Below, one piece after another: positions 1 to 64,000 of a DNA stretch of 64,000 nt. Under the pieces are notes generated by a model. The model had not been told where the DNA came from, did not search any database, and saw nothing but the letters and a program-made list of their open reading frames with translations. A program made the position numbers and the translations under genes. Every line of letters starts with the position of its first letter. The first letter of the stretch is position 1. This DNA is from Pedobacter sp. MC2016-05 (GTDB lineage: Bacteria; Bacteroidota; Bacteroidia; Sphingobacteriales; Sphingobacteriaceae): positions 1 to 64,000 of the forward strand of contig NZ_JAPIVT010000006.1 of the NCBI RefSeq assembly GCF_026239735.1. Reading direction: 5' to 3'.

Positions 1-1
1 C

Positions 2-110
2 TATTTCTGACAATCCTTCCAATTGATTTTTTTTACGCCAATTCACTGAGGCCGGATAGCGTGCTTCGCAATGGTAGTGCTTAGCTATTGCCCGTTACCC
101 ACAACCCTAA
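2..110. repeat. 109-bp direct repeat, copy 1
   Basis: This stretch is repeated almost exactly at 400-508, offset by 398 bp, with only a few substitutions by eye (for example acgccaat against acgctaat). Both copies run from TATTTCTGACAATCC to ACAACCCTAA and are followed by a REP-like unit. Neither copy has a convincing gene. It looks like a tandemly duplicated intergenic block. Confidence 0.85.
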
Positions 111-139
111 GCGAGCTACCACTGCCCTACACCTTCCCC

Positions 140-180
140 GTCATTGCGAACCCGATCCTTCATCGGGCGTGGCAATCTCC
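140..180. repeat. REP-like element (TCATTGCGAACC family)
   Basis: The unit starts GTCATTGCGAAC and ends GTGGCAATCTCC. It recurs with variation at 539-577 and 1569-1610. GATCCTTCATCG and its relatives in the centre are variable. Sequences of this kind are common in intergenic DNA of Sphingobacteriaceae. Their function is unknown here. Confidence 0.6.
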
Positions 181-289
181 TGTACAACTTGTCATTCCGA
201 CCTGTACCGGTTTTTATCGGTGGGCGAGAGATCTCTTGCCATAAATTCCAAACGCTCAAACCTTGCCACGCTTAGCCAGCGTATGGCTT

Positions 290-315
290 TTACCTTTCCC
301 TTGATGGAAAGGTAA
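290..315. repeat. Perfect 10-bp inverted repeat hairpin
   Basis: TTACCTTTCC (290-299) and GGAAAGGTAA (306-315) are perfect inverted arms around a 6-base loop. The loop together with downstream sequence gives a second overlapping inverted repeat (CCTTGAT with ATCAAGG). It lies between the two 109-bp repeats and is probably a dispersed REP-type element rather than a terminator, as there is no T tract. Confidence 0.5.
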
Positions 316-399
316 CCAAAAATCAAGGCTGCACTGAATTCGCTAAAAATCAAATCTTCGGATTGGAAATAAAAGAACTCGCTTCGCTCAAACAGCTTT

Positions 400-508
400 T
401 ATTTCTGACAATCCTTCCAATTGATTTTTTTTACGCTAATTCACTGAGGCCGGATAGCGTGCTTCGCAATGGTAGTGCTTAGCTATTGGCCGTTACCCAC
501 AACCCTAA
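400..508. repeat. 109-bp direct repeat, copy 2
   Basis: This is the second copy of the block at 2-110. The 290 bp between the two copies contains the hairpin at 290-315 and a sequence that echoes the repeat start (ATTGGAAATAAAAGAAC). From about 600 to 916 the intergenic DNA shows no gene. The 75-residue and 68-residue ORFs in this area only read through the repeats. Confidence 0.85.
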
Positions 509-538
509 CTCATCTACCAATGCCCTACACATTTCGCT

Positions 539-577
539 TCATTGCGAACCCGATCGTTCATCGGGTGTGGCAATCTT
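539..577. repeat. REP-like element, second copy
   Basis: This is a diverged copy of the unit at 140-180 (TCATTGCGAACCCGATCG, then GGTGTGGCAATCTTT). It follows the second 109-bp repeat just as the first copy follows the first one, so the two were probably duplicated together. Confidence 0.55.
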
Positions 578-916
578 TTTTAGTATAGTGTTTGTACATC
601 CAACTCACACTGAATTGGTATATGTTGACTTCATTTTAAAGGTGCGGACCTTTGATTTAAAGCAACCCATTATCTGCCACCCTACCTACTAACGTATCAC
701 CAACGTAGCACCGACGGTAGACCGACGGCAAGCCAACAGCCCAAACTGCCAATTGCGACAAATACAGACAAATAGTGCATAATAGGTACAAATGCAACGG
801 AACCCGCCAAACGCGGCGAGCCATATTTTTTTCTACTCCATCTTTACACTACGCAAGAATACCGGTAAAACAAGATTGCAAATTTTAATTAATCACATTT
901 TAAAAACAGCAAAAAA

Positions 917-1489
917 ATGGCAAAGTCAGAAAACAACGAAGTAATGTATGGTGCCCGCGGTAAAGTGGGCAACCTATTGGTATTTAAAAATTTTGGAAGC
1001 AACCAAACGGTAATTGCCAAAAGACCAAAAAAGACGGAGAACCCCGTATATTCCGCAAAACAGCTGGAGGCAAAGCTTAAATTTAGAGAAGCGGTGGTTT
1101 ACGCCAGAGGCGTGATCAACAACCCAGCTTTGTTAGCCGTCTATCAGCTATTGGCTAAACCCGGTACCTCGGCCTACAATTTAGCCTTGGCAGATTATTG
1201 CAAAGCGCCAGAGATCAGCGTAATTGATGCCGACAACTACCAAGGGCAAATCGGTGAGCAAATTAGGGTAAGGGCTATAGACAACTTTGGACTTACCGAA
1301 GTAAAAGTGAGCATTTACGATGCCGCAGACCTCTTATTAGAGAGCGGCTTGGCCACCCAAAGTGCCAACAGTGTAGATTGGTTTTACGAAACCACTACCT
1401 TAAATAGCAGTTTGGCAGGCACCAAAATTACTGCCGAAGCTAAAGATACCCCTGGCAATACCACGCTAGAAACACTCGTTATTGTTTAG
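917..1489 (+). CDS. Conserved Bacteroidota protein of unknown function, 190 aa
   Basis: The product has no signal peptide or membrane segment. The N-terminal half (residues 1-95) is basic and begins MAKSENNEVMYGARGKVGNL. The C-terminal half (about 98-190) reads like an Ig-like or beta-sandwich module (IGEQIRVRAIDNFGLTEVKV and AGTKITAEAKDTPGN). Similar two-part proteins, as I remember them, are frequent in Pedobacter and relatives, but I know of no assigned function. The ATG at 917 is preceded by an A-rich leader (AAAAACAGCAAAAAA), as is usual in this phylum. A strong hairpin terminator follows directly, so it is probably transcribed alone. A surface or phage-derived role is possible but cannot be shown. 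Confidence 0.8.
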   Translation: MAKSENNEVMYGARGKVGNLLVFKNFGSNQTVIAKRPKKTENPVYSAKQLEAKLKFREAVVYARGVINNPALLAVYQLLAKPGTSAYNLALADYCKAPEISVIDADNYQGQIGEQIRVRAIDNFGLTEVKVSIYDAADLLLESGLATQSANSVDWFYETTTLNSSLAGTKITAEAKDTPGNTTLETLVIV

Positions 1490-1490
1490 C

Positions 1491-1531
1491 TTAAAGCCCA
1501 TTCCCGAACTAAGCATCGGGATGGGCTTTAA
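1491..1531 (+). terminator. Intrinsic terminator after the 190-aa gene
   Basis: TTAAAGCCCATTCCCGA (1491-1507) pairs with TCGGGATGGGCTTTAA (1516-1531), leaving one bulged T in the first arm. The hairpin starts two bases after the stop codon at 1487-1489. Confidence 0.8.
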
Positions 1532-1925
1532 GTCTTACCTATTGATTGCTGCAACCTCCTTCATCCGCGTAATTGCGAACCATAATCCTTCATCGGTTGT
1601 GGCAATCTCCTTCTGGCTAGTAATTTAATACTCCTCAACCCTTGCACAAGTTACAAGAGTGCACTGGCATGGGTTTAACTCATCGGATTACAAATCCGCC
1701 TTTATCATTAGTTTGAGATGCCCTGCGGAACATCTAGAACAGCTGAGCAATGGCAGAGTTTGATGTTAAGTTGAAGGAAATTAATCTTGTATAAGAAGCT
1801 ATTAATTATATACATATAAATGTAAAAAACAACTTAAGTAGGTTATTTAAGATTTTAATTATATTTTAGGACAACAGCATTAAGATAACCATTAAATTAA
1901 ATATTAAGTTAGCGCAAACCATATA
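1532..1925. other. Intergenic region upstream of the defence-type island
   Basis: No gene is visible. It contains a third REP-like unit (1569-1610) and a small inverted repeat CGGATT-ACA-AATCCG (1684-1698). From about 1780 on it becomes very AT-rich up to the start of the next gene, so the promoter of that gene should lie there. No clear promoter consensus was picked out. Confidence 0.5.
1569..1610. repeat. REP-like element, third copy
   Basis: This is a diverged relative of the units at 140-180 and 539-577. It keeps AATTGCGAACC, TCCTTCATCGG and GTGGCAATCTCC. Confidence 0.5.
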
Positions 1926-2960
1926 ATGTCAGAAAGAGATTTTGACACCCAACTTACTGGACAAAAGGCCTTCATAGAGGCTCAAAAAATTATTCAAAAT
2001 TCAGGTCATTTCGTTCAACCAGTTGATGGAAGCATTGATAATTCGATAGATGGTTATATCCGTCTTAGAAAGAAAACAAGAATCAAAAAGAATATTAAGG
2101 GAAAAATAGTTAGGGGAGTCACGAGAGTAGAAACAGGTAACTTAATTGGTTTTCAGGTTAAAGGAGTATCAAAAATTCCCACTAAAGGATCTAATTCATA
2201 TTATATTAATGTTGCCGATAAGACTAAATTTGGGATTAATTTTCAGTCGAAAGAAAAACTTGATAAGCATAAAGTTGTTTGGCAAAATTTTATAGGCCCT
2301 GTAATAATAATATTTGTAGACTTGGAATCCAATAAATGTTGGTGGGGAGATACACAAATCAAAGAGTCGTATTCAGAAAATGGCTATTCAATGATTATCA
2401 AAAAGGAAAATCACCTAAATGATGAGGCTTTTAGGGAAATTAAGAGATTAGGAGGAGAAAAATTTATTTCAAGTATGGTTCAAAAGATCGACACAAAAGA
2501 TCATAATTTTGAAACGCCATCGATAGTGGATTTAAAAAACTCTGCAAAAAAAATCTACACTAAAATTAGTTTCGGTGTCGGTAACTACCCACTAATAAAT
2601 AACAACATCTTGGGAGACATAAGATATTCTCAAAGTGGATGGCAGCACATAACTAGAAAAAATAGAGGTAAAATGAGAATGATTAACTCATTAATTTTAC
2701 TAAGTGTTTCTTATATGATCTGTAAGGAAGTAAAGAACTTCACAAAAGTAAAAAAGGGAACACCTAGGGAAAGTAAAAGATATATTAAAAAAATTGACTA
2801 CTTAACTCTTCGGGCCGAAGTTAAATTCAATTATAGGCAATCATCCATTATACAGGTAGTATTAAGAAGAATTAAAACCTTTGATAAGCAAAACACACTA
2901 CATTCAATTCCTGATAAAGTATATTTCCATTCGGTATATGAGCCTTTTAGGACAGAATAA
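1926..2960 (+). CDS. DUF4365 protein with C-terminal PBECR-like nuclease region
   Basis: Residues about 5-190 look like DUF4365, an endonuclease-fold domain common in prokaryotic defence loci: D-x-Q-L-T-G-x-x-A-F near the start, SIDGYIRLR at about 41-49, and GFQVKGVSK with the Q-x-K of a PD-(D/E)xK-like core at about 76-84. Residues about 205-340 look like a different module: FGVGNYPLINNNILGDIRYS, then GWQHI, then an R/K-rich stretch and KVYFHSVYEPF. This pattern is like phage-type Barnase-EndoU-ColicinE5-RelE (PBECR) nucleases. The second assignment is weaker than the first. It lies 114 bp upstream of the ATPase/HNH pair on the same strand, but an 11-bp hairpin sits between them, so co-transcription is uncertain. 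The gene is AT-rich like the rest of the island. A separate abortive-infection or toxin gene is an alternative. Confidence 0.65.
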   Translation: MSERDFDTQLTGQKAFIEAQKIIQNSGHFVQPVDGSIDNSIDGYIRLRKKTRIKKNIKGKIVRGVTRVETGNLIGFQVKGVSKIPTKGSNSYYINVADKTKFGINFQSKEKLDKHKVVWQNFIGPVIIIFVDLESNKCWWGDTQIKESYSENGYSMIIKKENHLNDEAFREIKRLGGEKFISSMVQKIDTKDHNFETPSIVDLKNSAKKIYTKISFGVGNYPLINNNILGDIRYSQSGWQHITRKNRGKMRMINSLILLSVSYMICKEVKNFTKVKKGTPRESKRYIKKIDYLTLRAEVKFNYRQSSIIQVVLRRIKTFDKQNTLHSIPDKVYFHSVYEPFRTE

Positions 2961-3030
2961 GGGGCTCTTGATTTCGAACGGCGATTCATCTGCAAGCATT
3001 CTTCGACTTTTTGAAAAGTGAGCCCCTTAT
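2957..3030. terminator. 11-bp perfect inverted repeat between DUF4365 gene and ATPase
   Basis: ATAAGGGGCTC (2957-2967) and GAGCCCCTTAT (3020-3030) are perfect arms. The first arm overlaps the stop codon. The 52-base loop is long for a simple terminator, so a transcript-processing or attenuation role is also possible. Confidence 0.55.
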
Positions 3031-3074
3031 TTCAAATATATGTTTAATTCTGAAATTATAAATAACTTTAAACA

Positions 3075-4235
3075 ATGTACTCTGATCAAATCGCAATACC
3101 GCAAGGTCTCCTAAGTGATAATAATTTAGATGAAGATATAAATATTCTTATAGGCGAAAATGGAAGCGGAAAGAGCACCTTACTGAATGCTATTGCACGG
3201 CATTATATTTTCAACACGAGAAGAAAAGTTATCGCATTGGCTAATACCATCCACGATAAATTCAATTTTAAAAACCCTCGTTTTGAAATCCTGCGAGCAT
3301 CAACAGGTAAAACAATAGCTAAAAAAACTCTCAAATCGGCTTTGAAGCTCCTCGTTGAAAATGATAATAAAAGACAAAGCAGCATTGCAATCGCATTGCG
3401 TTATGTAAATTTCGATCCAGTTGTAGGGATAAGAGTAAAAGGTATCAAAAGGAATTTTGAACAAATAATTGACAACGATGCACAATTAACAGAAAAGGCG
3501 AAAAGTGATATTTCATACTGTCTTTCGAGGTTCTTAAGAGAAACACCATATAGTAACGACATCCATAGGATCAACCTACATCACTCTGATTTTTACGATT
3601 TAAGGGATTCTTTTCTGATTACTATCTTAATCTATGAAAAAGAAATTAAATCACTGAAATTGATTAGTGATATAGAGGTTTTTCTATTCAGAGATCGACA
3701 AATACTTCCATTAAATAGTGCTAGTTCAGGCGAACTTACGTTAATAACTTCATTATTATACATTGTGTCCAGTATTTCCAGTCACGCAGTGATCTTAATT
3801 GATGAACCTGAGAATAGCCTTCATCCAAAATGGCAAACTGAATATGTCAAATTGCTTATTGACCACTTCTATCGATATGAACCAAAAATAATTATCGCTA
3901 CGCATTCACCCTTAATAATCAATGCGGCTGAAATCACATCCTCAGGGGTTACAGTTTACAAAGGAAGTAATGGACAATTTGCAAGTCAGTTTAGCGATTC
4001 CCAAAATGTTGAAGAAATATATCAGGATTTTTTTAATGTCACGACCCCTGAGAATAGATATTTATCGCAAGAAATTGTCAAACTCATGAATTTACTTGCA
4101 GCTGGGCAAATTGATATTGTCCGATTTGAACTTGAAATAAATGATTTTAGAAGATCTTCTTATAGTGACGACCAAAAAGAGGTTTTGGATGGGATTCTTG
4201 AAATGGGTCAGAAAATAATTGAAAGTAGAACCTAA
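3075..4235 (+). CDS. ptuA: Septu-like ATPase (PtuA-type), SMC/ABC-type AAA
   Basis: This is a P-loop ATPase of the ABC/SMC type. Walker A is GENGSGKS at residues 27-34, the signature-like SSGE is at about 218-221, Walker B ILIDEPE ends at about 246 with D243 and E244, the D-loop SLHP follows, and the H-loop histidine is H277 (IIIATHSPLI). At 386 residues it has only a short middle insert and no TOPRIM nuclease domain, which argues against an OLD nuclease. Its stop codon overlaps the next gene's start (TAATG at 4233-4237), so the two are translationally coupled. An ATPase coupled to a small HNH nuclease is the Septu (PtuA/PtuB) anti-phage arrangement. The symbol is given by architecture. A related but distinct ATPase-HNH type cannot be excluded. 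Confidence 0.75.
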   Translation: MYSDQIAIPQGLLSDNNLDEDINILIGENGSGKSTLLNAIARHYIFNTRRKVIALANTIHDKFNFKNPRFEILRASTGKTIAKKTLKSALKLLVENDNKRQSSIAIALRYVNFDPVVGIRVKGIKRNFEQIIDNDAQLTEKAKSDISYCLSRFLRETPYSNDIHRINLHHSDFYDLRDSFLITILIYEKEIKSLKLISDIEVFLFRDRQILPLNSASSGELTLITSLLYIVSSISSHAVILIDEPENSLHPKWQTEYVKLLIDHFYRYEPKIIIATHSPLIINAAEITSSGVTVYKGSNGQFASQFSDSQNVEEIYQDFFNVTTPENRYLSQEIVKLMNLLAAGQIDIVRFELEINDFRRSSYSDDQKEVLDGILEMGQKIIESRT

Positions 4236-4843
4236 TGCCAATAACTGCTGAAGACTTGGTAACAATACAAGAAGCGATTGACCAAGGAGGGAAAATTTGG
4301 GAAAATGAGATATTGGTAGATATCAAACGCCGGATAAAAGTACATTATTTAACCATAACTGATGAGCAATGTTGTTATTGTAGGAGAGATATGACAGATG
4401 AGTTTAATATGGTTATTGATATAGAACATGTTTTGCCAAAATCACTTTATGGTAACTTCATGTTCCGGCTTTTCAACCTTAGTGTCTCCTGTAAGCGTTG
4501 TAATATGAGGATAAAGGGTAATAACATTGATTTTTTGTTAGATGCAGAGGGAGTTCAATTGAATGCACAGGATCGTTTACAATATCTGATTAGCCATCCG
4601 AATCTTGATGAGTATTTTGAGAATATAGAATACTTAGTAAATACCAGGAATAATAAAAAATCTGTCAAGTATATAAAACTTTCGGAAAAGGGAATTTACA
4701 CATATAATTATTTTGAGCTTGAAAAACTTGAGGTTGACACGCTTAACAAAGCTCAAGGAATTGATATTTCAGGCACAGAGCTTTCAGAAGATATTTCTCC
4801 AGAGATAGCAGTTGAGAGCAAAGAACTATTAAAACGAATATAG
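4235..4843 (+). CDS. ptuB: HNH endonuclease, Septu PtuB-like
   Basis: The 202-residue protein has a classical HNH zinc-finger core. C46 and C49 (CCYC) form the first knuckle, IEHVLPKS at 63-70 carries the catalytic histidine H65, a conserved N is at 81, and CKRCN at 86-90 forms the second knuckle and the final N. The region after about 100 is helical and acidic with no recognisable domain. It starts on the stop codon of the ATPase gene. In Septu the HNH protein is the effector nuclease recruited by the ATPase. DNA cleavage on phage infection is the family expectation and is inferred here. The 47 bp to the convergent ATPase gene downstream has no strong terminator. Confidence 0.8.
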   Translation: MPITAEDLVTIQEAIDQGGKIWENEILVDIKRRIKVHYLTITDEQCCYCRRDMTDEFNMVIDIEHVLPKSLYGNFMFRLFNLSVSCKRCNMRIKGNNIDFLLDAEGVQLNAQDRLQYLISHPNLDEYFENIEYLVNTRNNKKSVKYIKLSEKGIYTYNYFELEKLEVDTLNKAQGIDISGTELSEDISPEIAVESKELLKRI

Positions 4844-4890
4844 AATTTTTATTAAACCTAGCAAGAACCGCTAAAATACGGACGAACATT

Positions 4891-7449
4891 CTATTTAGCC
4901 TGAAATGCAGTTCTGATTTTCTTATAACTTTCAAAATCTGATTTCAAACCAAAAATACTCGGTGTAACGTGCACCCCATCAGGGCTACTATGGCCATCTA
5001 TAGACGTACAGCACTTTTCATATAATTCATTTAGATCACCTTTTAGAGAGTCGATCTTCGTACCGTCAATTCTCAGCAATGCTGGAAAAGCGACCCCTTT
5101 TCTATAACGTATAATTGTATTTTTCAAAACATCTTCTTCTACACATACCTCTATAGCTGCTCTTAGGTGACCGTATCCTTCAGATGCTAATTTTTCTTCG
5201 CTTAAAGATTTATCCAAACATTCTAATACCTTTTTGAGCTTGTTGATATAGAACGTATGTGAATTAATCCCTTCCACGTCATCTAATATACCCGTATCCC
5301 CAAAGTTATTTTTAACTGCATAAAATGTAAAATCAATTCCCTGCTGGGCATTTGTGGGTAACTTTGATTGCTGGAGTAAGCTGTTTAGCAATAAGATACT
5401 ATGCGTGAAAATTACGACCTGTCTATTTTTAGAAAGCTTAATGAGCCTTATCGCAACATCATCAATAATGTTATGATCTAGGCTATTTACTGGATCATCA
5501 AAAACAACAGGAGCTTTAGTATTATCCAAATCAAGTTCAGTCAAAAATTCAGCTAGGGCAATCGCTTTTTGTTCTCCTTCGCTTAATATATCGGTTAGGG
5601 TATATTGATTGATCTTCTGACTAATTTTGGAATTTCCCTTATCGGTACCAAAGCTTAGATCAATTTTTAAGTGTGATTTCCCAAATGCTTTAAGTTCCTT
5701 CTGAAAGGTTTCACCAAAGTTCTGGCTAATCAATTCTTCCCTAGCTTCCGTTGTTTTTCTACTTATCGAAGCTGTATTAAATTCGCTTGCCTTAGAATTT
5801 AACAAGGCTAAGTTTTTTTTATTGAGTATAACTTTCTTGATTTCTACTTCATTGTCTGCAAGCATTTTTCTATCTTTCAGTTCATTTATCTCCGTTTGAA
5901 TAGCAGAGACTTGTTCAGCTATAGTTAAAAGCGCCTCATTTTTAATTTTAAGCGTTTCCGATAGAATAGATTTTTGATCCTCAAGCACCTTGATGATTGC
6001 CGAATAACTTAAATCAAAATTAATCTCTTTAGATAAGGTATTATTAACAAAGGCGTCTTTAAGACTTTGTATTTTTTTGTTAAAAGAATACAATTCAATT
6101 GGCTGAATTACATTTGATTCTGTATCAATACCAAATGAAGCCTGATTTAGTATTATATTACTTTCAACTAAATTGATTTTATTGATTAATTCTGTTCTGC
6201 TTTTATTGGAATTCCTAAGATCAGTTTCTGTAGTATCGTTCAAAAGTTTTTTATAGGCCGATAGTAATTGTTTAGCTGGTTCTTCCAAGGGTTGCTTGCA
6301 GTAAATACACTCGTCGCCTATTTTTGGATAAGGTGGTTCGAGTAGATTGATGTAGTTTTCGGCTGAAATAATAAAGTTTTTGAATTGCTGTGTTTCATAA
6401 AATTGAATATCATTAGCTTCAGCAATCTCCTTCAATCCAACTTTACTTTTTCCTTGAAGTGAAACGATTGTTTCATTTAATATAATCAGACCATCCCATA
6501 CAGTTTTGCTAAAAATTGCTTGAGTACCTTTAATTTTTGATACCACGTTTGTTAGTTCCGAAATTTGGGTAGTGAGGTTTCGTATTTGCGTAGTTATCAA
6601 TTCTTGGTTTAATCCTTGTAGGCTTTTCTCTTTCTGAATAATAGCATCCAAGATATTCGTTGGGAATTCAGATAATTTGGCCAATTGCTCCTCGCTTGAT
6701 TTATCAGTGAGACCATTGATAAAAGTATGTTGAGCAGTACCCTCATGTAAGGTAGCAGACCAAAGAAGTGTTACAGGATATGAGCTTTTTTTAACATTCA
6801 ACAAGTTACTTAGTTCGACTAGTTCACTTGTTACAATATTGAATAAATGAAAACCAATTGGAGAAACAATTAATTTACGGTCAGTTAAAGATATTTGGAC
6901 ACAATTATTGTTAAATACTGAAATGTTAGACAGAGAAGATTCTACATTACTCCCATTCCAATTGAAAGTACTGCTCAATCCATTTACACTAAAATCGATT
7001 GTTGCTGATTTGGGTTCGTTTACACCATATATGTTATGGTGGATGGTATTATGCACATCATAGCTAAAACCCAGTGTCTTTAATATTCTACCATAGCCTG
7101 TTTTCCCAGTACCATTTTCTCCATAAACAACTGTTAAATTGTTAGCGAAATCCATTTTTTGGTTTTTGGCTAACCGGTTTACACCAGTAACGTTAGATAA
7201 AGTAGCTAGTTTTATTGTTTTATCGGTGGATTTAAAAATAGGTTTATGAACAGTAATCGCAGCCAATTTCCTCTTGGTTCGCAACGAATCAATAAAATGA
7301 TCAAAAACCTGTTCCCTTTCAGAAATAGACAAGGCAGACTCTGTTTTCACAATATTATCAATCAGGAGCTTTGCCCAATCTCCTTTTGGTTCAGCCCATT
7401 CCCATAGGAAATCGATAATCTCTTTTTTTGCAGTTGTTGTTGATGCCAT
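4891..7449 (-). CDS. Large coiled-coil ATPase, AAA_13/RloC-like
   Basis: This is an 852-residue SMC-like ATPase. Walker A is GENGTGKT at 110-117. A long coiled-coil-rich middle (about 220-590) is interrupted by a zinc-hook-type C381-x2-C384 (CIYCKQPL). LSEGEQKA is at about 620, Walker B VVFDDPVNSLDH is near 650, and an H-loop (FTHS) follows. The C-terminal 110 residues contain LRAAIE (about 761-766) and a later GHSSPDG (about 820), an Arg-Glu-His order like that of the anticodon-nuclease domain of PrrC/RloC. The combination of ATPase head, zinc hook and C-terminal R/E/H domain suggests an RloC-type stress-activated tRNA nuclease. The AAA_13 family is broad and the nuclease assignment is inference. 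It lies 44 bp after the repeat protein gene on the same strand and is probably in one operon with it. Confidence 0.7.
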   Translation of the reverse strand: MASTTTAKKEIIDFLWEWAEPKGDWAKLLIDNIVKTESALSISEREQVFDHFIDSLRTKRKLAAITVHKPIFKSTDKTIKLATLSNVTGVNRLAKNQKMDFANNLTVVYGENGTGKTGYGRILKTLGFSYDVHNTIHHNIYGVNEPKSATIDFSVNGLSSTFNWNGSNVESSLSNISVFNNNCVQISLTDRKLIVSPIGFHLFNIVTSELVELSNLLNVKKSSYPVTLLWSATLHEGTAQHTFINGLTDKSSEEQLAKLSEFPTNILDAIIQKEKSLQGLNQELITTQIRNLTTQISELTNVVSKIKGTQAIFSKTVWDGLIILNETIVSLQGKSKVGLKEIAEANDIQFYETQQFKNFIISAENYINLLEPPYPKIGDECIYCKQPLEEPAKQLLSAYKKLLNDTTETDLRNSNKSRTELINKINLVESNIILNQASFGIDTESNVIQPIELYSFNKKIQSLKDAFVNNTLSKEINFDLSYSAIIKVLEDQKSILSETLKIKNEALLTIAEQVSAIQTEINELKDRKMLADNEVEIKKVILNKKNLALLNSKASEFNTASISRKTTEAREELISQNFGETFQKELKAFGKSHLKIDLSFGTDKGNSKISQKINQYTLTDILSEGEQKAIALAEFLTELDLDNTKAPVVFDDPVNSLDHNIIDDVAIRLIKLSKNRQVVIFTHSILLLNSLLQQSKLPTNAQQGIDFTFYAVKNNFGDTGILDDVEGINSHTFYINKLKKVLECLDKSLSEEKLASEGYGHLRAAIEVCVEEDVLKNTIIRYRKGVAFPALLRIDGTKIDSLKGDLNELYEKCCTSIDGHSSPDGVHVTPSIFGLKSDFESYKKIRTAFQAK

Positions 7450-7493
7450 ACTCGATTCTATTTGATTTTAACTATGCAATCCTTCGAATAAGA

Positions 7494-7952
7494 TTAAAAA
7501 TAATTTTCAGGATAAAGGAAACTAGGCAAGTGCCTACGAATAAGGCCTGCTTGGGCTTTATAACCTCTCTTTTCTAATTCAAGTAGAAAAACAGGCCAGG
7601 GCGGTATGTTACTTTTATAAATATTTTGTGCCGAAGTTGACATTCCTCCCCCAACAGAAGAGGACAATCCACCATAGAGTGATGTTGATAATCCACCATA
7701 TAATGACGTAGATAGTCCACCATACAATGACGTAGATAATCCGCCATACAATGAAGTTGATAATCCACCATATAAGGAAGTTGACATACCTCCATATAAA
7801 GAAGTAGACATACCTCCATATAAAGATGTAGACATGCCTCCATATAAAGAAGTAGACATACCACCTCCTATTGATGTGGATAATCCACCACCAATTGCCG
7901 TACTTAAGTTTCGCGGCCATGTTTTCATTTCTTCTATGAATGGTCTACTCAT
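7494..7952 (-). CDS. Small protein built of an 8-residue STSLYGG repeat
   Basis: The 152-residue protein has three parts. Residues 1-15 are a short leader (MSRPFIEEMKTWPRN). Residues 16-103 are eleven tandem 8-residue units of consensus (M/L)STSLYGG, with GGG-type units at both ends. Residues about 104-152 are a non-repetitive tail (NIPPWPVFLLELEKRGYKAQ). There is no signal peptide or membrane helix. Neighbouring frames are also open only because the repeat is 24 bp long. The proper frame is chosen because it has the unique conserved-looking head and tail and sits just upstream of the ATPase gene in the same direction. I do not recognise the family. A beta-solenoid, amyloid-like or scaffold role is conceivable, as the repeats are Ser/Thr/Gly/Tyr-rich, but nothing proves it. 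Confidence 0.65.
   Translation of the reverse strand: MSRPFIEEMKTWPRNLSTAIGGGLSTSIGGGMSTSLYGGMSTSLYGGMSTSLYGGMSTSLYGGLSTSLYGGLSTSLYGGLSTSLYGGLSTSLYGGLSSSVGGGMSTSAQNIYKSNIPPWPVFLLELEKRGYKAQAGLIRRHLPSFLYPENYF
7644..7907 (-). repeat. 24-bp coding minisatellite, about 11 units
   Basis: The DNA of the repeat region is eleven tandem 24-bp units. The four MSTSLYGG units and the four LSTSLYGG units form two blocks with differing third bases. Each unit contains GGAGG, and in the M-type units an ATG follows one base later. Unit number can change without a frameshift, so copy-number variation between strains is expected. Confidence 0.9.
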
Positions 7953-8109
7953 AATTTTGTGTTTCAGTGACTTAATACATTTGCAATGTAAATCAAATTC
8001 GGCTGATCAGCTAATAAACTTTTTAACATGTAATTAGTTCAATTAGATATTTCAGACTAAACCACAATTATATTCATTGTAATTTGACTGCAAATAGAAA
8101 AATATAATT

Positions 8110-8274
8110 ATGAAAAGATCAGTAACTCCAGAAATGGTTATGCAAAATTTCGCAAATTATGACCGCAAAGTAGATTTAGAAACGGCTGAGAAGGTTTTAG
8201 ACCTTATGTATGACCAATCTGAACTTTCTTTAAAAACAGAAATTGAAGTGAGTGATTCGGTGACTCACTTTTAA
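8110..8274 (+). CDS. Small hypothetical protein, 54 aa
   Basis: The ORF runs ATG 8110 to TAA 8272-8274 and encodes MKRSVTPEMVMQNFANYDRK followed by an acidic helix (VDLETAEKVLDLMYDQSEL). It is too short for default ORF calling, but it has a good A-rich leader (AATATAATT). Short proteins with an EAEKVLDLMY-type helix are found in Bacteroidota mobile and defence regions as I remember them. It is divergent from the repeat-protein/ATPase operon and could be a regulator or antitoxin-like partner. No function is claimed. Confidence 0.5.
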   Translation: MKRSVTPEMVMQNFANYDRKVDLETAEKVLDLMYDQSELSLKTEIEVSDSVTHF

Positions 8275-8394
8275 AAATCATACCAGCTAGCTGAAAATTG
8301 AACGAAGTTCACGTGCCAGCGGGATCAAAACTATGTCTATAACTACCTTTAAATCCATAAAAAATAGGCGGTTAATCTGATATTTTTTCAATTC

Positions 8395-8619
8395 CTAAAA
8401 ATCAAATAAATCCCTTGGATCAACCTTCAGAAATTTAGCATAAATCGAAACGTGACTGATACTCGTATTCACTTGCCCGAGTTCGGTTCTAGCAATCTGA
8501 CTTTGAGACACCTCAGTAAGTAATGAAAACTGTTCTTGAGATAATCCCCTATCTTCTCGTACCTGTTTCAATTTACGGCCAAATTTTTTGATAAACTCTT
8601 CGTCCTTTAAATACTTCAC
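8395..8619 (-). CDS. XRE-family HTH transcriptional regulator
   Basis: This 74-residue single-domain Cro/C1-type HTH protein has the typical order: FGRKLKQVREDRGLSQEQFS (helices 1-2), then SQSQIARTELGQVNTSISHV (recognition helix and turn), then FLKVDPRDLFDF. Such one-domain regulators often control mobile elements and defence operons. It lies between the repeat-protein/ATPase operon and the sigma/dCas12f locus and could control either. No operator was identified. Confidence 0.85.
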   Translation of the reverse strand: MKYLKDEEFIKKFGRKLKQVREDRGLSQEQFSLLTEVSQSQIARTELGQVNTSISHVSIYAKFLKVDPRDLFDF

Positions 8620-8992
8620 CTAACAAATAGACTGCAATAAAACAAAATAATTAATAGCAAATTTGCTATTAAGAATAATCCTTCTTAAATTAGCTTTATG
8701 AAGAAATAACAGAATAAAAAATAAAATTGCAGTTCAATTATCAGTAAAGGAATTGCTAACATGCCTCGCAACTAAATCTGACAGTTTATTCCCGCGAAAG
8801 TAAGTTGAGCAACCAAAACCCTATATTTGCTATAGGGTTGGTGCTCACTTATGCCTTTTGTGGGAGCCCTTCTCAACGGAAGGGGGCTTTGTCAGAGCCA
8901 AGTTACATTAGACTAAGTGAGTTGCCAGCCCTATTTTTCAAATTGGCATCCACTTGTTGAGGCTTATTTAATATTAAATTAAATGAGAACAT
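8620..8992. other. Leader region of the sigma-factor gene with predicted RNA structure
   Basis: There is no gene in this 370 bp. The last 190 bp is GC-richer and highly structured (see the hairpins at 8807-8888), with a further pairing TGCCA/TGGCA near 8920-8950. It ends at the ATG of the sigma-like gene at 8993, so it is probably the 5' UTR or a separate small RNA. Confidence 0.5.
8807..8888 (+). ncRNA. Candidate structured RNA: two strong hairpins upstream of sigma gene
   Basis: Hairpin 1 (8807-8846) stacks GAGC with GCTC, ACC with GGT, and AACCCTAT with ATAGGGTT around an ATTTGC loop. Hairpin 2 (8865-8888) pairs AGCCCTTC with GAAGGGGGCT. The strand is given as that of the downstream gene and is not proven. 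It could be a 5' UTR element, a small RNA or a REP-like DNA element. Confidence 0.4.
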
Positions 8993-9805
8993 ATGGAACC
9001 CTCAAAAACAAAAGTGCTGCCAAAGCACCAACACTATTTCAGTATGTTGCTGGCAGGCAATGAAAAGGGCTTGGCGTTTTTCTATCAGCTTTTCTACCCT
9101 TCATTATATTACAGCGGCCTCAGGTACATTAAAGACGATGTAAATGCAGGTTGCATTGTAAACGAGGCTTTTCTGCGGCTTTGGCTTACCAGAAAAAACA
9201 TGAGCTGCCCCAGCCAAATAGAAATCTTTTTGAGGAAACTCACTTCCGATGGTTGCAAGGCTTATTTTAAAACCTCCAGCAACAGGTTTCAGCGAAACAT
9301 GCTCCGGCTAGATGAGTTAGAGAACTACCAAGAATTTATGGCAGGTTATGACCCAACACTCGAAGAGGAGGAACAATCGCTTTACCAACAGGAACCCGAA
9401 GCCGATATTAAAGAGCAATGGCAAAAGGTGGAGGCGGTACTCCCCAACCTCTCGGCTGAGCAACAAATGTTCGTCCGCCTGTGTATCAAGTATGCTTTTG
9501 ATTATGGGCGTATCGCATGGCACATAGGTGGCATCTCAGATTACCAAGTGGCCAGAAAAGTAGAGCAAACGCTGGCTTGCCTAAAAGCAATTATTACCGA
9601 TACCCAAAAACTAGAAGCAGTGGGGCAAGTCAGTAAATTTAAGTTCGAGGGCGATCTGAGTGAGGAGAATACGGCCATTATGCACATGCGCTACCAGTTG
9701 CAATATAGTTTTAGAGAAATCGCAGCCGCACTAAAGTTAGATCAAGGTTATATCCAACAGGCATTTGTTACGGCATCACTAAAGATTAAAAAAATTAAAC
9801 TGTAG
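8993..9805 (+). CDS. ECF-like sigma factor, probable partner of dCas12f
   Basis: The 270-residue protein has a sigma region-2-like segment at about 20-95 (AGNEKGLAFFYQLFYPSLYY, then RYIKDDVNAGCIVNEAFLRLW). This matches Bacteroidota ECF sigma factors, whose consensus is G-x-E-x-A-F ... LYYS ... D-A-x-x-I-V-x-E-x-F-x-x-L-W. Region 4 (about 145-200) contains LPNLSAEQQMFVRL and a helix-turn-helix. It is unusually long for an ECF sigma: after region 4 a second HTH-like block (about 222-268, MRYQLQYSFREIAAALKLDQ) is appended. The next gene on the same strand, 750 bp on, is a nuclease-dead Cas12f-like protein. Genetically linked ECF sigma and dCas12f are known from Bacteroidota, where the RNA-guided protein recruits sigma and polymerase. 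No anti-sigma gene is adjacent, which fits that alternative control. Confidence 0.75.
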   Translation: MEPSKTKVLPKHQHYFSMLLAGNEKGLAFFYQLFYPSLYYSGLRYIKDDVNAGCIVNEAFLRLWLTRKNMSCPSQIEIFLRKLTSDGCKAYFKTSSNRFQRNMLRLDELENYQEFMAGYDPTLEEEEQSLYQQEPEADIKEQWQKVEAVLPNLSAEQQMFVRLCIKYAFDYGRIAWHIGGISDYQVARKVEQTLACLKAIITDTQKLEAVGQVSKFKFEGDLSEENTAIMHMRYQLQYSFREIAAALKLDQGYIQQAFVTASLKIKKIKL

Positions 9806-9894
9806 CTAAATTATGTCAGTCTTGACGTGTGCCGATTTTACATCGGTAGCGTAGTCGAAGACCGTCGTTAATAGAAGTAAAATAAAAAACAGCT

Positions 9895-9918
9895 GTCCTT
9901 CGACAGGCTCAGGATGAC
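9895..9918. repeat. REP-like GTCCTTCGACAGGCTCAGGA element
   Basis: This has the sequence type GTCCTTCGACAGGCTCAGGA followed by TGAC, an abundant dispersed intergenic repeat of Bacteroidota. A diverged relative is inside the hairpin at 61092-61155. Confidence 0.6.
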
Positions 9919-10180
9919 ACTTATTTAATAAAAATCAAAATAAATGACGGTTTTCCGCAGGTATAAAGATATGAATCATGCATGTCCCCCTTTGGAGAGT
10001 TTACTCCGATCTGTCGGAGGGGCAGGGGGAGGAATTAAATAATTGTACTGATTTTCAGCTAGTTAAAATAACGTCAATGGTAGCGTAGTTGAAGGAATTA
10101 TTTTTTGTTTTTGACTGAAATAGAAAGTCTTCGACTACCAGCCACGGCAGGCAGGCGCTCAGACTGACACAAAAAGAACA

Positions 10181-10297
10181 GAGTGCCAATGCCCGGCATA
10201 GCTTGTGCCGATTAATCGACAAGGGCGGGAAAGACTGTGTAGTGGGCAAATAAATTGGCTTAATGACAACTAAAAAAATTAGACATGAAAAACACAA
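10181..10297 (+). repeat. Duplicated dCas12f leader, decayed copy
   Basis: GAGTGCCAATGCCCGGCATA, then GGGAAAGACTGTGTAGTGGG, then ATGAAAAACACAA repeat the leader of the dCas12f gene at 10470-10568. This copy has a 22-bp insertion and its ATG opens only an eight-codon frame (MKNTNMKI). It looks like the relic of a duplicated gene start. Confidence 0.75.
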
Positions 10298-10469
10298 ATA
10301 TGAAAATATGAAATGTCAATACGGTTAGGTCGCTAGCTTCGAGCACCGCCCTTAAACTAGCTTAAATCGGCCTTGGCCTTTGCGGCTGAGAAAACATTAG
10401 CCAAAGCAGAAACTTTAAAAGCAAAGGGCGCAGCCGACGACTTTTCCTCCATTTTGGTCGTTCAAAATG

Positions 10470-10568
10470 GAGTGCCAATGCCCGGCATAAGGGCAGGAAA
10501 GACTGTGTGGTGGGTGAATTGATTTTTTTACTACTTGAATATCTAAAATTAACTTATGAAAAACACAA
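10470..10568 (+). repeat. dCas12f leader, functional copy
   Basis: This is the second copy of the unit at 10181-10297. It keeps GAGTGCCAATGCCCGGCATA and GAAAGACTGTGTGGTGGG, and its ATG at 10556 opens the real gene. The shared 5' block is a candidate promoter or 5' UTR control region. Confidence 0.7.
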
Positions 10569-11650
10569 TGGTAGTCACCCGTAAAATCCAGCTGTTGATC
10601 GATTCTAAAGATCAGGAATTCATCAAACAGACCAAAGCGCAGCTTTACAACTGGCAATGGATCTGTTTCCGTTCTGCCAACATGATTATGAGCCATCAAT
10701 TTATTCAAGAACAAGTAAAAGATTTCTTTTACCTCACAGAAGAGATTAAATTTAAAATTGCCGACCAAAAGAAGGAGGAAAATGGGATTTTGAAATCATC
10801 AAGGCAGAATACCACCTACAGGTTGTTGTCTAACCATTTTAAAGGTCAGGTGCCTACCAATATCCTCAGCAATTTAAATAACTCACTGCTCAGTAATTTC
10901 AACAAAGAAAAAGACGCCTATTGGAAGGGAGAAAAATCACTCCGAAACTATAAGCGCAACATCCCCCTGCCTTTTGGCGCCGAGGTGTTATGTGGGCTGA
11001 GCCATACCGCAGATAACAGGGATTTTTCTTTTAAACTTTTCCAAATTCCTTTTAAAACTTATCTGGGTAGAGACCGGTCTGATAAGAAAATGATGTTAGA
11101 AAGGATTAAGAGCGGGGCCTTAAAATTACGTGCCAGCCATTTGCAGTTAGACGGGGGCAAGGTATACCTGCTTGCAGCGATAGAAATTGAAAAAGAACAG
11201 CATGCACTTGATGCCACAATTATTGCAGAGGCTTCCCTTTCCATAGAGCATCCGGTAATTGTAAAGGTGGGTAGTTTAGAACAGGCCATTGGTAGCAAGG
11301 AAGAGTTTTTACACCGCCGGCTGGCGATACAGGCAGCCATACAAAGGGTAAAAAAAGCCGTGCCCTATAACCGTGGGGGCCATGGTAAAAAGCGCAAAAT
11401 GAAGAGCCTGGAAGATTACCAACACCTTGAAAAAAGATATGTGGAGCAGAAACTGCATGTATACAGCCGGTTGTTGATCGATTTCTGTGTTAAAAACCAT
11501 GCAGCTACCCTCCTTCTGGTAAACCAACTGGAGAAAGAAGAAATAGCTAAAGACGATCAGTTTTTGTTGAAGAACTGGAGTTATTATAGCTTAAAGGAAA
11601 AGATTACCTACAAGGCAGCAAAAGCTGGGATACAACTTATTTTAGAATAA
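10556..11650 (+). CDS. Nuclease-dead Cas12f/TnpB-like RNA-guided protein (dCas12f)
   Basis: The 364-residue protein is collinear with Cas12f/TnpB. It has a WED/REC-like N-terminus (1-125), IPLPF (136-140), RIKSGALKLRASHLQLDGGK (183-202, a WED strand block), then the RuvC region. The RuvC-I block is EHPVIVKVGSLEQAIGSKEE, where the catalytic Asp of the D-x-G motif is replaced (K237). GHGKKRKMKSLEDYQ (275-289) is the basic bridge-helix-like part. RuvC-II is LLLVNQLEKEE, with N323 where the catalytic Glu is expected. KNWSYYSLKEKITYKA (339-354) is the diagnostic TnpB/Cas12f motif. The protein stops at 364, before the CxxC zinc ribbon and the last RuvC Asp. All three catalytic positions are thus changed or missing, so it should bind but not cut. 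Structured guide-RNA-like copies follow within 3 bp of the stop. A sigma factor precedes it. There is no TnpA gene. Confidence 0.85.
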   Translation: MKNTMVVTRKIQLLIDSKDQEFIKQTKAQLYNWQWICFRSANMIMSHQFIQEQVKDFFYLTEEIKFKIADQKKEENGILKSSRQNTTYRLLSNHFKGQVPTNILSNLNNSLLSNFNKEKDAYWKGEKSLRNYKRNIPLPFGAEVLCGLSHTADNRDFSFKLFQIPFKTYLGRDRSDKKMMLERIKSGALKLRASHLQLDGGKVYLLAAIEIEKEQHALDATIIAEASLSIEHPVIVKVGSLEQAIGSKEEFLHRRLAIQAAIQRVKKAVPYNRGGHGKKRKMKSLEDYQHLEKRYVEQKLHVYSRLLIDFCVKNHAATLLLVNQLEKEEIAKDDQFLLKNWSYYSLKEKITYKAAKAGIQLILE

Positions 11651-11652
11651 TT

Positions 11653-11780
11653 TTTTAAAGTGGCTGCCTGCGCAGCCTTAGGGTGAGGTTTAAAAAAGAT
11701 CCACTAAGCTGATCTTTGGATCGGAAAACGCAGTAGTTGGGGTTAAACCTTATCGAACAGATCGACGGGTAGCCAGAGCC
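11653..11780 (+). ncRNA. Guide-RNA-like element 1 of dCas12f
   Basis: It begins two bases after the dCas12f stop. GGCTGC-CTGC-GCAGCC (11662-11677) is a perfect 6-bp hairpin, followed by TTAGGGTGAG. Then GGTTTAA (11687-11693) pairs with TTAAACC (11743-11749), enclosing AAAGATC/GATCTTT. The order resembles the tracrRNA part of Cas12f guide RNAs, where a GGCUGC-loop-CAGCC hairpin is followed by a similar UAAUGUCGAG-type link (recalled, not aligned here). Copy 2 at 11831 shares GGCTGCCTGCGCAGCCTTAG and AAACGCAG. After ATCGAA (11752-11757) the copies diverge, so the guide probably starts at about 11750-11758. The 3' end is not defined. Confidence 0.75.
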
Positions 11781-11830
11781 AATTAACATATGACAAAGTA
11801 TAAAACGGAAGCAAAGTTGATGATGGAATG

Positions 11831-11950
11831 ATTTTTACAGCGGCTGCCTGCGCAGCCTTAGGGTGAGATTTCGGTACTTACCAATTCCGATAATGGGAAA
11901 CGCAGCGGCGGGCTTCATCGAAAATGAGGAATTATAAATTGCCCGTATTT
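11831..11950 (+). ncRNA. Guide-RNA-like element 2 of dCas12f
   Basis: Tandem copy of element 1, about 180 bp further on. It has the same hairpin GGCTGC-CTGC-GCAGCC (11842-11857), TTAGGGTGAG, then TCGG/CCGA (11871 and 11887 region), GGGAAACGCAGCGG and ATCGAA (11917-11922). The copies are well conserved in the scaffold but not after ATCGAA, which is the behaviour expected for a scaffold followed by a guide. An alternative boundary is after CGAAAATGAGG (11919-11929), if ATTTCG/CGAAAAT pairs as the terminal stem. Guide candidates are therefore AATGAGGAATTATAAATTGC or the sequence starting about 7 bases later. Confidence 0.75.
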
Positions 11951-11996
11951 TGGCAAAATTGAAGGATTTTAACATCCCAATAAGTTTGACCCCTAC

Positions 11997-12056
11997 CTCG
12001 CCAATTTATAAATATGCAGCCAATCAAAAACTTACAACAAATCTATTGCTGGTGAG
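11997..12056. repeat. 60-bp dispersed repeat, copy A
   Basis: CTCGCCAATTTATAA and GCAGCCAATCAAAAACTTA recur at 25363-25422. By eye 53 of 60 bases agree. Both copies are in intergenic DNA, 13.4 kb apart. It is neither a terminator nor a clear inverted repeat, and its nature is unknown. An ORF at 11950-12258 reads through it and overlaps the end of the convergent HTCS gene. I do not call that ORF. Confidence 0.65.
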
Positions 12057-12235
12057 ACTTGGTCAATCTATTCAGGAGAAAATACTAGTTTCGGGCAGCC
12101 AGTCTCATATGTTACTCACAAAAAAAGAAGCATTTATATTTATTCAAGAAAATTCAGCACAGAAAACTACCATGAACAAATGTAGGAGCCATTTTCAATG
12201 CGTTTCGTTATCACCATATCAAACGGGAAACTCCA

Positions 12236-15028
12236 TTAATTATTCTGTTTCTTTTTGAAATCAGACGGACTCATTCCATATTTACTTTTGAAAAGCGTTG
12301 AAAAATATGTAGGTGAAGATATTCCTATTTTGAAAGCGATTTCCGAAATTGAAAAATCGTCGTTGGCTAACATATAACTAGCCTTTTTTAACCTTCTATT
12401 TAAAATATAGTCGGTGATGCTACAATCCAGTAATGCTTTAACCTTTCTGTAAAGCTGGATTCGTGATATACCAATCATCGCCGCAAGTTTCTCCACATTA
12501 AGTGTTTCATCACCAAGGTGATGTTCTACAAATCCAGCAAAATCATTAAGAAACTTTTTATCAAGATGGCTTAGTATTGATTTTCGCTCTGTGTCTGAAC
12601 TAATATCGCTGACGTAATGCTCTTTCAATAACATTCGGTTTGAGAGCAGGTTCTTCACATTTGCCAGAAGGTAGTCAAAATGAAAAGGTTTGGTCATGTA
12701 GAGATCAGCCATGCTATTGATTCCATCTATCTGCTGTTCAGGGCTTCCTTGAGCGGTTAACAAAATAAGCGGGATGTGAGAAGTTCGGAGATCTGTTTTG
12801 ACCTTTTTTGCGATTTCCTTTCCTGACATACCAGGTATGATCACATCAGAAATTATAATATCCGGGATTTTTTCAAAGGCTTCATGAAGTCCCTGGTTCC
12901 CGGTAGTTGCTGTATATACCTCATAATGATTTGAAAATTTATCCACGAGGTATTTTAATAAATCTGAATTATCTTCAATAATCAATATGGAATATTCCCT
13001 GATATATTCAGCTATGGGATCAACCACTCTTTCCTCTACTACCAAATCTTCTGTCACGAAAACTTTTACCTGTTCGGTTAATGAAGTCATGCGGTCTGCC
13101 TCTTTTAACACGGAAACTTCAGAAGGTACCTGATTACCATACGGCATTGTTATTGTAAATGTACTTCCTTGCCATTTGCTACTCTGAACATCAATAATAC
13201 CACCGTGCAAATGCACCAGCTCCCGAGTGAGGGAAAGCCCAAGGCCAGAGCCTCGTGATTCGCTTGTGTTCGATTGATAAAACTGATCCCAGACTTGCAG
13301 CAATTCCTCCTGGGTCATTCCAGTTCCATTGTCAGCAACTGAAATGATGAAATGATCATCGTCAGTAATCAACTTCACGCTAATCCTTCCATGAGCGGGC
13401 GTAAATTTTAACGCATTACTTAGGAGATTAAGGATGATCTTGTCGAATATATTTAGATCAAAGTTGGCGATAACATCCGCTTTTGGGGCAGAAAACTTCA
13501 GGGCAATATCTTTTTTCTGCGCTCCATACCTGAAGCTTTCTACGATTTCATTTAAGAAAGACTGAACATTATTTGAGGTTGGATGAACATGGAATTTTTG
13601 GTGCTCTAGCTTTCGGTAATCAATGAGTTCGTTAATTAGTTTTAGCAACCGATATGCATTTTTTTGAATCCTGTTCAATTCCCGTTTTTGCTCACTATGT
13701 ATTTTTTCACTTTTCAGTAAATCTTCCAGAGGCGACAAAATCAAAGTGAGCGGAGTTCTGAATTCATGGGATATATTGGTAAAAAAATTTAGTTTTGCTT
13801 CCGTTGCAGCCTCAATCTTGGCAGATGCATCGATCAGTTTATTACGTTGATCCAATATCTGTGTATTTTTCTGCTCAAGACTTTTATTAATTTTTCGGTT
13901 CTCCACTAACGAAAAAAAAGCTAAACCTCCGAATATTACCGCCAATACGAGGGTGATCACAATGACATTGAGTACCAGTTTTTGATTATCATAAATTCGG
14001 AGCTGATCCGCTAGAATTGTTTGCTGACGTTCGATATCTCGCTGTTGACTGGAGACCTTTGCCCATTGTAATTTCATGAGTTGCACTAAAGAACTATCAA
14101 TGACTAAGCTTTGCAGAATATTTTCTTTTGAAAATGTTTCTTTATTTAAAATTTTAAAAGCAATACCAATGGCCTCCTTCCCTCCTGTTGGATAAAGCAC
14201 GCTAGCGGCAATTTTCCCATCACTAATAAGTTGCAGCCCGCCTCCTGATCCTGGAAGTGCATCTACCCCAATTACCTTAATGTCCTTTGAATCCTTATGA
14301 TGGCGAAGAAAATCTTCTGCACTGGCGGCCATTACGTCGTTATGTGCAAAGATCGCATCAGCTCGTAGTATTGCATCTTTATTCTTTTCCAATTCGTGAA
14401 AGGTACTATTGGCAATCCAATTTCCATAAACCTGAGATACCAGTTTTATTCCCGGTGATTTGCGTAATTCAGCAGCAAAACCTTTGTCACGCTCCATTGC
14501 GGGTGAAGATCCCGGCAGGCCCAAAATCTCCACCACTTTGCCATTTCCTTTGAGCAGCTTAGAAATATACTGGCCCGCCATTCTGCCAACCTGAAAATTT
14601 TCAGCGCCAACATATGCCGTGTATTGAGAAGAAGATGTTTTCCTGTCGAGCACAATGACAGGAATACCCATATTATATACTTTTTCCACGACATCTGTCA
14701 ATGGTGACGCTTCATTGGGAGATATGATTAAAATGTCGACATGGTTATCGATTAATTCTTTAACCTGCTCGATCTGTTTTTTGCTGCTGTTGTTCGCATC
14801 CCTATAAATGAAATTGGTGCCTGAGCGAAGGGAAAGTTCCATTTTCATCTCTTCCAGCATTGTCTTCCTCCACAAATCCGAGCCTACACATTGAGAAAAC
14901 CCTATCGTAAATTTTTTCTCTTCATGATTTTTGGTACAGCCAGAGAAAAACAGGATAATGGTCAACATCAGAAACCAAAGTTTTGATGCCTGAATAAAAA
15001 ATAGTTTCAAAGATATTTGGTTATTCAT
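12236..15028 (-). CDS. HTCS hybrid sensor/regulator with periplasmic sugar-binding domain (fructan PUL)
   Basis: The 930-residue hybrid two-component system holds in one chain an N-terminal lipoprotein-like signal (FFSGC at about 27-31), a type-I periplasmic-binding domain (about 36-310, FTIGFSQCVGSDLWRKTMLE), a membrane segment at about 350-375, HisKA with FFTNISHEFRTPL at about 412-424, HATPase_c (NLLSNALKFTP and GTGMTQEE), a receiver with phospho-acceptor in DIIISDVIIPGMSG (about 725-738), and a C-terminal AraC HTH (about 840-928). This is the architecture of Bacteroides BT1754, which senses fructose and activates the fructan PUL. It is divergent from the importer, fructokinase, SusCD and GH32 genes, so it is very likely their regulator. 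Fructose as ligand is inferred from context. Confidence 0.9.
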   Translation of the reverse strand: MNNQISLKLFFIQASKLWFLMLTIILFFSGCTKNHEEKKFTIGFSQCVGSDLWRKTMLEEMKMELSLRSGTNFIYRDANNSSKKQIEQVKELIDNHVDILIISPNEASPLTDVVEKVYNMGIPVIVLDRKTSSSQYTAYVGAENFQVGRMAGQYISKLLKGNGKVVEILGLPGSSPAMERDKGFAAELRKSPGIKLVSQVYGNWIANSTFHELEKNKDAILRADAIFAHNDVMAASAEDFLRHHKDSKDIKVIGVDALPGSGGGLQLISDGKIAASVLYPTGGKEAIGIAFKILNKETFSKENILQSLVIDSSLVQLMKLQWAKVSSQQRDIERQQTILADQLRIYDNQKLVLNVIVITLVLAVIFGGLAFFSLVENRKINKSLEQKNTQILDQRNKLIDASAKIEAATEAKLNFFTNISHEFRTPLTLILSPLEDLLKSEKIHSEQKRELNRIQKNAYRLLKLINELIDYRKLEHQKFHVHPTSNNVQSFLNEIVESFRYGAQKKDIALKFSAPKADVIANFDLNIFDKIILNLLSNALKFTPAHGRISVKLITDDDHFIISVADNGTGMTQEELLQVWDQFYQSNTSESRGSGLGLSLTRELVHLHGGIIDVQSSKWQGSTFTITMPYGNQVPSEVSVLKEADRMTSLTEQVKVFVTEDLVVEERVVDPIAEYIREYSILIIEDNSDLLKYLVDKFSNHYEVYTATTGNQGLHEAFEKIPDIIISDVIIPGMSGKEIAKKVKTDLRTSHIPLILLTAQGSPEQQIDGINSMADLYMTKPFHFDYLLANVKNLLSNRMLLKEHYVSDISSDTERKSILSHLDKKFLNDFAGFVEHHLGDETLNVEKLAAMIGISRIQLYRKVKALLDCSITDYILNRRLKKASYMLANDDFSISEIAFKIGISSPTYFSTLFKSKYGMSPSDFKKKQNN

Positions 15029-15282
15029 TTACTAAAGCTATATATATCTTTTGGATAATGGAAATGAACCTCAAGCAGGCTCTTGATACCATGTAACCAG
15101 ATTTAATATTCTATGTTACAATATTTAAAGTATACAGCATAAGCGACCAAATTAAAAATACAATTAACTAATAATCAGCAACTTAATTAAATGTATTTTT
15201 TTTAACGTTTTTGAAAGATTTTTAATAGTCGGCTTTAGCCATTTGGCCTAATTTGCAATCATTAACCAATAATAAACTTTTT
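15029..15282. promoter_or_regulatory. Divergent promoter region of the fructan PUL
   Basis: These 254 bp separate the HTCS start (15028) from the importer start (15283). The region is AT-rich (TTAATATTCTATG, TAATTAAATGTATTTTTTTT) and must hold the promoters of both divergent units and the HTCS binding site. No Bacteroidota -33/-7 pair was assigned with confidence. No match to the dCas12f guide candidates was found in it by eye. Confidence 0.5.
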
Positions 15283-16617
15283 ATGAAAAAACATTCTGTC
15301 CTCGCCTGGTCGATGGTTGTGGCCTTAGGTGGCTTTCTGTTCGGCTTTGATACAGCTGTAATATCGGGTGCTGAAAAATCAATTCAGCAGTTCTGGAACC
15401 TTTCGGCTTTTGCACACGGCCTTACAATTTCCATTGCCCTTATCGGAACGGTGATTGGCTCTCTTGTAGGCTCTCGTCCTTCAGACCATTTCGGTCGGAA
15501 AAACACGCTGTACTTTGTGGCATTAGCTTATCTACTGTCTTCGATTGGAACAGCATTAGCCGATAATTGGTATATATTTTTAGTATTCCGCCTACTTGGG
15601 GGTCTTGGGGTGGGCATCTCATCCGTAACTGCTCCAATTTATATTTCCGAAGTATCACCTGCGCACAGAAGAGGTTCGTTAGTTGGTCTTTTCCAGTTCA
15701 ATGTAGTTCTGGGAATCTTAATTTCTTATTTATCGAATTACCTGTTGAGTCAGGGAGGAGATACCTCCTGGAGATGGATGCTTGGTGTACAGGCGTTTCC
15801 ATCGATCGTCTTTTTAGTATTGATTTTCTTTATACCTGAAAGTCCGAGATGGCTTATTTTAAAAAAGGGTGCTACTGAAAAGGCTTTGGAAATTTTAAGG
15901 ATCATTAACCCATTGAACTGCAATGAAGAACTGGCATCCATTAAACAATCCAGCCTTGGTTCAGTTGCTGGCAGCAAACAGGAAGGGTTATTTTCAGGCA
16001 AATACAATAAACAGGTTATTTTAGCTGTTTTATTCGCTTTCTTCAACCAGGTCTCAGGCATAAATGCGATAATTTATTATGCACCAAGAATATTTGAGAT
16101 GGCTGGTCTGGGTGCGCATTCTTCCCTTCTTTCTACTGTAGGTATTGGAATGGTGAATTTTGTTTTCACGTTACTGGCTATAAATATTATCGATAAGGTA
16201 GGAAGAAAAACACTGATGCTGATCGGTTCAATCGGACTAATTATATCCCTGGGACTTGTGGCTGTAGCTTTTTTGAAAACGGATGCAACAGGATTTGAAA
16301 TTCCATTTTATGTGATGCTTTTCATTGCCTTTTTTGCTTTTTCTCAAGGTGCAGTTATCTGGGTATTTATATCAGAAATCTTTCCGAATAAAGTAAGGGC
16401 AAAGGGCCAAACACTTGGAAGTTCTACACACTGGGTGATGGCGGCTCTAATTGCGTTTTGCTTTCCATACCTGGCAGAATCTCTTGGTGGCTCTACTATT
16501 TTCTTCTTCTTTTGCGCCATGATGGTTTTACAACTGATTTTTGTATGGAGAATGATGCCGGAAACGAAGGGAAGATCACTTGAACAGATTGGAGAAAATG
16601 TTGTTTTGATGCACTAA
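15283..16617 (+). CDS. MFS sugar:proton symporter, probable fructose importer
   Basis: This is a 12-helix sugar-porter family protein. Typical motifs are GGFLFGFDTAVISGA near the start, D-x-x-G-R-K after TM2 (DHFGRKN), RRG (HRRGSLVG), PESPRWL and the second-half GRK (DKVGRKT), with PETKGRSLE at the end. The start is taken at the ATG at 15283, since the TTG at 15253 would add an unlikely extra 10 residues. The first gene of the operon lies 5 bp upstream of fructokinase, which matches the BT1758 position in Bacteroides fructan PULs. It should import released fructose across the inner membrane. The specificity is inferred from context. Confidence 0.88.
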   Translation: MKKHSVLAWSMVVALGGFLFGFDTAVISGAEKSIQQFWNLSAFAHGLTISIALIGTVIGSLVGSRPSDHFGRKNTLYFVALAYLLSSIGTALADNWYIFLVFRLLGGLGVGISSVTAPIYISEVSPAHRRGSLVGLFQFNVVLGILISYLSNYLLSQGGDTSWRWMLGVQAFPSIVFLVLIFFIPESPRWLILKKGATEKALEILRIINPLNCNEELASIKQSSLGSVAGSKQEGLFSGKYNKQVILAVLFAFFNQVSGINAIIYYAPRIFEMAGLGAHSSLLSTVGIGMVNFVFTLLAINIIDKVGRKTLMLIGSIGLIISLGLVAVAFLKTDATGFEIPFYVMLFIAFFAFSQGAVIWVFISEIFPNKVRAKGQTLGSSTHWVMAALIAFCFPYLAESLGGSTIFFFFCAMMVLQLIFVWRMMPETKGRSLEQIGENVVLMH

Positions 16618-16622
16618 ATAAT

Positions 16623-17543
16623 ATGAATAATATGATAAATAAGTCAAACTATAGCCCTACTCCGGCCACCTGTTATGGAGAAATTCTTTGGGATGTATTG
16701 CCAGACGGGCCACAGCCTGGAGGAGCACCATTAAATGTTGCCTACCACCTCAATAAGCTGGGCATGGGCACAAGCCTGATCTCCAAGATTGGCAGAGATG
16801 AAAACGGACAGAAACTATTCGATTTGATGGAAAAATGGGGAATAAATACTGGGCTTCTGCAGATTGATGAGCAATATGAAACCAGCCAGGTTATTGCAAA
16901 AATGAACAATGGAAATGAAGTGAGTTATGAGATCGTTTTTCCGGTGGCCTGGGATTTTATAGATCAAAGCGAACACTTTGCCAGGAACGCAAAGCCATCT
17001 AATTACCTTATATATGGGAGTTTAGCTTCGAGAAATGAAACCTCACGTAATACCCTTTATAATTTATTGGAAACAGATGCGATTAAAGTCTTTGACATTA
17101 ATCTTCGCCCGCCATTTATCAATCAGGTTCAGTTAAGTCATCTGTTATCCAAAACAGATATTGTAAAGTTTAATGAGGCGGAACTTGGCATGGTGCAAAT
17201 CATGTTTGGCGGATCACTTAAAGGAGAAACCGAGAAGGTAAAATTTATCCAGGACCGGTTCAAAATTCCAGAAGTTATTGTAACCAAAGGGGAGTTTGGT
17301 GCTTCGTACTATAAATATGATAAATCCTACAATGTTTGGGGAAATGAGGTAAAGGTTAACGATACCATTGGAAGTGGTGATTCCTTTTTGGCTGCCTTTA
17401 TTGCCAGTCATCAAATCGGTCTGCCACCAAAAACCATCATAAAGAATGCAATTGGGATGGGTGCTTTCATCGCAACCAAAAAGGGAGGCTGCCCGGAATA
17501 CGAGATTGACGAATACAAAAAATTTACTGAACAAATATTTTAA
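16623..17543 (+). CDS. Fructokinase, PfkB family
   Basis: A 306-residue ribokinase/PfkB-type sugar kinase. The N-terminal signature is GGAPLNVAYHLNKLG, with GEILWDVLPDG just before it. The C-terminal signature is NDTIGSGDSFLAAF (about 244-257) with the catalytic Asp in GSGD (a GAGD variant). It phosphorylates fructose entering through the preceding symporter to fructose-6-phosphate. The gene is immediately downstream (5 bp), consistent with one mRNA. A second in-frame ATG at 16632 could be the true start. Expected cytoplasmic location, no signal peptide. Confidence 0.85.
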   Translation: MNNMINKSNYSPTPATCYGEILWDVLPDGPQPGGAPLNVAYHLNKLGMGTSLISKIGRDENGQKLFDLMEKWGINTGLLQIDEQYETSQVIAKMNNGNEVSYEIVFPVAWDFIDQSEHFARNAKPSNYLIYGSLASRNETSRNTLYNLLETDAIKVFDINLRPPFINQVQLSHLLSKTDIVKFNEAELGMVQIMFGGSLKGETEKVKFIQDRFKIPEVIVTKGEFGASYYKYDKSYNVWGNEVKVNDTIGSGDSFLAAFIASHQIGLPPKTIIKNAIGMGAFIATKKGGCPEYEIDEYKKFTEQIF

Positions 17544-17574
17544 CCCACCATAATACTAACCAAATTTTAATTTT

Positions 17575-20500
17575 ATGAGACAAATTTTCCTTACCTGGCT
17601 TTTGGCCTGTATGGCAACAGGCCTGGCTTTTGGCCAGACCAGGCTAATCAGCGGCGTTGTCACCGACAATGAATCCGTTCCCCTGGAGGCTGTAACGATT
17701 GTAATCGTAGGTACTCAGAAAACAGTGACGACGGATGCCAATGGCAGTTTTAGAATCGAAGCTTCTACCGGGCAGTCGCTCAGGTTTATTTATATCGGAG
17801 CAGAACCGTTAACCATTCCAATTACCGCAGAATCTACCAATCTTAAAGTTAAGCTTGACATCGCGATCAATAAACTAAACGAGGTTGTAGTTACGGGTTA
17901 TCAAAAGGAACGCAAGAAAGACATTACTGGGGCAGTAAATGTTGTCGATGTATCTAAGATCAGGGACATCCCGTCTGGTAATGCGGTAAAATCCTTACAG
18001 GGAAGGGTTCCTGGAGTACTCATTACCACAGATGGTTCTCCAACCGGCCAGGCCACTGTCAGAATTCGCGGCATTGGTACCCTTGGTAATAACGATCCAC
18101 TATACGTCATCGACGGTGTACCTACTAAGAACGGACTTGAACAGCTTAACCAAAATGATATCGAATCCATTCAGGTACTAAAAGATGCATCTTCTGCAAC
18201 CATTTATGGGTCTCGGGCTGCCAATGGTGTAATCATCATCACTACAAAAAAGGCTAAGAAAGGTTATTCAAAAATCGACTTCAATGCATCGACATCCATT
18301 CAAAATTATGCAACGAAGCTTAAAACACTTAATGCTGAGGAACGGGGTCGTGCCTATTGGCAAGCAGCCGTAAACGACAAGGCGAACCCAAATAATAACC
18401 AGATTTATCAGTATGACTGGAACAATAATTTCAACAACCCGGTACTCAACAGTGTAATCTTTCCTGAATATATTGATGCGGCAAAGACTATGAAAGCTGC
18501 AGATACGTATTGGTTTGATGAGATTGCGCAAAATTCAATCATTCAATCCTATGACGCAGCGCTATCAAATGGCGTGGAAAAGGGCAACAGTCTCTTTTCG
18601 TTAGGCTATTATGACAACAAAGGTATCGTAAAGGGATCGCAAAGCCAAAAATATACGGCAAGATTCAATTCCGATTATAATTACCTCGATAATAAACTAA
18701 AAATTGGTGAGAATTTTTCGGCAAGCTATATCAGAAATGCCCAGATTCCGGCAAGCGATATTCTTTTCGCATCGCTCGTACAGCAACCTGTTGTTCCTGT
18801 ATATACAGTGAACGGAGGTTGGGGAGGTCCTGCGGCAGGAATGACAGACAGACAAAACCCAGTTAGACTTATAGAAGACAATAAGCAGAATACCTACAAT
18901 TTCTACAGGTTTTTTGGGAATGCATACGCAGACTACCAGATCATTCCAGGTCTGAACTTTAGGACAAATTTTGGTGTAGACTATAACGGGAGTTATCAGC
19001 GCCTGTTAAAGAAGTCATATGTTTCTGGCTTCTTGGCTGATCCTGCAAACCAGGTAAGCAACTCACAAACTTATCAGGGCAATATCATCTGGCAAAATAC
19101 CCTGAACTATAAAATCACAAGGGATAAACATAACCTGGAGGTACTCGCTGGCCAGGAATACATCAAAAACATCAGCCAGGAGTTTTCAGCAAGCAGACAG
19201 GGGCTCGCGCTCGAAAATATCGATTATGCCTATCTTAATGCAGGAACTACAAATACCCTCAATGGAGGAAGTGGCGCCGGGAACAGACTGTTATCTTATT
19301 TTGGAAAGGTCAACTACAGTTACAACGATCGTTATATCGCCTCTGTAACCTTGAGGAGAGATGGATCGTCGCGTTTTGGTAAAGAAAACCGTTACGGTAC
19401 CTTCCCTGCTTTCTCGCTGGGCTGGAGGATGAGTGAAGAAAAGTTTATAAAGGATTTAGGTTTATTTTCTGATCTAAAACTGAGATATGGCTGGGGCCGA
19501 TCTGGAAATCAGGAAATCCCCAATAATGCCACACGCTCCCTGTATTCCGCTATTTACGGTACGGATCCAACATGGGACTTTGACAAAGGTACTGCATACG
19601 ATATCACCGGCGCGGGTACAGGCCAGCTGCCGTCTGGTTTTGCCCTTATCCAGCAAGGGAACGATAACCTGAAATGGGAATCGCTTAGAGAGTCGAATTT
19701 TGGTCTGGACTTTGGTTTGTGGAACAATAAGCTTACCGGATCTGTTGATTATTTTATTAAGAAAACATCAGATATTTTAATCAGTCCGGCTTACCTGGCT
19801 GTACTTGGAGACGGTGGAAATAGCTACAGTAATGGTGCTTCGCTACAGAACAAGGGGCTTGATGCGATTCTTACTTATGAGGACAAAATTGGCCAGGATT
19901 TTAACTTCAGCCTGACCGGTAACTTTTCGCTTTACAGGAACAAGGTGACCTATTTACCCAAAGATGTATTGGCATCCTATCCTGGTAATGGCACCGATAA
20001 AAACGTATTAGGAAGACCCATAAACTCCTACTTTGGATATGTTGCCGATGGCCTATTTACCTCTCAGGCAGAAGTAGATGCCTATGCAAACCAACCTGGG
20101 AAGGGATTAGGGAGGATTAAATACAAGGATCTTAACAATGATGGGGTGATCAACGATCTGGACCGCGATTTTATAGGTGACAACAGCCCTAAATTCACTT
20201 ATGGATTGAATGTTTCGCTAAGCTATAAAAACTTCGATATGAGTTTTTTCCTTCAGGCCATCAACGTGGACGTAACGAATGATTTCAAGACTTATACTGA
20301 TTTTTCTTCGCTGTGGACAGGTACGAACTGGGGCAGCAGGACACTTGATGCCTGGAGTCCTTCAAATCCTAATTCAACTATTCCGGCGCTCACACTGGTT
20401 GACCGCAATAACGAGGGCAGGTACTCAACCTATTTTATAGAGAACGGATCTTACCTCAAGCTACGCAACCTGCAGATTGGTTATAACCTGAAAAAGGCAC

Positions 20501-20655
20501 TGAACATGAAAATACAAAACTTCAGAATATTCGCACAAGGAAGTAACCTGTTTACCATCAAGAGCAAAGCCTTTACCGGTACCGATCCGGAAATCCCTAA
20601 TTATGGTTTTCCTGTTCCTGTTGTCGGAACTATTGGTGTTAATATCACATTGTAA
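17575..20655 (+). CDS. SusC/RagA TonB-dependent outer-membrane transporter (fructan)
   Basis: 1026 residues with a signal peptide (ending LAFGQ), an N-terminal carboxypeptidase-regulatory-like domain (LISGVVTDNESVPLEAVTI), plug domain with PLYVIDGVPTKNG and ATIYGSRAANGVIIITTKK, then a 22-strand barrel ending in an aromatic C-terminus (VGTIGVNITL). It imports oligo-fructan across the outer membrane with the SusD lid encoded 17 bp downstream. Placement after importer and kinase and before GH32 indicates fructan as substrate. There is no TonB-box or sigma-interaction (N-terminal STN) domain, so it is HTCS- rather than anti-sigma-controlled. Confidence 0.92.
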   Translation: MRQIFLTWLLACMATGLAFGQTRLISGVVTDNESVPLEAVTIVIVGTQKTVTTDANGSFRIEASTGQSLRFIYIGAEPLTIPITAESTNLKVKLDIAINKLNEVVVTGYQKERKKDITGAVNVVDVSKIRDIPSGNAVKSLQGRVPGVLITTDGSPTGQATVRIRGIGTLGNNDPLYVIDGVPTKNGLEQLNQNDIESIQVLKDASSATIYGSRAANGVIIITTKKAKKGYSKIDFNASTSIQNYATKLKTLNAEERGRAYWQAAVNDKANPNNNQIYQYDWNNNFNNPVLNSVIFPEYIDAAKTMKAADTYWFDEIAQNSIIQSYDAALSNGVEKGNSLFSLGYYDNKGIVKGSQSQKYTARFNSDYNYLDNKLKIGENFSASYIRNAQIPASDILFASLVQQPVVPVYTVNGGWGGPAAGMTDRQNPVRLIEDNKQNTYNFYRFFGNAYADYQIIPGLNFRTNFGVDYNGSYQRLLKKSYVSGFLADPANQVSNSQTYQGNIIWQNTLNYKITRDKHNLEVLAGQEYIKNISQEFSASRQGLALENIDYAYLNAGTTNTLNGGSGAGNRLLSYFGKVNYSYNDRYIASVTLRRDGSSRFGKENRYGTFPAFSLGWRMSEEKFIKDLGLFSDLKLRYGWGRSGNQEIPNNATRSLYSAIYGTDPTWDFDKGTAYDITGAGTGQLPSGFALIQQGNDNLKWESLRESNFGLDFGLWNNKLTGSVDYFIKKTSDILISPAYLAVLGDGGNSYSNGASLQNKGLDAILTYEDKIGQDFNFSLTGNFSLYRNKVTYLPKDVLASYPGNGTDKNVLGRPINSYFGYVADGLFTSQAEVDAYANQPGKGLGRIKYKDLNNDGVINDLDRDFIGDNSPKFTYGLNVSLSYKNFDMSFFLQAINVDVTNDFKTYTDFSSLWTGTNWGSRTLDAWSPSNPNSTIPALTLVDRNNEGRYSTYFIENGSYLKLRNLQIGYNLKKALNMKIQNFRIFAQGSNLFTIKSKAFTGTDPEIPNYGFPVPVVGTIGVNITL

Positions 20656-20672
20656 AATCAGCTATAGAAAAA

Positions 20673-22391
20673 ATGAAAAAATTAATATATACACTTGCAT
20701 TCTTTGCTACGCTTTTCCTGTCATGCGAAAAAGCCCTTGACGAACCAGCACAGGGCGTGGTTTCAGGAGATGATTTGAACACTCCGGAGAATATTGATAA
20801 AATGGTAATTGCGGCTTACTCAGCCCTTGGAAATGATCATTACACCTCGCCCTACTCCAGTATGTGGCCTTATGGAAGTGTCCGTGGAGGAGATACCTAT
20901 AAAGGAGGTGATGGTCCCGGTGATCTTTCGGAATTCCATCTTTTTGAGACATTTTCGTTGAACAGACCTGATAATGGGCTTATCGACCAGGTGTGGTTCA
21001 GGTTGTATGTTGGTGTCGGACGTGCTAATGATGCGCTGAGAAGAGTCGATGCCATGTCTGCTACTGATTATCCCAACAAGGTTCAGCGCCAGGGCGAACT
21101 CCGGTTTTTAAGGGGACACTTTTACTTCCTGCTCAAAATCCTTTTCAAATATGTACCCTTCATCGATCAGAATACACCGAAGGCAGATTACCCTACAATT
21201 TCCAACAGGGCGTTGAGCAATGATGTACTCTGGACAAAGATTGCAGATGATTTCAGGGCGGCTGTAGCGGCACTGCCGGTAGATCAGGCTGACAAAGGCA
21301 GGGTGAATAAAAATGCTGCGAAAGCTTATCTGGCCAAAGTACTGTTGTACCAGGCTTACACCCAAAGCGAAAATAATGCGGTAACCGGTATTGATGCTTC
21401 TAAATTAAATGAAGTAAACGCTTTATGTGATGAGATCATCGCATCGGGTAAATTCAGCCTAAGTACCGATTTTGCCAATAACTTTTTAGCTGCTTTTGAT
21501 AACAGTCCGGAATCTGTTTTCGCCATCCAGTATTCAAAAGATGATGGTACGACAAAGGGTAGACTGGATTACGGGCATGCGCTAAACTATCCGATGAACC
21601 AGGAATACGGCTGCTGCGGTTTCAATGTACCCAGCCACGATCTGATTAATGCCTTTAAAACAGGAAACAACGGCTTGCCGCTTTTCTCTACTTACAACAA
21701 TAATGATGCTGCGGCTTCCTTAGATTTTCAAAGCAGTTCATTTGATCCACGCCTTGACCATACCGTAGCCAGGCCAGGTGCGCCCTTTAAATACAAATCA
21801 ACCTTTCTTTTCCAGCGTTCATGGTCAAGGGCGCCTGCCATATATGATGCATTTGCCAGTATGAAAGAGGCTGTGCTTCCTGACGACCCTTCTTTTCAGA
21901 AAGTTCCGCCATTCATCGGAAGTTCCAAAAATTGGGAAATTATCCGTTATTCTGATGTTCTGCTCTGGAAGGCGGAAGCGCTTATAGAGCTTGGACGGCC
22001 ATTAGAGGCGGTTCCATTGATCAACCAGGTTAGAAACCGCGCAAACCTGAGCCGAAACCTTTTGAAAACTGCTGCAGGTAGTCCAACCTCAAACTATAAT
22101 GTGCAAACGTATCAGCCTGGGGTAAACTGCGACTGGACAGCCGATTTTGCAAAGCAGGCATTAAGGTTTGAAAGGAGGCTGGAGTTTGCCACAGAAGGTT
22201 ATCACTTTTTTGATCTAGTGCGGTGGGGTATTGCCTCCCAAACTATGAATGCGTATTTTACGCTTGAAAAATCAAGAGTAAGCCACCTTTCAGATGCTAG
22301 GTTCACTTTAGGAAGAGATGAATATTTCCCAATTCCTTTGAACCAGATCAACTTTAGCGGCGGCGTATACAAGCAGAATAATGGATGGTAG
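20673..22391 (+). CDS. SusD/RagB surface glycan-binding lipoprotein (fructan)
   Basis: 572 residues. The N-terminus (MKKLIYTLAFFATLFLSCEK) is a lipoprotein signal with Cys at 18. The TPR-like SusD fold is evident from LRFLRGHFYFLLKILF, and the C-terminal SusD block RYSDVLLWKAEALIELGRP, INQVRNRANL and LRFERRLEFATEGYHFFDLVRWG. It forms the lid over the preceding SusC. The spacing of 17 bp shows co-transcription. Confidence 0.92.
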   Translation: MKKLIYTLAFFATLFLSCEKALDEPAQGVVSGDDLNTPENIDKMVIAAYSALGNDHYTSPYSSMWPYGSVRGGDTYKGGDGPGDLSEFHLFETFSLNRPDNGLIDQVWFRLYVGVGRANDALRRVDAMSATDYPNKVQRQGELRFLRGHFYFLLKILFKYVPFIDQNTPKADYPTISNRALSNDVLWTKIADDFRAAVAALPVDQADKGRVNKNAAKAYLAKVLLYQAYTQSENNAVTGIDASKLNEVNALCDEIIASGKFSLSTDFANNFLAAFDNSPESVFAIQYSKDDGTTKGRLDYGHALNYPMNQEYGCCGFNVPSHDLINAFKTGNNGLPLFSTYNNNDAAASLDFQSSSFDPRLDHTVARPGAPFKYKSTFLFQRSWSRAPAIYDAFASMKEAVLPDDPSFQKVPPFIGSSKNWEIIRYSDVLLWKAEALIELGRPLEAVPLINQVRNRANLSRNLLKTAAGSPTSNYNVQTYQPGVNCDWTADFAKQALRFERRLEFATEGYHFFDLVRWGIASQTMNAYFTLEKSRVSHLSDARFTLGRDEYFPIPLNQINFSGGVYKQNNGW

Positions 22392-22398
22392 CATTTAA

Positions 22399-22427
22399 AA
22401 TGCCCGGCAATTTTTTTACCGGGCATT
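22399..22427. terminator. Hairpin between susD and GH32
   Basis: AATGCCCGG (22399-22407) and CCGGGCATT (22419-22427) form a perfect 9-bp stem around an AT-rich loop containing seven Ts. No T tract follows the second arm, so partial termination or mRNA processing is more likely than a complete stop. GH32 starts 25 bp further on. Confidence 0.55.
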
Positions 22428-22451
22428 GCTAAAAAATTAAAATAATAAATT

Positions 22452-23954
22452 ATGAAGTATAAATTTATAAAACCCGCGATCTTTATACTGTGCAGTCTTT
22501 TCGCTGTTAGCGCCAATGCACAGAATACCGAAATCGAAAAATACAGGCCAGCTTTTCATTTCTCTCCTAAGGCGCATTGGATGAACGATCCGAATGGAAT
22601 GGTCTATTTGAATGGAAAATACCATCTATTTTTTCAGTACAACCCTGACTCCACGGTTTGGGGGCCTATGCACTGGGCCCATGCAATAAGCAAGGATATG
22701 ATCCATTGGGAAGAGCAGCCCATCGCATTGTATCCGGATAGCCTGGGGACTATATTTTCAGGTAGTGCGGTAATAGATAAGGATAATACGGCGGGATTTG
22801 GTAAAAATGCGATGGCCGCAATCTTTACTCATCACAACAAAAAAATTGAAGATCAGAAGACAGGACTTCATCAATATCAAAGTCTCGCTTACAGTCTTGA
22901 TGAGGGTAAAAACTGGAAGAAGTATAAAGGCAATCCTGTACTCCCAAATCCGGGCATCTGGGATTTCAGAGATCCGAAGGTAATGTGGCATACCGCTACC
23001 GGAAAATGGATCATGACCTTAGCTACGAAAGACCGGATCACATTTTATTCCTCTCCTGATTTAAAGAAATGGACCAAGGAAAGCGAGTTTGGCGAAAAGC
23101 TGGGTGCTCATGGTGGCGTTTGGGAATGTCCTGACTTATTCCCACTCGAACTTGAAGGTAAAACACATTGGGTGCTGCTGGTAAGCATCAATCCGGGCGG
23201 GCCTAACGGTGGTTCAGCCACGCAGTATTTTACCGGAGATTTTGACGGAAAAACGTTTAAGCCAGATTCTGAAAAGCAAAAATGGATGGATTATGGTACA
23301 GACAATTACGCGGGTGTTACTTTTTCTAATACGGGCACAAGAAAAGTGCTGATCGGTTGGATGAACAATTGGAACTATGCCAATGTAGTACCTACCGGAA
23401 CCTGGCGTGGTGCTACTACCCTCCCCCGCGATTTATCACTTAAAAAAGTTGGTGAAGAGACTTACCTTGCTTCTACTCCTGTTGATGCATTGTCGAAACT
23501 GGAAAAAGTGGTATTTGAACGTAATGGATTGAATGGAATCAATTCGTTAGATCTTTCAGCAGGTTTAGTAGAAGGAAAAGGTACTAAGATTGAGATGTGG
23601 GTTAATGGTACGGATGACTGCAGCATTGAGCTTGGAGATGGAAAAAACCAGAAGCTAATTATCGGTTTTGAACAGAACAAAGACTATTTTATCGACCGTA
23701 GTAATGCAGGTGATGGTGAATTTGAGAAAAATTTCGCTAAAAAGCATTTTTCACCGCGGATTTCAAATGCAGATTACAAAAAAATAGTCATTTTTATTGA
23801 CGCAGCATCTGTAGAACTATTTGCAGACGATGGACTTACAGCGATGACTGAGGTATTTTTTCCAGTTCAGAAAAACACCACATTGAAGCTGAAAAGTTCA
23901 AAGATGATGAATTTGAAAAGCATTAAAGTGTCTACAGTTTCCCCGGCGAACTGA
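22452..23954 (+). CDS. GH32 fructan hydrolase (levanase/inulinase-type)
   Basis: 500 residues with a signal peptide (AVSANAQ at about 18-24). The GH32 catalytic triad is visible: nucleophile D46 in HWMNDPNG (43-49), transition-state stabiliser Asp in FRDPK (about 172-176) and acid/base Glu in WECPD (about 224-228). The C-terminal beta-sandwich follows from about residue 345. Only one GH32 is in this locus, so exo- or endo-action and the levan or inulin preference cannot be told. Fructose released feeds the importer and fructokinase upstream. Confidence 0.92.
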   Translation: MKYKFIKPAIFILCSLFAVSANAQNTEIEKYRPAFHFSPKAHWMNDPNGMVYLNGKYHLFFQYNPDSTVWGPMHWAHAISKDMIHWEEQPIALYPDSLGTIFSGSAVIDKDNTAGFGKNAMAAIFTHHNKKIEDQKTGLHQYQSLAYSLDEGKNWKKYKGNPVLPNPGIWDFRDPKVMWHTATGKWIMTLATKDRITFYSSPDLKKWTKESEFGEKLGAHGGVWECPDLFPLELEGKTHWVLLVSINPGGPNGGSATQYFTGDFDGKTFKPDSEKQKWMDYGTDNYAGVTFSNTGTRKVLIGWMNNWNYANVVPTGTWRGATTLPRDLSLKKVGEETYLASTPVDALSKLEKVVFERNGLNGINSLDLSAGLVEGKGTKIEMWVNGTDDCSIELGDGKNQKLIIGFEQNKDYFIDRSNAGDGEFEKNFAKKHFSPRISNADYKKIVIFIDAASVELFADDGLTAMTEVFFPVQKNTTLKLKSSKMMNLKSIKVSTVSPAN

Positions 23955-24265
23955 GTTAAATAAACGATAAAAATCTAAGAATCTATCACTAGATTAATGA
24001 TACTTATTTTAGTCAGGAAACAAATTTATACGTCTGTTTCTGATTAAAAATTCATTCAGCCATTTTTGCATGATTGCCCTGGATCGCAAATCGCGATGAC
24101 CAAAAATATTTAAGTTGGCTAATACATCTAAAAAGAGAAAGTTTTAAAGTGGTATCAAAAGATACTCTAATGATTTCTGAACCTACAATTTATCTAATGT
24201 TTACACGAACATCTCACGGACAAATCCTGATGTTTACGTTAATATGCCAGAAAATATCTCGCCTC
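23955..24265. other. Intergenic region after the fructan PUL
   Basis: I see no gene, repeat or clear terminator in these 310 bp. The 108-residue ORF 24074-24400 has no recognisable feature and overlaps the convergent lipoprotein gene. It is not called. Confidence 0.5.
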
Positions 24266-24775
24266 TTATTTGCAGTAGTAAGCCTCAAAGTGCCCTTTAA
24301 AATCAATATTCTGTTCCGGCCATTTCACATCAACTTGGCCGCTCACCTTATCTCCTGTGATGGAACTGATGGTGATAATGGTTTGTTCAGAAGAGAATAA
24401 TGAACCATTCTGACCACTTGGGTCGCCCGGATCATTAACCAGGATATAAGTATCATTGCCCGAAAAAGTGCCTGTCTTTTTGGGCACTGTCAGGCGTATT
24501 GAAAAATCACCCAATGGTGAACTACAGGTTCTAGATCCATCTCCTGCCAGGAATATACTGAACAGATCTTCGGGGCGGTAGTTGTTCATACTAAATTTTG
24601 TATAACGCTCCAGTGTCACTTTTGCCGTAAAAGGCGATCCGTACAGCTTTCCTGTAACTACTCTTGGCATATCTACTTCGGGTTGGGGTTCATCTTCCTT
24701 TTTCTTACAGCAGGTGAATATACTGATCAGTAAGATTAGACAAAAGAATCGTTTCAGGAGCTGGTATAAAGTCAT
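24266..24775 (-). CDS. Small lipoprotein, unknown function
   Basis: 169 residues with a lipoprotein signal (LISIFTCCKKKEDE, lipid Cys at about 22). The mature part is beta-rich (VTGKLYGSPFTAKVTLERY, then ITISSITGDKVSGQVDVKWP), a layout like many secreted Bacteroidota lipoproteins of DUF type. I cannot assign a family. It is alone, with 70 bp to the upstream gene on the same strand. Confidence 0.7.
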   Translation of the reverse strand: MTLYQLLKRFFCLILLISIFTCCKKKEDEPQPEVDMPRVVTGKLYGSPFTAKVTLERYTKFSMNNYRPEDLFSIFLAGDGSRTCSSPLGDFSIRLTVPKKTGTFSGNDTYILVNDPGDPSGQNGSLFSSEQTIITISSITGDKVSGQVDVKWPEQNIDFKGHFEAYYCK

Positions 24776-24845
24776 TGTTATTGGTGTTAGGTAAAGGTAT
24801 AGGAAATTGAGAGGTTGATTAATGCTTTAGTAAAAGACCGGAGGC

Positions 24846-25262
24846 CTATGATTTCATTCTGACCGAGCCCAGGCAAACTTCACCTTCTTCAATTCCGGTA
24901 ACCCATACCTTTAAAAATTTAATCCGGTCTCTGGTCAGCGTTTCCAGGTATATCGATTCGCACATGGGTGCCACCGAACCATAGGTTCCGGTGTTGGGGT
25001 ATTTTGCGGCCAGTTCTGCGTCACGAAGCTGGATCCAGAGCCGCTGTGCATTCCTGAATTTTTTAATAAAAGCAGTTTCCCTCACATAGCTTTTCAGGAT
25101 CTTTTGGTACACGACATTTAGTTCCGCATCTGCCTTTTTATAGTCCGAATAGGCCTTCATATTCATGGCGGTTTGTGACTGTGCAAAAGTCGGAGCGTTA
25201 AAGAAAACAGTCATGACGGCAAAAGCCAACAGGAAATTTGTGGATTGGTACAGTTTTTTCAC
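24846..25262 (-). CDS. Secreted LprI/DUF1311-like protein
   Basis: 138 residues with a signal peptide cleaved near APTFAQ (about 28). The mature sequence has the LprI/DUF1311 pattern: MKAYSDYKKADAELNVVYQKIL, then NAQRLWIQLRDAE, then PMCESIYLETLTRDRIKFL. Proteins of this family include the lysozyme inhibitor LprI. A role in envelope defence is suggested by the family and cannot be shown here. Confidence 0.75.
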   Translation of the reverse strand: MKKLYQSTNFLLAFAVMTVFFNAPTFAQSQTAMNMKAYSDYKKADAELNVVYQKILKSYVRETAFIKKFRNAQRLWIQLRDAELAAKYPNTGTYGSVAPMCESIYLETLTRDRIKFLKVWVTGIEEGEVCLGSVRMKS

Positions 25263-25362
25263 GGGTTTGATTATGAATATTCCTAATCTAAACCATAGAA
25301 AGATCCTTTTGTTTGCGCAAATTGTTTATCATGTTTGGCCATATCAATACAATTCATCCCTT

Positions 25363-25422
25363 CTCGCCAATTTATAAGTGCGCAGCCAATCAAAAACTTA
25401 GGACAGATCTATTGCAGGTGAG
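25363..25422. repeat. 60-bp dispersed repeat, copy B
   Basis: Second copy of the block at 11997-12056 (CTCGCCAATTTATAA, GCAGCCAATCAAAAACTTA, ATCTATTGC, GGTGAG). It sits in the 270-bp intergenic stretch between the LprI-like gene and the tRNA, which has no other content than the terminator at 25500-25523. Confidence 0.65.
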
Positions 25423-25499
25423 GCGGGGTCGATTTTATCCTGGTTTATCCAATAGGGGCGTGTAGATTAGATAAAAATACCAATCAGTAATAGAAAACA

Positions 25500-25523
25500 A
25501 AAAAAGCCCCTGAAGGGGCTTTA
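25500..25523 (-). terminator. Terminator of the tRNA-Ala gene
   Basis: On the minus strand AAAGCCCC-TTCA-GGGGCTTTTTTT is a tight hairpin with a T tract, lying 6 bp after the tRNA 3' end. Confidence 0.85.
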
Positions 25524-25528
25524 ATTAA

Positions 25529-25605
25529 TGGTGGAGAATATCGGATTCGAACCGATCACCTCTTCACTGCCAGCGAAGCGCTCTAGCCAAATGAGCTAAT
25601 CCCCC
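25529..25605 (-). tRNA. tRNA-Ala (GGC)
   Basis: The minus strand folds as a full cloverleaf: acceptor GGGGGAT with ATTCTCC, D stem GCTC/GAGC, anticodon stem CTTCG/TGAAG with loop CTGGCAG (anticodon GGC), and T loop TTCGAAT with stem ATCGG/CCGAT. The 3' CCA (25531-25529 on the minus strand) is encoded. Confidence 0.95.
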
Positions 25606-25721
25606 ATGTTTTTATTACTCATCGATCAAATTCCCAATGATCAGTGTTTTGCCAGCGAAATGATTAATACATCTCCTTGCGCCAGCAAAAATAGCAAATA
25701 CTTTCTCTAAACCAAATGAAA

Positions 25722-25928
25722 TTAAAATTTCAGTTTAACGGTAAACAAACTCATGAAACAAACAATGCTCATTGCGGAGGGTAGCGGGTATTGAATAAAT
25801 AAAAAAAGCAAAAATGTTGCGGTAATTAATAACATGCAAAACATAAATGCTTTGAATAAAGAACCCATACAACACATGGCTATGGTGGCTACAATATAAA
25901 TGGGGATTATAACTGCGGTTAGAAACAT
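25722..25928 (-). CDS. Possible small membrane protein, 68 aa
   Basis: The ORF encodes two hydrophobic stretches (about 2-22 and 27-45, MFLTAVIIPIYIVATIAMCC and AFMFCMLLITATFLLFLF). It lies alone in the 370 bp between the tRNA and the acetyltransferase gene. AT-rich non-coding DNA easily gives such frames, so it is uncertain. Nothing else is seen in this interval. Confidence 0.3.
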   Translation of the reverse strand: MFLTAVIIPIYIVATIAMCCMGSLFKAFMFCMLLITATFLLFLFIQYPLPSAMSIVCFMSLFTVKLKF

Positions 25929-25973
25929 TAACCGAAAATAACCTGCAGATATTAAGTGGTAATTACCTAAATA

Positions 25974-26609
25974 TTAACTTCTTGATCTTTGATTCAACAG
26001 CGACTGATATTCATCCACAAATTGAGATACGTGAAAACCATCCATCAAAGCATGATTGACATGAATTGAAATTCCCATCACCTTGCGCCCATTTTCATCT
26101 CTTACCATTCCAAATGAAATTTTAGGGCAACTATCGTGATAAGAAAATTTTCTTGCATGAGACATCGAGGTAAAATTTAACCAGGGCAATGCTGAATAGT
26201 GGATTACGTTTTCGCCAGATGATGAAGGAATTAATCCAATGCTTTGTTGAACATTCTCAATTTCCTTAAGCGCTTCGTTTTTGAATTTATCAAAATCAGG
26301 GTCGAAATCCATGTAGCCAAAGCCGAAGGTTCCGTTGGGGCGATTGATGGTTGTAGCAGCGTTCACCGAATCGTATTTCCACACTTCACCATTAATAATT
26401 CTGTAGCGAAATTCCTCAACTTTGTTAGCTGCCGCTAGCGATTTGTGTAAATAAAGCAAGAAGAATGAAACGCCGGTTTCCTTTGCTTCCTGATAAGTTG
26501 ATGTACAATCTACATCTACCGTAACACCGAAGAATGGCTCCTCAAAAGCGTTAAAAAATTCAAAATGATCTTTTCTGATCCAGGTATTTATATCTATTTT
26601 TTCTTTCAT
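25974..26609 (-). CDS. Chloramphenicol acetyltransferase-like (type A) protein
   Basis: 211 residues, the usual CAT length. The catalytic motif H-x-x-x-D-G is NHALMDG with H186 and D190, and a typical C-terminal GISIHVNHALMDGFHVSQF block follows FGMVRDENGRKVMG. The N-terminus FFNAFEEPFFGVTVDVDCT and ATTINRPNGTFGFGYM are also CAT-like. Its gene overlaps the phosphatase gene by 4 bp. CAT-type proteins are often chromosomal in Bacteroidota, so antibiotic resistance should not be assumed. The acetyl acceptor is not known. Confidence 0.85.
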   Translation of the reverse strand: MKEKIDINTWIRKDHFEFFNAFEEPFFGVTVDVDCTSTYQEAKETGVSFFLLYLHKSLAAANKVEEFRYRIINGEVWKYDSVNAATTINRPNGTFGFGYMDFDPDFDKFKNEALKEIENVQQSIGLIPSSSGENVIHYSALPWLNFTSMSHARKFSYHDSCPKISFGMVRDENGRKVMGISIHVNHALMDGFHVSQFVDEYQSLLNQRSRS

Positions 26610-27301
26610 TCAATTAATTTTGGTAAAATATCAGCCAAACGCTCCATTTGGTAAAAGTTAGGATGTTCGATGGTATGATCAATCCGCTCGTGCACCCAGG
26701 TAGTGTGGAAGGGAATATGAACTGCATGGCCACCAACTGCCAGTACCGGTAAAACATCCGATTTTAACGAGTTGCCGAGCATTAAAAATTCTTCTGGCTT
26801 GCAATCGAGGTGTTTCATCAATTTTTGATAATCTCGCTCCTGCTTATCACTCATAATTTCGATGTGATGGAAATAATGATCTAATCCAGATTTTGTAAGC
26901 TTGCGTTGTTGATCTAACAAATCGCCTTTGGTGGCCACAACTAATCGATATTTGCCATGTAGTGCTTTCAAAACTTCTTCTACACCATCCAATAACTCAA
27001 TCGGTTTATTTAACATTTCCTGCCCCAACTGTATGGCTTTGTTGATTACTTCTGGATTTACCTTCCCTTCGGTGATTCTCAAAACGGTTTCAATCATGCT
27101 CAACATAAACCCTTTTATCCCGTAGCCATAGAGCGGCAAATTGTCTATTTCGGTTTTCAGCAATTCTGCAACAACACTGTGATGGGGCATAAAATCTTCC
27201 AGCAAGCCTGCAAACTTTTCTTCCGTTTCCCGGAAATAAGGTTCGTTTACCCAAAGGGTATCATCAGCATCAAATGCGATTACCGTAATTTGATTGTTCA
27301 T
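26606..27301 (-). CDS. HAD-superfamily hydrolase
   Basis: 231 residues with HAD motif I DADDTLW (nucleophile D11, D13), cap domain between, motif II as ATKGD (about 125), motif III K in the QERDYQKLMKH region, and motif IV GNSLKSDVLP. Likely a small-molecule phosphatase. It is the first gene of a two-gene unit with the CAT-like gene downstream (overlap ATGA), so the two may be co-regulated. Substrate unknown. Confidence 0.85.
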   Translation of the reverse strand: MNNQITVIAFDADDTLWVNEPYFRETEEKFAGLLEDFMPHHSVVAELLKTEIDNLPLYGYGIKGFMLSMIETVLRITEGKVNPEVINKAIQLGQEMLNKPIELLDGVEEVLKALHGKYRLVVATKGDLLDQQRKLTKSGLDHYFHHIEIMSDKQERDYQKLMKHLDCKPEEFLMLGNSLKSDVLPVLAVGGHAVHIPFHTTWVHERIDHTIEHPNFYQMERLADILPKLIE

Positions 27302-27381
27302 GGTTATAACAGTAATTTAGTGCTGCAAATGTAAATCAACCTTTCGCGATCAGAAAGGACATTTGTCCCTTATTGTAAATT

Positions 27382-27989
27382 ATGTTACGTACTAACCTTA
27401 TCTTTTTGTCTTTCATCGAACGTTATGTCGAGGAAAATACGGCGTCGAATATAACTTTAAAGACCTTCCCTCCGGATTCAGATTTATTACGCAGGGAGAA
27501 AAAATCAAAAATATATACATCATTAAAGAAGGCATTACAAAATGCTTTATCTCCGAAGAAAATGGGAAAGACTTTATTATAGAATTTTTGGGAAAAGGAG
27601 AAGTTGCCGGAGAATTGGAAGCGATAAAAAAGATCGACTGCCTTTGCAATGTGGAGGCCATTAGCGAAATAATGGTATTTGCCATCCCTGATCATGTATT
27701 TATTTCCTTGATAGAAAACAACATCGAGTTTAACAAAATTCTGTTACAAGAGTTATCAACAAGGATTATACAAACCAGTTCCAGGGCCTCTTTTCAGCAG
27801 CTTTATACATTGGAATATGGTTTATTAAAACTTTTAAAGCTGCAAACCGAAGAGCAAATTTTGATTTCGAAAGAAGATATGGCCGCTTACCTGGGGATCT
27901 CTGTGAGGAGCTTTAACCGAACGCTACAACAAGTTAAGGCTAAAAATGAAGATCTAAGCTTGAAAAAAGTGCTGGAAAGCTTAGGCTAA
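27382..27989 (+). pseudogene. Crp/Fnr-family regulator, N-terminus disrupted
   Basis: Reading in one frame from about 27391 gives GFRFITQGEKIKNIYIIKEG and on to the C-terminal HTH (ISKEDMAAYLGISVRSFNR), a clear Crp/Fnr cNMP-type barrel and helix-turn-helix. That frame has no ATG, GTG or TTG before a TTG at 27588, which is far inside the domain. The ATG at 27382 instead opens a different frame (MLRTNLIFLSFIERYVEEN) that looks like a normal Crp N-terminus. Frame change plus loss of about 12 residues near 27410-27440 would explain it. It could alternatively start at a rare codon. The length of the intact part is about 195 residues. Confidence 0.65.
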
Positions 27990-28113
27990 AAATGAGCAGG
28001 ATGACACGCTTAGCTTTAATTTTACTCAATAAGTTGAGGTTGATAAACAGACCCTCGTTTGCGCTCTAAATAAATTCAACTGAACATTTGAATAGGATAT
28101 TTGTTTATCAGGT

Positions 28114-28623
28114 ATGTCTGAAATCCTAATCATAAACGGAAGTGCCCGATTAAATGGAGACACTCAGAAATATATCAGTAGGTTAATGGAAGGGCTTGAT
28201 TACCAACAGATCAATTTATTGGAGCATTATTTTCTGCCTTATCATTACGATAATCGCTATCCACCCGAAGATCAGTTTGAAGGATTTGCAAAGGAGATGC
28301 TGTACCATAAACATATTGTATTTGCAACACCTGTTTATTGGTATGCGATGAGTGGGAGAATGAAAAATTTCTTCGATCGTTTAACGGATTGGGTAACCAC
28401 AAAAAAAGAAGTCGGTAGAAATTTAAAAGGCAAAACGGTACAATTAATAGCTGTAGGAATAGATGGAGATTTACCTGATGGATTTATTACCCCCTTTATG
28501 CGTACCGCTACTTATTTGGAGATGGATTTTAAAAGATATCAATATTTTAATAGTGGCAACCTGATTACAGAGGATGAACTCACTGAAATCCGAAAATCTT
28601 TTTTTAGTTTTATGCAGGATTAA
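28114..28623 (+). CDS. NAD(P)H-dependent FMN reductase/flavodoxin-fold protein
   Basis: 169 residues with the flavodoxin-type FMN site (IINGSARLNGDTQKYI at 5-20) and PVYWYAMSGRMKNFFDRL (about 73-90), typical of NADPH-dependent FMN reductases and NAD(P)H oxidoreductases. Probably cytoplasmic. Substrate not known. Confidence 0.85.
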   Translation: MSEILIINGSARLNGDTQKYISRLMEGLDYQQINLLEHYFLPYHYDNRYPPEDQFEGFAKEMLYHKHIVFATPVYWYAMSGRMKNFFDRLTDWVTTKKEVGRNLKGKTVQLIAVGIDGDLPDGFITPFMRTATYLEMDFKRYQYFNSGNLITEDELTEIRKSFFSFMQD

Positions 28624-28670
28624 TTTCTATTTCTAACCTTTAATATATTATAAATTTAAAAATAAAACAC

Positions 28671-29297
28671 ATGAAATTAGAAGACGTTTTTAAAAATAAC
28701 GAAGAATGGATCGGAAGAAAATTGGCAAATAACCCTGATTATTTTACAGAGTTGGCCAAAGGACAGACTCCAGAGTTTTTATATATAGGATGCTCTGATA
28801 GTCGCGTAACTGCTGAAGATTTAATGGGCATTCAACCGGGTCAGGCTTTTATCCATAGAAACATCGCCAACTTGGTAAACAACGTTGACTTAAGCGTTAT
28901 GACTGTTTTAAACTACGCAGTGCGACATCTAAAAGTTAAACATATCATTGTTTGCGGTCATTACAATTGCGGGGGCGTAAAAGCAGCCATGCAACCAGCA
29001 GATATGGGGATTTTAAACCCATGGTTACGTAATATTCGTGATGTTTATCGTACTCATAAAGATGAGTTAAATGCTATCGAAGATGAAGGTGTTCGTTACA
29101 ACCGATTAGTCGAATTAAACGTTCAAGAACAATGCGTTAACTTACTTAAAACCGCAGCTGTTCAGGAAGCCATTACTTTACGCGGACTGACCGTACAGGG
29201 ATGGGTTTTTGATATCCATACCGGACGTTTAATAGACTTGAAAATCGATTTCGAAAATATTCTGAAGGACATTAAAGAAATCTATAACCTTTTTTAG
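28671..29297 (+). CDS. Beta-class carbonic anhydrase
   Basis: 208 residues. Zinc ligands and catalytic dyad are visible: C41 with D43-x-R45 in CSDSRVTAEDL, H97 and C100 in HYNCGGVKAA. It interconverts CO2 and bicarbonate for anabolic carboxylation. It lies 47 bp after the flavin reductase gene with its own leader. A good terminator follows at 29384-29433. Confidence 0.93.
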   Translation: MKLEDVFKNNEEWIGRKLANNPDYFTELAKGQTPEFLYIGCSDSRVTAEDLMGIQPGQAFIHRNIANLVNNVDLSVMTVLNYAVRHLKVKHIIVCGHYNCGGVKAAMQPADMGILNPWLRNIRDVYRTHKDELNAIEDEGVRYNRLVELNVQEQCVNLLKTAAVQEAITLRGLTVQGWVFDIHTGRLIDLKIDFENILKDIKEIYNLF

Positions 29298-29383
29298 TCT
29301 GCGAAAAGCTTCTGAGGCCTTCAGGCGAATATGAAGCAACACAAAGCCTACTTAAGCCAATCATAGAATTTAAACAGTTAAAA

Positions 29384-29433
29384 ACCGATGTATGAGGCTT
29401 GGAAAATTTAACCTTCCAATTTCATGCATCGGT
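29384..29433. terminator. 12-bp hairpin, bidirectional terminator
   Basis: ACCGATGTATGA (29384-29395) pairs with TCATGCATCGGT (29422-29433), with an inner GGAA/TTCC stem, and T-rich sequence follows (CTTTTCTTACTT). It serves the carbonic anhydrase gene and the convergent kduD gene. Between it and the kduD stop lies a short motif array GACTCCAGAC repeated at about 29448-29487. Confidence 0.8.
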
Positions 29434-29488
29434 CTTTTCTTACTTAGGACTCCAGACCCCGGACTAAAGACTTTTGACTCCAGACTCC

Positions 29489-30253
29489 TTAACGTCCCAT
29501 CCAACCGCCATCAACGGTTAAAATTGTACCGTGTACGTAATCGCTAGCGCTAGAAGCTAAGAATAAGGTTGGGCCTTTAAAATCTTCAGGCGTTCCCCAT
29601 CTTCCGGCAGGAATACGGGAAAGAATTGAAGTGCTCCTATCCTGATCTTCTCTCAACGCCGTAGTATTATCAGTTGCAATATAACCCGGTGCAATCGCAT
29701 TCACATTTACACCTTTCGATGCCCACTCGTTAGCAAAAGCTTTGGTTAATGAACCAATTGCTCCTTTACTTGCAGCATAGCCCGGAACGGTAATTCCACC
29801 CTGGAAAGTAAGCAAAGATGCGGTGAATATCACTTTTCCACTGCCTCTGGCAATCATATCGCGACCAATTTCTCTGGTTAGAATAAAAGGAGCAGTTTGA
29901 TTAACCGCAATTACCTCATCCCACATATCATCAGGATGTTCTGCAATTGGCTTGCGTAAAATGGTCCCGGCATTGTTGACTAAAATATCAATCACCGGAT
30001 GGTCTGCTTTAACTTTCGCTGTAAACTCCAACGTGCTTTCGCGGTTACCAAAATCGCATTGATAGGCATAAAATTTTCTGCCTAAAGCGGTTACTTCTTT
30101 TTCTACGGCGCTTCCTTCAAGTTCAAGACTTGCAGAAACGCCAATAATATCTGCACCAGCTTCTGCCAGAGCTAAAGCCATGGCTTTACCAATTCCTCTT
30201 TTGCAACCGGTTACTAATGCAGTTTTACCTGATAAATCAAATATGTTTGACAT
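29489..30253 (-). CDS. kduD: 2-dehydro-3-deoxy-D-gluconate 5-dehydrogenase-like SDR (KduD)
   Basis: 254-residue classical SDR: TGCKRGIGKAMA cofactor motif at 14-25, NNAG at about 92, catalytic YAASK at about 155. The C-terminal IAPGYIATDNT and GRWGTPEDF are characteristic of KduD. It reduces 2,5-diketo-3-deoxygluconate (DKII) to KDG. It is in one block with kduI and the GH88/PL8 genes, so in this window it acts on unsaturated uronate from glycosaminoglycans. Confidence 0.92.
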   Translation of the reverse strand: MSNIFDLSGKTALVTGCKRGIGKAMALALAEAGADIIGVSASLELEGSAVEKEVTALGRKFYAYQCDFGNRESTLEFTAKVKADHPVIDILVNNAGTILRKPIAEHPDDMWDEVIAVNQTAPFILTREIGRDMIARGSGKVIFTASLLTFQGGITVPGYAASKGAIGSLTKAFANEWASKGVNVNAIAPGYIATDNTTALREDQDRSTSILSRIPAGRWGTPEDFKGPTLFLASSASDYVHGTILTVDGGWMGR

Positions 30254-30296
30254 TTTTTCTTTTCTTATTGATATTACTTTTTTTGATCAAAGAGTC

Positions 30297-30324
30297 GTCA
30301 TTTCGACAGAAGTGGAGAAATCTT
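30297..30324. repeat. REP-like GTCATTTCGACAGAAG element
   Basis: Located in the 109-bp gap between kduD and kduI. GTCATTTCGACAGAAG followed by GGAGAAATCTT is a common dispersed motif in Bacteroidota genomes. Confidence 0.5.
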
Positions 30325-30362
30325 TCAAATTTCTTTCGCCCAGTTAGCGAGTAAAAATAAAT

Positions 30363-31202
30363 CTACTTCAACTCTGTAATGGCACAGTGATCCATATCGC
30401 TATAATCTAAATTTTCACCGGCCATGCCCCAAATGAAAGTATAATTGCTTGTACCTGCACCAGAGTGTATAGACCAGTTTGGAGAAATCACGGCCTGATC
30501 ATTTTGCATCCAGATATGGCGGGTTTCTTGTGGCTGCCCCATGAAATGGCAAACACTTTGCCCCTGCGGAACTTCAAAATAAAAATAAGCTTCCATTCTC
30601 CTATCGTGGGTGTGTGCTGGCATGGTATTCCAAACACTACCAGATTTCAGCTCCGTCATTCCCATTTGCAATTGGCAAGTAGGCAATACGCTATTGACCA
30701 AAAGTTTGTTAATTACCCTATGATTGGCCGTTTCAGGTGTACCCAACTCCACAATTTCCGCATCAGCTTTGCTTACTTTTTTTGTTGGATATTTGTGGTG
30801 CGCTGGAGCAGAATTTAAATATAATTTTGCGGGTTGAGCGGCATCAGCCGATTCGAAAGTTACCTCTTTAGTTTCCTTACCAATATATAAAGCCTCTTTA
30901 TATTCTAGTGCGAAAGTTTCACCATCTGCAGTAACAATGGCTTTTCCACCAACATTTATCATCCCTAACTCTCTCCTCTCCAGAAAATAATTTGCTTTTA
31001 AATCATCGGGATTTGGGAGCGCCAATTTTCCATTTACCGGCATTGCACCGCCAACTATATACCTGTCAAAATGAGATAAAGTTAAATTAACTTGGTTAGC
31101 CTCAAAAACGTTTTCGATTAAAAAATTTTCACGCAAAGATGCGGTATCCATTTGTTTAACTTCCTTTGGACTTTGAGCGTAACGGCTTTCGAATTTATTC
31201 AT
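30363..31202 (-). CDS. kduI: 5-dehydro-4-deoxy-D-glucuronate isomerase (KduI)
   Basis: 279 residues, the normal KduI length. The cupin-type metal site is in MPAHTHDRRMEAYFYFEV (H, H and E), with a later IHSGAGTSNYTFIWG carrying the fourth ligand. It isomerises 5-keto-4-deoxyuronate (from the GH88 product) to DKII, the KduD substrate. The start MNKFESRYAQSPKEVKQMDT matches the family's start. Confidence 0.94.
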   Translation of the reverse strand: MNKFESRYAQSPKEVKQMDTASLRENFLIENVFEANQVNLTLSHFDRYIVGGAMPVNGKLALPNPDDLKANYFLERRELGMINVGGKAIVTADGETFALEYKEALYIGKETKEVTFESADAAQPAKLYLNSAPAHHKYPTKKVSKADAEIVELGTPETANHRVINKLLVNSVLPTCQLQMGMTELKSGSVWNTMPAHTHDRRMEAYFYFEVPQGQSVCHFMGQPQETRHIWMQNDQAVISPNWSIHSGAGTSNYTFIWGMAGENLDYSDMDHCAITELK

Positions 31203-31354
31203 TGGTTAAAATTTGAGATAAGATTTAGAATCGAAAATCAATTCCTTTTTCGCAAATATATTTATACGATGTTTAAAAATGTAACGAAAGCTAAACTTTA
31301 TTAAGCATGAGAGGAATACAAAAGCTAATTATGGGAGCCAAACCTACTAGTGTT

Positions 31355-32542
31355 TTATAAATACCACTTTTTATATCTCGCCAAAGCCTCTAGATAATAG
31401 TAATCAGCATAAACTAATGGCACATCTATTTCGCTGTTTAAAGGATAAGCGCCAGTACTGTGCATCAGCAAAAAGCCTCCATTTTCGCCAAGTTTGGCTC
31501 TGTAAGCATTACTTGCCAACGAATAAATCATGGTTTCTGCAGCAGATTTAAATTCAGTCTTTTCTTTATCGGCTGAAAATTGTGCAAGTTCCAACAATGC
31601 CGAAGCCATAATCGCACCAGCAGAAGCATCACGTTTTGCAAAAGGAACCCCTTGAGCATCAAAATCCCAAAAAGGAATTTTATCTGCTGGCAAATTAGGA
31701 TGATTTAAAATAAAATGGGCAATTCCCTTGGCTTGTTTTAAATAGTTTTCATCCTTTGTAAATCGGTACATCATGGTGTAACCGTATAAAGCCCATGCTT
31801 GTCCGCGGCTCCATGCAGAACAATCTGCCGCCCCTTGCCAGGTTGCTTTTCTTTTTACCGCACCGGTTTCCGGATTATAGTCAATTACATGAAACGAACT
31901 AAAATCGGGGCGAAAGTGATTTTTTAAAGTTGTATTCGAATGGATGACCGCAATTTCCTTAAATTTTTTATTTCCGCCGTTATCTGTTGCCCAATTTAAC
32001 ATCTCGAGGTTCATCATGTTATCAATAATTACCGGATAATTCCAATATTTACCTTTGTTCCACGATTGGATTGCCTTTACATTATCATGATAACGGGTAG
32101 AAAGCGATTCTGCAGATCGTTGAATAATGGCTTTATATTCAGGCTTCCCCGTCAGGCGATAAGCATTTCCAAAGCTACAATACATCATAAAACCCAAATC
32201 ATGATTACCCGTAAAGGTTTGATTCGCCTCGATAACTTTTAAAGCATCTTCAGCTTCTTTTTTGATACTTTCGTTTTTGGTCTGCTCATAAATATACCAC
32301 AGGCTACCCGAGTAAAACCCACTGCACCACCATTGAATATCATAGTTAACATGTTTTCCATTTTGATAGGTTTGCGGCGTTTTACCGGTAGGAATGCCTT
32401 TTGCTAAAAATTTGTATTGATCGGCAGCAAACTTAAATTCGTCACTAATAAGCTGCGCCATTGGCTTTCGCACATTGTTTTGTGCAAAGGAAACTGAATT
32501 CAAAAGAACCAGTAATGCGATTATTAAACTATTTTTATTCAT
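31355..32542 (-). CDS. GH88 unsaturated glucuronyl hydrolase
   Basis: 395 residues with signal peptide (cleavage after SVSFA, about 20). GH88 motifs: TGNHDLGFMM with D115, and NYPVIIDNMMNLEML with D174, the Asp pair of the family. It cleaves the unsaturated glucuronic acid from GAG disaccharides produced by the PL8 lyase, releasing 5-keto-4-deoxyuronate for KduI. It lies 18 bp after the lyase gene and in the same direction, so it is co-transcribed with it. Export to the periplasm is indicated by the signal peptide. Confidence 0.92.
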   Translation of the reverse strand: MNKNSLIIALLVLLNSVSFAQNNVRKPMAQLISDEFKFAADQYKFLAKGIPTGKTPQTYQNGKHVNYDIQWWCSGFYSGSLWYIYEQTKNESIKKEAEDALKVIEANQTFTGNHDLGFMMYCSFGNAYRLTGKPEYKAIIQRSAESLSTRYHDNVKAIQSWNKGKYWNYPVIIDNMMNLEMLNWATDNGGNKKFKEIAVIHSNTTLKNHFRPDFSSFHVIDYNPETGAVKRKATWQGAADCSAWSRGQAWALYGYTMMYRFTKDENYLKQAKGIAHFILNHPNLPADKIPFWDFDAQGVPFAKRDASAGAIMASALLELAQFSADKEKTEFKSAAETMIYSLASNAYRAKLGENGGFLLMHSTGAYPLNSEIDVPLVYADYYYLEALARYKKWYL

Positions 32543-32560
32543 GAGTTTGGTTGTGTTTTT

Positions 32561-34645
32561 TTAATTTGAAATGTTGTATTTAAGGGTTGATCCTGCCAGT
32601 GCACCAACCGGAAGATTACAGGTGATTATTTTACTGCTTTTTAACTTAGGGGTTTTTATTTCGATCCGAACTTTCGAGTTTTCTTGTGTAGGGTCTGCAA
32701 TAAAAATAAGCGGATTGATGGCGTTCAAATCTTTGACCTGAATAATGCATGGCTTATCTACCTTTACTATTATATCATCATCACTAAGCTCTCCTGCTTG
32801 ATAAAAAACGACTTGCATTATGCTCAACCTGTTGTGCATTACCGCTTGGATAGCCTTTGTATTTTGGATGACTTTAATCGCATCAAGCGGATACTTTTGC
32901 ATAGCAGCAGCTCCAATATCAGGAACCACAACGTAGGCATAACTCGCATCATGTGGTTGTACACCATGGTTAAACCAACTTTTAAAAACCTTGCCCGAGA
33001 CTTCCTTTTTTTCCTGAAATTGATTAATGCGATACCAATTTCCGACCTGGTTTTGTTGGGTAACTTTTACATCTCCACCAGCAGGAAAAAAATAGCCAAT
33101 ACTATCATGAAGCAAGAAACTTTTATCTTCAATAACCTTTCCCCGCAACCAGGATTGATTAATAGTTGTTGTAATGACTTGTGAAGAAGCACTGTTAATC
33201 CCGGCGCCCAGGCAAATAACTTCTTTATCGAAAAAAAACCAGGCCTTTTTTGCCTGAACACTATCGAAATCTAGGTCGTAAGCAGAAGCGCCATAAACAC
33301 CATCGCTTACCCCGCCTACAAATTTGGTTGTTCCAGGAATCCCCCATTCTTTTTTGATGGTTGCTCCTTTATCGTCAGTATAATCTCTGGTTGTGGTTCC
33401 AGGAATTTTATCCCATTCCCATAGCGGCATAATGTTGGCATATTCTGATCCGCTTCGCTGAATATTGGTTGCACCATCTGACAAAAATTTACCAAGCACA
33501 TTTTCATTGTTTCCTCTTTCGGTACGTAAGGTTCTTACAGAAGCCGTTTGTACGCTAAAAGTATATTGAGGTCTTACCTGCCGTGTGTAACCACTTTTCC
33601 AATAAACCGTATTAGAAGGCTCGATTTGATAATTTGCGGGTTTTTGATGTGATGTTCTCCATGTAGAAGCTTCCCAATAAGCGGAATTTTCCCGATTGAA
33701 CATTTTTATTTTATTCACCATTCCAGATACATGGGCATTTAACGAATCCTGCCGACTAATACCTCTTCCTCTCACATTAAAATCGTAAAAGGAGCCTCGA
33801 ATGGTTTTCAAAAAAGTGTCTTTCAAGTAACTGACTAAAATATGGAGTTGTGCTTTTGGTAAAGCATATTCCGTATCTCTCAAATAATAGGCTGCGTTTA
33901 CTGAATTACCGGCAAATACCCGTCCGTAACTCGCGATGGCCTGCTGCTTACCATGCTGATAATAACTTCCATCTACCTGAACACCTTCTTTACCATCTTC
34001 AACTGCAATGGGTTCAAAAAGATATTTTGCAGCCGAATCCAAAGTGTTTTTATTTTGTGTTAAACAAGCACGGTACAAATAATGCAAAGCTTCATCTGAT
34101 GTATTGGCTCCATCGCCGACTTTTAGTCTGCGAACCATCCTTTGAATTAAAAGTTTCTCCAGCTCAACTGGCAGTTGAGTTTTACCATTCCGCATTAAAA
34201 TTAAAGTTTGACCGATAGCCTGCGGATAAAAAATATCATTGTACCACCAGTTTTTATTTTTCGGATTTCTATCCAGCCAATTTTGAAGCGATGTGGTTAT
34301 TGCACCATAAATCTCCTGGTTTCCATAAAATTTATTGGCCGGACGGATATAAGCCGTAGCCATTTCTTTAATTCTTTTCAAAGGATCATACTGTGCATCG
34401 GCATAATTGATATCTGTCCAGCTTCCATCGGCTTTTAATTTTATCAAATCCTTTGTAATCTTTTTTGCTAAAAAGACGTCATTAATACCAGTCTGTAAAT
34501 CTGCGCTGATGCGCTTTTCTATAGTTGAAAAGGGGTCTTTCTGCGCAAAAGCTGATACACTAATCATCAATAAAAAAATGAGGAAAAGCTTTCGCTTTAG
34601 CCAAAGCAAATTAACAGGTAATAAGCAAGGGATCATTTTGTTCAT
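32561..34645 (-). CDS. PL8 polysaccharide lyase, chondroitin AC/hyaluronan lyase-like
   Basis: 694 residues, close to the 700-residue Pedobacter heparinus chondroitinase AC, with which it shares long stretches as I remember its sequence (NWWYNDIFYPQAIGQTLILM, LSDGATNIQRSGSEYANIMP, GGVSDGVYGASAYDLDFDS). Catalytic residues align: H231 (DGSYYQHG), Y240 (SYGRVF, spacing 9 as in the known enzyme), R294 (GRGISR) and a Glu in GNNENVLG (E381). Signal peptide at about 15-34 (ends SAFAQ). It cleaves hyaluronan or chondroitin by beta-elimination to unsaturated disaccharides. The choice between them is not readable from sequence. Confidence 0.9.
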   Translation of the reverse strand: MNKMIPCLLPVNLLWLKRKLFLIFLLMISVSAFAQKDPFSTIEKRISADLQTGINDVFLAKKITKDLIKLKADGSWTDINYADAQYDPLKRIKEMATAYIRPANKFYGNQEIYGAITTSLQNWLDRNPKNKNWWYNDIFYPQAIGQTLILMRNGKTQLPVELEKLLIQRMVRRLKVGDGANTSDEALHYLYRACLTQNKNTLDSAAKYLFEPIAVEDGKEGVQVDGSYYQHGKQQAIASYGRVFAGNSVNAAYYLRDTEYALPKAQLHILVSYLKDTFLKTIRGSFYDFNVRGRGISRQDSLNAHVSGMVNKIKMFNRENSAYWEASTWRTSHQKPANYQIEPSNTVYWKSGYTRQVRPQYTFSVQTASVRTLRTERGNNENVLGKFLSDGATNIQRSGSEYANIMPLWEWDKIPGTTTRDYTDDKGATIKKEWGIPGTTKFVGGVSDGVYGASAYDLDFDSVQAKKAWFFFDKEVICLGAGINSASSQVITTTINQSWLRGKVIEDKSFLLHDSIGYFFPAGGDVKVTQQNQVGNWYRINQFQEKKEVSGKVFKSWFNHGVQPHDASYAYVVVPDIGAAAMQKYPLDAIKVIQNTKAIQAVMHNRLSIMQVVFYQAGELSDDDIIVKVDKPCIIQVKDLNAINPLIFIADPTQENSKVRIEIKTPKLKSSKIITCNLPVGALAGSTLKYNISN

Positions 34646-34669
34646 AAGTGTGGGATATGGCTCTTTCGG

Positions 34670-35593
34670 TTACAAAATAACTTTAACATTAAATTCTTTC
34701 AGCACCATTTGGCTGTCGTTTGGTGTGGTATTATAACTTGCAAACGTAATTTTGTACCTGCCAGCAGCCGCGTATTTATAAGCGTAGGTAGACAATGCCG
34801 AAGCGGTAATATTTTTTACAGTTGCCGTTGGAATATCTGGAGCAATTCTTCCAACAAAAATTGGCTTACTGATGATCCAGCTGGTATTGGATGGAGCGGT
34901 AGCCGCACCACCAACAATAGTTAATGCCGTAGTTGTAGCCACCCACCTCGAGCTGGCAGGCGACCAAACATTTCCGAATCGAGTCCAAAAAGCATTATCT
35001 CCAGGCAATGAACTTAAATTGTAAGTATAATCGCTAAGCACATTATTAACCAGAAAATTGGTTATTGTCCAGGTTCTCTGTGTTGATCCGGTAAGGCCTG
35101 TATATTTAAAGGCGATGAATAAACTATCATTGGCATCGCTAACTATATCGGCCAGATTTACCTGCCCGGTGTTAACTGCTGTAGCACTCGTTGCAATGGG
35201 TGTTCTTGCTGTGATATTTGTCCAGGCTGCATTTACCACACTTGCCGAATCTTTGGCTGGAAGTTTATTGGTGGCCAAAACCTGGAGCGTATTATTTTGA
35301 GCACCAAATTGCGCTGTACTGGTAAAAGATAAGGTTGGTGTTCCAAATGCGGATGAACGGGTTTTAAATTCGTATTTATTCCCTGGCGTTCCTGCCCAGA
35401 AAACAACATTATCTGCATAACCACCAAAGTTGAATTTACAGGTATCACCCAGTTTAAAAACCAGCGTATCGCTAATTGTGGAACGGGCATTTGTTAAAGC
35501 AATATCAACCGTTGGTACATCAGTGGTCAGATCTTTTTTGCAAGCTAAAAGACAAGTGCAGGCAATTAAGATAATATAGAATGAATTTTTCAT
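34670..35593 (-). CDS. DUF5017-type surface lipoprotein of the GAG PUL
   Basis: 307 residues with a lipoprotein signal (ACTCLLACKKD, lipid Cys at about 18). The N-terminal part has FKLGDTCKFNFGGYADNVVFWAG, the DUF5017 signature as I recall it. The remainder is beta-rich with Thr/Ser repeats. Such proteins replace SusE/F in many PULs and bind glycan on the cell surface. It lies 18 bp after SusD. Confidence 0.78.
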   Translation of the reverse strand: MKNSFYIILIACTCLLACKKDLTTDVPTVDIALTNARSTISDTLVFKLGDTCKFNFGGYADNVVFWAGTPGNKYEFKTRSSAFGTPTLSFTSTAQFGAQNNTLQVLATNKLPAKDSASVVNAAWTNITARTPIATSATAVNTGQVNLADIVSDANDSLFIAFKYTGLTGSTQRTWTITNFLVNNVLSDYTYNLSSLPGDNAFWTRFGNVWSPASSRWVATTTALTIVGGAATAPSNTSWIISKPIFVGRIAPDIPTATVKNITASALSTYAYKYAAAGRYKITFASYNTTPNDSQMVLKEFNVKVIL

Positions 35594-35611
35594 TTCTTAA
35601 TAATTTAGTGA

Positions 35612-37516
35612 TTAATAACCTGGGTTTTGTTTCAGTGCTTTATTCAGATTTAGCTCATATGTTGGTTTTGGCATCAGGCTATACCGAGGCGTTACTGTAA
35701 TCAAACCTTGGTATCCGTTGATATTTCCATTGCCTGCAGTTACTCCATTGGCGGCCGCATAATTCCCGAAAGCCTGTAAATCGCCGGCAAAATTGCCCCA
35801 TCTTACCAGGTCATACTTTCTAGAGGCTTCAAAGCACATTTCACGCATGCGTTCATCACGAAGTGCTAACTGGAAATCTGCTTTATTTAAACCCGGAGTT
35901 AGCAAATGTTCGGATCCGTTAGTAATGGTTGCGGTAGCAGTTGCCGTAACCCCTGTAGTTGGTGCTGCGATAGTAACGGTAGGTACTGAGGTAAAATAAG
36001 GTCCGGCAGTTGTTAAGTTTCCGCGACTCGTTAATTTAATTCCTGTAATCACACCAGCGGTTGAAACCACTGCAGTAGCCGATGCTCCTGCCCCGCCACC
36101 GCCACTAATGGTAACCACCGGTGGATTTGCTACTGAATAACCAGAACCACCATTAACTACCGTGAGATTTTTAACAATATTGCCGTACATGGTTCCATAA
36201 CCGCGTTTGCGCACTTGATTGATAGCATCGTAAGCAGCGGCGTTTGGTCCGTTAACCTGGTTTTCAGCTTCTGCTTTGATTAGCAGCACATCTGCATATC
36301 TAATTACCGGCCAATTGGCATTGTAAGTTCCGGTATTACGCATTTCTGCTGGTGCATATTCTCTTCTAAATTTGCCTGTATTCATTTGCCAGGGCGCTGA
36401 GCGATCTGTTTTTATCCTCGTTCCAGCTGATGCGTTGGTTGTCCAGATATAATCCGGGCAATTCCAGTCTCTCCTGGTATCAAGCGAAGCTTTATTAACC
36501 AATGTGCTGCTAGGTTCAACTTCATAGCTATCAAATAATTTCTTGGTTATTCTTACCCAACCAGCTGCTGAATATGAATTTTGTTCAAAAGTTCCATTTA
36601 TCAACAAAATAGCTGAAATGATACCGTTGAAATTACCTATATCGTTACCTGTTTTATTGGTCACTCCGGCAGCGGCTCCTGCAGAACCCCACTCTAATAT
36701 ATCTTCTTTTAAATCGTATTTATCCTGAAAAAGATTGATAAAAACTTGTTTATAATCTGGATTCAAAGCGTGCTGACCAGAAGCAATAACCTTATCGGCA
36801 TAAGTAATGGCATCTGCATACTTACTGGTATCGTTAACCGGATAACCTGCCCAATACAAGTAAACTCTAGCCAACATGGCTTGTACTGCCGTAATGGTAA
36901 CCTGATCATTGTAACCTAAACTAGCTGCGGTGCGACCCTTTAATAAAGTTTCTGCTTCTTTTAAATCGGCAACAATCTGGGTGTAAATGGCCGGTTGAGA
37001 CGCCGCCGGAATGTTAACTTCAGAGATACCTGGCTGATGCAACACCAACGGAACTTCGCCGAATTGAATGGTTAGCAAAAAGTAGTTGTAAGCTCTCAAA
37101 AACAGTGCTTGTCCCTTGATATAACCACGCTGCCTTTCATCCATGCTGGGTTTAGTAATGTTATCAATTAAAACATTCGCATTATTGATGGCGATATAAG
37201 GATATTGCCAGCAATCCTGAACGTAAGAGTGCCCGGCGTCATAAGTGTAATACAATCCACGGGTTTCATTACTGGTCGCCCGATCGGGCAACATTTCGTC
37301 AGTTGTACTTACAAAGTTAAAGTGATGTACCTGGCCGTACATTCGCTCCAACATCATGGTGCTATAAACTCCATTTAAAGCGACCTGAAGCTGATCGGCA
37401 GTGCTGTAGAAATTTACGGGCGAATAGAAATCCGTTGGTTCGGTATCAAGAAATTTTTTGCATGATGACGATAATCCCATCACGAATAAAAAAGCCAAAA
37501 TATATTTATGTTTCAT
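35612..37516 (-). CDS. SusD/RagB glycan-binding lipoprotein with an inserted beta-repeat module (GAG PUL)
   Basis: 634 residues, longer than usual because of an insert. The N-terminus is a lipoprotein signal (GLSSSCKKF, Cys at about 19). SusD helices are evident (FLRAYNYFLLTIQFGEVPLV, RYADVLLIKAEAENQV, and LRDERMREMCFEASRKYDLVRWG). Between about residues 450 and 535 is an inserted two-unit module rich in GGSGY, PVVTISGGGG, ITGIKLTSRG and PTVTIAAP, which is not a normal SusD part. It pairs with the SusC encoded 20 bp upstream. The insert interrupts the region before the C-terminal lid helices. Confidence 0.9.
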   Translation of the reverse strand: MKHKYILAFLFVMGLSSSCKKFLDTEPTDFYSPVNFYSTADQLQVALNGVYSTMMLERMYGQVHHFNFVSTTDEMLPDRATSNETRGLYYTYDAGHSYVQDCWQYPYIAINNANVLIDNITKPSMDERQRGYIKGQALFLRAYNYFLLTIQFGEVPLVLHQPGISEVNIPAASQPAIYTQIVADLKEAETLLKGRTAASLGYNDQVTITAVQAMLARVYLYWAGYPVNDTSKYADAITYADKVIASGQHALNPDYKQVFINLFQDKYDLKEDILEWGSAGAAAGVTNKTGNDIGNFNGIISAILLINGTFEQNSYSAAGWVRITKKLFDSYEVEPSSTLVNKASLDTRRDWNCPDYIWTTNASAGTRIKTDRSAPWQMNTGKFRREYAPAEMRNTGTYNANWPVIRYADVLLIKAEAENQVNGPNAAAYDAINQVRKRGYGTMYGNIVKNLTVVNGGSGYSVANPPVVTISGGGGAGASATAVVSTAGVITGIKLTSRGNLTTAGPYFTSVPTVTIAAPTTGVTATATATITNGSEHLLTPGLNKADFQLALRDERMREMCFEASRKYDLVRWGNFAGDLQAFGNYAAANGVTAGNGNINGYQGLITVTPRYSLMPKPTYELNLNKALKQNPGY

Positions 37517-37536
37517 TGTCTTATTTTTAATGATGA

Positions 37537-40500
37537 TTAAAATGATGCGTTTAAACCAAATGTTACGGTAAATGATTGCGGGTAAGTACCATAATCAAAA
37601 CCTGGTGTTAAGTTACCCGGACGGGCAGAAGCTTCGGGATCGAGACCTGAATAATTGGTAAAAGTGAGTAGATTCTGCGCTGAAGCATTTAATCGTAATC
37701 TAGACATGCCAATGCTTTTTACCAGTTTATTGCTGAAGTTATACCCAAGCTGAACGGTTTTTAATCTCAAATACGAACCATCCTCCACAACTCTTGACGA
37801 ATAGTTTGGGTTAACAAAGCGCCCTGCTTTATAAAGTTCGTTACTTGGGTTGGTGGGCGTCCAACGGTTCTCGTAAGTTGCGTATTGGTTAAGGGTGAAA
37901 TTTCTTACAATTCCGCCTTCAAAAACATAACGGTTGGCGTTGATGATATTATTGCCATAACTCCACTGCAGGAAAACACCCAGATCCCAGTTTTTATAGC
38001 TGAAGTTATTGCTAAAACCACCTGTATGGATTGGTAATCCCCTACCGATGATGGTATAATCATTTGCGTTAATGGTTAAATCGCCATTTAAATCTTTGTA
38101 CTTAATATCTCCAGGTTGAACTGCTGCACCATTATTCGGGATATTTGGTTTGAGTGAATAAGTGCCGTTTGGCATCCTATCAAAATCGCTGTACTGGTAA
38201 ATGCCATCGAAAATTAAACCATACATCTCTCCTACCGAGCGACCTTTTACCGAAATGTATGGTGATAAACCTCTAAAACTGGTATCGAAGAAAGTTCCTG
38301 AACCAGAAAGCAATGAGTTCTGCCCTTCGGTTAATTCGAGGATTTTATTTTTGTTGAAACTGATGTTGAAACTGCTGCTCCAACGGAAGTCCTTGGTCAC
38401 GATATTTGTACTGTTTAACGTAATTTCCAATCCCCTGTTCTCTAAACTTCCAATATTTTTGAAACCCGTTCCACTTTGCACGCCATTTGCGAAAGGCAGA
38501 TTTGCATTTAACAATAAATCGTTGGTGGTGCGTTTGTAAACATCAAGCGTTAAACCCAAACGATTTTTAAGAAAGCTAAGGTCTAAACCGATATTCGTTT
38601 GCACATTGGTTTCCCATTTTAGATCATAGTTTCCGGCAGCGGTGATTACCGAACCTATGGCTACAGGCTTGCCGTTAAAAGAGTACCAATATTGGGTATT
38701 GGCTAAATTTAATTGAGGCAAATAGGCAAAGTCGCTTACTCTGTTATTTCCTGATTCGCCATAACCAATACGGAGCTTAGCATCCGACAGCCATTTCTGA
38801 TCTTTTAAAAAGTTCTCCTGACTAAATCTCCAGCCTATACTTGCTGATGGAAAATAACCCCAACGGTTAGCTGGCGAAAATTTCGAAGATCCATCAGCCC
38901 TGAAACTTGCTGTAAACAGGTATTTACCTTTAAAATCATAATTTAACCGACCTAAAAAAGACATTAGTGTCCAACGAGAACTGTTTACAGAAATCACCGT
39001 ATTTGCTGCCGGAACAAGATCAAGGGCATCGAGTCCTAAACTTTCGTTGGCTACCTGCGTAGCATAAATAGATCGAAATGAACTTTTATTTCTCTGTGCG
39101 GAATAACCCGCCAATACCGTTAAGTTATGATCTTTTTTGAAGGTATTTTTATAAGTTAAGGTATTATCACTTAACCAATTAAATACCGGACTACTGGCAA
39201 TAGTACCATTTGGCCCAGATGAATTCCATTTACTGCCCGATTGCGTTTGGGAATTATTGAAAATATTGGTCTCATTCACGTTATTGTTTATCCCTCCGGC
39301 TACTCTTAATTTTAATTTTGGCGTAAAAGCATATTCTGCATAACCATTGGCTGCAAGGTTGGTTGTTTTGTATTTTGTTTGTTGGTTTGATAAACTGATC
39401 AATGGATTTACCCGGTAATCCTGCGCCGAATTACCTTCATTTGCCGGATCGTACAAACCGCCTAACAAATCAGAGTTGGCATCCTTTCCAGATAAAGCAT
39501 TGGTTGGGCGATATCCCCAAACCGAATATAATAACACGGATGAAGCATAAAAATTGGTGGCAGAAATTGGCGTACCGAAGCTTTCGCTGTAAGCGTAATT
39601 GACATTGATACCTGCTTTAAGCTTGTCGTTTACCTGCTGATCCAATACAAATCTTCCCTGATAACGCTTGAATCCGCTATAGATAATAATTCCCTTCTGG
39701 TCGTTAAAATTCCCGGAAATAGAGTAAGTGGTTTTATCGTTTCCGCCACGTAAAGCAATATCGTGATTTTGGTTTTGCCCGGTTTGATAAATATAATCCT
39801 GCATATCCAAACCCTGCACATTTCTGTAATCGTTTAGTGTTGTTCCACCTTTAAGGTAAGTAGAATCTGCTACAGCCTGATCAAGATCGCGAAGGTATTT
39901 CACATATTCATAAGGCCCCATTACCGGGATTTTTTCTGGTGCCTTTTGCAAACCATAATAAGCATTATAGCTAAGTTGAGGTTTGCCAGCTTTTCCTTTT
40001 TTAGTAGTAATCAGTATCACACCATTCGATCCACGGGCACCATAAATAGCTGTTGCGGAAGCATCTTTCAAAACATCAATGCTTTCAATATCTGATGGAT
40101 TGATGGAATTTGAGTTCGCGTTTTCAGATGGAAAACCATCGATTACATAGAGCGGAGAATTATCCTGAGAAATTGATCCCGCACCGCGAATCACAATATT
40201 TGCGGTAGCGCCAGGCTGACCATCACTGGTGGAAACCTGAACCCCAGCAACACGACCTGCTAACGCCTGATCGAATGATTTCACTGGCGCCTGTTCCAAA
40301 TCCTTCATGTTTACCGAACCAATTGCCCCAGTTAAATCGGCACGTTTGGTAGTTCCATAACCTACTACCACCACATCGCTTAAACCCGTGACTGCTGATT
40401 TCAAGGAAACATTAAGGGTGGTTCTGTTGCCAACCGTGATGGTTTGCAAGGCATAACCCACATAGTTAAACACCAGCTGATCAGTACTTAAAACCTGAAT

Positions 40501-40734
40501 TTTGAACCTTCCGTTTCCGTCAGTTTGCGTGCTGGTTTTAGTGCCCTTCACCGAAATGGAAACACCCGGAACAGTTTGATGGGTTTCATCTGTAACCACA
40601 CCGACAATGCTTTTGCTTTGCGCAAAAACGGTTGAAGTGCCCGTTAAAAAAATCGCAATGACTAACAATAGTGTTGAATAATGAGGCAAACGCTTCCGCA
40701 TGATCTCCTTACCCTGATTGTAGAGTTTATTCAT
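37537..40734 (-). CDS. SusC/RagA TonB-dependent outer-membrane transporter (GAG PUL)
   Basis: 1065 residues. Signal peptide around 18-39 (FLTGTSTVFAQ), carboxypeptidase-like domain SIVGVVTDETHQTVPGVSIS, plug PLYVIDGFPSENAN and ATAIYGARGSNGVILITTKK, then the barrel with the GTYPQSFTVTFGLNASF C-terminus. First gene of the block kduD...SusC read on the minus strand. An in-frame ATG at residue 12 (MRKRLPHYS) could be the real start and gives a better signal peptide. It takes up oligosaccharides captured by the SusD lid. Confidence 0.92.
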   Translation of the reverse strand: MNKLYNQGKEIMRKRLPHYSTLLLVIAIFLTGTSTVFAQSKSIVGVVTDETHQTVPGVSISVKGTKTSTQTDGNGRFKIQVLSTDQLVFNYVGYALQTITVGNRTTLNVSLKSAVTGLSDVVVVGYGTTKRADLTGAIGSVNMKDLEQAPVKSFDQALAGRVAGVQVSTSDGQPGATANIVIRGAGSISQDNSPLYVIDGFPSENANSNSINPSDIESIDVLKDASATAIYGARGSNGVILITTKKGKAGKPQLSYNAYYGLQKAPEKIPVMGPYEYVKYLRDLDQAVADSTYLKGGTTLNDYRNVQGLDMQDYIYQTGQNQNHDIALRGGNDKTTYSISGNFNDQKGIIIYSGFKRYQGRFVLDQQVNDKLKAGINVNYAYSESFGTPISATNFYASSVLLYSVWGYRPTNALSGKDANSDLLGGLYDPANEGNSAQDYRVNPLISLSNQQTKYKTTNLAANGYAEYAFTPKLKLRVAGGINNNVNETNIFNNSQTQSGSKWNSSGPNGTIASSPVFNWLSDNTLTYKNTFKKDHNLTVLAGYSAQRNKSSFRSIYATQVANESLGLDALDLVPAANTVISVNSSRWTLMSFLGRLNYDFKGKYLFTASFRADGSSKFSPANRWGYFPSASIGWRFSQENFLKDQKWLSDAKLRIGYGESGNNRVSDFAYLPQLNLANTQYWYSFNGKPVAIGSVITAAGNYDLKWETNVQTNIGLDLSFLKNRLGLTLDVYKRTTNDLLLNANLPFANGVQSGTGFKNIGSLENRGLEITLNSTNIVTKDFRWSSSFNISFNKNKILELTEGQNSLLSGSGTFFDTSFRGLSPYISVKGRSVGEMYGLIFDGIYQYSDFDRMPNGTYSLKPNIPNNGAAVQPGDIKYKDLNGDLTINANDYTIIGRGLPIHTGGFSNNFSYKNWDLGVFLQWSYGNNIINANRYVFEGGIVRNFTLNQYATYENRWTPTNPSNELYKAGRFVNPNYSSRVVEDGSYLRLKTVQLGYNFSNKLVKSIGMSRLRLNASAQNLLTFTNYSGLDPEASARPGNLTPGFDYGTYPQSFTVTFGLNASF

Positions 40735-40937
40735 AATTAATAGTTTATATTGGTTATTTCTTGCTTTCGCACAAGCCAGTTAAGATTGCGCTTCTTGCTT
40801 GAACAAACATAAGCGGAAAGCCATTTTGAGGAGGGATAAATTTCTAAATAAATAGGGTGAATTTTCTAAAAATTTGGCAGAAATGCTTTTAAACCATACT
40901 TTTAAGGGATCACAACCAAATTCACCAATTATTCCTT
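40735..40937. promoter_or_regulatory. Divergent promoter region of the GAG PUL
   Basis: These 203 bp separate SusC (minus) and the HTCS gene (plus). No ORF is present. It must hold the PUL promoter, HTCS promoter and binding site. I did not assign motifs. Confidence 0.5.
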
Positions 40938-43900
40938 ATGTTTTCGAATTCCTTTAAAAACTTGCTATTGGCAATCTTATTTTTTGGAATTACTTTTTCT
41001 GCAAAAACACAACAACCTATTTTATTTGATCATCTGGGAGTAGAGAAAGGATTATCGCAAACTTCAGTACTCTCTATTAGCCAGGATAAGAATGGCTTTA
41101 TGTGGTTTGGTACACGTTACGGCCTAAACCGCTACGATGGTCATCATATTAAAATTTATCAATATGCTGAAAGCGATAGCAATTCGCTATCCAACAATTA
41201 TGTAACCTCTATATTCTCCGATTCAAAAAAAAGCCTTTGGATTGGAACCAGCGTAGGCTTAAATCTTTACGATGAAAGAAATGATGCCTTTAAAAGAATT
41301 GCAAGCCAACCTAAAACCGCAAAAGGTTTAAGCAGTCATGTTATTAATTGCCTTACTGAAGATAGCAAAGGGAATATTTGGATCGGAACATTGAATGGGT
41401 TGAACCTGTTAAAAAACGGTAAATTATCTGTTATCACAAAGTTCTTCAACACTAATAATGGCGATGGTCTTTTCCATAATGTACGGTCAGTGAAGGAAGA
41501 TCATCAAGGAAATATTTGGGTAGGCACTTCGAATGGTCTGCTTAAAATGGTGCTGATAAACGGCGAATATCAAACTACTGTTTTCAGAAACAATGGAAAC
41601 CCCGGAGATATCAGTGCGAATTACATTTCAAACATCACCGAAGATAAAAACCATAGAATTTGGGTCAGCACACAAAGCAACGGACTAAATTTATTTGATC
41701 CTGTAAGCCAAAAATTTAAACGTTTCGAATTTTCAGCTACCAATAAAAATACAATCGTAAGCAATACCATTCGGAATATGGTAGTTGACGATGCAGGCAA
41801 GTTGTGGATTGGAACACTGAATGGGATTAGCATTATGGACACCCAAAACTTCAGCTTCCAAAATTTGCAATTCGATCCTGACAATAAAAAAAGTTTAAAT
41901 CAGAACTCTGTCCACAAATTATATAAAGACAATAATGGATCGATCTGGGTGGGTACTTATTTTGGTGGAATCAACATTAATTATCCTTACAGCACAGCGT
42001 TTACCGTTCACGATAGAAGCCGAAGTAAATCAAGCATCAACAACAATGTAATTAGCGGGTTTGCGGAAGACCAAAACAAAAATTTATGGATTGGTACTGA
42101 GGGCGGTGGGATAAGTTTATATAACAAATCGACTCAAACATTTAAAGCCTATCAAAATACTGGCGGTTCAAATGCCCTAAAATCAAATTTGGTTAAAACA
42201 GTTTTGTTCGCCAGCGATGGAAAATTATGCGTTGGTACGCATTCTGGAGGCCTAAATGTTTACGACCCCAAAACTGACCGTTTTAAAAGCTTCAATTTCA
42301 GCAATCAAAATGAAGACGTACCCGATGAAATCAGTGCCATTGTTGAAACCAAGTCTCATCGTTTAATTGTGGCTACACAACGCAATGGCATCAAAATCTC
42401 CAATCCAGATAAAACCGAATTCAAGGACCTGAGGCTACCTGCTTCTGTTCCTTCCTCGGCGAAAGTAAAAGCTTTAATGGTTAACGATTCTAAAATCTAT
42501 TTTGGTACAACAAATGGTTTTTTCATTTATGATGAAAATACGAACAGATTTTACACCGCTCTTGATCATCAGTTAAATAAACCGCTCAATTATTATGTAA
42601 ACTGCATATCAAAAACCAAAGCGAATGAAATTTTTCTTGGCACTTACAACAGTGGATTATTGTTGTACGATCAGAACAAAAATTCTATCAAGGCTTATAC
42701 CACCAGAAATGGTTTGCCTCACGATAACGTTTTGGGCATGATAGAGGATGACAAGGGAAAACTTTGGATTAGCACAGCCAATGGACTTTCCATGTTCGAC
42801 CGCTTGAAAAAGACTTTTAAAAATTATACGGTGGCCGATGGTTTACCAGGCAATGAATTCAATGCAAATGCTTTTTTTAAAAGCAGCAGTGGCGAACTGT
42901 TTTTTGGAGGATACAACGGTTTTATCAGCTTCTTTCCTGATCATATTCAGAGCAATGATAAAGCATCCAAAGTGATTATCACCGAATTGAAACTTCAGAA
43001 TAAAACGGTTAAAATTAATGGTAACGATGGCTTGCTTGATGAAAACATCAGTTTGAAAGATAAACTGATTTTTGAAAGTGATCAGAATACATTTAGCTTA
43101 AGCTTTGCGCTTTTGAATTTCATTAAACCAGAAAAAAACAGATATGCCTATAAGTTAGATGGCTTTGAAAAAAGCTGGAACGAGGTAAGTATGCCAACAG
43201 CAACCTACACCAATCTGCCTGCTGGAAGCTATACTTTTCTGGTTAAAGGCATTAATAACGATGGTGTTTTAAGCGCCAACACCGGAAAAATAAAAATCAT
43301 CGTAAATCCTCCGTTTTACCGCACCTGGTGGGCATATTTATTTTATTTCTGCATAATTGCGGCCGTGCTGTTTGTGATTGCCCGTTATGTTTTGATCAGG
43401 GCACTGCTCAAAAAAGAGAAGGAAGTAAACGAACACAAGCTGGAATTTTTCACCAATATTTCACACGAAATCCGAACTCCATTAACGTTAATTGTTGGGC
43501 CATTGGAGCAATTGATTGAGAACGCAAAAGATAACCCCACATTGAACCGCGATTTACAACCGATTAAAAATAATGCCGATCGTTTGATGAATCTGGTAAC
43601 CGAACTGCTCGATTTTAGAAAGGCCGAAAGTGGTAAAATGGCACTTCATGTGAGTCCCGGAGATTTCGTAAAGTTTTGTAAGGAGATTTTTATGGCCTTT
43701 CAAAACATGGCTTTATCAAAAGGAATCAACTACACTTTTCAATCGGCAAGCCCTCAGATAGAACTTTATTTTGATAAAGTACAACTGGAAAAGGTATTGT
43801 TCAACTTACTTTCAAATGCTTTTAAGTTTACGCCAGACGGTGGAAAGATCAGTTTGGAAATCTCTGAGGAAAATGAGCTGGTTACCCTTAAAATTTGTGA

Positions 43901-45002
43901 TAATGGAAAGGGAATTCCTTTGGAAAGTCAAGCCAATTTATTCAACAATTTTTACCAGGCAAATGCCAATACCACCATTGGCACTGGTTTAGGTTTATCT
44001 TTTTCGAAAAGCATTGTAGAACTGCACCACGGTAAAATTTCATTTCAAAGTTTGCCGGCAAACGGTAGTCAAAACGGCCAAACCTGTTTTAGCGTAAAAC
44101 TGAAAACGGGAAAAGCGCATTTTAATTCTTCGGATTTTATTACAGATTATGTGTATTACGATGACGCCATAAATTACAATTTACAAGAAAGGTTTGAACC
44201 TCAACCCGAAGAAACGACACCCGCCCTTCAGGATAAAAAAAGATATACTCTTTTGCTGGTGGAAGATAATGCAGAGGTACGGAGCTTTATTAAAAATGCT
44301 CTTTCTACTGAGTATAACATTAAGGAAAGTGATAATGGAATGGAAGGATTGGAAAGCGCTATTGACCTTATTCCCGACCTGATTATTAGTGACGTGATGA
44401 TGCCCGTTATGGACGGGTTGGAGCTGTGTCGCAAAATCAAAACCGACGAGAGAACCAGCCATATCCCTGTTATTTTATTAACCGCCAGATCAGCTTATGT
44501 TCATCAAATTAATGGTTTTGAAAATGGTGCAGATGCCTATATCATGAAACCTTTTAATTTAAAAATGCTGGAACTGAATATCAAAAACACATTAATAGCA
44601 AGGGAAACCATCAAGCATAAGTTCGCACAGGTAATTACGCTTGAACCCAGTAATCTGGTCATCAATAAAACTGAAGAAGGTTTCTTAACGAAGATTATGC
44701 ATATCATCGAAAATCATATCTCCGACCCCCAGTTTGATGTACCCACCTTATCCGCAGAGATTGGCATGAGCCAGCCCATATTGTACAAAAAAATCAGGGC
44801 ACTTACCGACCTTTCGGTAAACGACTTCATTAAATCTTTAAGGATAAAAAGAGCCGCACAATTATTGAAACAAAACGCTGGTAATATCGCTGAGGTTGCT
44901 TACGCTGTAGGTTTTAATGATCGAAAATACTTTAGTTTGGAGTTTAAGAAACATTTTGGTAAAACGCCAAGCGAATTTATACAGGAAGAAAAAGCCATTT
45001 AA
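40938..45002 (+). CDS. HTCS hybrid two-component regulator of the GAG PUL
   Basis: 1354 residues. A signal peptide and two beta-propellers of Reg_prop repeats (typical units KNGFMWFGTRYGLNRYDG, KGNIWIGTLNGLNLL, GKLWISTANGLSMFD) occupy about 25-730, followed by a Y_Y_Y domain (about 735-790), TM helix at about 795-818, HisKA with FFTNISHEIRTPL (about 838-850), HATPase_c (NLLSNAFKFTPDGG), receiver with DLIISDVMMPVMDG (about 1150), and a C-terminal AraC HTH (GFNDRKYFSLEFKKHFGKTP). In B. thetaiotaomicron such HTCS bind GAG disaccharides directly. Divergent position next to SusC makes it the activator of this locus. Confidence 0.94.
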   Translation: MFSNSFKNLLLAILFFGITFSAKTQQPILFDHLGVEKGLSQTSVLSISQDKNGFMWFGTRYGLNRYDGHHIKIYQYAESDSNSLSNNYVTSIFSDSKKSLWIGTSVGLNLYDERNDAFKRIASQPKTAKGLSSHVINCLTEDSKGNIWIGTLNGLNLLKNGKLSVITKFFNTNNGDGLFHNVRSVKEDHQGNIWVGTSNGLLKMVLINGEYQTTVFRNNGNPGDISANYISNITEDKNHRIWVSTQSNGLNLFDPVSQKFKRFEFSATNKNTIVSNTIRNMVVDDAGKLWIGTLNGISIMDTQNFSFQNLQFDPDNKKSLNQNSVHKLYKDNNGSIWVGTYFGGININYPYSTAFTVHDRSRSKSSINNNVISGFAEDQNKNLWIGTEGGGISLYNKSTQTFKAYQNTGGSNALKSNLVKTVLFASDGKLCVGTHSGGLNVYDPKTDRFKSFNFSNQNEDVPDEISAIVETKSHRLIVATQRNGIKISNPDKTEFKDLRLPASVPSSAKVKALMVNDSKIYFGTTNGFFIYDENTNRFYTALDHQLNKPLNYYVNCISKTKANEIFLGTYNSGLLLYDQNKNSIKAYTTRNGLPHDNVLGMIEDDKGKLWISTANGLSMFDRLKKTFKNYTVADGLPGNEFNANAFFKSSSGELFFGGYNGFISFFPDHIQSNDKASKVIITELKLQNKTVKINGNDGLLDENISLKDKLIFESDQNTFSLSFALLNFIKPEKNRYAYKLDGFEKSWNEVSMPTATYTNLPAGSYTFLVKGINNDGVLSANTGKIKIIVNPPFYRTWWAYLFYFCIIAAVLFVIARYVLIRALLKKEKEVNEHKLEFFTNISHEIRTPLTLIVGPLEQLIENAKDNPTLNRDLQPIKNNADRLMNLVTELLDFRKAESGKMALHVSPGDFVKFCKEIFMAFQNMALSKGINYTFQSASPQIELYFDKVQLEKVLFNLLSNAFKFTPDGGKISLEISEENELVTLKICDNGKGIPLESQANLFNNFYQANANTTIGTGLGLSFSKSIVELHHGKISFQSLPANGSQNGQTCFSVKLKTGKAHFNSSDFITDYVYYDDAINYNLQERFEPQPEETTPALQDKKRYTLLLVEDNAEVRSFIKNALSTEYNIKESDNGMEGLESAIDLIPDLIISDVMMPVMDGLELCRKIKTDERTSHIPVILLTARSAYVHQINGFENGADAYIMKPFNLKMLELNIKNTLIARETIKHKFAQVITLEPSNLVINKTEEGFLTKIMHIIENHISDPQFDVPTLSAEIGMSQPILYKKIRALTDLSVNDFIKSLRIKRAAQLLKQNAGNIAEVAYAVGFNDRKYFSLEFKKHFGKTPSEFIQEEKAI

Positions 45003-45016
45003 GTTGAAACCACCTG

Positions 45017-45763
45017 TTAAGCAATATTTTCTAGATACCTTAAAACCTCTTCTTTCTTCCTGCTTGAAACCAGGATATTTTCCTTGTTTTCCATTTGCAA
45101 ATAACCTTCCCGATAGTATTTTTTAACGTATTTAAAATTAACCAGATACGATTGATGACATCTTAAGAAACCGAATGGCGTAAGTAAACCTTCATATTCT
45201 TTCAGGCCTTTTGATACTACAATTTCACGCCCGTCATTTAGAAAAAAACTGGTATAACCTTTATCGCTTTTGCAAAACATGATGTTTTCTATCGCTACCA
45301 CTTCAATATATTCGACACTTTTTAAAGCAATACGCTTGCTTGCCCCTACACCTTGTGCCAAATAATGGTCTTTAGCAATGGCCAATTGTTGCTGACCGAA
45401 ACTTTCATGCTCCCGGTGGTGATAACATTTGTTTAAAGTGGTGGTCAGTGATACCTCATCAATAGGCTTAAGCAAATAACCAAAAGCGCCCAAATTTAGG
45501 GCCTGAATAGCATATTGATCGTAAGCGGTGAGAAAAACTACCTGAAAATCGTTGATTCCAATGGTGTGAAAAAGGTTGAAACTGTCACCATCCTTTAAGC
45601 GGATATCAGCTAAAATAATATCTGGCTTTAATTCAGGGATTTCCTTTTCGGACACTGCTATTTCAGCAGCAAAGCCAACTACCTCTAAATAATCTATCTT
45701 TTTAACAATTTGCAAAATATGTTGCAAAATGCGGATTTCATCTTCCAAAATATAAAGTTTCAT
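45017..45763 (-). CDS. LytTR-type response regulator
   Basis: From ATG at 45763 (MKLYILEDEIRILQHILQIV) the product has 248 residues: a receiver with DIILADIRLKDGDSF (phospho-Asp) and YLLKPI, then a LytTR DNA-binding domain (RIALKSVEYIEVVAIENIMF to VNFKYVKKYYREGYL). An upstream in-frame ATG at 45826 would overlap the kinase gene and adds an atypical MVGGGLASK leader, so 45763 is preferred. It starts 10 bp after the kinase stop and so is co-transcribed with it. Confidence 0.88.
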   Translation of the reverse strand: MKLYILEDEIRILQHILQIVKKIDYLEVVGFAAEIAVSEKEIPELKPDIILADIRLKDGDSFNLFHTIGINDFQVVFLTAYDQYAIQALNLGAFGYLLKPIDEVSLTTTLNKCYHHREHESFGQQQLAIAKDHYLAQGVGASKRIALKSVEYIEVVAIENIMFCKSDKGYTSFFLNDGREIVVSKGLKEYEGLLTPFGFLRCHQSYLVNFKYVKKYYREGYLQMENKENILVSSRKKEEVLRYLENIA

Positions 45764-45773
45764 ATCAATCTTT

Positions 45774-47696
45774 TTAATCGTTAATAACTGGTATTGTAAT
45801 TTCGACGCTAACCCCCCTCCAACCATGTGCTTTTTTGTCTTTTACTTCAAATTCTGCATGCTGGTTATTTGATTTAAACAGTAATTCAAACCGTTCTTTT
45901 AATATAATTTGGGCCAAGGATTGTTTTTTCGGCGTATTTGCTGGCTTTTCTACCAATCCACTACCGTTATCATCCACCTCAATCAACAACAAATCACCCT
46001 TTAATTTAAAAGAAATCATGAGCAAACCTTTGTAGGCAATATTTCGGAAACCATGCTCAATTGCATTTTCTACGAAAGGTTGGATCAGCATGGGTGGAAT
46101 GAGTGTTTCGTTTACATTGAGTTGCTGATCTACATCAATTTGATAATCGAACACGCCTGCATAGCGCATTTGCTGCAGCTGGATGTAATTGTTTAATGAA
46201 GTTACCTCCTCGGCTATTTCAATAAAATCTTTTCTGTTTTGTTCTAAAATGCCGCGGAGCAGGCCCGAGAATGATTTAAGATAGCGTACCGATTCATCAA
46301 TATGTCCTGATGCTACAATACTTTGCAAATTGGCAATGGCATTGAAAATAAAGTGCGGATTTAACTGGGCTTGAAGCATTTTTTGCTCCATGTTAAGGCG
46401 TTGATTTTCTGATTTCAATAAATTATTTTTCGATTTCAAACGCTGCTGGCGATAGATGATAACGAAGAAAGAAATTACCCCGATAAAAATAAGTACGAGT
46501 AAAAACATCGATGAACGTTGTTGCTTAATAATCGTTTCATTCAGTTTATTTCGCCCTTTTAATTCTGCAATATTCCGATCTTTTTTTTCCGTTTCGTACT
46601 GCTCATGCATTTCTGCAACCTTAACCGATTCGATGGCTTCATTATTTTTAAGTTCAATTCTGTGCGATGCTTGCGCCGCTTCCAATGCTTTGGCATATTC
46701 CCCCTTTGATTTATACGCATCAATCAGCCCATTGTAATAAACGCTTTTTTGCTTTCCAGATAAATCATTTTTTTCGAATGCAATACCTTCTTTATAATAC
46801 TTGATAGCAGAATCGGGTTGATTGTTCCTGGTAAAACTCGTGGCCAAATTGTTAAAAGCAATATCGTTGAGGTTATCGGTTCTCTTCAGATAGTTAAAAT
46901 ATCGTTTACTAGAAGCCACAGCTTTTGCCGAAAGGCCTTGCTGACTATAAATCTGCGCCTCGTTATCATAAGTGCGGGCCAAAGCTAAGCTATCGCCAAT
47001 TTGCCTGGCCAATATTCGAGCCTGGTTGTTGTAAAACTCCATTTTTTTGAAGTTCGCCAACCGGGAAGCCAATAGAAAAGAGATATCAAAATAGCGCTGT
47101 TTAACTGCTGGATGAGATTTAAACGGATGATTATTAAAGTAAACAGCTGCATATTCCAACGATTTTTTTGCGTTCTGATTTTGGAAGTAAGCCTGTGCCA
47201 GCAAATCGTAAAAACGATAAGTTAGTCGGCTATTTGCACCTTCTGCTAATTTCATGGCAGCAAATATCTTGCTTGTCAACGCAGACTCAACCATGGAGCC
47301 ATTACCCATGTTTTGTGCCAGAATTCCATAGGTTTTTAAAAGCGCTAATTCATCATTCGGTTTGTTAGATTTTATCTTTTGATATTCGTTTATCGCACTA
47401 TCGCGTTTTTTTTCCATGCCATATTTTCTGGCTTTGAAATAGTGATAATATGGATTAGCCCCTTTATTTGCAGAATTACTTAATAGACTATCCTCTTTAA
47501 AAACTATTTTTTTAACCTTAAACGCCGGGAGTGTATCTAGAGCAATGATGAACGATAAATAATCTTTTTTACCAATTACAACCTGATTGGCCTTTTGCTT
47601 GCCGTTGCTTTTACCATCCCTATTTCTGCAAGAGGAAATAAAAAGGAAACTTAAGATAGCGCAAATGGCTAATGCAGTTCTTGCAGTGATATTCAT
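45774..47696 (-). CDS. LytS/YehU-type sensor histidine kinase with TPR sensor domain
   Basis: From ATG at 47696 (MNITARTALAICAILSFLFI, lipid-type SSC at about 22) it has 640 residues. A TPR-like helical sensor occupies about 70-400 (periplasmic), then a TM helix (MFLLVLIFIGVISFFVIIY), a coiled coil and the His_kinase domain with NPHFIFNAIANLQSIV, the LytS phospho-His motif, and HATPase N-box NAIEHGFRNI. The 33-residue upstream extension starting at 47795 is not signal-like. It pairs with the LytTR regulator downstream. Targets and ligand unknown. Confidence 0.85.
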   Translation of the reverse strand: MNITARTALAICAILSFLFISSCRNRDGKSNGKQKANQVVIGKKDYLSFIIALDTLPAFKVKKIVFKEDSLLSNSANKGANPYYHYFKARKYGMEKKRDSAINEYQKIKSNKPNDELALLKTYGILAQNMGNGSMVESALTSKIFAAMKLAEGANSRLTYRFYDLLAQAYFQNQNAKKSLEYAAVYFNNHPFKSHPAVKQRYFDISFLLASRLANFKKMEFYNNQARILARQIGDSLALARTYDNEAQIYSQQGLSAKAVASSKRYFNYLKRTDNLNDIAFNNLATSFTRNNQPDSAIKYYKEGIAFEKNDLSGKQKSVYYNGLIDAYKSKGEYAKALEAAQASHRIELKNNEAIESVKVAEMHEQYETEKKDRNIAELKGRNKLNETIIKQQRSSMFLLVLIFIGVISFFVIIYRQQRLKSKNNLLKSENQRLNMEQKMLQAQLNPHFIFNAIANLQSIVASGHIDESVRYLKSFSGLLRGILEQNRKDFIEIAEEVTSLNNYIQLQQMRYAGVFDYQIDVDQQLNVNETLIPPMLIQPFVENAIEHGFRNIAYKGLLMISFKLKGDLLLIEVDDNGSGLVEKPANTPKKQSLAQIILKERFELLFKSNNQHAEFEVKDKKAHGWRGVSVEITIPVIND

Positions 47697-48015
47697 TAAT
47701 GCGGAGGTTGACTTCTTTAAAATTTGTAAATATTCTCTAAATATAGAAATAGAAATTTCCCTAAAAGAATCAGTTGAACATTCGTAGTTTTTCATTCCAT
47801 ATCCGTATTACTTCAATACTTATTTGATTTTTCAGGAACCTTATTCAACTCGAACAGCAGAAATTGAAAGAAACCAAACGAATATCAGTTGCGCACCAGC
47901 AGCTGTAGGTTAGTCTTTTTTTTGAAATACATTTCTCTACAACTTCAAATCGGAAACAAGAAACCATCCTCTGATTTCTCAAAACTATTAACCATTTACT
48001 TAAAACAAAAAAATC
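47697..48015. other. Intergenic region upstream of secreted-protein cluster
   Basis: No gene in about 320 bp. It holds the divergent promoters of the kinase gene and the 112-residue protein. AT-rich, with no hairpin of note except loosely paired segments. Confidence 0.4.
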
Positions 48016-48354
48016 ATGAAAAAATTATTCTTTGCATTGATTTGCACCGCAATTGGCTTTAGCGCTTCAGCCAGTAATTTAACTTCAAAAAGAGAGGCAA
48101 CTACAGAAACTAAAATTGAAGTTGCACCTACATTTAAAATGAATAACAGCATTGAAACTGGAAAGCTAAGCGCAGAAAAACTGGGTTTCTTCCGCAGGCA
48201 AATGAATTTCACCTTTACTGATGCCTGTGGCAAGTCATACGTTGTATACGTTTCTGGTCCTAGTAGCGCATCTAACTACTCATTATGGGAAACCGCAAAC
48301 ATTCATTTTAGGGGAAATGTAATGGCTGACTACTGGGGTTGCTACAGAATGTAA
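48016..48354 (+). CDS. Small secreted protein, paralogue 1
   Basis: 112 residues, signal peptide MKKLFFALICTAIGFSASAS. Mature part has an acidic linker, then LGFFRRQMNFTFTDACGKSY and a C-terminal YWGCYRM with two Cys (about 75 and 110). The same FxRR... FxxTDxCG ... GCY framework is in the next gene (48413-48751). The two are tandem paralogues. Function unknown. Both precede a GLPGLI and TonB-like receptor gene. Confidence 0.8.
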   Translation: MKKLFFALICTAIGFSASASNLTSKREATTETKIEVAPTFKMNNSIETGKLSAEKLGFFRRQMNFTFTDACGKSYVVYVSGPSSASNYSLWETANIHFRGNVMADYWGCYRM

Positions 48355-48412
48355 TCGTTTGTAAGGCACCTACCAACAATACATTATTCAATCAAAAATT
48401 AAATAAACAATC

Positions 48413-48751
48413 ATGAAAAAACTATTAATCGCACTGGCCTTTGCCATGCTAGGAACTGCATCATTCGCCAGTGATTCTAAACCCGTGAAAACAACATCTA
48501 TCATCAATAGTACCGTTGAAACAAGTTCATTATCTACAAAAATAGTGAAGGTAAATATTGGAAGTGAAACCAGCGCTCTATTGCGCAGAGAGAAAATTTT
48601 CCTATATACAGATCCTTGTGGTGTTAAATGGCAAATTCACGTATTTGCTCCCGATGGCACTGATAACCTGAGCATGTTCCTGGTTGGCAACAACTTTTTT
48701 TGGCAAGGCGTTAATTCAAGTTCTGACGGTTGCTACCATAACCAACCATAA
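48413..48751 (+). CDS. Small secreted protein, paralogue 2
   Basis: 112 residues, signal peptide MKKLLIALAFAMLGTASFAS. Conserved with the preceding gene in ALLRREKIFLYTDPCGVKWQ and SSSDGCYHNQP. The two Cys positions are kept. Identity outside the signal and the C-terminal half is low. 58 bp separates the genes and an A-rich leader precedes each start. Confidence 0.8.
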   Translation: MKKLLIALAFAMLGTASFASDSKPVKTTSIINSTVETSSLSTKIVKVNIGSETSALLRREKIFLYTDPCGVKWQIHVFAPDGTDNLSMFLVGNNFFWQGVNSSSDGCYHNQP

Positions 48752-48803
48752 ATTTAAAAAAATAAAATAGAGTAAAAGGATGGTTTCTTTAATAAAAGTT
48801 AAG

Positions 48804-49643
48804 ATGAAAAAATACTTCAAATTTATATTACCAGCATTACTATTAGGTGCTTTATATTCCTTTAAATATAAAAGCAGCGGGCAAGAAGATCAACCTACCG
48901 CAATGGCTTACTATCATTTTTACCACATTAAAGACAGTACCCAAACGGGTAGATTATATAGTGAAGATTTTATCCTCGCTTTTAATACCAAAAAAAGTTT
49001 CTACAGTAGTCAAACCCGAGTTAAGCAAGATTCTACCGTTCAGGCCATTTTAGCTGCAGCAGAAGCAAAAAACAGCGACGTAGTTGATATGGGCACCTAT
49101 TTACCCGTTACCGAAGATGACATTTACATCAACAATGGTAAGATTTCAATTGTAAAAAATACTCCTCAACAACATTATTTAATTACTGAAATTCCCGATA
49201 AAATCAATTGGAAGATTGACAAGGAAACCAAAGATTTGCTGGGTTACACTTGCCAAAAGGCTACTGGCATTTGCAAAGGCAGAAAATATACAGCCTGGTT
49301 TACAACAGATATTCCGGCGAGCTTTGGCCCATGGAAACTACAGGGTTTACCCGGTTTAATTTTAGAGGCTTATGATGACCGTCATTTCATCAAATTTACC
49401 TGTACAAAATTGGTCACTCAAGAGAATCTACAAAACGTTAAACCAATCAATATTCCAGCAGATGCAATTTCAACAAACATGAAAGAGTATGAGCAAATGA
49501 AGAAAGCTCAGGCTGATGGTTTTAATATGTTCGGCAATGATAGCGGAATTACCGTTGATAAGATCACTTCAAGCGGAGGAAATAGTAACACTGCCCCAAG
49601 AAAAAAATTTGCCATTAATTATCCCTTGGAATTAACCGATTAA
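48804..49643 (+). CDS. GLPGLI family protein
   Basis: The family signature LQGLPGLILEA is present at about residue 185. Start taken at 48804 (MKKYFKFILPALLLGALYSFK, a signal-like sequence). An upstream in-frame ATG at 48780 has GGA-rich sequence closer to it (AAAAGGATGG) and cannot be excluded. Length about 279 residues. GLPGLI proteins are secreted, of unknown function, and regularly encoded next to a TonB-receptor-like gene, as here 10 bp downstream. Confidence 0.9.
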   Translation: MKKYFKFILPALLLGALYSFKYKSSGQEDQPTAMAYYHFYHIKDSTQTGRLYSEDFILAFNTKKSFYSSQTRVKQDSTVQAILAAAEAKNSDVVDMGTYLPVTEDDIYINNGKISIVKNTPQQHYLITEIPDKINWKIDKETKDLLGYTCQKATGICKGRKYTAWFTTDIPASFGPWKLQGLPGLILEAYDDRHFIKFTCTKLVTQENLQNVKPINIPADAISTNMKEYEQMKKAQADGFNMFGNDSGITVDKITSSGGNSNTAPRKKFAINYPLELTD

Positions 49644-49653
49644 GCTCAAAGAT

Positions 49654-52326
49654 TTGTTAAAGAAAGGCTTCCTTTTATGTTTACCACTATTATTTTGTGC
49701 GGCATTTTTATCCGCACAAAATACCGTATCTGTAAGTGGTTCGGTAAAAGATAGTATCGGCAATCCGGTTGCTTCGGCATCAATAGCTATCGTAAACCAA
49801 ACTGGAGCAGGCATTATCTTTGGTACCACGAATGATAAAGGTATGTTTAAATGTGATTTCCAAAGCGGTAATGAAAGCTACGCTATAAAGGTAACCGCAA
49901 TGGGTTTCCAGCAGTTTAACCAGGTCATTGAACAAAAAAACAACGAGCAGGTAAACGTGGTGCTTAAGCAAAAAAGTTATAAGCTTGCAGAGGTTACCAT
50001 CAAATCAAACGCTAAAATCAGCCTATCGAGCGATACCTTGAAATACAACGTTAAAGGTTTTCAGGAGTCTAATGATCGGGTAATCGGCGATGTGATCAAC
50101 CGCTTACCAGGAATTAAAATCGATGAAAATGGCGCTATAAGTTACAACGGTAAGCGCATTACCAATGTTTATATAGATGGTGATAATTTATTAGATGGCC
50201 GCTACAAAATGGCCACCAACAATGTTCCTGTTGGTGCTGTAGAGCAGGTGCAGGTGATAGAACGCGATCAACCCGTAAAGGCACTGAATGGGTTTATAAA
50301 CAGCAATAATGTTTCGCTAAACATTAAACTTACCGATAGTGCCAAAACGATGATGGTGAATTCGGCTTATCTGGGTGCAGGCAATAAGGCTTACGTGGCC
50401 GAGCTAAATAACCTAATCTTCAATAAAAAAATTAAAGTCATTAATACCTTTAAAACCAACAACATCGGCGAAAACCTTGAAGCCGAACAAGCGGTGTTAG
50501 GGCAGTCTTTTAATAATGAAGTGGCATTAAAACTCCCCAAAACCTTCCTATCAATGGAAAGTGAAACCCTGCCAAACCTGAAAGAAAAGTATTATTTGTT
50601 AAATAATGACTACTCGGGCAGCATAAATGCTTTGATAAAAATGAAAGCAGACTGGGGCTTGCGCTTAAATTTATCTACACTCCAATTGAAACGAAAATTT
50701 CAGTACAATAACACCGTAAATTATTTTTTAGGCAATACCGATACCATCCGGTTTAATGAGTTTCAAGACAACGTTTACAAATTAAATCAATGGCACGCCG
50801 AAGCGCAACTTGAAAAAAACAGCAAATCCGTTTATTTCAAATCAATTACAAAATTTGAAATTCCAAAATGGAAAAGAAATGGCAATACCATACAAAATGA
50901 GCAAGATTTCGGGCAGAGCCAACCCACCAATCAGTTATCCATCAGTAATGAAACCAATTTGGTAAAGGCTTTAGGTGTGAATAACATTTTGCAATACAAT
51001 GGTCTGGTACAATATTATAAAATAGATGAAAACCTGAAAATTGCGCCAGGCATTCAGCAAAATATTGTAAATGGTGGTGCTGACTACTTAGCGTTAAATC
51101 AGCAATCGAGCACTAAAAACATATTCATCAATCAATCTTCCACTTTTAAAACCAAGTTTAATCGCTTTGTTTTATCGGCTGCAGCTGGTGCTTCTTACGA
51201 ACATAATCGATTAAACAGCCAACTCTACAAAACCGATAGCACCAATAATATCACATCGGTTGGGAACCAATTTAAAAACGATATCGGGTTTGATAATTTA
51301 GGCTTATATGGACGAATGTCGGTACTTTATCTCTTGAAAAAAGGATCGATCAATCTGGAGGCAAGTCCAACTCTTAACAACATCAATTATTCCGAGGCAG
51401 AGAAAAGCACTGCTAAAAAGAACACATACTTTGTGTTAAATCCGATTATAGAATTTAGAAAAACCCTGGGAAAGTACAGTGAGCTGAATGCAAGATTTGC
51501 CCAACAAACGCAATTTGGACAAGTTAACGACATTTACAGTGGCACCATCTTAGTTAACTACCGGCAATTTAATTTTAACGACACACCTTTACCGAAAACA
51601 GATCTGACTAACTTTAATTTGAGGTATTCTTACCGAAAGCCACTAAAAATGCTTTTTTACAACCTTATGTTCGGCTTCGACAGAACAAATCAAAACTTTA
51701 TCAATTCTTATACTTTGGATAGCGGACTGACAAAATCGGTAGCCATCGATTTCAGGAACACTATCGAACAGTATTCCTTAAATGGCAACATTTCTAAATA
51801 TATTTTTCCACTCGAAATAAATATTGCTGCAAACGGAAGCTTAAGCATGCAAAAAGGAAACAATTTTTATAACGGTGAGATTACGCCCTTTAAAAGCTAT
51901 CAGCTTAACACGGGATTAAGCTTAAGAAAAAAGCTGTTTTCGAAAGTTACACTATCGGTGGCCGGAGACTTAAGCAGATCGTTAAACAAACAAGAAAGTC
52001 TGAGCGGACCGATTGAAAATGAATCGGCAAACGAAAAAATAAAGGGCGAATGGTTACACAATTTGAGTTCAGCGCTATCTTATGCCCTAACCTATAACTT
52101 CGTTTCTTACCGTCAGTTTTCGCAAGAACCCATCCGTAATCAGTTTTTAGATTTCAACTTAAAATATGCCCCCACTAACTGGAAAAGTTTCTTCGAATTT
52201 CAATGTGTCAATTTGATTAACCAGCGAGCCTACCAACAAATCACTTCTTCTGCAAACCAATTATCAACTTACCAAATGCCATTGCGACCAAGAACTTTTC
52301 TAATCAAGTATTCATTTACTTTTTAA
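49654..52326 (+). CDS. TonB-dependent receptor-like outer-membrane protein
   Basis: 890 residues from a TTG start (49654), which gives a good signal peptide (LLCLPLLFCAAFLSAQ). Carboxypeptidase-regulatory-like domain (VSVSGSVKDSIGNPVASASI), plug-like part (VIGDVINRLPGIKIDENGAI, RITNVYIDGDNLLDGRYKM) and a long barrel ending in PRTFLIKYSFTF. It lacks a SusD partner. The pairing with a GLPGLI gene is a known but uncharacterised arrangement. Possibly binds or exports or imports the small secreted proteins encoded upstream, by context only. Confidence 0.82.
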   Translation: MLKKGFLLCLPLLFCAAFLSAQNTVSVSGSVKDSIGNPVASASIAIVNQTGAGIIFGTTNDKGMFKCDFQSGNESYAIKVTAMGFQQFNQVIEQKNNEQVNVVLKQKSYKLAEVTIKSNAKISLSSDTLKYNVKGFQESNDRVIGDVINRLPGIKIDENGAISYNGKRITNVYIDGDNLLDGRYKMATNNVPVGAVEQVQVIERDQPVKALNGFINSNNVSLNIKLTDSAKTMMVNSAYLGAGNKAYVAELNNLIFNKKIKVINTFKTNNIGENLEAEQAVLGQSFNNEVALKLPKTFLSMESETLPNLKEKYYLLNNDYSGSINALIKMKADWGLRLNLSTLQLKRKFQYNNTVNYFLGNTDTIRFNEFQDNVYKLNQWHAEAQLEKNSKSVYFKSITKFEIPKWKRNGNTIQNEQDFGQSQPTNQLSISNETNLVKALGVNNILQYNGLVQYYKIDENLKIAPGIQQNIVNGGADYLALNQQSSTKNIFINQSSTFKTKFNRFVLSAAAGASYEHNRLNSQLYKTDSTNNITSVGNQFKNDIGFDNLGLYGRMSVLYLLKKGSINLEASPTLNNINYSEAEKSTAKKNTYFVLNPIIEFRKTLGKYSELNARFAQQTQFGQVNDIYSGTILVNYRQFNFNDTPLPKTDLTNFNLRYSYRKPLKMLFYNLMFGFDRTNQNFINSYTLDSGLTKSVAIDFRNTIEQYSLNGNISKYIFPLEINIAANGSLSMQKGNNFYNGEITPFKSYQLNTGLSLRKKLFSKVTLSVAGDLSRSLNKQESLSGPIENESANEKIKGEWLHNLSSALSYALTYNFVSYRQFSQEPIRNQFLDFNLKYAPTNWKSFFEFQCVNLINQRAYQQITSSANQLSTYQMPLRPRTFLIKYSFTF

Positions 52327-52444
52327 TTAAAAATTTGCAAATAATCGTACAGAACGATTAGATTATAATGTAGGAGGATCAAATACAAACCTTTGCCTTT
52401 CGTAGCGATGATCAGTACTCTATTTAATTTTAGATCAAAAAAAT

Positions 52445-52963
52445 ATGAAAACCTATAATTACCTGGAAGTAAATCAAGGCAAGGGAGTTGGCTTTGCACT
52501 GGCATACATTGCCCTAATAGTTGTAATCTTATCTGTTATTTTCGGAGGTTTTGGAGGTCTTGCAGATGCTGTAAATAATTTTGGCAGTGGTAAAGTCTTG
52601 GGGTTTTTGGCAGGTATAGTGCTCATTCTACCCATTTTCTTTCTGATCAGGTTGATTTATCCAAAAGTAAGCATTAACACCAATACGACTATGCTAACCA
52701 TCGTAAAGAAAACCCAGCCAGATTTACTCATTCATTACAATGAAATTTATGCAGTTGCACTTAATGCACAACGTTTAAATACACTTACGCTTTATGGGAA
52801 ATCGAACGAAGTGCTATTCCATATCCAGCCATTTAACAATCATCAATTGATGCCGGAATTGGTAAATGAGATTTTGAAAAGCAATACGTTCAGGAAATCA
52901 GTTACGCAAAAGAAATTGCTAAACACCACTTACGATATGATCGTTTATCAACGCAGTTATTGA
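52445..52963 (+). CDS. Small membrane protein, unknown function
   Basis: 172 residues with two TM helices (about 17-40 GFALAYIALIVVILSVIFGG and 50-72 LGFLAGIVLILPIFFLIRLI), then a cytoplasmic beta-rich domain (YPKVSINTNTTMLTIVKKTQ). Resembles general small inner-membrane proteins with a PH-like tail. No family assigned. Confidence 0.7.
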   Translation: MKTYNYLEVNQGKGVGFALAYIALIVVILSVIFGGFGGLADAVNNFGSGKVLGFLAGIVLILPIFFLIRLIYPKVSINTNTTMLTIVKKTQPDLLIHYNEIYAVALNAQRLNTLTLYGKSNEVLFHIQPFNNHQLMPELVNEILKSNTFRKSVTQKKLLNTTYDMIVYQRSY

Positions 52964-52978
52964 TTGTAAAGATGTTTG

Positions 52979-53614
52979 CTACACGCTAAAATCGACAAGT
53001 ATACTCTGAAAATTTTGCCAGAAAGATGGGTTAACATCGAAACCAATAAACGACACACCAAAACCCATTAGAATAAGCCCAACGCTAGACAAATATTTAA
53101 TTTTTTGACGAATGATTTGATAAATTTCCTTCTTTTGAGAATGGGTTAAAGCATCTAAAGTGACCAGTCGCTTTTTCTCCAGTTTAGTTTCAATTTCCAA
53201 ATGAATACCAGTCCATTTGTTTTCTAACAAATAGATATTTAACAATTGGGAATAAGGCAAAAACGTTAATGGATTTAAATCAAAAGCTGTTTTTTCCATC
53301 TTACTTTTCCCTGTAATTTCTTTAAAGTAAAACCCTTTATTATCTATTTTGGCCCGAATAATTCCATTTCTACTTTTCAAAGTAAAATAACCGAAGATGA
53401 TGAACATCAGCTTCAAAAAGAGCATTAACAAAGAAGCAAATAAGTTCGCCACACCTCTAAAATCGATCACCATACTTTGAAAATTTTGCCAGAAAGATTG
53501 GTTAACATCGAAACCAATAAACGACAGACCAAAACCCATTAGCATTAAAATAAGTCCAATTAAAGTAGCCCTAACACTAGATAGATAATAAATTTTTTCA
53601 GGCATATTTTTCAT
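52979..53614 (-). CDS. Membrane protein with duplicated terminal segments
   Basis: 211 residues with a hydrophobic N-terminal segment (IYYLSSV ... GFDVNQSFWQNFQSMVIDF, about 8-52) that is repeated at the C-terminus (IKYLSSVGLILMGFGVSFIG and FDVNPSFWQNFQSILVDF, about 172-211). The corresponding DNA (52985-53102 and 53455-53594) is also largely conserved. The middle (about 55-170) has a TM helix and a soluble part (FYFKEITGKSKMEKTAFDLN). It looks like a recombinational end-swap between tandem paralogues. Its start adjoins the stop of the next gene upstream. Confidence 0.7.
   Translation of the reverse strand: MKNMPEKIYYLSSVRATLIGLILMLMGFGLSFIGFDVNQSFWQNFQSMVIDFRGVANLFASLLMLFLKLMFIIFGYFTLKSRNGIIRAKIDNKGFYFKEITGKSKMEKTAFDLNPLTFLPYSQLLNIYLLENKWTGIHLEIETKLEKKRLVTLDALTHSQKKEIYQIIRQKIKYLSSVGLILMGFGVSFIGFDVNPSFWQNFQSILVDFSV
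52985..53102 (-). repeat. Duplicated coding segment, C-terminal copy
   Basis: This segment encodes the C-terminal repeat of the membrane protein. AATTTTGCCAGAAAGAT, GGTTAACATCGAAACC and AATAAACGACA are shared with 53455-53594. Confidence 0.8.
53455..53594 (-). repeat. Duplicated coding segment, N-terminal copy
   Basis: This segment encodes the N-terminal repeat of the membrane protein and shares long blocks with 52985-53102, with a 20-odd bp insertion near 53550. Confidence 0.8.
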
Positions 53615-53615
53615 G

Positions 53616-54674
53616 CTATTGCCTTACTTTAATCAGATACAACAATTTGGCACTTGGCGAGTAAAAGGAAAACCCATTTGGGGAGTGGTAAAATGCCGGA
53701 TTAAAAAGATCAGTGGCAGAACCAGCTTCCTCAACAGTAAACAAACTTGGTTTAAAGCCATTGTGCCGCTCTTTTTCTACAACCAGCTTTGGAACCATAA
53801 ATTCAAACTTTTTCCCGGCAATCTCAGTTTCAAAAAAACCTTTCCCTCGCCAATTATACACGCTAAAACCGCCATCGCCACCACCAATAACATGATAATA
53901 TTTCATCTTCTCCTCCTGATAAAAGTATAAAAGATTTACATCTTTAGGGATCTGGAAATCGACATCTCCACTCCTGAATACATCTTTTCGATACCTAAAT
54001 GGGCTCTCTTCATCTGGCACATTAAAATATCCCGGAAGTTGTTGCCACAACAACTGCCACTTTTTATCCTCATAAAAATACGTCTGCAAATACCATACAC
54101 TCTGATTTACCAGTGAACGCGAAAAATGATACTTTCCAGTTGCCTTGATTCCTTTGATTTTAGCTGTTACTCTTTCGTTCGTCCAGCTATTATCTCTATT
54201 CCATTCAATCACTTCATGTCTTGTGGTATCGCCATCTAATGGCCAGGAATTATAATAGCCACCTTTATCGCTGGTGTACACAATAAATTCCCCTATAAAG
54301 TTACCCCAATGGCTACTATAATCAACATAAATGGAATCCAGAACTTTGCCGGTCTTATCTATTTTATAATATCGGTTATCATGTTTGGTATCCTCATCAA
54401 CCTTGGCGTCACAATCTATAATTAACTGATCATCTACCGATTCAAAAATCCGAATCGGATTGGGTGAAGCGGCACTCGATACCACTACCCGAGCCAAAAA
54501 TTTTACATCAAAAACAGCAGAGTGATAATGTTCATTAATCTCTTGAAATGAAGTGTATCTCCCTTCCAGAGGAACATCGTTGCGGTCGATAATTAGCCTG
54601 TTGTTATAATAATATAGCGATACCGCCAAACCAATTACCAGTGTAATACCAATCCCCAGCCAAATCTTTTTCAT
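53616..54674 (-). CDS. Membrane-anchored protein, unknown function
   Basis: 352 residues. One N-terminal TM helix (IWLGIGITLVIGLAVSLYYY), then a mostly beta extracytoplasmic domain with KFLARVVVSSAASPNPIRIF, IIDCDAKVDEDTKHDNRYYK and GGGDGGFSVYNWRGKGFF. No recognised family. It is within the minus-strand cluster 52979-59146 of predicted secreted or anchored proteins. Confidence 0.7.
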   Translation of the reverse strand: MKKIWLGIGITLVIGLAVSLYYYNNRLIIDRNDVPLEGRYTSFQEINEHYHSAVFDVKFLARVVVSSAASPNPIRIFESVDDQLIIDCDAKVDEDTKHDNRYYKIDKTGKVLDSIYVDYSSHWGNFIGEFIVYTSDKGGYYNSWPLDGDTTRHEVIEWNRDNSWTNERVTAKIKGIKATGKYHFSRSLVNQSVWYLQTYFYEDKKWQLLWQQLPGYFNVPDEESPFRYRKDVFRSGDVDFQIPKDVNLLYFYQEEKMKYYHVIGGGDGGFSVYNWRGKGFFETEIAGKKFEFMVPKLVVEKERHNGFKPSLFTVEEAGSATDLFNPAFYHSPNGFSFYSPSAKLLYLIKVRQ

Positions 54675-54712
54675 TTCAAAACTGAAAATTATTTAAAAAA
54701 CGTATAAAGAAC

Positions 54713-56158
54713 CTAAATTTCATTTGGGGTGGAATAACTATCATCGCCTCGTTTTTGAACACTTTGAAAAGCTTTAATGATCTCGTTTTCGAGTTGATAA
54801 ACCATTTTAGAAGATTTATATTTATTTATATTTTGAACCATTAATTCTCCTTCGTTGTTCATGGTAAAGGTCTTCGTTTGAGAATCTCCACCATAGCTTT
54901 CGGTCATGGTTAATGGTAAAGTCCATTGGTTGTTGCTGTAACAAACACTGGAATTTCGGTCTCCATCGCTATAATCTAAACAAGTCTGGCTATTTCTCGC
55001 TGCAATTTTATAGGTTTGACCACTATTAATTTTCATTTCTTCGTAATCTGCCTTTTCAATTGAGTACCTATCAGATTCAAGAAACAACCTGCCAACCATC
55101 TTGAAAGTCTCCAACCTGTAATCATCCTTCGTAATGATCACATCATCCTGATAAAATAAGCGGGTTTTAATCTTTCCATCTCGGGAAATAGTTTGAGGCA
55201 AATTACTACTGTATTTTATGATTAGATGCTCATCACCTTCATCAATATATTCTGTCAACTGTCCCATCTGGTTAAACTTAAAAGTAAGTTTTTCCTTTCC
55301 GTTAGGCAACAAGGAAATGCTGCTCACATTTTTTAGATTGATAAACTGAAAAGGTATAATGTACTCTCCTAATATTTCCTGTTGCAAAAAGGCATTGATA
55401 TTGGGCTCAACATCTTTGGCCGCACGGGTAGTTTGCATCAGTTTTTCAACCGTTAAGCTGTCTTTTTTAAAGCTGGCATAATAAGATGATGTTTTATCTA
55501 CGTTCGCAGCTTTCCCAATCTGCTCTGTTAACTTAACCATTTTGTTGCCCTGCAAAATTTCGGCTTCAGGCTTTCCGCTCCAATAAATAAAGCCTTCATG
55601 GCGCAACTGCCTGTCAAGGAGATTTAAATTTTGCTTATGATTGTTAGCTACTTTGATAAAAGTGTTTCGGTAGACATGGTGATAATTAACATCGCTTTCG
55701 GGAAAATTTTGATGCAATTCATCCCATTCCCTCTTCACCAAACCACGCATGCTGTAATAATCCGTACTTAAATCGGCGGCCTTTGGCTGACTGCGATAAG
55801 TTCTGCTTTCGCGATCTGCCATCCATTTCACATCATAAATAACAACCTGAGGTTTTCGTGCTTCCAACACCAAGGTATCACAGTCGGTACAAATCTTTTC
55901 TTTTTCAAATTTAGCTTCTTGCGGAGAAACCATAATCATTGGAGGTGCAGCATATCCTGGTTGTTTACTGTCAGAAAGTGAAGGCGGAGGTGGAGGTGCT
56001 TCAACAACGTCTTTAACAATGGGTGGCGGCGGTCCAAAATATTTCCTAACCGTTTTTACAGCTTTTTTCTTTACTGTTTTCTTTTGAGTAGCAGCTGTTC
56101 CTACTACTAATAAAGCAGTAATCATAAACGGCATTCTTCTTAAATATTTATTGAGCAT
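54713..56158 (-). CDS. Secreted Pro-rich protein, unknown function
   Basis: 481 residues with a signal-like N-terminus (MITALLVVGTAATQ), a basic stretch (KKTVKKKAVKTVRKY), a Pro-rich linker (FGPPPPIV, EAPPPPPSL) and a CTDC motif at about 89-92. The remainder has no domain I recognise. The Lys and Pro stretches resemble a periplasm-spanning linker. It follows the XAC2610-like gene by 17 bp. Confidence 0.65.
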   Translation of the reverse strand: MLNKYLRRMPFMITALLVVGTAATQKKTVKKKAVKTVRKYFGPPPPIVKDVVEAPPPPPSLSDSKQPGYAAPPMIMVSPQEAKFEKEKICTDCDTLVLEARKPQVVIYDVKWMADRESRTYRSQPKAADLSTDYYSMRGLVKREWDELHQNFPESDVNYHHVYRNTFIKVANNHKQNLNLLDRQLRHEGFIYWSGKPEAEILQGNKMVKLTEQIGKAANVDKTSSYYASFKKDSLTVEKLMQTTRAAKDVEPNINAFLQQEILGEYIIPFQFINLKNVSSISLLPNGKEKLTFKFNQMGQLTEYIDEGDEHLIIKYSSNLPQTISRDGKIKTRLFYQDDVIITKDDYRLETFKMVGRLFLESDRYSIEKADYEEMKINSGQTYKIAARNSQTCLDYSDGDRNSSVCYSNNQWTLPLTMTESYGGDSQTKTFTMNNEGELMVQNINKYKSSKMVYQLENEIIKAFQSVQKRGDDSYSTPNEI

Positions 56159-56175
56159 AGCTTCTATCTTTAGGT

Positions 56176-57021
56176 TTATTTACTTAGATCTTTTGAGCGA
56201 ACCCACACGAGCTTATTATTCGGTGCGAAACGATATACATCCTGCCACCACCTGGCTCCTCCGCGACAAGCCGTAAACAACAATTTCTTTTTTGGATCTA
56301 AAGTCACATCGCAAAGGCAATTGCATTTGGCATTGGAGTTGTCGGGTTCCAATAATTTTTCGAACCGCTTAGAATTTTGGTTGTATAGAAAAATGCTAAA
56401 CTCCTGGTATACGCCCATTCCGGCATCAGGTATAGAGAAAGCGATATCATCATATCCATCAAAGTTATAATCGGCAATGTAGCTTCTACGGACTGGATTA
56501 GGTGAATCCAATGATGGAAGGAGTGTATTGAACAGCTTACCATCAGCATATTGGATACTTAATTTATGATGATCAAAATGATTGAAACTGATTAGCGCAC
56601 CATGCAAAAGATATTGGTCGTTCCCTACTTCCACTTTGCTTTCTAACTGTAAGAGATTAAACTTCTTAACATCTTTTTTTCTCCAATACGAAGCCTTTTC
56701 TACAGCATTTATATTGTGCATCAGCGTGTAAGTTCCATTCACTTTACCATCAATCATTTCCTCCCAGATAAAGGTTTCATCATCTGGCTGCCCATCACTC
56801 CTGCCGCTGGTGTCTCTTTTATAGCTTTTGATTCGCAGGGCGATATTTCCTGTTTGTCCCACATATCTAACAAAAGCTCCTTTACCTTGATCGCCGAAGT
56901 ATAGATTTAATTGAAATGGCTTTGCTAAACCCACAGATTGCAGGATGTAAGGCTGAGCATTGCTTTTACAAAAAGCAAAAATGACTAAACAGATTAATAT
57001 TGTAGAACATTTGTTGATCAT
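56176..57021 (-). CDS. XAC2610-related secreted protein
   Basis: 281 residues with signal peptide (FCKSNAQ, about 17-23). The later part, SYIADYNFDGYDDIAFSIPD, then EFSIFLYNQNSKRFEKLL, matches the XAC2610-type FG-GAP-like repeat (DYNFDGYDD calcium-like loop). It contains Cys pairs CNCLC. Function unknown. Adjacent genes share the secreted or anchored style. Confidence 0.7.
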   Translation of the reverse strand: MINKCSTILICLVIFAFCKSNAQPYILQSVGLAKPFQLNLYFGDQGKGAFVRYVGQTGNIALRIKSYKRDTSGRSDGQPDDETFIWEEMIDGKVNGTYTLMHNINAVEKASYWRKKDVKKFNLLQLESKVEVGNDQYLLHGALISFNHFDHHKLSIQYADGKLFNTLLPSLDSPNPVRRSYIADYNFDGYDDIAFSIPDAGMGVYQEFSIFLYNQNSKRFEKLLEPDNSNAKCNCLCDVTLDPKKKLLFTACRGGARWWQDVYRFAPNNKLVWVRSKDLSK

Positions 57022-57043
57022 GAATTCGGATTTTTAAACGCTT

Positions 57044-59146
57044 TTAAAAGGAAGTATATTCTACCTGTTCACCATACTCATTGTAGCTGGTTCTATCTTT
57101 AAATTTGATTCGCGTTTTTCTGTCAGCGCTTTCCCTGTCTAAATCGTATAATTCGCTATCAAAGCGTTTTACTACACTACCCTTTTTATTTATAAGCGCA
57201 TATGAATTATCTTTCATTTGTACCAGCGCAAGTTTTGAAGTGGTGAAGAAGCTTTGTGCATATTGAAATTTAAAAGGAATAGCCAGCTGCCCGGCCGGGT
57301 TGATATATCCTTTTTCATTATTGCTATTTTCAACCAAAGCAAGGCTTTCGCTAAAGGGTTTTGCATCATCCCATCCCTTTGCCTCTAAATTAATACGGAT
57401 ATTGTTCTGTTTATCTACAAAATAATATTTACTATTGGTATTGCCGTTTGGTTCTTTTGTGGCTTTTCGCACAAGTAGTAAACCGCTGTTATAACCACCG
57501 TAAATATCGTCGTACTTGTTCTGCGTTAAATTCGTTCCGTTTAGATCAAAAACATTGATTTTGTTATTGCTCTTGGCCAGGAAAGAAGTTCCATCTATCT
57601 CAACATCGTCATACCTAAAAGGCAGTACTACTTTGAAATTCCTGTCCAACACACCCTCCTTTCCATCCTCTGTCTTTCCCCACCAAAATTTCGAGCTTGT
57701 AAATTTTAAATTATCATACTCCATCGGAAGAACAATTTTGCCGGTATTAATGTCAGCTACTCCGTTTAGCCCATTTGTTCTGGGTTCTATCTTCACATAC
57801 CTACCATCAAAAATCTCCGTATCATCTATTTTATAAGCGACCTTTTCAACCGTTTGTGTTTTATAATTTATCCAGTAAGTGTTGTCAACATCCCCATATT
57901 GATCCCAGTAATAATAGCGGTTTAACTTACGGAAATGCTCGTTAAACTGTGGCTGAATTACCCACTTGCCTTCTTTATTTAAAAAACCAGCTTTTTGTTT
58001 AGCAAAATCCATTGCGAGAAAATATTCCCCTGGCGCTTCATCATATTTAAAGGTATAGTCAACATCGAAATTTTTCATTTGAGGCACACTATCGCTCACG
58101 GAGAAGCCAACGCTACTTACCGGACCTGCAAAGGTGTAGATTGCCGTTTTTCTACTTTCTTTTTCAGCATCTGATAAAGCTGCCGGTGCGTGTGCTTTGA
58201 GCCATTTATCGAGATCCTTTTCAGTTTTAATCTCATCGGCTTTAACCCCATCTTTTGCTTTCTCTAGTATCTTAATATAATTTTCGTAAAGCTTTCTTTT
58301 TGCCGGCGTAATTTCGGTATTGCTGCTGCTTCCTTTTTCCGCTAAAACCCTTCCATCTTTATAATAGGCTTGTATTTTGATATCCCGATCGTTCTCGACA
58401 TCAGGTAAACTACAATGTGCCTGATTACCAACAATGGTATCTAACCGGATGATTCCATAAGGCGTTTTCACTTCAGGACTGTTCAGTGAAACTTTGTAGA
58501 GTGTTTTGCTGGCCACTGGAAGGCTTATTTTGTATTGAATACTGCGGATTGGCTTTGATGACATCAACGCGATATTTTCGTTGAAGCTACTGGCCTTATA
58601 AATGTATTTCTCCAGGGCATTCATTCCTTCTTCATCAATAAACTCATATTCTTCGCCCTTATCTTTCTCTATTTTAGTATGTTTTTTACCGATACTGTCG
58701 AGCGTCAAATAACCCTTATTGGTTTCAGTTCCATCCATAAAAACAAACTTTTGAGGGGTAAAAACGGGTTCCATATCTGCATTGTGTAGAAAATAGCTAC
58801 TCTCCTCACCCATTAAAGTCAGCAAATCATATTCATCTTTATCTAATGAAATCATATTGTAGGGATACTGCAAGCTAGTGCTCACTTCCAAATTTTTAAA
58901 AAAACGATAGAGTGCGCTGTCGCTAACGGCTTCTGTCCGTGTTGACTGGAAATTACTGGCTTTCTCTACTGAGAATTTCTCAGTAGTACCAGCGGTAATC
59001 ATAATCCTGGTATCGCTCAGCTTGATAATGCCTTTCAAATTATTAATATCATCATCTATTTTAGCCAGCAAATCTTTTTTCGATTGCGCCATACAAGAAC
59101 TAAAGAATACAACACTTAAAACGAGCAGGTATTTGTTGATTTTCAT
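57044..59146 (-). CDS. WG-repeat-containing secreted protein
   Basis: 700 residues, signal peptide with lipid-type box (VVFFSSCMAQ, Cys at about 18). The second half contains WG repeats (GFLNKEGKWVIQPQFNEHFR, GVADINTGKIVLPMEYDNLKF, GYINPAGQLAIPFKFQYAQS, ALINKKGSVVKRFDSEL). The first half is unassigned. WG repeats are ligand- or protein-interaction beta units found in surface proteins. First gene of the minus cluster. Confidence 0.75.
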   Translation of the reverse strand: MKINKYLLVLSVVFFSSCMAQSKKDLLAKIDDDINNLKGIIKLSDTRIMITAGTTEKFSVEKASNFQSTRTEAVSDSALYRFFKNLEVSTSLQYPYNMISLDKDEYDLLTLMGEESSYFLHNADMEPVFTPQKFVFMDGTETNKGYLTLDSIGKKHTKIEKDKGEEYEFIDEEGMNALEKYIYKASSFNENIALMSSKPIRSIQYKISLPVASKTLYKVSLNSPEVKTPYGIIRLDTIVGNQAHCSLPDVENDRDIKIQAYYKDGRVLAEKGSSSNTEITPAKRKLYENYIKILEKAKDGVKADEIKTEKDLDKWLKAHAPAALSDAEKESRKTAIYTFAGPVSSVGFSVSDSVPQMKNFDVDYTFKYDEAPGEYFLAMDFAKQKAGFLNKEGKWVIQPQFNEHFRKLNRYYYWDQYGDVDNTYWINYKTQTVEKVAYKIDDTEIFDGRYVKIEPRTNGLNGVADINTGKIVLPMEYDNLKFTSSKFWWGKTEDGKEGVLDRNFKVVLPFRYDDVEIDGTSFLAKSNNKINVFDLNGTNLTQNKYDDIYGGYNSGLLLVRKATKEPNGNTNSKYYFVDKQNNIRINLEAKGWDDAKPFSESLALVENSNNEKGYINPAGQLAIPFKFQYAQSFFTTSKLALVQMKDNSYALINKKGSVVKRFDSELYDLDRESADRKTRIKFKDRTSYNEYGEQVEYTSF

Positions 59147-59482
59147 GATACAGGATTAAATATGACGATGCAAGATAGATTTTGGAGCATGCATCTCTAC
59201 GAATTTATCAATCTTTAGGAAGTGAAAAAAAAGCGATTAGAATTCGTAGGGGTTGGGGTGATATCTGGTGGGTTTTGACTATTATTTGTCTATTGACTAG
59301 TAGGTGAACGACATAAATTTACCCGTATATCAGTCTATCAATCCTTTCAAAACAATTCTGCCGATTCTCTGCTTTTATAAATATGAAACATTATGATTTT
59401 TCGCTCCACATAGCGGGATAAATAAATCTGATACCGGCTTGTAATAGCAGCGTTTCATTACTCATTAGAAAATTATATAAAG
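59147..59482. other. Intergenic region, divergent
   Basis: 336 bp without gene or clear repeat; divergent promoters for the WG-repeat gene and the following plus-strand gene are expected. Confidence 0.4.
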
Positions 59483-59923
59483 ATGAAGATTTTAAAAGCA
59501 ATTTTGGCTGGTTTCGCTGGCGCAGCCGCCTTAAATATATTACATGAAACGGCTCGCAGGCTTGATGCCGATGCACCAAGAGTAGATTTGGTTGGAGAAG
59601 AAGCTTTAACCCGCTCCATGAACAGCCTCAACCTCGAAGCGCCAACAGGCAAAGAACTGTATGCCGCTACTTTAGCCGGCGACATTGTTAGCAATACCAT
59701 CTATTACAGTGCAATTGGCATGGCTGGAAGTAAAAATGTTTATCTGAAAGGAGCCCTTGCTGGTTTAACTGCTGGCCTAGGTGCCATTAAACTCCCGAAA
59801 GAAATGGGTTTAGATGATGAACCTGTAACCAAAACCGATAAAACCAAGTTGCTCACTGTAGCATGGTATTTAATCGGTGGCTTGGTAACCGCAGCGGTAT
59901 TTGATCAGTTTAAAAAGAAATAA
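59483..59923 (+). CDS. Conserved membrane protein, unknown function
   Basis: 146 residues with Ala/Gly-rich TM helices at both ends (MKILKAILAGFAGAAALNIL and VAWYLIGGLVTAAVFDQFKK) and a central one (YLKGALAGLTAGLGAIKLPK). Resembles small Sphingobacteriaceae proteins of unknown function. No neighbours co-transcribed. Confidence 0.65.
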   Translation: MKILKAILAGFAGAAALNILHETARRLDADAPRVDLVGEEALTRSMNSLNLEAPTGKELYAATLAGDIVSNTIYYSAIGMAGSKNVYLKGALAGLTAGLGAIKLPKEMGLDDEPVTKTDKTKLLTVAWYLIGGLVTAAVFDQFKKK

Positions 59924-59962
59924 CTGAAGAACGGCTACCCTTTGTTCGAGACAACATTACAC

Positions 59963-60040
59963 GTTGTTAACCCTTTGCTAACCCTTTCTATACCTATCGT
60001 TAACCCCTTTTTAACCCTTTGCTTACCCAAATAGTTAACT
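59963..60040. repeat. Degenerate TTAACCC(TTT) repeat array
   Basis: GTTAACCCTTT, CTAACCCTTT, GTTAACCCCTTT, TTAACCCTTT and GCTTACCC recur in about 80 bp. No gene overlaps it. It sits between the 146-residue protein and the phosphodiesterase gene. It is not a CRISPR array. Confidence 0.6.
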
Positions 60041-60167
60041 TTGACGCTAGAAATGGTAAACTTTAGGTTTTTATGTGTTAACCTAATCAGCCTCCATCGC
60101 TTGCCCATTGCATGCCTATCCCAGTCCTAGGGCATGATGATTGCATTTTTAAGGCATCTATAAATTC

Positions 60168-61073
60168 CTATTGATGCAGTTTTCGTTCCTTTAGATATTT
60201 GATTAAATCTGCAGGGCGATCGCTTTGAATAAACACAGGGTTAAACTCTAGTAACCAACCCCAGCTTTCGGGTTTTTGATTTTGCTCCACTGCCAGATCA
60301 TCATCATGACCGCCATTGAGTGATGGCCACAAGCTGTTAAGCCAAACGATTTGATTTTTAGCAATCTGCGGAAGTTGTTTGAGATTAGATAAGGTATCTG
60401 TATTAAAAATCGGTTGGATAACACTTTTCTTTGAATTTCCATAACCTTCTATAATTTTTAAAGCGTCAGGATTGGTCATATTAACCACCACCATAATGTA
60501 AGCTTCAGCAGGGATTTTCTCTGTTGAAATCAATTTTTCATAAGGAATATTGTCGCCAACATTTACAACTGCTTGCTGTAGGGTTCCGGTTTCCTGCAAA
60601 ACTTTAAATACCTCTGGCAAGTGATCGTTGCCCTTATCCACATTAATCAGAATTTTATCTTTCGCTACCATCATCAACTCTTTAAAGGTAGGAATCGGGT
60701 TTGCGGTTACTCTGCCTAATCCATTTCTCAGCTTAAATTTTCTAATTTCTTCTAATGTAAAATCACTCACTTTACCTTTTCCATTGGTGGTACGATCGAT
60801 TGTATTATCATGCATTACCACCATCTGGCTATCTTTGGTCATTTTTACATCAAGCTCCATCATATCGAAACCTTTATCAATGCTATTTAACAAAGCATGC
60901 AACGAGTTTTCAGGCGCATTTCTCCAGTCGCCACGATGTGCTACCACTAGAATTTCTTTATGGGTACGATTAAAAACCTGCTCGAGTTTTTGGGCAGGAT
61001 TTTGCGCAAGAGCAGAAGTTAGGTTTATCGCACCCGCGAAAAACACAAGAAAATAAAATCTGATTTTCATCAT
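60168..61073 (-). CDS. Glycerophosphodiester phosphodiesterase (GDPD family)
   Basis: 301 residues with a signal peptide (NLTSALAQ at about 17-24). Catalytic residues: H46 and R47 in AHRGDWRNAPENS, E73 and D75 in MMELDVKMTKD, H88 in VMHDNTIDRTTNGKG. It is exported and hydrolyses glycerophosphodiesters to glycerol-3-phosphate. Located beside a SusCD pair but separated by the hairpin at 61092-61155. Confidence 0.9.
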   Translation of the reverse strand: MMKIRFYFLVFFAGAINLTSALAQNPAQKLEQVFNRTHKEILVVAHRGDWRNAPENSLHALLNSIDKGFDMMELDVKMTKDSQMVVMHDNTIDRTTNGKGKVSDFTLEEIRKFKLRNGLGRVTANPIPTFKELMMVAKDKILINVDKGNDHLPEVFKVLQETGTLQQAVVNVGDNIPYEKLISTEKIPAEAYIMVVVNMTNPDALKIIEGYGNSKKSVIQPIFNTDTLSNLKQLPQIAKNQIVWLNSLWPSLNGGHDDDLAVEQNQKPESWGWLLEFNPVFIQSDRPADLIKYLKERKLHQ

Positions 61074-61091
61074 TTAATTTTGATAAAAAGT

Positions 61092-61155
61092 GCCTGTATC
61101 ACCATTTTAATCCTTCGAAAAGCTCAGAATGAAAATCTTAAATAATGATACAGGC
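61092..61155. terminator. 10-bp hairpin between GDPD and SusD genes
   Basis: GCCTGTATCA (61092-61101) pairs with TGATACAGGC (61146-61155) and encloses a REP-like core CCTTCGAAAAGCTCAG. No strong T tract, so function as terminator is possible but unproven. Confidence 0.5.
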
Positions 61156-61179
61156 GCTAATGTTTGCTAATAAAAATAA

Positions 61180-62703
61180 TTAATATCCTGAGTTTTGGTA
61201 CATTTTTGCAGGATCTAACTTGAACTCATCAAAAGGAATAGGGAAATATCTATCTTTTGTGGTGAAATTACTCAACTTTGCATTGCCAAAGTTAGCTTGA
61301 GATTTTGCTCTGAAATAAGTAACCAGTTCAGCAGTGGTAAAGTTACGCAGCAAATCAAACCACCTGTGGTTTTCAAAAGCCAACTCTACCCTACGCTCAT
61401 GTAAAATTGCCAGTTTTAGTGTTGGATATTTGGAGCTATAAGCCGCGTTGTTACGGGCCACAGCGTATAAAGGCACACCAGCTCTTGCCCTAACCATATC
61501 CAAATATTGTATCGCAACCGCGTCATTGCCTTGCAACATATTCACTTCTGCCAACATTAAAATAATATCTGCAAAACGCATTAAAGGGAAATTATTTCCG
61601 CCGTAGCCGTTAACCGTTGCCGCTTCACTAGCATCTCGGTATTTTGTAATAAACCAATCCAGCACTCTGGTATCAGCAGCATATTTAATGGAGAAATCTT
61701 TACGTGGATCGCCGGTTTCATAATCTAAAACTAAATCTGGCGTTACGTTGCCTCCAACTCCAGTTGGTGCTCTTCTCGAATTAATGGTTTCGCCGAAAGC
61801 CTGGTTATTTGCGGCGATGCTCGAAGCGTAAGTGATGTTTCCCTGAAGGTTTACTATTTCGAATATCACCTCTGGATTGTTTGCTTTATTCGTTACATCA
61901 AACACATCTGCATAAGGAATAGCTGCAAGTGTGTTGAAAGTCTTCAGGTTGTACGCTGCTAATAAGTATGTATTTGCATTGGTTAAATTCTCTGCTTTGC
62001 CATTTTCTAACGTAGTGGCCATCGTTAAATAAACCTGACCTAGCAAACCATTTATAGCAGCTTTAGAAGCTCTGCCTGCCATAGCACCCGTAGCCAAGTT
62101 TGGAAGATTACTATTTAATGCATCTTTCAAATCAGTTACAATTTGTGCATAAACCGTTGCTTGTGGTTGCCTGAAAGTATTTTCAACCACTTCATTATTA
62201 CTCGTTAGTTGTTTGGTTACCAATGGCACATCGCCCCATTTTCTTACCAAATGAAAGTAGATTAATGCCCTAACAAATTTTGTTTCCGCCAGGTATTGGG
62301 CTTTCAAATTGGCATCAGTAAATGGCACTTTATCAATATTCGAAGTAATTACGTTACATCTGGTAATGGTGGAATAAAGACTTACCCAATGGTTTTTTAA
62401 ATAAGTGTTACTGGGTAGAATACTAAAATCTCCAAACTGGAAAGGCTCTCCTGCATTCGATTGATTATCGTTTATACCGGTATTATCTGAACGTTGCTCG
62501 GTATACAAGTTGCTGCTTTCTCCAATGTTGTTGCTGCTTCTTAGTGATTGATAAACGCCATTTACGGCAAGCAAAACATCATTTGGCGAAGTGAAGAACT
62601 GTTCTACCGTTACCGCATTGGGGTCGGTTTGTTCAAGGAAATCTTTTTTACAGGCTGATAAAGAAATCAAGCCTACAAAAATTAAGAATATACTTTTTTT
62701 CAT
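61180..62703 (-). CDS. SusD/RagB family lipoprotein (third PUL)
   Basis: 507 residues. Lipid signal MKKSIFLIFVGLISLSACKK with Cys at 18. SusD parts: FVRALIYFHLVRKWGDVPLV, RFADIILMLAEVNMLQGND, LAILHERRVELAFENHRWFDL. It is 31 bp downstream of SusC on the same strand. No glycan enzyme is next to it inside this window, so the substrate is not predictable. Confidence 0.92.
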   Translation of the reverse strand: MKKSIFLIFVGLISLSACKKDFLEQTDPNAVTVEQFFTSPNDVLLAVNGVYQSLRSSNNIGESSNLYTEQRSDNTGINDNQSNAGEPFQFGDFSILPSNTYLKNHWVSLYSTITRCNVITSNIDKVPFTDANLKAQYLAETKFVRALIYFHLVRKWGDVPLVTKQLTSNNEVVENTFRQPQATVYAQIVTDLKDALNSNLPNLATGAMAGRASKAAINGLLGQVYLTMATTLENGKAENLTNANTYLLAAYNLKTFNTLAAIPYADVFDVTNKANNPEVIFEIVNLQGNITYASSIAANNQAFGETINSRRAPTGVGGNVTPDLVLDYETGDPRKDFSIKYAADTRVLDWFITKYRDASEAATVNGYGGNNFPLMRFADIILMLAEVNMLQGNDAVAIQYLDMVRARAGVPLYAVARNNAAYSSKYPTLKLAILHERRVELAFENHRWFDLLRNFTTAELVTYFRAKSQANFGNAKLSNFTTKDRYFPIPFDEFKLDPAKMYQNSGY

Positions 62704-62734
62704 TTTGATCTGTTTTAATGATTTCAGGGCTAGA

Positions 62735-64000
62735 TTAAAAAGTTAATTTAATACCTAGGTTATAGGCTCTGGCCAATGGATAATTACCATAATCTACTCC
62801 AGGAGTTAAGTTTGCACCAGCATTATAATCTACTTCAGGATTGTAACCTTTGTAATCGGTAATGGTAAATGCATTATCAACACTTCCAAAAACTCTTATA
62901 TTTTCTACATGAAGGGTTTTGGCAACCATTTTAGGAAAATTATAACCCAATGTGATGTTTGTACACCTTAAATACGATCCATCCTGTACATAAAATGAGG
63001 ACAAACGCGTACTGTTACTTTGCGTACCTGCACGGGAAGCACGGTAATTTAAACCGCTCCCGGGATTTGCTGCATTGCGGTAACGATCTGCAACTTCTGC
63101 GTATTGGTTGCCTGATCCTTCAAAGTTATACAGGTAATAATCCTGACCATCCAACACATCGTTACCTTGCGACCCATTGAAAGAAGCCCTGATATCAAAT
63201 GATTTATAATTTGCATTCACTGCGAAACCGTAGGTAAAATCCGGGTAAGGGTTACCAATTACTTTCTTATCAGCATCGTTAACCACGCCGTCGCCATTGG
63301 TGTCTTCAAAATACAAATCGCCTACCTTGTAAGGATTAGATTGTGCAGAAGATGGTGCAACTTTACCTAATAATTCTGGTGTTACCCTACCAGCAACCTG
63401 GTAACCATAAAACATACCAATTGATTGACCTTCTTGTGTAATATGCGTAATGTACTGTCGCTCTGCACCCACACTAAAAATGGTGCTGTTTCCACCCAAA
63501 TTAAGCACTTTGTTACTGTTAAAAGAGATATTTCCGCTTAAGCCTAAGTTGAAATTATCGGTGCTGACCACACGGCCGTCCAATTGGAAATCGAAACCTT
63601 TATTTCTGACTTTACTATCTCTTAAATTAGTTAAGATGCTTGATGATCCAGAAATTGCAGAAATAGGCTGGTTGAATAATAAATTGTAAGATAAACTGTA
63701 ATAGTAGTTGGCAATGAATGAAAGGCGACCGTTGAAGAAACTTAAATCCGTACCGAAATTGTATTGTGATGTGGACTCCCAACCCAGGTTCTGATCTTTA
63801 ATACCGCCAGCCCAAACTGCAGTTGCAATGGCATTTCCAAATACAACACCACCCGGGCTGCTCATGGTTTGCGTATGGTTGTTATCGCCAATATTGTTGT
63901 TACCGCTTAAACCCCAACTTGCTCTTAATTTAACGGTAGAACCGTTACCAAGGAAGTCGTTATACCAGCTTTCTTGAGATAGATTCCAGCCTGCCGCTGC
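62735..64000 (-). CDS. SusC/RagA TonB-dependent transporter, C-terminal part (cut by window end)
   Basis: The reading frame remains open to the last base, so the gene continues beyond 64000. The visible 420 residues are barrel strands (YNFGTDLSFFNGRLSFIANY, GSQGNDVLDGQDYYLYNFEG) ending VDYGNYPLARAYNLGIKLTF. An internal ATG at 63865 is not the start. Nothing can be said of its N-terminus. Confidence 0.9.
   Translation of the reverse strand, partial: AAAGWNLSQESWYNDFLGNGSTVKLRASWGLSGNNNIGDNNHTQTMSSPGGVVFGNAIATAVWAGGIKDQNLGWESTSQYNFGTDLSFFNGRLSFIANYYYSLSYNLLFNQPISAISGSSSILTNLRDSKVRNKGFDFQLDGRVVSTDNFNLGLSGNISFNSNKVLNLGGNSTIFSVGAERQYITHITQEGQSIGMFYGYQVAGRVTPELLGKVAPSSAQSNPYKVGDLYFEDTNGDGVVNDADKKVIGNPYPDFTYGFAVNANYKSFDIRASFNGSQGNDVLDGQDYYLYNFEGSGNQYAEVADRYRNAANPGSGLNYRASRAGTQSNSTRLSSFYVQDGSYLRCTNITLGYNFPKMVAKTLHVENIRVFGSVDNAFTITDYKGYNPEVDYNAGANLTPGVDYGNYPLARAYNLGIKLTF

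What the first reader, a model, noticed from the sequence alone, without database searches (positions are those of the whole stretch)
8993..11950. ECF sigma factor + nuclease-dead Cas12f + guide RNA copies: a candidate RNA-guided transcription locus
Seen: a sigma-like gene, a 364-residue Cas12f/TnpB homologue whose RuvC Asp (K237 instead) and Glu (N323 instead) are replaced and which stops before the zinc ribbon and last catalytic Asp, and two tandem structured scaffolds directly after it. Known: in Bacteroidota, dCas12f genetically linked to ECF sigma factors has been reported to recruit polymerase through a guide RNA. Inferred: this locus is such a system. It lies next to a fructan PUL. The sigma is atypical, with an extra C-terminal HTH. 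This is the most significant item in the window.
Basis: partly seen in the sequence, partly recalled or inferred. Interest (0 to 1): 0.95.

Follow-up and report, generated by a model that had tools for sequence, protein, structure and literature searches.

The report
RNA-guided sigma factor transcription locus
A Pedobacter-type bacterium carries a cutting-dead relative of a small CRISPR protein beside a sigma factor and two guide RNAs, a known kind of system for starting transcription where an RNA points, and guides of its relatives point to structured leaders in front of nutrient-uptake genes.

Summary
Window 8993-9805 is an ECF-type sigma gene and 10556-11650 a 364-residue Cas12f homologue. 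Both match one solved system: PDB 9n9c/9n9m/9n9o/9n9q 'Nuclease-deactivated Cas12f' (E 5.8e-132) and 9n9q 'RpoE' (E 3.3e-38). The sigma gene precedes dCas12f in 70 of 75 loci. Two gRNA scaffolds follow. So this is a new member of a known kind.

What I add is targets. In 5 of 11 genomes guides match perfectly (13-18 nt), behind a 5' G, a covarying structured leader not in Rfam, in front of redoxin-SusC-SusD operons; leaders also precede the sigma-dCas12f operon in six genomes. The window's genome shows three such leaders: two before SusCD operons, one at 8829-8938 before the sigma gene. Its own guides match them imperfectly (guide 2 P 1.5e-4, guide 1 P 0.004) and have no near-perfect site elsewhere. 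No leader was found at the fructan PUL. Activity in this strain is unproven.

The parts
8395..8619 (-). 74-aa helix-turn-helix gene (XRE-like by eye), divergent from the leader
   Evidence: the ORF listing; similar small HTH ORFs lie divergent to the leader in L236-L238; no profile search was made with it
8801..8824 (+). leader arm a, complementary to arm b
   Evidence: sequence; arm a/b duplex z -6.1 for the window, z <= -2 in 27 of 28 leaders (mononucleotide shuffles)
8829..8938 (+). structured leader in front of the sigma gene (arm b, two inner hairpins, arm c)
   Evidence: model R2 58.9 bits, E 4.9e-9 in the whole genome (this row is one of 27 training rows); fold of 8831-8936 z -4.83, 0 of 200 shuffles as stable; covariation of the class
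8836..8853 (+). arm b of the leader, the segment that guides match in relatives; the base before it (8835) is G
   Evidence: guide 1 resembles it weakly (P 0.0038 over 12 nt, 0.045 over 16 nt)
8993..9805 (+). ECF-type sigma factor (270 aa), RpoE of a dCas12f-sigma system
   Evidence: NCBIfam sigma70-ECF E 4.1e-12; PDB 9n9q chain C RpoE E 3.3e-38
9806..10555 (+). 750-nt spacer peculiar to this locus, with short repeats, some recurring elsewhere in the genome
10556..11650 (+). nuclease-dead Cas12f homologue (364 aa); S227 at the RuvC-I Asp, N323 at the RuvC-II Glu, no zinc ribbon
   Evidence: mean pN/pS 0.14 against 0.13 among relatives
11658..11734 (+). gRNA 1 scaffold
   Evidence: R1 42.0 bits; alignment A3; covariation. 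The end point rests on comparison with relatives by eye
11735..11754 (+). guide 1 (about 20 nt; length inferred)
   Evidence: boundary from relatives whose guide and target are both known; no convincing target in the genome
11838..11906 (+). gRNA 2 scaffold
   Evidence: R1 43.1 bits; end point by comparison with relatives
11907..11926 (+). guide 2 (about 20 nt; length inferred); resembles the relatives' SusCD-leader guide
   Evidence: first 12 nt score 10.0 of 12 at arm b of both SusCD leaders (G000:C22 and C17), a score reached by 6 of 41,099 G-preceded sites, those two included; no match under 2 mismatches elsewhere

Best explanation
The locus is a dCas12f-sigma RNA-guided transcription system. 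The dCas12f binds a gRNA made from one of the two scaffold-guide units behind its gene, opens DNA next to a 5' G where the guide matches, and brings its partner sigma and core RNA polymerase there, so that transcription starts a short fixed distance downstream. In this Pedobacter group the targets are segments, chiefly arm b, of a structured leader upstream of redoxin-SusC-SusD uptake operons and, in some genomes, of the sigma-dCas12f operon itself (autoregulation). Shown here: protein families, loss of the catalytic residues, linkage, scaffold, guide boundary, guide-target pairs with a 5' G in relatives, and three leaders in this genome. Inferred: the complex, activation rather than repression, the start site (fixed distance is recalled from the preprint on the family), self-targeting, and that this strain's guides still work.
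For: Solved homologues of both proteins. A relative at E <= 0.001 in 73 of 301 family genomes, a few of them partial; sigma relative upstream on the same strand in 70 of 75 loci. Family-wide RuvC changes and truncation. gRNA scaffold: 93.9% of 624 cells paired, 10 of 13 pairs with a change on both sides, 0 of 500 shuffles as high; found in 36 of 39 loci outside the training set. Guide GGCGGACTTCATGT and a site matching it behind G both occur in four genomes, G197, G212, G248, G254 (14 to 17 nt; 4 reversed-pattern control hits in ten genomes against 15 hits). A second guide in G254 matches 18 nt in the same leader behind G. Guides in G215 match 13 nt of a third leader segment behind G, in both its GAC and AGC versions. 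Leaders precede redoxin, SusC and SusD genes: by Pfam in the own genome, by reading ORFs in relatives. Leader RNA covaries. Leader A in 11 of 14 dCas12f-bearing and 5 of 20 dCas12f-free same-genus genomes (Fisher P 0.0045; kinship not corrected for, the query came from a dCas12f-bearing genome, and the 20 are those listed). Constraint on this dCas12f.
Against: The window's own guides have no site under 2 mismatches elsewhere in a 99.97% complete genome, and their 3-mismatch hits (71 and 40 besides themselves) are at the level of the reversed-pattern control (85 and 47). Guide 2 has one non-wobble mismatch in the first 12 nt, and more beyond, at both SusCD leaders. In G013, G173 and G176 I saw no clean match between guide and leader, and in G197 and G212 the second leader is not matched by that guide. 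A 754-nt gap parts sigma and dCas12f here only. gRNA 1 can fold its guide into its scaffold, gRNA 2 folds no better than shuffles, and the window scaffolds score below most relatives. Five of 75 loci lack a sigma relative. Leaders exist without dCas12f. Nothing here measures transcription.
Confidence: 0.75

Rival explanations
1. dCas12f works here as an RNA-guided repressor or roadblock, as TldR proteins do, blocking transcription through the leader, with the sigma acting separately.
For: Target sites lie inside a leader that looks transcribed (RNA-type covariation). TldR proteins are described as nuclease-dead TnpB relatives that repress as RNA-guided transcription factors (PMC13418256, passages read).
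Against: Linkage to a sigma gene in 70 of 75 loci and a solved dCas12f deposited with RpoE point to recruitment of polymerase.
Confidence: 0.12
2. The gRNAs act at RNA level: the guide, identical to leader arm b, competes for arms a or c of the leader RNA, with dCas12f as an RNA chaperone.
For: Arm b can pair with a (27 of 28 leaders z <= -2) or c; guides copy arm b or the inner hairpin strand.
Against: A 5' G precedes each of the three kinds of perfectly matched site in relatives, as expected for a DNA target motif; the sigma linkage is left unexplained.
Confidence: 0.06
3. In this strain the system is decaying or has been re-aimed at something not in the assembly, although the family is functional.
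For: Imperfect own guides, 754-nt gap, guide-scaffold pairing in gRNA 1, no extra stability in gRNA 2, low scaffold scores.
Against: Intact reading frames and pN/pS equal to that of relatives (long-term signal only); guide 2 still resembles both SusCD arm b sites more than nearly all other sites tested.
Confidence: 0.3

Closest known systems
dCas12f-sigmaE RNA-guided transcription system (PDB 9n9c, 9n9m, 9n9o, 9n9q; preprint of Hoffmann, Wiegand, Sternberg and others, recalled, not in the library)
   Same: Both proteins homologous over nearly full length, sigma-dCas12f linkage, nuclease-dead, gRNA at the locus, 5' G next to matched sites in relatives (the preprint's 5'-G motif is recalled)
   Different: Long sigma-dCas12f spacer, two gRNA units with imperfect matches to their presumed targets; leader-RNA targets described here; whether the preprint reports them could not be checked
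Cas12f nucleases (type V-F CRISPR; e.g. PDB 9nzr, 7c7l)
   Same: Homologous RuvC part (E 5e-40 and 2e-7)
   Different: RuvC Asp and Glu replaced, C-terminal zinc ribbon missing, no nuclease activity expected
TldR (TnpB-like nuclease-dead repressors)
   Same: Nuclease-dead RNA-guided DNA binder acting on transcription (PMC13418256, passages read)
   Different: Repressors, described there without a sigma partner; lineage not compared here
ECF sigma factors of Bacteroidota (TIGR02985)
   Same: Sigma-70 core regions
   Different: Extra C-terminal segment; dCas12f, not an anti-sigma gene, is the next gene

Membership tests
dCas12f-sigmaE RNA-guided transcription | Cas12f homologue with dead RuvC | tested here: met
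   S227 and N323 at the Asp and Glu positions, no zinc ribbon; none of 73 relatives extends past residue 364
dCas12f-sigmaE RNA-guided transcription | ECF sigma gene genetically linked | tested here: met
   8993-9805; 70 of 75 loci; gap unusually long here
dCas12f-sigmaE RNA-guided transcription | Sequence match to the solved dCas12f and RpoE | tested here: met
   E 5.8e-132 and 3.3e-38
dCas12f-sigmaE RNA-guided transcription | Guide RNA with conserved scaffold encoded at the locus | tested here: met
   expression not tested
dCas12f-sigmaE RNA-guided transcription | Guide matches a site next to a 5' G upstream of genes (5' G recalled from the preprint) | tested here: inconclusive
   Met in 5 of 11 genomes with a leader; only imperfect matches for the window's own guides
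dCas12f-sigmaE RNA-guided transcription | Polymerase recruited and start site set by distance from the target | not testable with these tools
   needs RNA-seq, ChIP-seq or in vitro transcription
CRISPR-Cas12f (type V-F) immunity | Catalytic RuvC residues | tested here: not met
CRISPR-Cas12f (type V-F) immunity | CRISPR array at this locus | tested here: not met
   two scaffold-guide units only; an array exists at a relative, L026
TldR repressors | nuclease-dead TnpB acting without a sigma partner | tested here: not met
   sigma partner gene present

The most novel reading that the evidence does not exclude
A two-state leader RNA and an RNA-guided sigma factor share one address. Arm b of the leader pairs with arm a or arm c in the transcript, and the same arm b in DNA is the dCas12f target. 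Recruiting sigma at arm b would start transcription past arms a and b, making a transcript that cannot form either fold, so an attenuator is bypassed. Paralogous leaders in one genome differ in arm b, so guides act as addresses that choose which SusCD uptake operon, or the system itself, is switched on.
Probability: 0.22. Interest if true: 0.88.

Novelty: new member of a known kind. Interest (0 to 1): 0.62.

Why it matters
RNA-guided transcription initiation is a young subject, and natural regulons are what is needed to learn what it is for. Here guides, targets, a 5' G and the likely controlled operons (SusCD uptake, perhaps self-control) can be read across Pedobacter genomes, together with a covarying RNA leader class that matches no Rfam family. 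That makes the physiological role directly testable, and the arm-b coincidence suggests a link between RNA-guided initiation and leader-RNA switching.

Tried and rejected
Fructan PUL as the target: rejected; no leader hit there, and the guide hits in the own genome beyond the gRNAs themselves all have 2 or 3 mismatches, at control level.

A housekeeping promoter (TANNTTTG, motif recalled) just upstream of every target: not kept as a general rule; it is enriched, 8 of 28 leaders against 1.4 expected, but most leaders read there as a hairpin with a UUCG-like loop.

Other targets for guide 1: the guide-1 rows among the best 24 all lie in open stretches of 185 codons or more, so I take them as chance. 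One search saw only the 30 of 72 guide-1 hits and 30 of 41 guide-2 hits that came with loci. One guide-2-like site (L139, position 990) lies in a short open stretch and was not followed.

Structure prediction: both AlphaFold models had mean pLDDT 46, so I ran no fold search.

Rfam: nothing for four leader loci (E up to 1); four sub-threshold hits, E 2.6 to 3.9, in 8300-12300; one tRNA in the whole window.

Literature: in the rows listed I saw no paper on the dCas12f-sigma system (searches list 20 of 309, 1,338 and 52 papers). One review, PMC12857756, holds all three terms, but 'RNA-guided transcription' is not in the part held for reading. The preprint is recalled only, so I cannot say that natural SusCD targets are unpublished.

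Automatic guide extraction missed scaffold variants, so guides were read by eye. One search stopped with an error at L010 after the other rows had printed. Five recognised duplicate loci (L001, L011, L012, L017, L024) were dropped before counts; two shortened proteins (L010, L047) were dropped from the 75. Whole-genome model searches scored 150 of 1,327 and 150 of 1,251 first-look candidates.

Full report
Observation. The window is part of contig C55 of a 5.57-Mb, 58-contig genome, 99.97% complete. All nine relatives found in named genomes are Pedobacter. The 270-aa protein 8993-9805 matches an ECF sigma model (NCBIfam sigma70-ECF E 4.1e-12) and, in the PDB, one RpoE: 9n9q chain C, E 3.3e-38, query residues 16-262. 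The 364-aa protein 10556-11650 matches PADLOC Cas12 profiles (E 1e-49) and, in the PDB, a chain named 'Nuclease-deactivated Cas12f' in 9n9c, 9n9m, 9n9o and 9n9q, E 5.8e-132 over residues 2-363, ahead of Cas12f nucleases at E 5e-40 and weaker. Both partners of a solved system are therefore here.

Nuclease state. In the alignment with an active Cas12f the RuvC-I motif VGVDLG stands against AEASLS, so the Asp is Ser227; it is Ser in 67 of 73 full-length relatives and Asp in one. The Glu position is Asn323, Asn in 67 of 73. None of the 73 extends past residue 364, before the zinc ribbon. Mean pN/pS of the window's gene against eight relatives is 0.14, and 0.13 among the relatives; synonymous sites are near saturation, so this speaks for long-term constraint only.

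Linkage. A dCas12f relative (E <= 0.001, some partial) was found in 73 of 301 genomes of the family. Of 75 loci after removal of five recognised duplicates, 70 have a relative of this sigma on the same strand upstream. The gap is -125 to 127 nt in 69 of these (ends extrapolated) and 754 nt in the window. The extra stretch 9806-10555 holds short repeats, some also elsewhere in the genome.

Guide RNAs. Two scaffolds follow the gene. An alignment of 48 scaffolds from dCas12f loci supports two helices: 93.9% of 624 cells paired, 10 of 13 pairs with a change on both sides, none of 500 shuffles as high, slid versions 24-44% paired. The model (R1) finds the two window copies in the own genome (E 2e-14 and 6.5e-14; next E 0.012; 150 of 1,327 candidates scored). 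It finds scaffolds in 36 of 39 loci outside the training set, two of them cut by the locus end, and all 61 hits there lie upstream of dCas12f. Folded singly, unit 1 is more stable than shuffles (z -2.44) but its fold pairs guide with scaffold; unit 2 is not (z -0.05).

Where the guide starts, and targets in relatives. In relatives the scaffold ends in ATGCAAT or ATACAAC/T, followed by variable sequence. GGCGGACTTCATGT behind that end also occurs, behind a G, at one other place in G197, G212, G248 and G254; G215 has that place but no such guide at its locus. Matches run 14 to 17 nt. Reversed-pattern controls gave 4 hits in the ten genomes against 15 and 6 against 20 for the next pattern, so single one-mismatch hits are not evidence; the shared leader is. 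In G254 a second guide, TACTATGGTTTTTCGCAA, matches 18 nt behind a G about 395 nt further on. G215 instead has guides TTCTTGACGGTAC and TTCTTAGCGGTAC, 13-nt matches behind a G to a third segment, in the two versions that its leaders carry. In all, of 11 dCas12f-bearing genomes with leader A, five (G197, G212, G215, G248, G254) have a perfect match, one (G218) has only two wobble-type differences, four (the own genome, G013, G173, G176) have no clean match, and G275's guides were not extracted. In G197 and G212 the second leader is not matched by the same guide.

The leader. These places are one conserved leader, about 650 nt, upstream of redoxin-SusC-SusD operons (own genome by Pfam; relatives by reading ORFs). 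Its core folds as a long outer stem with two inner hairpins. On 27 leaders 94.0% of 566 cells pair, 14 of 21 pairs have a change on both sides, none of 500 shuffles is as high, and slid versions pair 29-50% (the structure came from this alignment). The guide-matched arm b is the 5' strand of the outer stem; in 27 of 28 leaders it can also pair with an arm a just upstream (z <= -2, mean -4.1). Rfam has no match. Leaders stand before the sigma-dCas12f operon in L003, G197 and G218 and, in a diverged form, in the window, G254 and G173: six genomes. Leader A is in 11 of 14 same-genus genomes with dCas12f and 5 of 20 without (Fisher P 0.0045; kinship not corrected for; the 20 are those that one search listed). 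The diverged form precedes other genes in dCas12f-free G061, G161, G140 and G105. The leader therefore has a life of its own and was probably adopted as the address.

The window's genome. Model R2 (27 leaders, the three own ones among them) finds three forward leaders: C22:8778-8881 and C17:15179-15281, both before redoxin-SusC-SusD operons, and window 8829-8938 before the sigma gene; its two other hits are the reverse strands of the first two (150 of 1,251 candidates scored). The window leader folds at -48.4 kcal/mol, z -4.83. Guide 2 resembles arm b of both SusCD leaders: 10.0 of 12 with wobbles at half weight, reached by 6 of 41,099 G-preceded sites in the window and the two stretches (P 1.5e-4; P 1e-4 to 7e-4 at the other lengths tried), with one non-wobble mismatch in 12 nt and more beyond. 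Guide 1 resembles the window's own leader weakly (P 0.0038 over 12 nt, 0.045 over 16 nt); crossed pairings are at P 0.08 or more over 12 nt. The guides' hits elsewhere have at least 2 mismatches and are no more frequent than the reversed-pattern control (71 and 40 hits besides the guides themselves, against 85 and 47). The pairing is thus suggested by homology, not shown.

Interpretation. The locus is a member of the dCas12f-sigma RNA-guided transcription family. The likeliest role is activation of two SusCD uptake operons and perhaps of itself. Shown: families, dead RuvC, linkage, scaffolds, guide-target pairs with a 5' G in relatives, leaders. Inferred: complex formation, activation, start-site choice, self-control, and activity of this strain's own guides. 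The coincidence of arm b as RNA switch and as DNA address is the boldest reading. I could not check whether the preprint on the family (recalled, not held) reports natural SusCD targets.

Noticed in passing
L026:428-1310: A CRISPR-like array, 13 copies of a 37-nt repeat (14 of its 24-nt core) at about 66-nt spacing, directly behind a dCas12f gene and scaffold (G028): a multi-guide version of the system. Related repeats also in L005 and L006.
   Followed up: partly
L065, L071, L072, L074, L076: Five dCas12f loci without a recognisable sigma relative upstream; all five have scaffold hits.
   Followed up: no
L031-L039, L042-L055, L057-L078 (39 loci): In these loci all 61 scaffold hits lie upstream of dCas12f, whereas in Pedobacter they lie downstream.
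   Followed up: partly
L236, L237, L239, L241: The window-type leader stands before other genes in dCas12f-free genomes: a 304-321-aa gene of unknown kind, or (by eye) an ECF sigma followed by a FecR-like gene.
   Followed up: partly
window 3075-4843: Septu-type defence pair PtuA/PtuB (PADLOC E 1.5e-108 and 3e-69).
   Followed up: no
window 4891-7449: 852-aa AAA protein, strong match to candidate defence family PDC-S06 (1212.9 bits).
   Followed up: no
window 1926-2960: DUF4365 protein (Pfam E 3.2e-13) next to the defence genes.
   Followed up: no
window 7494-7952: 152-aa ORF largely made of near-identical eight-residue repeats (STSLYGGM/L), no Pfam hit at E 1.
   Followed up: no
window 11997-12034 and 25363-25400: Short duplicated stretch behind the gRNAs that recurs close to tRNA-Ala at 25529-25605; may mark an integration event.
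   Followed up: no
window 11640-11800: gRNA 1 can pair its guide with its own scaffold over about 12 bp (z -2.44, 3 of 200 shuffles as stable).
   Followed up: no
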